From a virus: DNA of 23,301 bases. Of this stretch, positions 1 through 23,301 are shown piece by piece. The stretch lies in IMG/VR virus record IMGVR_UViG_3300034109_000299, positions 1 to 23,301 of that record. One strand, 5' to 3'. Position 1 is the stretch's first letter; each line of letters opens with the position of its first letter. The notes beneath the pieces were generated by a model. It searched no databases. It was not told the origin of the DNA and worked only from the letters and a program-made list of their open reading frames with translations. Both the position numbers and the translations under genes were made by a program.

Positions 1-10
1 TTGACGCTCT

Positions 11-211
11 ATGGCGTCGGATTGTGAGTTGAAGATGCCCTACAAGACGAAACTGCACTCGTTCCGCCTGACCGACGACGACTCTCGGCGTCTGGACGAG
101 ATAGCAGCAAGCCTCCCCGGTTCCGGTTGGTCGAGATCATCTGTGATACGGCACCTGATCACAGAGTTCAGGGGGTTTGAGCACCATGTTGCACAATCCG
201 ACGACAGCTGA
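11..211 (+). CDS. Ribbon-helix-helix DNA-binding protein
   Basis: This 66-residue protein has the pattern of a CopG/Arc-type ribbon-helix-helix repressor. A short strand (around HSFRLTDDD) is followed by a first helix (SRRLDEIAASL), a turn rich in Gly/Ser, and a second helix beginning WSRSSVIRHLI. Proteins of this fold bind DNA as dimers through the strand and commonly autoregulate. An equally good start is the ATG at 35, which begins MPYKTKLHSF directly before the strand; neither start has a clear ribosome-binding site, and only ten bases are available upstream of the first. The 3' end overlaps the next ORF. Target unknown. Confidence 0.65.
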   Translation: MASDCELKMPYKTKLHSFRLTDDDSRRLDEIAASLPGSGWSRSSVIRHLITEFRGFEHHVAQSDDS

Positions 212-365
212 GGACAAGCTGTACGCAGAGAGTTTGAGCACCGAGGAGTTGAGGGTCATGGTGTTCGATGGTGAGGTTGTCACCGCTGACGGATGCTCAG
301 TGGAGCCCGACGGGCAGTGCTGTCACGGGCACCTGTCACCGCTGCGGGTTCTCGGCATCATCTGA
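186..365 (+). CDS. Small Cys/His-motif phage protein
   Basis: This 59-residue ORF starts at ATG 186, chosen over the TTG at 177 because AGGGGG at 170-175 is correctly spaced only for the ATG. The C-terminal half reads DGCSVEPDGQCCHGHLSPL then a short hydrophobic end. The pattern CxVEPDGxCxHGxxSxLxxLG is one I recall from many small uncharacterised phage and plasmid proteins; the Cys and His residues suggest metal binding, but no function is known to me. It overlaps the preceding ORF by 26 bases and its stop overlaps the convergent lysozyme-like gene by 8 bases. Confidence 0.6.
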   Translation: MLHNPTTAEDKLYAESLSTEELRVMVFDGEVVTADGCSVEPDGQCCHGHLSPLRVLGII

Positions 366-846
366 TCGCCCAGGGCGAGGTTCCAGCGATCTGGTAGAGC
401 CGGTAGGCAGCCTTGTTGTTGCACAGTGCGTCACTCCACTGGCTGACATGACATCCAACGGCTGCGTACTTGTCGGCATGCAAGCTCGAGAGCAACTGCC
501 AGCATCCCCGCGCAGACGAGCGTGGGTTGGCAGCGTTGTGCTGATGCCGTGATTCACGGTGCATGATGCTGTCGGCCCATGACCACAGGTGACGTGGCCA
601 GACAGAACGCATGGCTGCACCGCAGTCGGTTCGCAGACTGTTCTGGTGTCGGGCAACAGCGGCCAGGTAGTCACGGCGTTGCTGCTCGAGGTGCCTGATC
701 ACTGCTCGCTGGGTAGGTGTCATCGTCTCAGCGGTGACCGGGTCAGGACCGAGGCTCTTCCAGTGAGCTATCTGAGCCGGCGTGCAAGAGGTCAGAAGAA
801 CGAAGAGAGCGATACAGAACGCAAAGCGCAATTGGGTCATACTCAT
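358..846 (-). CDS. Lipoprotein with lysozyme/transglycosylase-like domain
   Basis: This 162-residue protein is encoded against the direction of every other gene in the window. Residues 1-21 form a lipoprotein signal: a hydrophobic run followed by the lipobox LTSC, with Cys21 as the acylation site. The C-terminal part (about residues 90-162) resembles the SLT/Rpf lysozyme-like fold: HRES supplies the likely catalytic Glu, followed by NPRSSARGCWQLL, a later SQWSD, and the ending SPWAIR. It should cleave peptidoglycan at the membrane-wall interface, in lysis or entry. ATG 846 is preceded by GGAGG (plus-strand cctcc at 858-862); ATG 840 is a second possible start. A membrane-anchored form is unusual for an endolysin. 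Confidence 0.75.
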   Translation of the reverse strand: MSMTQLRFAFCIALFVLLTSCTPAQIAHWKSLGPDPVTAETMTPTQRAVIRHLEQQRRDYLAAVARHQNSLRTDCGAAMRSVWPRHLWSWADSIMHRESRHQHNAANPRSSARGCWQLLSSLHADKYAAVGCHVSQWSDALCNNKAAYRLYQIAGTSPWAIR

Positions 847-871
847 GTGGTGCAGTTCCTCCCTGCATGTA

Positions 872-905
872 AACGCCCGTCGGAGTTCCAGTTCCGGCGG
901 GCGTT
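872..905. other. Stem-loop upstream of lysozyme-like gene
   Basis: Twelve bases at 872-883 (aacgcccgtcgg) pair with 894-905 (ccggcgggcgtt), with one G-U-type position and a ten-base loop. On the minus strand it lies about nine bases upstream of the GGAGG site of the lysozyme-like gene, so it could be a 5' leader structure or a terminator for transcription arriving from the right. There is no proper T-run on either side. Confidence 0.5.
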
Positions 906-966
906 GCCTTTGGTCCTGTAACCGTACTGCAATACCGGACGAACCTTCTCAACCCAGGACACAGTG

Positions 967-985
967 CTGCCGCACGAAGCGGCAG
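967..985. other. Perfect 7-bp stem-loop
   Basis: CTGCCGC (967-973) is perfectly complementary to GCGGCAG (979-985) around the five-base loop ACGAA. It is not followed by a T-run. It lies between the two copies of the direct repeat ttctcaaccc. Role unknown. Confidence 0.45.
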
Positions 986-1040
986 CGGAGTTCTCAACCC
1001 GAGGTTTCCGGCAGGGCAAAGCTTCAGCAACCGCACCCTG

Positions 1041-1083
1041 CGACCGGCACCGCTGGAGGACGGTGTGGGTTCCGGTGCAGTCG
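1041..1083. other. Imperfect stem-loop
   Basis: The arms cgaccggcaccg (1041-1052) and cggtgcagtcg (1073-1083) pair with one bulge or mismatch around a 20-base loop. Role unknown; listed as part of the structured interval before the terminase. Confidence 0.35.
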
Positions 1084-1157
1084 TAAGTGGGACCGCTTCA
1101 GCGCCGAGAGCGCAATGTGGTCGTCGCTCTCCAGTGAGCGGCAGGACGGCTCCCCGT

Positions 1158-1365
1158 ATGCCTGCCAGTAACGACCTCGCCCCGTGGGGCTTCGTTCCAA
1201 ACGTGCGGATCGTCGTGCCGCACCGCCAGCACCAGCTGGCCTACAAGGTCGATCCCTCTCACGGACAACCAGGCCGCTCGACTTGTGTCGGCCCTGGGGT
1301 TCTCACCGGTCCCACTGCACCCGGTGGAGGGGGGCGAGGAGTTGGGCTACACTCGCTCTCGTTGA
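1158..1365 (+). pseudogene. Small ORF with apparent +1 frameshift
   Basis: From ATG 1158 one frame reads MPASNDLAPWGFVPNVRIVV... to YKVD with strongly GC-rich third positions. From about 1257 this frame loses coding character, while the frame one base further on becomes plausible: PLTDNQAARLVSALGF ... EELGYTRSR, ending at TGA 1363-1365 with no start codon of its own. Skipping one C in gtcgatccctctcacg joins them into a protein of about 69 residues. This can be a real +1 frameshift, a decayed gene or an assembly indel. A weak AGGA at 1143-1146 could serve as ribosome-binding site. I do not recognise the family; the position before terminase would suit a small packaging or regulatory protein. 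Confidence 0.4.
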
Positions 1366-1385
1366 TTGGTTTGCTCCCCAACACT

Positions 1386-1425
1386 ACACGGCCCCCGACA
1401 CCCTGCAAAGGAACGGGGGTCGTGT
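1386..1425. other. Stem-loop between small ORF and terminator
   Basis: The arms acacggcccccg (1386-1397) and cgggggtcgtgt (1414-1425) pair over twelve bases with one G-U position and a 16-base loop. It precedes a second, perfect hairpin at 1480-1505. The stretch 1366-1479 otherwise holds nothing I can assign; a small structured RNA is possible. Confidence 0.4.
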
Positions 1426-1479
1426 GGTGTCTCGGGGTAGTTTGACGGTGTTGTTCGATTTGGCGATCTGAGCAGCCCT

Positions 1480-1510
1480 GCCCCCGGCTTCCCTGAGCCG
1501 GGGGCTTGTC
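1480..1510 (+). terminator. Rho-independent-type terminator before terminase
   Basis: A perfect ten-base stem, gcccccggct (1480-1489) with agccgggggc (1496-1505), closes a six-base loop and is followed by TTGTCGTT. The weak T-tail is common for actinobacterial and actinophage terminators. It separates upstream transcription from the terminase, whose -10-like box begins only eleven bases after the stem. Confidence 0.7.
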
Positions 1511-1515
1511 GTTGG

Positions 1516-1521
1516 TACGCT
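1516..1521 (+). promoter_or_regulatory. TACGCT -10-like box, leaderless start of terminase
   Basis: TACGCT fits the TANNNT -10 consensus of actinobacteria and ends exactly six bases before the GTG start at 1528, so transcription would begin at or next to the start codon. There is no ribosome-binding site. The same hexamer occurs with the same spacing before three other genes. No recognisable -35 element is present. Confidence 0.6.
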
Positions 1522-1527
1522 TGGTCC

Positions 1528-2934
1528 GTGTCCACTGTCCCTGTTGCCATTGAACGGATGCCGGCCAACGACCGCGAACTGTGGCACTTCGTCAGGGCCG
1601 TGTTCGGTGTGACGATTCCCAACACCAAGGTCTGCCCGAACCACGTTCCGCCGTTCAGGGCGTTCGCTGACGCCTACTTCGCCAGGTACCCGGTGATGAT
1701 CTGGAAGGGCTCGCGAGGTCTGGCCGGCAAGAGTTGGACCCTTGCCACCCTCGCCAACACGATGGTCGTCGGCCTTGCCGCACAGACCACGATCCTTGGT
1801 GGGTCCGGTGCTCAGTCCCTCAACGTGCATCTCGCATCGAAGGCGGCTTGGGACTATCCCCACGCTCCCCGGTCGTTGCTCGCCGGCACCCCGACGAAGT
1901 ACGACTCGCACTACACCAACGGGGCGTGGGTCCGTTCGCTGATGGCCTCGCAGACATCGGTTCGTGGGCCGCACCCCCAGCGGTTGCTGCTTGACGAGAT
2001 TGACGAGATGGATCTTGATGTGCTCGAGGGCGCTCAGGGCCAGCCGATGCGGGGCCGGCACGGGAACCAGGCGGGACTTGAAACCTGCACGGTGATGTCC
2101 TCGACCCACCAGTACGCCACCGGCACGATGACCGAGATGCTCCTTCGTGCAAAGGACCGCCATTGGCCGGTGTATGAGTTCTGCTATCGGGAGACGGCCA
2201 ATCCTTACGACGGTTGGTTGACCATGGACGAGGTCGAGCGCAAGCGTGCGGAGATCCCCCGACATATGTGGGAAACCGAGTACGAGTTGGGCGAGCCCGC
2301 CATCGAGGGCCGTGCTCTTGACTCCTCTGCGGTCGAGCGCTGTTTCTTCGGGCCGGTGCTCGAGGTCGACAGCTGGACCGATCTTGATCACCAGGATCTG
2401 CTGGGGGACAAGAAGCTCAGGCTGACCCATGTGACCGGGGTCGACTGGGCGAAGGAGAACGACAAGACCGTCATCACGACGTTCTCGGTGGAGTCCAACG
2501 GGGTGTGGCGCTGTGTCGCTTGGGCCAGCATGAACAAGAAGCCGTGGCCGACGATGATCGCTCAGGCAGAAGAGCGTCTACGCACCTACGGGCCGGCGTT
2601 CGGCCACGATGCGACCGGGCTCGGCAACGTGATTGCGGACTACTTCGACCCCGACCTCCGACGCCGTTACCAGCGCTACTTCGCCGACGTGATCATGGGC
2701 TCGGGCCGCACCCGCCAGGACTTGTTCGCCAACTACATCAGTGCCATCGAGAACGACCGGGTGCGTTATCCACGAATTGCGTCGCTCTACCGTGACCATC
2801 TGTACGTCACCTGGGACGATCTGTTCGGCGCTGGCCACCCGCCGGATTCGTTCGTGGCCGGTGCCATTGCCTGGAAGTTGCGCGACCAGATCGCCGGCGG
2901 GCTGTCGGTCAGCCCCCTAGAGTTCCTGAAGTGA
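1528..2934 (+). CDS. terL: Terminase large subunit
   Basis: This 468-residue protein is the DNA-packaging motor: an ATPase that translocates the genome into the prohead, plus a nuclease that cuts the concatemer. The Walker A-type loop is GSRGLAGKS (residues 61-69), with Lys68. Walker B is LLLDEIDEMD (153-162), and a coupling motif SSTHQ follows. The C-terminal RNase H-like nuclease begins at GVDWAKENDKT, with Asp306 as the first metal ligand, continues through HDATGLGN and ends near DSFVAGAIAWKL. The GTG at 1528 is chosen because of the leaderless promoter geometry and because the upstream sequence is a terminator. No small terminase subunit is recognisable upstream. Confidence 0.93.
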   Translation: MSTVPVAIERMPANDRELWHFVRAVFGVTIPNTKVCPNHVPPFRAFADAYFARYPVMIWKGSRGLAGKSWTLATLANTMVVGLAAQTTILGGSGAQSLNVHLASKAAWDYPHAPRSLLAGTPTKYDSHYTNGAWVRSLMASQTSVRGPHPQRLLLDEIDEMDLDVLEGAQGQPMRGRHGNQAGLETCTVMSSTHQYATGTMTEMLLRAKDRHWPVYEFCYRETANPYDGWLTMDEVERKRAEIPRHMWETEYELGEPAIEGRALDSSAVERCFFGPVLEVDSWTDLDHQDLLGDKKLRLTHVTGVDWAKENDKTVITTFSVESNGVWRCVAWASMNKKPWPTMIAQAEERLRTYGPAFGHDATGLGNVIADYFDPDLRRRYQRYFADVIMGSGRTRQDLFANYISAIENDRVRYPRIASLYRDHLYVTWDDLFGAGHPPDSFVAGAIAWKLRDQIAGGLSVSPLEFLK

Positions 2935-2960
2935 AGATGCACGCTGTCTGACACTGGAGC

Positions 2961-2966
2961 TATACT
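2961..2966 (+). promoter_or_regulatory. TATACT -10 box for the 3009 gene and methyltransferase
   Basis: TATACT is a near-consensus -10 hexamer in the gap after terminase. The expected transcript would carry a leader of about 40 bases with a small GAGGC/GCCTC stem around 2975-2988, followed by AGGAG at 2993-2997 and ATG 3009. The -35 region is not recognisable. Confidence 0.5.
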
Positions 2967-3008
2967 CTCGCCAGAGGCAGAAAGCCTCGGACAGGAGCAA
3001 AGATCAGC

Positions 3009-3335
3009 ATGAGTCTTGTGGAACGGGTGCAGGAGATCCTCCCCGGCGCAGCGCCGCTGTTTCAGGGCCACACCAACACGGCCTCTGCGGTCGTGGAGTG
3101 GGGCGAGCACACCATCGTCGTGGACGAGGAGTGCGACGTGTACCGCATCGGCATCTACACCAATGCCGGTTGGGTCAAGGGCGAGGAGCCCTTGGAGTTC
3201 GCTGAGATCGGCACCAACATCGACGCTGTCGTCGCTCTCTTGGACGACCTCACGGACATCGAGGCAGACGACTGGTTGTCCGAGGCCGATGTCCTCGTTC
3301 AGGTAGCGGAGATCGACACCGAGGCCGGTGAGTGA
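3009..3335 (+). CDS. Very acidic small protein of unknown function
   Basis: This 108-residue protein has about 25 Asp/Glu against only about three Lys/Arg, spread along the whole chain and densest in the last 40 residues. I do not recognise a family. It starts at ATG 3009 behind AGGAG with 11-base spacing and overlaps the methyltransferase start by 8 bases, so the two are probably co-translated. The acidity and the link to a methyltransferase would suit a DNA-mimic anti-restriction protein, but that is inference from composition and context only. Confidence 0.7.
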   Translation: MSLVERVQEILPGAAPLFQGHTNTASAVVEWGEHTIVVDEECDVYRIGIYTNAGWVKGEEPLEFAEIGTNIDAVVALLDDLTDIEADDWLSEADVLVQVAEIDTEAGE

Positions 3336-4542
3336 TGTGGTACTACCTACCAGGACAGACACCGCCATCCACCTCTGCTCCGGTTACGGGGGCTTTGAGC
3401 TTGCCTTCCAGCTTTCTGGACTCGACGTGCGAACCGTTTGTCACGTTGAGCGGGACGCCCACGCAGCGGCCTGCCTTGTGGCGAGGATGGAGGACGAGAC
3501 GCTGGATCCTGCTCCTATCTGGTCTGACTTGCTCACCTTCGACGGCACAGCGTGGAGTGGCCGAGTGGATTGGATCACTGCCGGGTTCCCCTGCCAACCG
3601 TTCTCCGTTGCAGGAGCGCAGCGTGGAGTTGACGACGACCGTTGGCTCTGGCCGGCGATCTTCAGGATCATCCGTGACGTGGGACCGCAGTACGTCTTCT
3701 TGGAGAACGTCCCAGGACTCATCAAGCACGGCCTCCCCCACGTCCTCTCCGACCTTGCCTCGGTCGGGTTCGATGCGGAATGGGGTCTGCTTTCAGCGGG
3801 AGAGGTTGGCGCACCACATCGACGGGATCGCTGCTGGATCCTTGCTGGAAGACGGCTGGGCGACACCGACGGGTCAGGACAGCGTGGGCTCGGGGATGGG
3901 TCACGCCACGAAGGCGTCGGGCCGGTTCGCCGGGACGCTGACGGATCAGACGGTGCGGGATCCCAAGGTCAGGATGTGGGGCACGCCGCTCGCACAGGAC
4001 GACCAGAAGAGTCCCGAGGCGCACATGGCAACGAAGGATCGTCTGATCGGTCCAGGCCGCACCGAGGTGACCTCTTTGACGGTGCAGACGAAGATGCCAG
4101 AGAACTGGAAGGACTGGCCGACGCCAGTGGCGTCGGAGGCGTTCAGGGGGACGGACCCACAGAGGGGGCCAGCGGGCGGATCAAAGGGTCTGAAGCACGC
4201 TGCGACGCAGGACTGGTCGACACCGAAGGCCAGGGACGGGAAGGACACGACGTGGAACCCCGGTCAGGCGGCAAGGAAATCACCGGACCTTCCAGCTCAG
4301 GCTACGGATCCGATGCTCAGTGGCCTCCCCTCCGACAGGACACCGACGGATGGAGAGAGTGGATCAGTCAAGGTGGACCTGAACCCGCACTTCGTAGAGT
4401 CACTGATGGGCGTCCCGAAGGACTGGCTGACTCCCTCCACCTCGGTGGGAACGGACTCGTACCAGCGGTGGCTGCGGCGGCACTTGCCGAACTGGCGTCT
4501 CGTCTTGGTGCCGGAAGAAGGGTGAGCCGGAAGATACGCTGA
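3328..4542 (+). CDS. C5-cytosine DNA methyltransferase
   Basis: This 404-residue protein transfers methyl groups to cytosine C5 in DNA, probably protecting the phage genome from host restriction. Visible family motifs are: motif I LCSGYGGFE (16-24, S-adenosylmethionine binding), motif IV GFPCQPFS with catalytic Cys89, motif VI ENVPG with Glu126, motif VIII APHRRDR (162-168), and a C-terminal PEPALRR then GGNGLVPAVAAAAL (from about 373), matching motifs IX and X. The middle (about 175-330) is Gly/Asp-rich and lower in third-position GC. It starts at GTG 3328, overlapping the previous gene. From 3689 to 4525 the frame one base later is also open and also resembles this enzyme family. The stop codon overlaps the portal promoter. 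Confidence 0.88.
   Translation: MSDVVLPTRTDTAIHLCSGYGGFELAFQLSGLDVRTVCHVERDAHAAACLVARMEDETLDPAPIWSDLLTFDGTAWSGRVDWITAGFPCQPFSVAGAQRGVDDDRWLWPAIFRIIRDVGPQYVFLENVPGLIKHGLPHVLSDLASVGFDAEWGLLSAGEVGAPHRRDRCWILAGRRLGDTDGSGQRGLGDGSRHEGVGPVRRDADGSDGAGSQGQDVGHAARTGRPEESRGAHGNEGSSDRSRPHRGDLFDGADEDARELEGLADASGVGGVQGDGPTEGASGRIKGSEARCDAGLVDTEGQGREGHDVEPRSGGKEITGPSSSGYGSDAQWPPLRQDTDGWREWISQGGPEPALRRVTDGRPEGLADSLHLGGNGLVPAVAAAALAELASRLGAGRRVSRKIR
3689..4525 (+). other. Second family-like reading frame inside the methyltransferase gene
   Basis: In the frame +1 to the methyltransferase, an uninterrupted stretch ends at TGA 4523-4525. It reads SSWRTSQ, then LPRSGSMRNGVCF, several WxTP units (GWATPTGQD, MWGTPLAQD, DWPTPVASE, DWSTPKARD), and LNPHFVESLMGVPKDWL. 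I recall exactly this order from the C-terminal, target-recognition-type part of other phage cytosine methyltransferases. Its third codon positions are very GC-rich. No start codon with a ribosome-binding site is evident near 3689; the open frame itself reaches back to GTG 3332, but its first 119 codons look like a shadow. It may be an overprinted gene, a frameshift product, or a coincidental shadow. Confidence 0.45.
4535..4540 (+). promoter_or_regulatory. TACGCT -10-like box, leaderless start of portal
   Basis: TACGCT ends six bases before ATG 4547 and shares its last T with the stop codon TGA (4540-4542) of the methyltransferase. There is no convincing ribosome-binding site before the portal. 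It would start the transcript of the portal to WhiB block. Confidence 0.6.
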
Positions 4543-4546
4543 GAGA

Positions 4547-5941
4547 ATGGCGTCAAAGGCAAACCTCAATGAGGTCGGACTGACCGGACTGGTGACGGTT
4601 GGAACCGGCCAGGTGAAGGAAGAGTTTCTTCCTGAGCTTCAGGGTGCTGCCGGCATCAAGGTCTACAAGGAGATGAAGGACAACGACCCCACCGTCGGGT
4701 CGATCCTCTTCTCCATCGACCAGTCTGTCAGACAGGTCAATTGGAGCGTGGAGGCCAGCACACACCCGGACGCCAAGGGCAGAGCCGACGACGACGCCGA
4801 CTTCCTTCGGTCCTGCATGAGTGATCTGTCCCACACCTGGCCTGACTTCGTCAGCGAGGTGATGACGATGGTCCCGTTCGGCTTCAGCGTCCATGAGATC
4901 GTCTACAAGATGCGTCAGGGCAAGGGTGGCAAGACGCCCTCCAACTTTGACGACGGCAAGATCGGGTGGAGGAAGTTCGCTACCAGGTCGCAGGATTCGA
5001 TCGATCATTGGCTGTTCGATGACAGCGACGGTGGCATCAAGGCCGTTGTGCAGAAGCCTCCCCCCGACTACCGGGAGCGGACGATCCCGATCGACAAGCT
5101 CTTGTTGTTCCGTACCAGCACGATCAAGGGCAATCCTGAGGGACGCTCCGCTCTGCGCAACGCTTACCGACCATGGTGGTACAAGAAGCGGATCGAGGAG
5201 ATCGAGGCGATCGGCATCGAGCGCGATCTTGCCGGCCTCCCGGTCGCTTATGTCGATGCCTCGATCCTTCGCAGTGATGCGAGCGACAACGACAAGCAGG
5301 TTCTTGCTGCCATCCAGAACATTGTTCGGAACATTCGCCAGGACAAGGAAGCGGGGATCATCTGGCCCGTTGTCCATGATGCGAACGGGAACAAGCTCTA
5401 CGACCTCCAGTTGATGAGCAGTGGCGGCTCGCGGAACTTCGACACGTCGGCAATCCTTCAGCGCTACGACAAGTCGATTGCCATGACCGTGCTGGCAGAC
5501 TTCGTGATGCTCGGGAGCACCAGCACCGGGTCGTTCGCTCTTGCTTCGTCCAAGACGAATCTGTTCGCCCAGGCGTTGGGCGCTTGGCTCAAGGTGATCG
5601 AGGGCGTGCTCAACACCTACGCAGTTCCGCGACTGTTTGAGGTCAACGGAATGGATGCCACGCTGCTCCCGCAGATCCGACACGGTGACATCGAGACACC
5701 GGAACTGAATGAACTGGGTGCGTATCTCGGCCAGTTGGCCGGCACCGGTATGCCGTTGTTCCCGAACGCCAAGCTCGAGGAGACGTTGTTGCAGGCCGCT
5801 CGCCTCCCGCTTCCGACGCCAGAGGAGAAGGATCAGCAGGACGCTGGGGCCGGCGATGCGTCTGCCATGGGGCAGTTTGATCAGCCAGCGGATATGGGCT
5901 CTGGCGACATCGTCTCGGCCATCGACCAACTAGCGCAGTGA
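4547..5941 (+). CDS. Portal protein (DUF935/Mu gp29-like)
   Basis: This 464-residue protein should form the dodecameric ring at the capsid vertex through which DNA enters and leaves and to which terminase docks. It has the layout of the DUF935-type portal family: an N-terminal KEMKDNDPTVGSILFSIDQ, a core with VPFGFSVHEIVY, the KLLLFRTS...GNPEGRSALRNAYRPWWYKK segment (broken here), and a C-terminal region ending with an acidic/Gln-rich tail. It is directly followed by a MuF gene, the usual partner, with a GTGA start-stop overlap at 5938-5941. The long open frame on the opposite strand is a GC-skew shadow. Confidence 0.85.
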   Translation: MASKANLNEVGLTGLVTVGTGQVKEEFLPELQGAAGIKVYKEMKDNDPTVGSILFSIDQSVRQVNWSVEASTHPDAKGRADDDADFLRSCMSDLSHTWPDFVSEVMTMVPFGFSVHEIVYKMRQGKGGKTPSNFDDGKIGWRKFATRSQDSIDHWLFDDSDGGIKAVVQKPPPDYRERTIPIDKLLLFRTSTIKGNPEGRSALRNAYRPWWYKKRIEEIEAIGIERDLAGLPVAYVDASILRSDASDNDKQVLAAIQNIVRNIRQDKEAGIIWPVVHDANGNKLYDLQLMSSGGSRNFDTSAILQRYDKSIAMTVLADFVMLGSTSTGSFALASSKTNLFAQALGAWLKVIEGVLNTYAVPRLFEVNGMDATLLPQIRHGDIETPELNELGAYLGQLAGTGMPLFPNAKLEETLLQAARLPLPTPEEKDQQDAGAGDASAMGQFDQPADMGSGDIVSAIDQLAQ

Positions 5942-8900
5942 TCCCGCTCCCCGGCCAGCATGCCTCGGTGGCCAAGGCACGCCGTAAGAAGACCGCTTCG
6001 ATTGATGCCCAGTTCGACTACGTCGCCGCCGCCAGTGAGTGGGCCGACGAGCACGCCGGCGAATTGATCTCCGGCGACCTCACCGAGTCTCAGCGTCGTG
6101 CCATCAGCACTCAGATCAAGCGTGCGATTGCCAGGGGCGACACTCAGGAGCAGGCGGCGAAACGGATCAGGCCGCTGATTGGTCTGAGCGAGCGTGACGC
6201 CCTTGCGGTGTCGAACCTCGAGTCGTCGCTGCGCAACCAAGGGAAGTCGGAGCGCCAGGTCAGACGCGATGTCAACGGATACAGCCGGCGTCTGCACAAT
6301 CAGCGCGCCAACCTTGTCGCCGCACATGAGATCGCCCGTGCCTACGCTGAGGGCAAGCGCCGGGAGTGGGAGCAGGCTCGCCGCGAGGGCGTCCTGTCCC
6401 GCAACGCTGTGCGGGTCTACCACTGCCATCGGGACGACCGGACGTGTGCTTCGTGTCTGGCCAACGACGGGGTCAGGACAAAGGTTGGTTCGGTCGGGCC
6501 AACCCCTCCCCTGCATCCGAGGTGCCGGTGCTGGGAGACGGTCGAGGATCCAGCCCCTCCGAAGTCCACCAAGCCGAAGAAGCTTGATCGATTCGGGCCG
6601 TTCCCAAAGGCACCGGGCAAGAAGCTCGAGCGATTCGGGCCGTTCCCCAAAGCCCCCTCACCGGAGCCCGCACTTGTCCGGTTCGGCCCATTCCCGAAGG
6701 CGGTGTCGAAGTCACGGGTTGTTGTTCCCCCGTACCGGAGGGCAGACGGAACCTGGGTCGAGGGCTATTCGTATGAGCGGAAGCGCCGCCGGCGTGCGTT
6801 GTCGAAGTCCGAGTTCCAGACCGAGTTGGCCAGAGTGCTGCCGGGGCTCAACGGAACCCTGAGCCAGAACGTCGCCAGAGAAGACCCGGCGAACGAGAAG
6901 GGGTATTCGGTCGAGCGCACGAAGAGGCCGATCGTCAGAGTCACCGAGGACGTGGCCCTGACGGACTACGAGCGTGGGGTTGTGCTTGAGCGACTCACCG
7001 AGATGGCGCTTCGTTACCCCGAGACAGCTAGCAACGTGGTGAGCATCAGCTTTGTCACCGAGAAGTCGATCAACGCAGCTGCCTCTACCGGCCTGACATC
7101 GGTGCTCGATAGTCCGGGATTTGACGACCAAGAGCAGCGGCTCGGGATCCACTACAACTTCTCTGTCGATGCGTTCCGCAACTGGCCGAGCCCCACCATC
7201 GTCAACAGTTACTGGCCGCGACAAGAGCGGCAGATGGACACTACAGAGGTTCGTGCCCTTCGGGAGACTGGTGGCACGCTGTTCGACAACGAGGACGACG
7301 TTGCTGCGAGAATCAGTGAACTGATCGTCCATGAGTGGACCCACGGTAGGCACTTCGTCACCATTGCCAAGCGCCTGTCCGAGCGTGCCGACGGGAAGAG
7401 GAACGCTCCCCCGATGCAGCGTGCGTTCCGCATGATGCGCAACGACGCAGACCTGTTCACCACCCTGCTTTATGGCCGGCATGATCAGCAACTGAGCCAG
7501 CGACTGTTGTCGGCTCTGAGTCAGACCAACCTGCAAGGTCTGCCGGCGTCCGGTCTGATGAGCGAGGCCAGGGAGGTTAGCAAGTACGCCACGGCCAACG
7601 TCGCTGAGGCGGTGGCCGAGGCAGCAACACTCGAGTACGTCATGCCGAAGGCTGATGGATTCCGCCGCCGGGTGGTCCCTGGGCTTACCGAGGCGGTTGA
7701 GTCGCTTGCCAAGTCCGGTCTTCAGGTGCTGCCCGACGGGTCGGTTGGCATCGCTTGCCAACTCGGCACCGGCCATTCACACGACCTGGTCGAGAAGACA
7801 CGGGTCGTCGTTCCTCCGTACCGCAAGGCCGACGGAACCTGGGTCGAGGGCTATTCCTACGAGCGCCGGAGGCGGCGCTCCGGGTCACCCACCAAGCGGC
7901 GCATCCGGCGTCCCGCCAAGGTCGGTACCGTCGGCGATGTGATCAGCGAGGCCGTTGCTGAGGCACGGGCTCAACTCCCCGACGAGGGCGAGTGGTTCGT
8001 TGGCGGGGTGGCAGCAAATTCGTTCAACCCGGAGGACGACCGCCAGCTTGATGTGATCATCAATCTCGGCAAGGTGATTGACGAGCAATTGTCAAAGGCA
8101 ACAGAGAGCGACAAGCTGGAACGGGAGCGGCTCCTCGAGGACCATCGAGCGACCCTCAAGGCGTTTGAGGCTCGTCGTGGCCAACTGCGCGACAAGCTCG
8201 TTGAACTTGCTGCGCCGCAGATAGCCAGCACCTTTGGCGAGCCGGTCGAGGACTTGAACTTGATTCTCGGGGCGTATGTCACCGACGAAGGTGACATCGA
8301 TCACGATGCATTCCTCGCCACCACCAAGAACTGGAAAGCCATCATCCAGCACGATGGGTCGCAGTTGCGCGTCATCAAGTACTCCAAGAAGGATCGATCA
8401 AACGACCTATCGGTTGCCCAGTTCAAGAAGATCAAGGACAACGGTGCTGGTAAGCCGAGAGGGTGGAGCAGACATTCTTGGGAGCCCAGCGAGCCAGAGG
8501 CAGCAGCGTGGGACGAACTGAGGTCTGGCCGAGAGAAGGAGATCGAAATCGCCAAAGAGTGGGGTGACCTTATCGCAAAGCCTCGCAACTTCTCTGCGTC
8601 CTGGGTCAATGTGATGGGGCTCGGTCCCGTTGACCCGGACGACATTGTTCCGCTTGACGATCGTTACTCTGATCCAGAGTTCGTTGCCGACGCTCTCAAG
8701 GTTGTGCCCGAGAGGATGCGCCGTTGGGTCCGTACTGTGGTGTGGGATCAGACGTGGCAGTGGGAAGATGGCCGCGGTCGCTCTCACTACGAGAACTACG
8801 CCCACAGCGGGCGACCGGAGCTTGGCAGGATCGGGCTGGCCAACCGCAACGCCGGCTCTGTCGTCCATGAGTTCTTCCACCACGTCGAGGTTCAGGACAA

Positions 8901-9198
8901 GGATGTTGGGAGGGCCACCTGGGCGTTCCGTGAGCGACGGACGAGTGGTGAAGAGTTGGTTCAGATGGAGTCCCTGGTACCGCTCGGCGGCTACCGGCCA
9001 GACGAGATCACCAAGCCAGACAAGTTCTTCGACCCGTATGCGGGTGTCCATTATCCCAACAGCCACCTTCGCAACGGGGCACACGCTACCGAGATCCTGA
9101 CGATGGGCGTCCAGGCGGTTCTGTGGTCGAACAGCAAGCCGGAGCCGGATCAGGAGTACCGTGCGTTCGTTCTCGGGCTATTGGCGTTGAAGGGGTGA
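5938..9198 (+). CDS. MuF head protein fused to two HExxH peptidase-like domains
   Basis: This 1086-residue protein is several times longer than a simple MuF protein. Residues 1-200 are the MuF-like head morphogenesis domain, with a metal-binding set DRTCASC (Cys170, Cys173) and HPRCRCW (His193, Cys196, Cys198). Three RFGPFPKA motifs follow (218, 232, 248), then a VVVPPY...DGTWVEGY module (260-286). A first zincin-like domain has HEWTH (465-469) and a later Glu-rich AEAVAEA. A second VVVPPY module (622-647) leads to a coiled, charged region and a second zincin-like domain with HEFFH (977-981) and a possible third ligand in ATEILTMG (Glu1052). It probably sits at the portal inside the head; the extra domains look like cargo. 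No ribosome-binding site is seen at GTG 5938, which overlaps the portal stop. Confidence 0.82.
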   Translation: MIPLPGQHASVAKARRKKTASIDAQFDYVAAASEWADEHAGELISGDLTESQRRAISTQIKRAIARGDTQEQAAKRIRPLIGLSERDALAVSNLESSLRNQGKSERQVRRDVNGYSRRLHNQRANLVAAHEIARAYAEGKRREWEQARREGVLSRNAVRVYHCHRDDRTCASCLANDGVRTKVGSVGPTPPLHPRCRCWETVEDPAPPKSTKPKKLDRFGPFPKAPGKKLERFGPFPKAPSPEPALVRFGPFPKAVSKSRVVVPPYRRADGTWVEGYSYERKRRRRALSKSEFQTELARVLPGLNGTLSQNVAREDPANEKGYSVERTKRPIVRVTEDVALTDYERGVVLERLTEMALRYPETASNVVSISFVTEKSINAAASTGLTSVLDSPGFDDQEQRLGIHYNFSVDAFRNWPSPTIVNSYWPRQERQMDTTEVRALRETGGTLFDNEDDVAARISELIVHEWTHGRHFVTIAKRLSERADGKRNAPPMQRAFRMMRNDADLFTTLLYGRHDQQLSQRLLSALSQTNLQGLPASGLMSEAREVSKYATANVAEAVAEAATLEYVMPKADGFRRRVVPGLTEAVESLAKSGLQVLPDGSVGIACQLGTGHSHDLVEKTRVVVPPYRKADGTWVEGYSYERRRRRSGSPTKRRIRRPAKVGTVGDVISEAVAEARAQLPDEGEWFVGGVAANSFNPEDDRQLDVIINLGKVIDEQLSKATESDKLERERLLEDHRATLKAFEARRGQLRDKLVELAAPQIASTFGEPVEDLNLILGAYVTDEGDIDHDAFLATTKNWKAIIQHDGSQLRVIKYSKKDRSNDLSVAQFKKIKDNGAGKPRGWSRHSWEPSEPEAAAWDELRSGREKEIEIAKEWGDLIAKPRNFSASWVNVMGLGPVDPDDIVPLDDRYSDPEFVADALKVVPERMRRWVRTVVWDQTWQWEDGRGRSHYENYAHSGRPELGRIGLANRNAGSVVHEFFHHVEVQDKDVGRATWAFRERRTSGEELVQMESLVPLGGYRPDEITKPDKFFDPYAGVHYPNSHLRNGAHATEILTMGVQAVLWSNSKPEPDQEYRAFVLGLLALKG
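6589..6702 (+). repeat. Three RFGPFPKA motifs in the MuF protein
   Basis: Residues 218, 232 and 248 each begin RFGPFPKA, spaced 14 and 16 residues apart by Pro/Lys linkers. The codons differ between copies, so the amino-acid motif, not the DNA, is conserved. The same motif occurs twice at the C-terminus of the HK97 gp10-like protein (21407-21481). Confidence 0.85.
6715..6795 (+). repeat. VVVPPY/DGTxVxGY module, copy 1
   Basis: Residues 260-286 of the MuF protein: RVVVPPYRRADG, then TWVEGYSYER, then a run of Lys/Arg. It sits exactly between the RFGPFPKA cluster and the first HExxH domain. Confidence 0.85.
7801..7878 (+). repeat. VVVPPY/DGTxVxGY module, copy 2
   Basis: Residues 622-647 of the MuF protein, between the two HExxH domains, ending in five Arg. 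The 44 bases 7810-7853 are identical to 9426-9469 in the next gene. Confidence 0.88.
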
Positions 9199-9200
9199 CA

Positions 9201-11291
9201 ATGAGGTGGCAGACGCCTACCGAGAGCGTGACGGTAGAAGAGATCGACGGGGTGTGGTTGTTCGGTGGTCAGTGGGGCTCGGTGGTTGAGTCGCTGATTC
9301 TTGCGGGCGTCACCGTCCCCGGCCCCGAGGGTGGCGAGCGTGCAACCACCGACAACATCGGCCTGACCGTCAAGTTCGTCACTGGTGAGGGGTTGGTCGC
9401 AGCTGTCAGCAAACAGGTCGTTGTTGTTCCTCCGTACCGCAAGGCCGACGGAACCTGGGTCGAGGGCTACTCGTACAACTCTGCCCGACGCCGGCGGCGT
9501 CGTGTCAGGCCGTATCGGCGTACTTCGACCAGACGCGGTGACATCGGCAGCGACGCCGACTGGGCCTGGCCACACCGGGCCGACCAGCGACTTCGCGACG
9601 ACGTTCGCATGGAGACGAAGGAGCGCATCAACGCAGAGTTGAGCGGTTTGATGTTGGAGGATCCAGAGGTCGTTGCCGCACTGACCGAGATCGTCTCAGA
9701 ACCGAGCTACAGCGACCTGGACATTCAGACTCTGGCAAGCCGCTTTGCCAAGAACGCTGTTGACGAGTGGGCTCGCACCTCGGTCAAGTCACCGTTGGCG
9801 TGGTTCGTTCAGCAGCGTGCCGAGGTGTTGTTCGGTGTTGATGATCTTGGTTCTACCGCATTGGTGCGTAGCGCTACCTCTAATCACAGGCTGGTTGGCG
9901 ACGCCAGTGATCCAGACCTTGATCTCAACCCGACCTGGTCGGCAAAGCCTTGGGATCAGGGACTTGGGCGCATGCTGGCTGATGGCCCAAGCGTGCCAGC
10001 GCTGGCCTCCGACGACTTCGGTGACCGCACTGAGCGTCTGGCAACGTCATTGGTCGACGGATACCTGCGCTCCGTCTACACGAACACCCAGGAGTTCCTT
10101 GCCAAGCGAGAGCGTGAAACCGGCCAGACCGAGTACAACCTGGTCCGTGGTGTCGGGTCACAGTACGTTCCCGCCGACGCCGGCAGGGAGGATTTGATCC
10201 AGAGGATTGATCCCGACACCGCTGCGAGAATTATCGAGGCTGCCAAGGAAGTACGACTCCGGGGCGATCGATGGGGTGCGGCTCGAGCCCGTCAGTTGGA
10301 GACTGCCGAAACCCTGTCGATCAGTCTTCGCGATGTCGCTGATTTCGTTCAGATGCGGGGCGAAAGTCTTGTTGGTGACGACGCACCTCTCGGTGCAATG
10401 CTCATGGCGCTCGCCTATGAACTGAGGTCATCGGCAAAGACCGGTTCGTGGATGTCGCCTCAGATGTCGGGGTCAACCACGAAGCAGCGGCTATGGAACG
10501 CCTTGGTTCCCAAGAGCTCGCCAGAGTCGTATTCGGACGAAAGAGCGGCCAGTAATGCCGCAGCTGACCGGCGGTTGGCGCTCATAGAACTGTTTGCTCA
10601 TCTTGGCGAGGAGGATGGCCACGCCCCTCGGCCAGAGAACTACGAGCGCTTTGCCGACGAGCTTGATCAGACTTTCAGGTCGATTCCAACCGATCAGATG
10701 ACAACTCTGATCGAGCGTCTGAGACTTGACTCTGAGGCAAGGTTCTCTGTGGACAACGCTTCCAGCAATCGGGCACAAGCGGGCAGAGAGTTCAATTCGA
10801 TTCTCAGCGAGGCCGGCGTCGCTCCCGTGTTCTCTGACATCGCGACATACCTCGACCGGCCCTTTGACTTTGATTCTCTGCTGCGGATGGATCCGCAATC
10901 CATGGCGACCGCAGTGATAGTCGACGCTACCCAGGCGGTGCTTCAGCCGCTGAGTTCGTTCGCCACCAGTGCTGGTCCCACCGATGGGTTTGGACGGACC
11001 AAAGTGGTGATCAGCGTGCCGCGAGAGCGCATCTTCAGCACTGCGATGAGTGGGCCGGGGTGCCTTGCGGAGGACGAGATGATCGTTGTTGGTGGTGTGG
11101 TTGATGCTGACGTGATTCACGACAGGGAGAAGAAACTCGTCCAGGTTGCCCCTACCGGCGATCTCCTTTCCTCGAGCGGTGGGGTTGTGCAGAAGGCCGG
11201 CGAGTACATCTACCTTGACGTTGACGGAGATCCAGACTGGCCGAAGCGAACGCCTGACCAGGTGGCAGACATCAAGGCTCAGATGTCTTGA
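9201..11291 (+). CDS. Large protein with ADP-ribosyltransferase-like C-terminus
   Basis: This 696-residue protein starts at ATG 9201, directly behind AAGGGG (9190-9195), two bases after the MuF stop; longer starts lie inside the MuF gene. Residues 1-70 are unrecognised, residues 73-101 are the VVVPPY module with an Arg run, and the rest is largely helical. The C-terminal VPRERIFSTAMSGPGCLAEDE then MIVVGG resembles the last strands of phage ADP-ribosyltransferases, with Glu624-x-Glu626 as the ExE motif; LVRGVGS (Arg316) and LSISL (373-375) could be the R and S-T-S elements, though the spacing to ExE is long. Such enzymes in phages modify host proteins after injection. The fold assignment is tentative. 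Confidence 0.6.
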   Translation: MRWQTPTESVTVEEIDGVWLFGGQWGSVVESLILAGVTVPGPEGGERATTDNIGLTVKFVTGEGLVAAVSKQVVVVPPYRKADGTWVEGYSYNSARRRRRRVRPYRRTSTRRGDIGSDADWAWPHRADQRLRDDVRMETKERINAELSGLMLEDPEVVAALTEIVSEPSYSDLDIQTLASRFAKNAVDEWARTSVKSPLAWFVQQRAEVLFGVDDLGSTALVRSATSNHRLVGDASDPDLDLNPTWSAKPWDQGLGRMLADGPSVPALASDDFGDRTERLATSLVDGYLRSVYTNTQEFLAKRERETGQTEYNLVRGVGSQYVPADAGREDLIQRIDPDTAARIIEAAKEVRLRGDRWGAARARQLETAETLSISLRDVADFVQMRGESLVGDDAPLGAMLMALAYELRSSAKTGSWMSPQMSGSTTKQRLWNALVPKSSPESYSDERAASNAAADRRLALIELFAHLGEEDGHAPRPENYERFADELDQTFRSIPTDQMTTLIERLRLDSEARFSVDNASSNRAQAGREFNSILSEAGVAPVFSDIATYLDRPFDFDSLLRMDPQSMATAVIVDATQAVLQPLSSFATSAGPTDGFGRTKVVISVPRERIFSTAMSGPGCLAEDEMIVVGGVVDADVIHDREKKLVQVAPTGDLLSSSGGVVQKAGEYIYLDVDGDPDWPKRTPDQVADIKAQMS
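9417..9503 (+). repeat. VVVPPY/DGTxVxGY module, copy 3
   Basis: Residues 73-101 of the ADP-ribosyltransferase-like protein, ending in six Arg. Bases 9426-9469 are identical to 7810-7853 in the MuF gene. Confidence 0.88.
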
Positions 11292-11806
11292 CGATCACCG
11301 CTGGGTGTGACCCCTCAAGCAAGCGGCTTGCCGTGATTGTCAGTCACCACGACGACAGGGTGAGTGCTCATGTGTGGGACAGCCCGTATGCGAAGTGGGA
11401 ACCGCTGGCCTGCTTGTCTGCGCATCAGTGGGTGATGACTGAGTTCGGCGGGTTTGAGCCGGGTGACGTTTGGATCGAACAGTCATTGGTTGGACGAGGT
11501 GGTGCGCACCCCACCATCGTCCAGAGTTTCGTCAGTGGCGCAGTGCAGACGGCGTTTCTGCGACTCGGATGGACAACCAGGTTGGTACATCCATCGACAT
11601 GGAAGTCCCGTATCGGGACGGGAGGTGCGAGCAAGGATGCCGTCAGAGAATGCGTTAGGCGGCGATGGGGAGATGGCTTCGGAGTCACTGGTGATGACGG
11701 TGATCTCATCGATGCTTCAGGGATCTGCCTTTACGGACGAGACTTACATGCCACAGCGTCTCAACTCGGCATGGCGGGCTCGAGCAGCGTGCATCGGACG
11801 GACTGA
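11288..11806 (+). CDS. RuvC-like Holliday junction resolvase/nuclease
   Basis: This 172-residue protein has an RNase H-type fold in RuvC order. GCDPSSKRLAVIV carries the first Asp (near residue 8), WIEQSLVGRGG a catalytic Glu, HPSTWKSRIGTGGASK the substrate-side loop, and DLIDASGICLYG the last acidic residues. Phage versions resolve branched DNA before or during packaging. The start is TTG 11288, which overlaps the TGA of the previous gene (TTGA), and the 3' end overlaps WhiB by 59 bases. The last 20 or so residues beyond the overlap look dispensable. Confidence 0.78.
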   Translation: MTITAGCDPSSKRLAVIVSHHDDRVSAHVWDSPYAKWEPLACLSAHQWVMTEFGGFEPGDVWIEQSLVGRGGAHPTIVQSFVSGAVQTAFLRLGWTTRLVHPSTWKSRIGTGGASKDAVRECVRRRWGDGFGVTGDDGDLIDASGICLYGRDLHATASQLGMAGSSSVHRTD

Positions 11807-12080
11807 ACTGTTCTTTGCGCCGCATATCTGTTGGACGGATTGCCCCAGCGATTGCCAGGCCGGCAGGAAAGAGACTGGCCGTTACAGTCGGATCAAGCAG
11901 GCCAAGGCGCTCTGCAACGGTGTTGCTGGGGTCACCGGGCAGCCGGCTTGCCCGGTTCGCGACGAGTGCCTTGAATGGGCGATCGAGGTCAACTTCGCTC
12001 ACGGCTTCATCGGCGGGAAGAGTGCTCGCGAGCGAAAGCTCATCATCAAGTCCAGAGCGGCGACCGGGACCGCTGCCTGA
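11748..12080 (+). CDS. whiB-like: WhiB-family Fe-S transcription factor
   Basis: This 110-residue protein is a Wbl protein, a 4Fe-4S regulator that binds the primary sigma factor and is confined to actinobacteria and their phages. It shows WRARAACIG then ELFFAP, a middle Cys cluster ICWTDCPSDC, AKALC, then CPVRDECLEWAI, the turn GFIGGKS and the basic C-terminus. The gap between the second and third core Cys is 11 residues (ALC...ACPV), where the usual spacing is two. ATG 11748 is preferred; ATG 11712 would add 12 residues. In a mycobacteriophage, a WhiB protein is known to interfere with the host WhiB2 and septation; a similar role is possible here. Confidence 0.85.
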   Translation: MPQRLNSAWRARAACIGRTELFFAPHICWTDCPSDCQAGRKETGRYSRIKQAKALCNGVAGVTGQPACPVRDECLEWAIEVNFAHGFIGGKSARERKLIIKSRAATGTAA

Positions 12081-12081
12081 G

Positions 12082-12087
12082 TACGCT
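12082..12087 (+). promoter_or_regulatory. TACGCT -10-like box, leaderless start at 12094
   Basis: TACGCT ends six bases before ATG 12094 and begins one base after the whiB stop codon. There is no ribosome-binding site. It is one of four identical boxes with this spacing in the window. Confidence 0.6.
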
Positions 12088-12093
12088 GGTTTG

Positions 12094-14202
12094 ATGCACC
12101 AGTTCGGCGGGATCGTCACCAAGCACCTGCCTGGACGCCACGACCAGAGCAGTCATGGGCGACGCCGGTTCCAGATCGGCACACCGCTCGACACGATCGA
12201 GGCGGCAGCGGTGGATCTGTCGAACCAGAACCCTGGCAAGTACGTCGTGGTCGTCAACGACTTCGGGGCGCACCTCGTCGTCCGCAACCGACTGTCCGCG
12301 GACACGCCGGCTGCGTCGGCGCTCGGCCACTACTGGCTCAACGGCAAGAAGAAGAGCTTCACCGCACGTCAGAAGGAGCGAGCCCACGAAGACGCCGAGG
12401 GTTCCGGCGGCGACGGTGCGGCGCAGATCGAGCGGGAGCGTCGTGCGTCCCGCAAGTCGAAACAGATGGCCTCCGCTGACAAGCCGCTCGGCATGGCGAC
12501 CCGGCTCAAGTCCGAGGGCAGGATCTGGACGAAGACCGGCGCCGACAAGTGGTACTCGCCCGTCTTCGATGAGGACTACGAGGTCATCAGCGAGGACTAC
12601 CGCACCAACGACGAGATGGATGTTGCCCGAGGGTACGTCGCCAAGGCTGCAATGTGCTCTGTCTGTGGCCGGAAACTCACCTCTAGGGAGTCGATTGCTC
12701 TTGGCTTCGGGCCGTCACACTCAAGGGCTCAGATCAAGGTGGCGCTCGCCAAGCCGAACATTCCTGCTCCGGTGCGTGAACGCATGCTCCAGCGTATTTC
12801 TGGTGGTAGCGCTGGCCGGGTGAAGCCGGTGCGTCGCGAGAGGTCAAAGAACAAGCAAACCGTCTACGAGTTGAACGAGTCCGAGTTCAAGAGCATCCCT
12901 CAAGATGTCGTGAGAACCAGGGCTGGCAAGCGGATCACCAACCGGGGCCAGACGGCGGCTGCTTACGCCCTCGCTGTCGGTGGCGTGAACGGCGCTATGG
13001 CCGGGTTCAGGCATCACTCCAGCCTGGCTGCCGGTGCCACCAACCCGGCTAATCCGATTCTCAAGCAGATGGTCGACAACCTCCGAGCGTTGCAGGAGGT
13101 AGCAGAACGCAAGGAGCGTGAGAACGGATTCATCAGTCGTACCCGCAAGTGGTACGACGGTGCTCACGACGTTGCAATCGACATTGCAACCGGGTCGAAG
13201 AAAGAGGACTTTGACGAGGACGGCGCTGCCGGCGTGCTTGCGGTTCTGTCGGCGTCAATGGACTGGGACAACAATGTCTTTCTGGCACGGGAGGTCGTGA
13301 GGATCATTGACGACAACCCCGAGGTCACAGAGGACGATCTCGCTCAGTTGAAGTCGCTGGTCAAGAAGCTCAACTGGGACGAGAAGAAGAAGAAGCCGAA
13401 GAGCCCGAAGGCTCGCGGCTACGTCACCGTTGACCCGCCAGACGCCGATACCAAGCTTGTCAACGTGAAGGATCCGCAGACTCGGGCACTACTACTCCGA
13501 GTTATTTCTGTCCGTCAGCACGGCGGTGAGCCACGCAGCCCGTACCTTCGTATTGACGAGGACGGAAAGATCGTGGAGGACACCGCTCGGGGTACTCAGA
13601 AGACTCGATACCAGTCTGGCGAGAACCTGGCGAAGGCCATTGCCATCTACCTTGACCCGACTCCAGAGACGCTGGACACACAATTGGGCAGTGGCGTGAA
13701 GGTGCGATCCTTCTACAACAACATTGCTTATCCAGATGCTCCAGAGGGCGATGTCACGATCGATACGCATGCTGCGTCTGCCTTGGTCGGTGCTCCCTAC
13801 GCCGCAAACACCGAGCCGTTCAAGACGATCACTGAGAAGTCGTCAGCAGAGGATGGTCCTTACGTCAAGCTGTTGATGATCGAGGCGTTCAGAATTGTCG
13901 CTGCCGAGAATCCGCAGTACTACGCACATCCAAGAGAGGCGCAGTCGGTTCTGTGGGAGTTGTGGCGCGAGGCCGCAGAGGCGAACGATGCGGTGTCAAA
14001 GCGCCGCAAGGCAGAGTTGCGCCAGGCGTGGGCGGCTGTCGATGTTCCTGGTGTCGACGTGGAGTGGATGACCGAGCAGGCTCGCAGTCTGATGATCGAC
14101 TTCGTCGCCGGCCCTGTGCAGGGTCCGATGCGCGATGACGCCCAATTTCGGGACGGGCCGCTGGTCAATCGAGAGGAGTTCACCCTTGGGCAAGCTCGGT
14201 AG
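12094..14202 (+). CDS. HLPGRHDQSSHG protein with HhH-glycosylase-like domain
   Basis: This 702-residue protein starts at the leaderless ATG 12094; the open frame extends further upstream only as a shadow of whiB. The N-terminus carries KHLPGRHDQSSHGRR, a short motif I recall at the ends of many phage head-associated proteins. Around residues 185-215 is a CSVCGRKLT...GFGPSHS zinc-finger-like element. The C-terminal domain (about 360-650) resembles the helix-hairpin-helix DNA glycosylase fold: AAGVLAVLSASMDWDNN, then GVKVRSFYNNI, then DVTIDTHAASAL, where Asp557 matches the catalytic Asp of the VDTH motif in endonuclease III/MutY. It may be a packaged DNA-repair or DNA-damaging enzyme. The glycosylase call is moderate, its activity unknown. 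Confidence 0.62.
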   Translation: MHQFGGIVTKHLPGRHDQSSHGRRRFQIGTPLDTIEAAAVDLSNQNPGKYVVVVNDFGAHLVVRNRLSADTPAASALGHYWLNGKKKSFTARQKERAHEDAEGSGGDGAAQIERERRASRKSKQMASADKPLGMATRLKSEGRIWTKTGADKWYSPVFDEDYEVISEDYRTNDEMDVARGYVAKAAMCSVCGRKLTSRESIALGFGPSHSRAQIKVALAKPNIPAPVRERMLQRISGGSAGRVKPVRRERSKNKQTVYELNESEFKSIPQDVVRTRAGKRITNRGQTAAAYALAVGGVNGAMAGFRHHSSLAAGATNPANPILKQMVDNLRALQEVAERKERENGFISRTRKWYDGAHDVAIDIATGSKKEDFDEDGAAGVLAVLSASMDWDNNVFLAREVVRIIDDNPEVTEDDLAQLKSLVKKLNWDEKKKKPKSPKARGYVTVDPPDADTKLVNVKDPQTRALLLRVISVRQHGGEPRSPYLRIDEDGKIVEDTARGTQKTRYQSGENLAKAIAIYLDPTPETLDTQLGSGVKVRSFYNNIAYPDAPEGDVTIDTHAASALVGAPYAANTEPFKTITEKSSAEDGPYVKLLMIEAFRIVAAENPQYYAHPREAQSVLWELWREAAEANDAVSKRRKAELRQAWAAVDVPGVDVEWMTEQARSLMIDFVAGPVQGPMRDDAQFRDGPLVNREEFTLGQAR

Positions 14203-14365
14203 GGTCAATCCGGTGGTACTGCACGACGGGGTTGACACCGACGATGACAACGAACAGATCGACCTCGAGAACGCAGCGTTTGACGAGATGCTTTCTGAGT
14301 GGGTTGTTGATCACGGCGCTGTTCCCGTTGATCAATTCGCCAGTCTCGGAGACATCGGCGGATGA
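14186..14365 (+). CDS. Small acidic protein
   Basis: This 59-residue ORF starts at TTG 14186, chosen because AGGAG (14174-14178) lies seven bases upstream; it overlaps the end of the previous gene by 17 bases. It is acidic (DTDDDNEQIDLEN) with a short amphipathic helix FDEMLSEWVV. I do not recognise it. It lies immediately before the promoter of the protease gene. Confidence 0.55.
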   Translation: MGKLGRVNPVVLHDGVDTDDDNEQIDLENAAFDEMLSEWVVDHGAVPVDQFASLGDIGG

Positions 14366-14377
14366 CTGAGCCACCGG

Positions 14378-14383
14378 TACGCT
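14378..14383 (+). promoter_or_regulatory. TACGCT -10-like box, leaderless start at 14391
   Basis: TACGCT ends seven bases before ATG 14391, with no ribosome-binding site. It would drive the protease, scaffold and capsid genes, which are then tightly packed down to the terminator at 20155. Confidence 0.6.
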
Positions 14384-14390
14384 CAGTGCA

Positions 14391-16697
14391 ATGAGCGGCA
14401 ATGTCGAGAGCGTCAGCAAGGTCCGGGTGGTCGTTCCTCCGTACATCCGGCCAGACGGAACGAAGGTCAAGGGGTACTCCTACGAGCGTGGCGGCGGCTC
14501 TGCTGCTCGCCCGCCACGCCAGCGCAGTCGCCGGCCAGCGTCGCTGAAGCCAACCACAACAGCGAAGCTCGAGGGTGACGGAAGCGAGGAGCGCCCCTAC
14601 AAGGTTCGTGATGCCAAGACCGGGCTCCGTCTGATCGCAGCTGGCAAGCACGTCGAGATGGACAAGGACACCGTCGGTGTCGTGCTCGACAAGCTTGCGT
14701 CGATTGGCACCGAGGCGTTTGAGGCGAAGAAGTCTGGCAAGAAGCTGAAGGTGCCCAACTTCAACCTCTGCCTGGTGCATGTTCCTGGAGCCAACCTCTT
14801 CTGTGAGGAGGACAAGGACATCCCCAGGCTCAAGATGCCTCAGGTCAAGGGCGAGAACATTCGTGCGGGCTCGGACGCTGAGAAGTTGCTGGCCAAGCAG
14901 AACGAGGAGCGCCGCAAGGCCGGCAAGGAGCCGACCAAGGAGGTCGACGCCACCGAGGAGTACATCTCGTATCTGAAGGAGAATGGCCTGGACGTGTCCG
15001 ATTCAGAGGTCGCTTCCGACCGCTTGAAGGCGACGCAGAACGAGTTGGTTGGCGACAAGGTTGCCAGCATGATGTCTTCGACCCTGGATCCCGGCAGCAA
15101 GTTTGATGCGACCGAGGGCAGCATCTTCACGTCTTCGGACAACTACGTCGTGGACGGTCATCACCGCTGGGCCGCTGCGGTCAGCCTCAAGTTCAAGAAG
15201 GGTGGCCCAGCACCGCAGATGAAGGTGCAGCAGATCAACGCCCCGATCGAGCGGGTGCTTGAACTGACGAACAAGTTCGTCAAGGAGTTCGGGATCGAGG
15301 GCAATGCCGCCAACACGCTTGGCAAGGGTGCGCCTCCCTGCATCGGCTGTGGCGAGGTCGTCAAGGGCGGCGGGAACCTCGCTGCCCACATCCGCTCCGA
15401 ACTGAAGGCCAAGCACGCCGCCAATGCACAGAATGTTGGTGTGAGTCGCCGGCTGTCCCCAGCGGAGATCCGCCAGCGCAAGGAGGCCGCTCACAAGGCG
15501 GCGATAGCAAGATCCATGCGAGCCCGTCGCGAGCGTAAGAAGGCCGGCAATCAGCAGTGGAGGAAGTCACTGCGCCATGCCGTGGAGCACATGGCTGGTG
15601 AGGCCACTGGCGTCGGTTGGCTGTCCGCTCCCCCGCCGTTCCCGTACCATCCAAAGGGCGTTGGGCACGGTTCTGTTGCGAAGGCCATGCCCAACCCGAA
15701 GTCCAGCCCCAAGGAGATCGCTGGGAGCCATGGCCACAAGCCGCATGGCAAGAGCATCCTCTGGCCGGCGATGTACGAGGAGTTGCGGGCCAAGGGGCAC
15801 TCCAAGACAAAGGCAGCGGCGATCTCCAATGCTGCCTGGAACAAGAAGCACGGCGCTGCCGGGAACGCCACCTCGACCAGAGTCACCAAGGCCAATGGCG
15901 GCAGGGTGTGGGTTCCTCCGCACGCGAAGGCCGATGGCACTCGAGTGAAGGGGTACTGGCAGGACCGTAAGACTGGTCGTCGCAAGGCTGTTGCCAGTTC
16001 CACGAAAGACATGGCCAGCGGAATGAAGTCGGTCAACACGCCCGAGGGGCGACGGGCGTTGGCTCGCCGGCTTCAGTCTGACGCCGCAAGCTCCAAGCGC
16101 ATGGCTGGCAAGCGCCCGAAGTTGGGCCGCATCCCGACCGAGGACCAGGCCGAGAAGATGGACCCCAAGCAACTTGCTGGGATTGCCATCAGGCTCAACG
16201 AGCAGATGGAGCGGGCGAAGAGTCAGTTGTGGGCTGAAAGCAACGCTGAGAGGGAGCGCATCAAGGCAACCATCAAGAAGCACGACGAGCCTATCCCCGG
16301 TGTGATCGTCAAGACCGACGACGACAAGCAACTCGTCTTTGGTTGGATGTACGTCACTCACGACAGGAACGGGGAGGTCGTGGTCGACAAGAGCGGCGAC
16401 TTCGTTGATGACGTGACCGAGCTTGAAGATGCTGCGATTGAGTTCGTGCTTGACTCAAGGGCCGGCGGCGTTGAGCATCGTCGCGATGGCGATGGCCCAA
16501 TGGTGGCCAGTCGATTGGTCGAGAGCGTTGTGTTCACGCCAGAGAAGCTTGAGGCGCTCGGCCTGGAAGCGGGCACGTTGCCCTCGGGCTGGTGGGCCGG
16601 GTGGCGAGTTGATGACCCTGATGTGTGGGCCGATGTACGGGCCAACAAGTACCGAGGATTCAGTATCCACGGTGCTGGTGTCAGAGAGGCTGTGTGA
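14391..16697 (+). CDS. ParB/Srx-like domain fused to XkdF-type prohead protease
   Basis: This 768-residue protein opens with a VVVPPY module (11-33). A ParB/sulfiredoxin-like domain follows, with SSDNYVVDGHHRW (248-260). Next come a CIGC...H zinc-finger-like segment, a basic LSPAEIRQRKEAA segment (355-386), and a short unit MYEELRAKGHSKTKAAAISN, which I recall as a recurrent small phage domain. A second module is RVWVPPHAKADG (505-526). The C-terminus (about 640-768) matches the XkdF family of putative phage serine proteases: VFGWMYV, DKSGDFVDD, His696 in GVEHRR, Ser712 in VESVVF, and a WWAGWRV...YRGFSIHG end. It probably trims scaffold and tagged proteins in the prohead. The next gene overlaps by one base. 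Confidence 0.78.
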   Translation: MSGNVESVSKVRVVVPPYIRPDGTKVKGYSYERGGGSAARPPRQRSRRPASLKPTTTAKLEGDGSEERPYKVRDAKTGLRLIAAGKHVEMDKDTVGVVLDKLASIGTEAFEAKKSGKKLKVPNFNLCLVHVPGANLFCEEDKDIPRLKMPQVKGENIRAGSDAEKLLAKQNEERRKAGKEPTKEVDATEEYISYLKENGLDVSDSEVASDRLKATQNELVGDKVASMMSSTLDPGSKFDATEGSIFTSSDNYVVDGHHRWAAAVSLKFKKGGPAPQMKVQQINAPIERVLELTNKFVKEFGIEGNAANTLGKGAPPCIGCGEVVKGGGNLAAHIRSELKAKHAANAQNVGVSRRLSPAEIRQRKEAAHKAAIARSMRARRERKKAGNQQWRKSLRHAVEHMAGEATGVGWLSAPPPFPYHPKGVGHGSVAKAMPNPKSSPKEIAGSHGHKPHGKSILWPAMYEELRAKGHSKTKAAAISNAAWNKKHGAAGNATSTRVTKANGGRVWVPPHAKADGTRVKGYWQDRKTGRRKAVASSTKDMASGMKSVNTPEGRRALARRLQSDAASSKRMAGKRPKLGRIPTEDQAEKMDPKQLAGIAIRLNEQMERAKSQLWAESNAERERIKATIKKHDEPIPGVIVKTDDDKQLVFGWMYVTHDRNGEVVVDKSGDFVDDVTELEDAAIEFVLDSRAGGVEHRRDGDGPMVASRLVESVVFTPEKLEALGLEAGTLPSGWWAGWRVDDPDVWADVRANKYRGFSIHGAGVREAV
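14421..14489 (+). repeat. VVVPPY/DGTxVxGY module, copy 4
   Basis: Residues 11-33 of the protease fusion: VRVVVPPYIRPDG, then TKVKGYSYER. Unlike the other copies it is at the extreme N-terminus, and the following tract is Gly/Ser before becoming Arg-rich. Confidence 0.85.
15903..15968 (+). repeat. VVVPPY/DGTxVxGY module, copy 5 (divergent)
   Basis: Residues 505-526 of the protease fusion: RVWVPPHAKADG, then TRVKGYWQDR, followed by KTGRRK. It separates the ParB-like and small-domain half from the XkdF half. Confidence 0.75.
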
Positions 16698-17575
16698 TGA
16701 GTGAAGTCGAGAAGGCTCGCAAGCCTGGGACACCTCTGTCCCCCAAGGAGCTTGCCCAGCGCAAGGCTGCTGCTCTGATCTCTGCGCAGAAGCGGCGCAA
16801 GAAGGACGTTCAGTTGCTCCGTCGCGGCGCTCGCCGCCAGCGCTCAGACTTCCGTGAGTCGGGCATGGGGTTGACCGACGCTGAGTGGGCTGCCTATGAC
16901 CGACTGGACGAGCGGTCGCGCTCAGCGATCATTCGCAGCGAGACGCTTCCGCGCAAGTCGACCCCGTCGGCCAGGCAGGGCAAGGTCACACGAACCGTCG
17001 ATCGCATGGGTGGTCGGAGCGTCAAGAACGAAGAGGGATTCCTGCTCCTCCAGAGCAATCCCGGTGGCGATTGGACGGCTGGCAATCCTCGTAACTCTCG
17101 GTCTGCTTCTGCACCGACGGCGTTTGATGCGATGGAGCAGGCCGGGTTCCCGAAGGAAACGGCGCTCGACATGTTCAGGGACATGCCCGACTCCGATGCG
17201 GCTGGGCCGGTCGGCGTCCCGTCCGTAGTTACTTCTGAGCCACCCCGGCCTGGGTACCCGACCGGGCGGTCTGACTACAAGCCGGGTCAAGCTCGGGTCG
17301 GCCAGCGCACCCCGCAGTCGCATCCCGAGGAGTTCTCTGACGAGGATCTCGTTGCAGAGGCGAAGTACTTGTTGGCGATGAATCGCAAGCTCGGTGAGAA
17401 CACCTTGCGCTCTCTGGCGACACTGAAGTTGATCAACGAGGTCAACCGCCGGCACAAGAACCCGGACAACCCGATTGCTCGGAGCGAACTGTCCAGAGAG
17501 GACGGTTCGATCCAGCACTACGTCGAAGAGGCCGGCATGACCCGGCCCAAGGGCAAAGGGTTGTTCGGAAGGTGA
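16697..17575 (+). CDS. Basic protein of unknown function
   Basis: This 292-residue protein starts at ATG 16697, sharing the A of the preceding TGA, with a GAGAGG a little upstream. The first 50 residues are strongly basic, and LSPKELAQRKAAA (from residue 14) resembles the basic segment LSPAEIRQRKEAA of the protease fusion. The middle is low-complexity and Pro/Gly-rich; the C-terminal part (EEFSDEDLVAEAKYLL...) is helical and ends in a basic GKGLFGR. No family recognised. Its position between protease and scaffold suggests a head-associated or DNA-binding role. Confidence 0.65.
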   Translation: MSEVEKARKPGTPLSPKELAQRKAAALISAQKRRKKDVQLLRRGARRQRSDFRESGMGLTDAEWAAYDRLDERSRSAIIRSETLPRKSTPSARQGKVTRTVDRMGGRSVKNEEGFLLLQSNPGGDWTAGNPRNSRSASAPTAFDAMEQAGFPKETALDMFRDMPDSDAAGPVGVPSVVTSEPPRPGYPTGRSDYKPGQARVGQRTPQSHPEEFSDEDLVAEAKYLLAMNRKLGENTLRSLATLKLINEVNRRHKNPDNPIARSELSREDGSIQHYVEEAGMTRPKGKGLFGR

Positions 17576-17991
17576 GTGAGGCCGCTCGCCGCATGGCTGC
17601 GGCCTACACCCGCAAACAGGTCACCGGAGCCCGCAAGGGCACGCTGACCTCTAGGGAGCGCCAGCAGCGGATTGCAGCTGCTCGAGCGAGCGCCGCCAAA
17701 CGCAAGGGCAGCGGAACCAAGAACAAGAATCCTCAGACTCCAGAGACGAAGGCTCGGGAGCGGGTGAGGGTGCGACGTGAAACACCTGGTACTCCAGAGT
17801 ACGCAGCGGCCCTGCGCACGCTGAAGGCGGCAGTTACGTCTGGCAAGGCGATCAGGGTGACGCCCGAGGATCTTGATCGAATCGAGCAACGGCTCAAGCG
17901 CAAGCGGGGCGTCAAGGTCCAGCGTGACGGCGACAAGATCGTCGCAACGCTTTCTGATGGCAGGACACTGTCGATCGAAGGGAATCAATAA
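17572..17991 (+). CDS. Small basic protein of unknown function
   Basis: This 139-residue, strongly Lys/Arg-rich protein starts at GTG 17572 (GTGA overlap with the previous stop). Residues 25-45 (LTSRERQQRIAAARASAAKR) form a basic helix similar to segments in the two upstream proteins. The C-terminus is a short mixed domain (TPEDLDRIEQRLK, then KVQRDGDKIVATLSDGRTL). No family recognised; DNA- or scaffold-binding is plausible from charge alone. Confidence 0.6.
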   Translation: MSEAARRMAAAYTRKQVTGARKGTLTSRERQQRIAAARASAAKRKGSGTKNKNPQTPETKARERVRVRRETPGTPEYAAALRTLKAAVTSGKAIRVTPEDLDRIEQRLKRKRGVKVQRDGDKIVATLSDGRTLSIEGNQ

Positions 17992-18743
17992 TGAAGCGAT
18001 ACCGACTCAAGAAGTTGAAGCTGGACGAGGTCAGTCTCGTTGCTTCCGGCGACGACCCGATGGCGCAGGTCGTCATTGCAAAGACCGACAAGACACCGGA
18101 CTCCGTTGATGAAGTCTCTACTCTCACATCAGAGACGGCGATCAAGGAGATTGACGTGGCCGACGAGCACGATGACATCATCGACACCAGTGACATCCCT
18201 GCCGATGTCGTGGCCTACATCGAGGAACTGGAGAGCGTGGTGAACGAGTTGTCCGCTGCGCTGCCGACCGAGGACGAGATCGACGCTGCGCTGGTGGAAC
18301 TGGCTGAGCAGGAGACGGTGCTCGCCAAGGCCGACCCGGTCATCCAGGAGTTGGTCTTCAAGGCCCAGCGAGAGGCCGAGGAGGCGCGTGAGATCGCCAA
18401 GGCCGAGCGTGACGCTCGCATCACCCGCGAGTACATCGAGGTGGCCAAGAGCCTTCAGATGATCGATGGCGACTCCGAGCATCTCGGTCGTGTCCTGAAG
18501 TCGCTGTCCGAGCACCTCCCCGAGGATCTCGCCAGCGAGGTGTCCAGCCTGCTGGTCACCGCCAACGAGCGTCTCGAGAAGTCGGCGCTGTTCGGTGAGA
18601 TCGGCACCGCCGTTCCCGCCGTGAGTTCCTCGGTCGAAGCCCTGGCGAGCGAGATCCGCAAGGCAGAGCCGGCGCTCTCCTACGAGGAGGCCGTCGTGCG
18701 TGCCTACGAGACGAACCCGAACCTCTACCTCCAGGAGAGCTGA
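17991..18743 (+). CDS. Scaffold-like protein with XkdF-type C-terminal strand at its N-terminus
   Basis: This 250-residue protein starts at ATG 17991 (TAATG overlap) behind AAGGGA. The N-terminus, RLKKLKLDEVSLVASGDDP then MAQVVI, matches the segment that in XkdF-type proteases usually follows the GFSIGG motif. The rest is acidic and coiled-coil-like (ELAEQETVLAKADP, AQREAEEAREIAKAERD), typical for scaffolding proteins that direct capsid assembly and are then degraded. It lies directly before the decoration and capsid genes, the normal place for scaffold. Confidence 0.7.
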   Translation: MKRYRLKKLKLDEVSLVASGDDPMAQVVIAKTDKTPDSVDEVSTLTSETAIKEIDVADEHDDIIDTSDIPADVVAYIEELESVVNELSAALPTEDEIDAALVELAEQETVLAKADPVIQELVFKAQREAEEAREIAKAERDARITREYIEVAKSLQMIDGDSEHLGRVLKSLSEHLPEDLASEVSSLLVTANERLEKSALFGEIGTAVPAVSSSVEALASEIRKAEPALSYEEAVVRAYETNPNLYLQES

Positions 18744-18745
18744 TC

Positions 18746-19129
18746 ATGGCCCAAGAGATCCAGGGCGAGAAGCAGTCGGCAACGGCGACCGCTTCGCTCA
18801 CCCAGTACACGTTCGTGAGGCCGGTGACGGGTGCGATGCTGAGCGTCAGCACCGCCGCCACAGCGGCGTCGGCGATTCCATGCGGCTACCTCGGCGTGGT
18901 GCAGAACGCACCGGCGTCGGGTCAGATCGCAGAGGTGATGATCACCGGAGTCACCAAGCTGGTGGCCGACACCGCCATCGTTGCGGGTCAGTTCGTCACG
19001 ATCGCCGCTGGCGGTCGTGCTGGGCTCGCCGCAGCCGGCGCTCAGGCTGCCGGCGTTGCCACCACATCCACCACGGCTTCAGGCCAGTACGTCTCCGTTC
19101 GCCTGCTTCGCGGCGTCGTGGCGCTCTGA
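18746..19129 (+). CDS. Capsid decoration/cement protein (DUF2190-like)
   Basis: This 127-residue, Ala/Gly/Thr-rich beta protein has the composition and repeats of DUF2190-type capsid cement proteins: GYLGVVQNAPASGQ, ITGVTKLVADTAIVAGQ, and AAGVATTSTTASGQYVSVRL. Such proteins bind the outside of the mature head and stabilise it. ATG 18746 follows AGGAGA (18733-18738) at seven bases. It precedes the capsid gene, as expected. Confidence 0.75.
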   Translation: MAQEIQGEKQSATATASLTQYTFVRPVTGAMLSVSTAATAASAIPCGYLGVVQNAPASGQIAEVMITGVTKLVADTAIVAGQFVTIAAGGRAGLAAAGAQAAGVATTSTTASGQYVSVRLLRGVVAL

Positions 19130-19149
19130 TCTAGCAAGGAGAGCACGTC

Positions 19150-20127
19150 ATGCCCCAGCCCAACTCCTCCAATCTGCACGTCAGTGTTCCGCTGACCAAC
19201 GTCAGCGTCGCTTACCAGCGCCAGCAGAACTGGATTGCCGACAAGGTCTTCCCGATCGTGCCGGTGATGAAGCAGTTCGACCAGTACTACCGCTACAACA
19301 AGGGCGAGTGGTTCCGCTCTGTTGCTGAGGAGCGTGCTCCCGGCACCGAGTCGGTCGGCAGCGGTTGGTCGACCACGACCGACACCTACGCCGCTCGGGT
19401 CTACGCCGTCCACAAGGACATCGATGACCAGATCCGGGCGAACACCGACGCCCAGTTCAACCTGGACCGGGACGCTACCGAGTTCATCACGAACGACATC
19501 CTGCTCGGTCGTGAGCAGAACTGGTTCGCCAAGTACTGGAACACGACCACCTGGGCGACGACCGCAGCCGGCGTCACCAGCACCGCTCCCACCGGCGACG
19601 CTCAGGTCACCCAGTTCAACCTGGGTGGCGATCCCGTGGCCGACATCCAGCGCCAGCGTCTGCGTATGAAGCTGCTGACCGGTGGGTACGCACCGAACGT
19701 CATGGTGGTGACCCCCCAGGTCGACATTGCTCTCCAGCAGAACCTGTCGATCAGGGATCGGATCAAGTACACCCAGGCCGGCTTCGTGACCCCCGAACTG
19801 CTCGGGGCTGCGTTCGGCATGCGGTACATGGTTGCCGACGCCGTGCAGAACACCGCACCCGAGGCCACGACCGATGTCTCGAGCATGTCGTTCGTGGCAA
19901 CCGAGGGTGTGCTGCTGGCCTACGTCCCGCCGAACCCCGGCCTTCAGACCCTGAGCGCCGGCTACACGTTCGTCTGGAACGGCTACCTGGCGAATGCCTT
20001 CGGCACCAGTGTGCAGAAGTTCCGCATGGAGCACATCAAGAGCGACCGGATCGAGGTCGAGTCGGCCTACGACCTCAAGGTCGTTGCCTCCGACTGCGGG
20101 CTCTTCATCAGCGACCCGCTCGCCTGA
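19150..20127 (+). CDS. Major capsid protein
   Basis: This 325-residue protein is the likely HK97-fold shell subunit. Supporting features are its position after scaffold and decoration genes, its length, a strong AAGGAGA ribosome-binding site, very GC-biased codons and a strong terminator directly behind it. The sequence contains LTNVSVAYQRQQNWIADKVF near the start, a central DIDDQIRANTDAQFNLDRDATEF helix region, and a C-terminal RIEVESAYDLKVV strand. No N-terminal delta domain is visible, in keeping with a separate scaffold gene. Confidence 0.85.
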   Translation: MPQPNSSNLHVSVPLTNVSVAYQRQQNWIADKVFPIVPVMKQFDQYYRYNKGEWFRSVAEERAPGTESVGSGWSTTTDTYAARVYAVHKDIDDQIRANTDAQFNLDRDATEFITNDILLGREQNWFAKYWNTTTWATTAAGVTSTAPTGDAQVTQFNLGGDPVADIQRQRLRMKLLTGGYAPNVMVVTPQVDIALQQNLSIRDRIKYTQAGFVTPELLGAAFGMRYMVADAVQNTAPEATTDVSSMSFVATEGVLLAYVPPNPGLQTLSAGYTFVWNGYLANAFGTSVQKFRMEHIKSDRIEVESAYDLKVVASDCGLFISDPLA

Positions 20128-20154
20128 CCTCTTCCCGAGGGTGAGTACTGGCAC

Positions 20155-20185
20155 GGGCGGGGCTTCGGCCCCGCCCTTGTCAGTT
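20155..20185 (+). terminator. Strong terminator with cUUCGg loop after capsid gene
   Basis: A perfect nine-base stem, GGGCGGGGC (20155-20163) with GCCCCGCCC (20168-20176), closes a TTCG tetraloop with the stabilising C-G pair and is followed by TTGTCAGTT. It lies between the capsid gene and the connector genes, so it would keep capsid message more abundant than the downstream low-copy proteins. Confidence 0.8.
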
Positions 20186-20196
20186 AGGAGAACACC

Positions 20197-20610
20197 GTGC
20201 CCTACGAGTTCGACCCGGCTGGCAGTCCCGCAGATGAGTTGCGGTTCCTACTCGGTGACACCGTGGTCGAGTCGCCGCTCCTGGCCGACGACGAGGTCGA
20301 CTACCTGCTGGCGACCAGCCCTGGAACGATTGCGGCTGCCTACTCTGGCGCTCTGGCGCTAGTCGCTCGATTCTCTGCCCGTGCCGACATCTCTGTCGGG
20401 TCTGCACGCAAGTCGTTCACTGCACAGGCAGACGCCATGCAGAAGGTAGCGGACTCCCTTGCTGCTCGGGGAGGAAAGCAGGGTCTGCCGACAGCGACAG
20501 AGGCTCAGCGTGTCGGCCCTCCGGTGGCCAGCGGGCTCGTCACGACGCAGTCGCCGTTGGTGATGCTCAATGACTGGTCGGTGCGCGACATCGACACCTC
20601 TCAGGCATGA
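20197..20610 (+). CDS. Head-tail connector protein
   Basis: This 137-residue protein starts at GTG 20197 behind AGGAG (20186-20190). The N-terminal DELRFLLGDT then LADDEVDYLL and the following helices are typical of the adaptor proteins that bind below the portal ring (HK97 gp6/SPP1 gp15-like role). It is the first of four overlapping joining genes. Its stop overlaps the next start (ATGA). Confidence 0.75.
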   Translation: MPYEFDPAGSPADELRFLLGDTVVESPLLADDEVDYLLATSPGTIAAAYSGALALVARFSARADISVGSARKSFTAQADAMQKVADSLAARGGKQGLPTATEAQRVGPPVASGLVTTQSPLVMLNDWSVRDIDTSQA

Positions 20611-20951
20611 GCTTCTCCGGCGAGTGGGCCGAGTTGCTCACCTGGCGTGTACAGGTCACCATTCCGAACGGAAAGGACCAGTACGGGAATCGCTCGTACA
20701 CGGATCCGGTGGAGATTGCTGTTCACGTCGATCAGGTGTCCGCTTCTCCGGTCACGACGAGCGGCAAGGACGGTGTCCGGGGCCAAGAGGGCTTTGACGG
20801 GGTGCTGTACGCCGGCACTGATGTGGAGTTGCTGCCGGGGAGCTATGTCACGTTCCCGTGGGGGCTCGAGGTTGAGTTGACCACCGTAGTGGCCCACTAC
20901 AACGAGAACGGGCAACTGCACCACTACGAGGCGACCTGGGAGGAGAACTGA
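20607..20951 (+). CDS. Head closure/head-tail joining protein
   Basis: This 114-residue protein is a short all-beta-looking polypeptide with YTDPVEIAVHVDQVS, YAGTDVELLPGSYVTFPWG and a C-terminal strand pair. Size and position, second after the capsid gene, fit the head-closure (stopper) protein. The assignment rests mostly on gene order. Confidence 0.6.
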   Translation: MSFSGEWAELLTWRVQVTIPNGKDQYGNRSYTDPVEIAVHVDQVSASPVTTSGKDGVRGQEGFDGVLYAGTDVELLPGSYVTFPWGLEVELTTVVAHYNENGQLHHYEATWEEN

Positions 20952-21484
20952 TGCCGGTCTACGACATCAACACCAGAATCTCGGTCAATCGCAAGCACGG
21001 CCCCGACGGGAACTACAACGACATCGCCGCCAGATTGGTGTCGAAGCAACCGATCATCGCTCTCCGCACCGCTCAGGCGCTGTCCACCTATGCGAGGCTC
21101 ACTGCGCCCCAGCCTCCCCGCAAGGCGTGGTGGTACGACAAGCCGCCGAACCCACGAACGAAGAAGACTGTTCCGCTCCTCGAGCAGTACGTCCGTACCG
21201 GCAGGCTGGCCAAGTCGATCTCAGCCCCGGTCAAGGCCGGAACCGGCGAGTACATCATCACGATCGGGGCTCCCTACGCCAAGTTCGTGGAGCACGGAAC
21301 CCGTTACATGCCGCCTCAGCCGTTCTGGCGTTCGTCGGTCAAGCACATCAGGAGCGAAGTCATGCCTGGTCTTGTTCAGGAGTGGATCAAGAAGGATCCG
21401 ATCAAGAAGTTCGGCCCGTTCCCGAAAGCTCCCTCTGAGCCAGCGCCGATCAAGAGGTTCGGCCCGTTCCCGAAGGCCGGTTGA
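20951..21484 (+). CDS. HK97 gp10-like head-tail protein with RFGPFPKA tail
   Basis: This 177-residue protein carries the HK97 gp10 signature: an N-terminal set of helices, TGRLAKSI, then GAPYAKFVEHGTRYMPPQPF and a terminal helix. These proteins join the tail to the head or cap the tail. Start ATG 20951 follows GGGAGGAGA. The last 25 residues are an extension with two (K/R)FGPFPKA motifs (153-160 and 169-176), the same motif found three times in the MuF protein; it is not a normal part of the family. Confidence 0.8.
   Translation: MPVYDINTRISVNRKHGPDGNYNDIAARLVSKQPIIALRTAQALSTYARLTAPQPPRKAWWYDKPPNPRTKKTVPLLEQYVRTGRLAKSISAPVKAGTGEYIITIGAPYAKFVEHGTRYMPPQPFWRSSVKHIRSEVMPGLVQEWIKKDPIKKFGPFPKAPSEPAPIKRFGPFPKAG
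21407..21481 (+). repeat. Two (K/R)FGPFPKA motifs at the gp10-like C-terminus
   Basis: KFGPFPKA and RFGPFPKA are separated by PSEPAPIK, and the second ends one residue before the stop. The linker resembles the Pro/Glu/Lys linkers between the MuF copies (6589-6702). Confidence 0.85.
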
Positions 21485-21894
21485 TGGAGGTCGCACTCGC
21501 TCTTGCCGGCGTCAGGACCATGCTGGTATCGGCTCCAGCTGTCACTGCCATCACCGACGACATCTTTGTCGACCTAGCGCCACCCGAGCAGCCGTATCCG
21601 TTCGTTGTCATCTCGCTTCAATCAAGCACCGATACCTATGGGGTTGGCCCCACCCGCATCTTCACTGATTGTGAGGTGCTGGTGCGCGGTTACATGGGTG
21701 TTGACAGCTATGAGCCGTTGTCACCGCTTGCTGACGCCATTGACGCCGCAATGTCGACCGTAACCGCCTCCACCACAGCGGGAGTAGTGCTGAGTGCCCG
21801 TCGCATTCGCCCCTACGCTCAGTTAGAGGAATACGAGGCCGGCGAGGTGCGAGCCCTTGGTGGCCTCTACCGAATCTTCGCTCAAGGAGCATGA
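21484..21894 (+). CDS. Tail terminator/completion protein (DUF3168-like)
   Basis: This 136-residue protein starts at ATG 21484, overlapping the preceding TGA. The pattern IFVDLAPPEQPYPFVVISL, then CEVLVRGY, a helix with PLADAIDAAM, and a C-terminal VRALGGLYRIFA strand fits the DUF3168-like tail-completion family placed just before the tail tube gene. It should cap the tail tube. Confidence 0.7.
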   Translation: MEVALALAGVRTMLVSAPAVTAITDDIFVDLAPPEQPYPFVVISLQSSTDTYGVGPTRIFTDCEVLVRGYMGVDSYEPLSPLADAIDAAMSTVTASTTAGVVLSARRIRPYAQLEEYEAGEVRALGGLYRIFAQGA

Positions 21895-21897
21895 CAC

Positions 21898-22926
21898 ATG
21901 CCTGAACGCTCATCACTGACACAGGTCGTCCAGTGGGGCATCGAGACTTCTGGTGCCGCCGCCAGCGGTCAGATCCGCATGTCAGCGATGGGCTTTGAGC
22001 CATCGCCGCAGACCGAGGGTGGTGACTTCCGGCCCTCCGGCTCCAAGTTCAAGACGCTGGCCTGGGTCGGCAAGTCCTGGACCGAGGGCAGTATCTCTGG
22101 TCAGGCCACCTACAACGAACTGATCTTCCCGCTGGCGTCGGTCATCGGCATCCCCACGACCGGGGGCGCTTCGACCGGGTGGACCTACTCGTTCACCCCG
22201 TCCGTGACCGGCGCTGACTCGCCCCGAACGTTCACTGTCGAGCAGGGCGAGGCTGGCAACTTCAACTGGATCACGAACGTCATCTTCAAGGAGATGGGCC
22301 TCTCGTTCGATCGCTCACAGATCCAGATGTCCGGCTCGGCCTATGGCCGACGGATGATCACCAGGACCACGGCCATGTCATCGGTCACGGCGACCCCGAC
22401 GCCGGTGATGGTGTTGCCCAAGGACGTGTCGGTCTACTACGGCACCTCTTACGCTGCGATCACGGCCTCGCCCTCCGGTGCCAAGCTCACCCGCGTGATG
22501 AACACCGACTTCTCGATTGGCAACCGGTTCAACCCGGTGTGGGTGCTCGACAACGCTCAGGACTCTTACGTCGCCAGCGTCGAGGCAGAGCCGGATCTCC
22601 GTGGTTCGATGCTGCTCGAGGCTGATGCGCAGGGGCAGGCCGTGATGAACGACCTCCAGGCCAGCACCACGAAGTACTTCCGCATCGAGAGCGTGAGCAC
22701 TGAGCGTGTCGGTGGCACCGGTGCGTTCTTCAAGCTGACCATCGACCTCGCCGTCAAGGTTGCCGATACCGACGGCTACTCGGACGAGGACGGCGTCTAC
22801 GCCGTGGGGTACAACTTCATCGGGGTCAGCGATCCGCAGATGCCGGGTGCCTCAGCGATCAACATCACGCTGACCAACTCACTGGCACCGTCGGCGCACC
22901 CCGCCATCCTCACGCCAGGCATCTGA
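21898..22926 (+). CDS. Major tail (tube) protein
   Basis: This 342-residue protein follows AAGGAG (21884-21889) at eight bases. It is rich in beta strands and Ser/Thr/Gly, with WVGKSWTEGSISGQ and FNWITNVIFKEMGLSFD typical of siphovirus-type tail tubes, and a C-terminal part GVYAVGYNFIGVSD. Position between the tail terminator and the next tail gene supports it. A large hairpin follows. Confidence 0.8.
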   Translation: MPERSSLTQVVQWGIETSGAAASGQIRMSAMGFEPSPQTEGGDFRPSGSKFKTLAWVGKSWTEGSISGQATYNELIFPLASVIGIPTTGGASTGWTYSFTPSVTGADSPRTFTVEQGEAGNFNWITNVIFKEMGLSFDRSQIQMSGSAYGRRMITRTTAMSSVTATPTPVMVLPKDVSVYYGTSYAAITASPSGAKLTRVMNTDFSIGNRFNPVWVLDNAQDSYVASVEAEPDLRGSMLLEADAQGQAVMNDLQASTTKYFRIESVSTERVGGTGAFFKLTIDLAVKVADTDGYSDEDGVYAVGYNFIGVSDPQMPGASAINITLTNSLAPSAHPAILTPGI

Positions 22927-22931
22927 GTTCC

Positions 22932-22984
22932 CCGTCGGCGGGGTGCGGTGCCGGCTCAGGCACGCAGGGCCACCCCGCCGGCGG
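22932..22984 (+). terminator. Long two-part hairpin after tail tube gene
   Basis: The arms 22932-22945 and 22971-22984 pair over 14 bases with one G-U position, and enclose a second small stem GTGCC/GGCAC (22948-22952 with 22959-22963). There is no T-run, so it may act as a transcript-stabilising or partial terminator structure rather than a standard rho-independent terminator. Confidence 0.6.
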
Positions 22985-22986
22985 TC

Positions 22987-22992
22987 TACGAT
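22987..22992 (+). promoter_or_regulatory. Possible TACGAT -10 box
   Basis: TACGAT fits TANNNT and lies between the long hairpin and the next gene, which would then have a leader of about 75 bases. No -35 element is recognisable, so this is weak. Confidence 0.25.
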
Positions 22993-23072
22993 TACCCAGC
23001 GCACATCTCAGTAGGGTCGATACCCGAAGCCATTCGGCGGCGTCACGCTGCCCGAACAGGAGGTATCCCTGC

Positions 23073-23301
23073 ATGAGCGTTGTTCTTTCTTCCATCACCG
23101 GTCAGACCACCGAGTCGAGCGTCGAGATCGCCGGCATCACGGTCAACTTCAGGTGGCGTCCGTACGTCGTCACCGTGGAGATGTCGATGAAGCTGGCAGA
23201 GTCCGGGGTCGAGATGATCCAGGTTCTGGCCGACACCATCGAGTCCTGGGATCTCGTCATCTCGGACGACGAGCCGTTCCCGCCGACCGTCGAGAACATC
23301 A
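23073..23301 (+). CDS. Tail protein, partial (probable tail assembly chaperone)
   Basis: An open frame from ATG 23073, behind AGGAGG (23058-23063), runs off the end of the window after 76 codons. It begins MSVVLSSITGQTTESSVEI and continues with an acidic, helical stretch. The gene after the tail tube in siphovirus-type phages is normally the tail assembly chaperone, often expressed with a frameshift; the frameshift region would lie outside this window. The function is inferred from position only. Confidence 0.55.
   Translation, partial: MSVVLSSITGQTTESSVEIAGITVNFRWRPYVVTVEMSMKLAESGVEMIQVLADTIESWDLVISDDEPFPPTVENI

Follow-up and report, generated by a model that had tools for sequence, protein, structure and literature searches.

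To our knowledge, the selection of proteins for the phage head is understood in very few systems, namely T4 and DarB of P1. A reporter enters the capsid when it carries the first 30 residues of P1 DarB, for which the first 9 are insufficient, and the authors of that study found no sequence common to the Dar proteins (PMC9024508). The T4 IPIII signal is described in the same paper as a short peptide at the N-terminus by which unrelated proteins are sent into the head. Polyvalent proteins (Iyer et al. 2017, PMC5512222) are multi-domain effectors with MuF, ART, ParB-like, methylase and zincin domains, encoded beside portal and head genes, and are proposed there to be injected.

The window, by which we mean the whole 23,301-nucleotide stretch of viral DNA analysed here, has its head genes in the order portal, MuF fusion, ADP-ribosyltransferase-like, RuvC-like, WhiB-like, DUF7178, XkdF fusion, scaffold-like and capsid-like (Table 1), the last two being called by position and the WhiB-like gene by eye. 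The WhiB-like ORF in the head block suggests an actinobacterial host. The portal used as bait recovered no close relatives, and the closest matches of MuF, in fecal phage MT835491 and Arthrobacter phage Laroye, had no copy of the module described below in the stretches examined. Two of the products encoded between the portal and capsid genes, the MuF fusion and the XkdF/phrog_2859 fusion, each combine several biochemically different domains, the property by which polyvalent proteins are recognised. The MuF fusion consists of MuF, three FGPFPKA repeats, a module copy, a region with HEWTH, a second module copy and a region with HEFFH; the XkdF fusion consists of a module copy, a phrog_2859 region (176-386), DUF7218, a second module copy and Peptidase_S78_2. 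One HExxH motif thus follows each module copy of the MuF fusion (HEWTHGRH and HEFFHHVE), and both look zincin-like by eye. These HExxH regions had no Pfam match, and matches of the C-terminal regions were limited to phrog families of unknown function or of minor head proteins. Alignment of the ADP-ribosyltransferase-like protein with tagged relatives revealed a C-terminal IFS..SGxGCLxExE region, for which the AlphaFold2 model (pLDDT 40) gave no usable fold.

Table 1. Positions of the genes and short repeated elements in the window.
Feature	Position	Strand	Remarks
Portal protein	4547..5941	+	Portal_Mu E 7e-33; phrog_113 E 2.9e-84
MuF fusion, 1086 aa	5938..9198	+	MuF domain 56-198, PF04233 E 3.3e-8
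Three RFGPFPKA repeats	6592..6702	+	MuF fusion, right before module copy 1
Module copy 1, RVVVPPYRRADGTWVEGY	6715..6768	+	MuF fusion, residues 260-277
Module copy 2, RVVVPPYRKADGTWVEGY	7801..7854	+	MuF fusion, residues 622-639
ADP-ribosyltransferase-like protein, 696 aa	9201..11291	+	DRAT match weak (E 0.015) and short of the Pfam cut-off
Module copy 3, VVVVPPYRKADGTWVEGY	9417..9470	+	ADP-ribosyltransferase-like protein, residue 73
RuvC-like Holliday junction resolvase	11288-11806		among head genes; phrog_159 E 3.7e-8
WhiB-like ORF	11748-12080		within head block; by eye
DUF7178/DUF6011 protein, 702 aa	12094..14202	+	N-terminal start MHQFGGIVTKHLPGRHDQSSHGRRR
Second tag type, KHLPGRHDQSSHG	12121..12159	+	N-terminus of DUF7178 protein
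XkdF protease fusion, 768 aa	14391..16697	+	Peptidase_S78_2 639-765
Module copy 4, RVVVPPYIRPDGTKVKGY	14424..14477	+	XkdF fusion, residue 11, near N-terminus
Module copy 5, RVWVPPHAKADGTRVKGY	15903..15956	+	XkdF fusion, residue 505, between DUF7218 (452-489) and XkdF (639-765)
Scaffold-like protein	17991..18743	+	ends carrier block; phrog_13547 (function unknown) and position; putative scaffold role
Two FGPFPKA repeats	21410..21478	+	C-terminus of HK97-gp10-like neck protein

An earlier note on this DNA had placed five copies of a short module in three large head-region proteins. A six-frame search of the whole window with the pattern common to the copies, [RV]-V-[VW]-V-P-P-[YH]-x-x-x-D-G-T-x-V-x-G-Y, found exactly these five at the same residues, all on the + strand, and none elsewhere; residue 73 for copy 3 holds if the ADP-ribosyltransferase-like protein starts at ATG 9201. 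The alignment has ten invariant columns (V.VPP....DGT.V.GY). In the window's predicted proteins DGT.V occurs five times against 0.17 expected from shuffled proteins, the full pattern did not arise in 2000 shuffles, and blastp of the window proteins against each other linked the copies at E = 1e-3 to 1e-13. The basic tracts were also borne out: copies 1, 2 and 3 run into Arg/Lys runs, with 7, 10 and 10 K+R over the 20 residues that follow (against protein means of 2.3-3.4), and copies 4 and 5 are followed by fewer, 6 each. The note also placed most copies at a domain boundary. Copy 1 lies behind MuF and copy 5 between DUF7218 and XkdF; copy 4 is close to the protein's start, and copies 2 and 3 fall at positions without any recognised Pfam domain. 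Copy 3 is also close to an N-terminus, and copies 1, 2 and 5 are internal, each ahead of a further domain or region.

The DNA of copies 1, 2 and 3 is 86-88% identical over a 57-base core, and the flanks align poorly. Copies 1 and 2 differ by six synonymous and one non-synonymous codons among 19, and copies 1 and 5 by ten and seven, respectively. Because the close copies diverge mostly synonymously, we conclude that the peptide is kept by selection. Recent DNA duplication as the whole explanation of the copies is ruled out by the same synonymous divergence. AlphaFold2, given copy 1 and 31 relatives (32 aligned modules), predicted a two-strand beta-hairpin with a core pLDDT of 91-95, between flanks predicted to be disordered (pLDDT 56-62 on both sides). 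A PDB profile search returned no solved structure related by sequence, the matches being limited to sub-threshold ribosomal uL14 and chance matches.

The earlier note had suggested that the idea could extend beyond this phage, and it does: in other phages, unrelated enzymes encoded in the portal-to-protease interval have related hairpins at their N-termini. Bordetella phage PHB04 encodes two such proteins between portal and head protease, unrelated to each other and both starting with the hairpin, an HD phosphohydrolase (VIVFLKAQVAGYTRQDGTVVSPYYR) and a DarB-like N6-methylase/SNF2 protein of 2097 aa (MIILLTKAQLALFDTPVHVGAHVRKDGTVVKPHIR). The profile has no other strong match anywhere in the 94 kb record (E 3e-16 and 3e-14 for these two, 0.008 for the next). 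The arrangement is repeated in five PHB04-like relatives (L073, L176, L177, L179, L180), identified by tblastn to the PHB04 portal, MuF-like, HD and other head-block proteins. The PHB04-type carriers have the tag within the first 25-45 residues, and many of the proteins open with a short hydrophobic stretch that closes with K[AS], such as 'VIVFLKA', 'MIILLTKA' or 'MILLFKA'. The HD homologues of Erwinia phage SNUABM_1 and of BcepSauron have no tag; given that they begin at the HD domain, the hairpin must be regarded as an added module. A prophage of the environmental bacterium Pararobbsia silviterrae DHC34 (L007/L183) has two tagged genes adjoining the terminase gene, the second tagged stretch lying after the first and before the terminase; one of the two contains LLKAVSKKQVYVPAYTRHDGT, close to window copy 1 (FPKAVSKSRVVVPPYRRADGT). 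Further carriers lie behind the portal (L045), before the terminase (L025, L047) and in the terminase block (L024/L105, L084).

One possible explanation for these arrangements is that the module is a stable linker hairpin without a binding partner, a passive joint or recombination seam across which domains can be swapped and which is copied from gene to gene. The conserved 57-base core of copies 1-3 between differing flanks would be expected of such a seam, as would the variety of effector domains behind the tags. However, the mostly synonymous divergence of the close copies indicates selection on the peptide, N-terminal tags without an upstream domain join nothing, and related phages retain the tag on HD enzymes that in other phages are without it. 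We therefore consider a passive joint unlikely.

The earlier note had also described a related RKDGTxVxxH motif as widespread in unrelated proteins. This is real, in that the generic pattern V.V..[YH]...DGT.V..[YH], which fits all five window copies, is often met in viral contigs. Outside the window phage, VVVPPY in its exact form is almost absent; strict proline patterns gave 0-8 viral matches, and annotated phages searched by tblastn with the 32-aa module gave no match at E 10. Among the matches listed, 108 hairpin copies were classified by an unselective scan whose crude rule puts the phage protein L007 in the signal-peptide class: 38 lie behind a signal-peptide-like stretch, 30 are in proteins of less than 70 aa, 27 are C-terminal, 11 are N-terminal and 2 are internal. 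Secreted and tiny carriers are thus common, so the hairpin alone is no head signal, and the generic hairpin cannot be taken as head-specific when most listed copies are secreted-type, tiny or C-terminal. The cellular background is low, since only 4 of 396 genomes (phylum of an actinomycete contig) and 6 of 250 (order of Pararobbsia) had matches at the thresholds used. The small secreted VxVxGYxRKDGTYVxPHxR proteins belong to the same hairpin sequence class as the window module but differ from it in having a signal peptide, mostly GY or GH where the module has PPY, and a position farther from head genes where measured. Phage proteins of 40-64 aa (L018, L029, L046, L075, L128) have a C-terminal hairpin (..HKRHTPK, ..HRRSTPN) and are encoded about 1-2 kb from the terminase gene. 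Two adjacent small proteins of a viral contig (L004:1796-2420), each starting MAKIYVPAHTRADGTxVKG, are encoded about 6 kb before a terminase.

The prevalence of secreted, tiny or C-terminal carriers among the listed generic matches is what one would expect if the module were a general protein-protein or surface-binding hairpin, unrelated to the virion and recruited by chance to several genes of the window. Its distribution argues against this. Of 13 records with non-secreted carriers, 11 have the tag gene no more than 5 kb from portal or terminase, as against none of the 4 with secreted carriers (Fisher P = 0.006), and the distances of the two groups also differ (Mann-Whitney P = 0.0008), the numbers being small and the carriers classified by hand; non-secreted carriers thus cluster at portal or terminase and secreted ones do not. 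Several tagged genes moreover fall within one interval of one phage. We regard chance recruitment of a general hairpin as very unlikely.

Two other short modules, on which the earlier note is silent, share the carrier gene region, FGPFPKA, present five times, and KHLPGRHDQSSHG. The FGPFPKA repeats are identical in residues and vary in codons, and a search of viral contigs for FGPFPKA gave no matches. The N-terminal short module of the DUF7178 protein reads KHLPGRHDQSSHGRRR and is unlike the hairpin module. It belongs to the motif HLPGxHDQxxHG (the HDQ tag), which is found once in the window and elsewhere up to four times per protein; 94 copies were found in 75 stretches, 95% of them in ORFs of at least 200 aa. 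Although unrelated to the hairpin, this second module has the hairpin's architecture. Elsewhere it occurs at the junctions of portal, MuF and ADP-ribosyltransferase fusions. For example, one protein (L197) has a portal at 72-387, an HDQ tag at 499, an ART-like region, a second tag at 766 and an ART exoenzyme at 831-1020, and another (L207) has tags at 204 and 396 followed by ART at 434-604. HDQ tags also stand before and behind a DRAT-like domain (L198), flank MuF on both sides (L268) and number four in a further MuF protein (L202). In L253, two HDQ tags accompany phrog_2859, to which the XkdF fusion of the window is likewise matched in its part after copy 4. Gly-rich linkers often come after the HDQ module. 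Bcep22-like DarB proteins that match this region include JC1 gp69, which is present in virions by mass spectrometry (PMC9144972); neither tag is present in the DarB-like protein of BcepIL02. In addition, helicase-like proteins encoded in the same head blocks (L132:22902-27458, L104:10185-13796) have another recurrent module at the N-terminus, ILxLKASxPxGARWITVHPNGPGTEGQPVLI.

The earlier note had proposed a tag or processing site for cargo enzymes. One could envision cleavage at the module and its basic run, either by the head protease of XkdF type or by the MuF fusion's HExxH regions, so that separate enzymes are freed. The XkdF protease shares its gene block with the module and, for some of the copies, the protein itself, HExxH motifs lie behind copies 1 and 2, and release of polyvalent units by zincins has been proposed (PMC5512222). 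However, the conserved part of the module is the predicted folded hairpin and not the Lys/Arg run, which is not conserved in relatives, the PHB04-type tags at the extreme N-terminus have no upstream domain that a cut could release, and L197, a portal-ART fusion with HDQ tags, has no match to any peptidase family. The processing half of the proposal is therefore the weaker one and, in our opinion, quite unlikely, whereas the tag half is supported by genomics, namely by the tagged enzymes, the untagged HD homologues and the DarB homologue. Another scenario is that the basic, aromatic module is a nucleic-acid-binding hairpin that binds DNA, on which the enzymes would ride into the head. This would account for the strong Arg/Lys run behind copies 1-3 and for the R that ends the second strand in nearly all relatives listed, although the latter is partly demanded by the search pattern. 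We think it improbable, as the basic run is particular to the window phage, the flanks of the PHB04-type and L024-type modules differ, and what often follows the HDQ module, whose architecture is the same, is a Gly-rich linker.

We consider it slightly better than an even chance that the module is a self-folding beta-hairpin serving as a docking (capsid-targeting) tag, placed N-terminal to each effector domain loaded into the head. A role in loading head cargo is suggested because other phages also place related or different peptides before enzymes. Such a docking tag would stand near the very N-terminus of single proteins and be repeated before further domains in the MuF, portal and protease fusions. 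It would probably bind a component of the prohead interior, which may be the scaffold, the portal-MuF complex or an inner shell, so that unrelated tagged enzymes would be enclosed with the DNA in the head and later injected. Prohead binding, presence in the virion and injection are what we infer for the tagged proteins, and the tag may be trimmed off after packaging. More tentatively, and with a chance somewhat short of even, tailed phages may use short interchangeable loading tags, one per cargo domain and repeated in portal, MuF and protease fusions, by which mixed sets of enzymes would be assembled into the head, the type of tag going with the lineage and the cargo being swapped freely. The candidates would be the DGT beta-hairpin, HLPGxHDQxxHG and, possibly, FGPFPKA and 'ARWITVHPNG'. 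If many phages do have a recognisable tag of this kind, some 20 residues long and repeated ahead of cargo domains, packaged effectors could be read from sequence, many genes of unknown function that lie between portal and protease could be assigned as injected proteins, and there would be short signals with which to load proteins into phage heads.

How does this compare with the known systems? N-terminal capsid targeting and injected polyvalent proteins are known, and a repeated, lineage-specific tag before cargo domains appears undescribed in the limited open-access literature covered here. Gp027 of PHB04 is homologous to P1 DarB (E 1e-52), from residue 289 of the PHB04 protein and residue 29 of the P1 protein onwards. 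The capsid-targeting sequence of P1 DarB is N-terminal on a large packaged antirestriction enzyme, and the gp027 hairpin is at the same end; the P1 DarB N-terminus (MNKLSMGVFRCSSVSEILKYIRAITSHRAP) has no hairpin, and the P1 targeting sequence is also not repeated. Placement at the N-terminus applies to the PHB04-type carriers and to window copy 4, whereas copies 1, 2 and 5 are internal. The module can likewise be compared with the T4 IPIII signal, by description and not by sequence, with the difference that it is also internal and repeated. For polyvalent proteins, a short module repeated before each domain is not described in the available part of the text (PMC5512222). In the MuF polymorphic toxins (Jamet et al. 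2017, PMC5576092), MuF is followed by C-terminal effector domains, a layout that the MuF fusion of the window may share; the text of that paper uses neither 'linker' nor 'motif', and the junction module of the window recurs also in proteins that are not MuF proteins.
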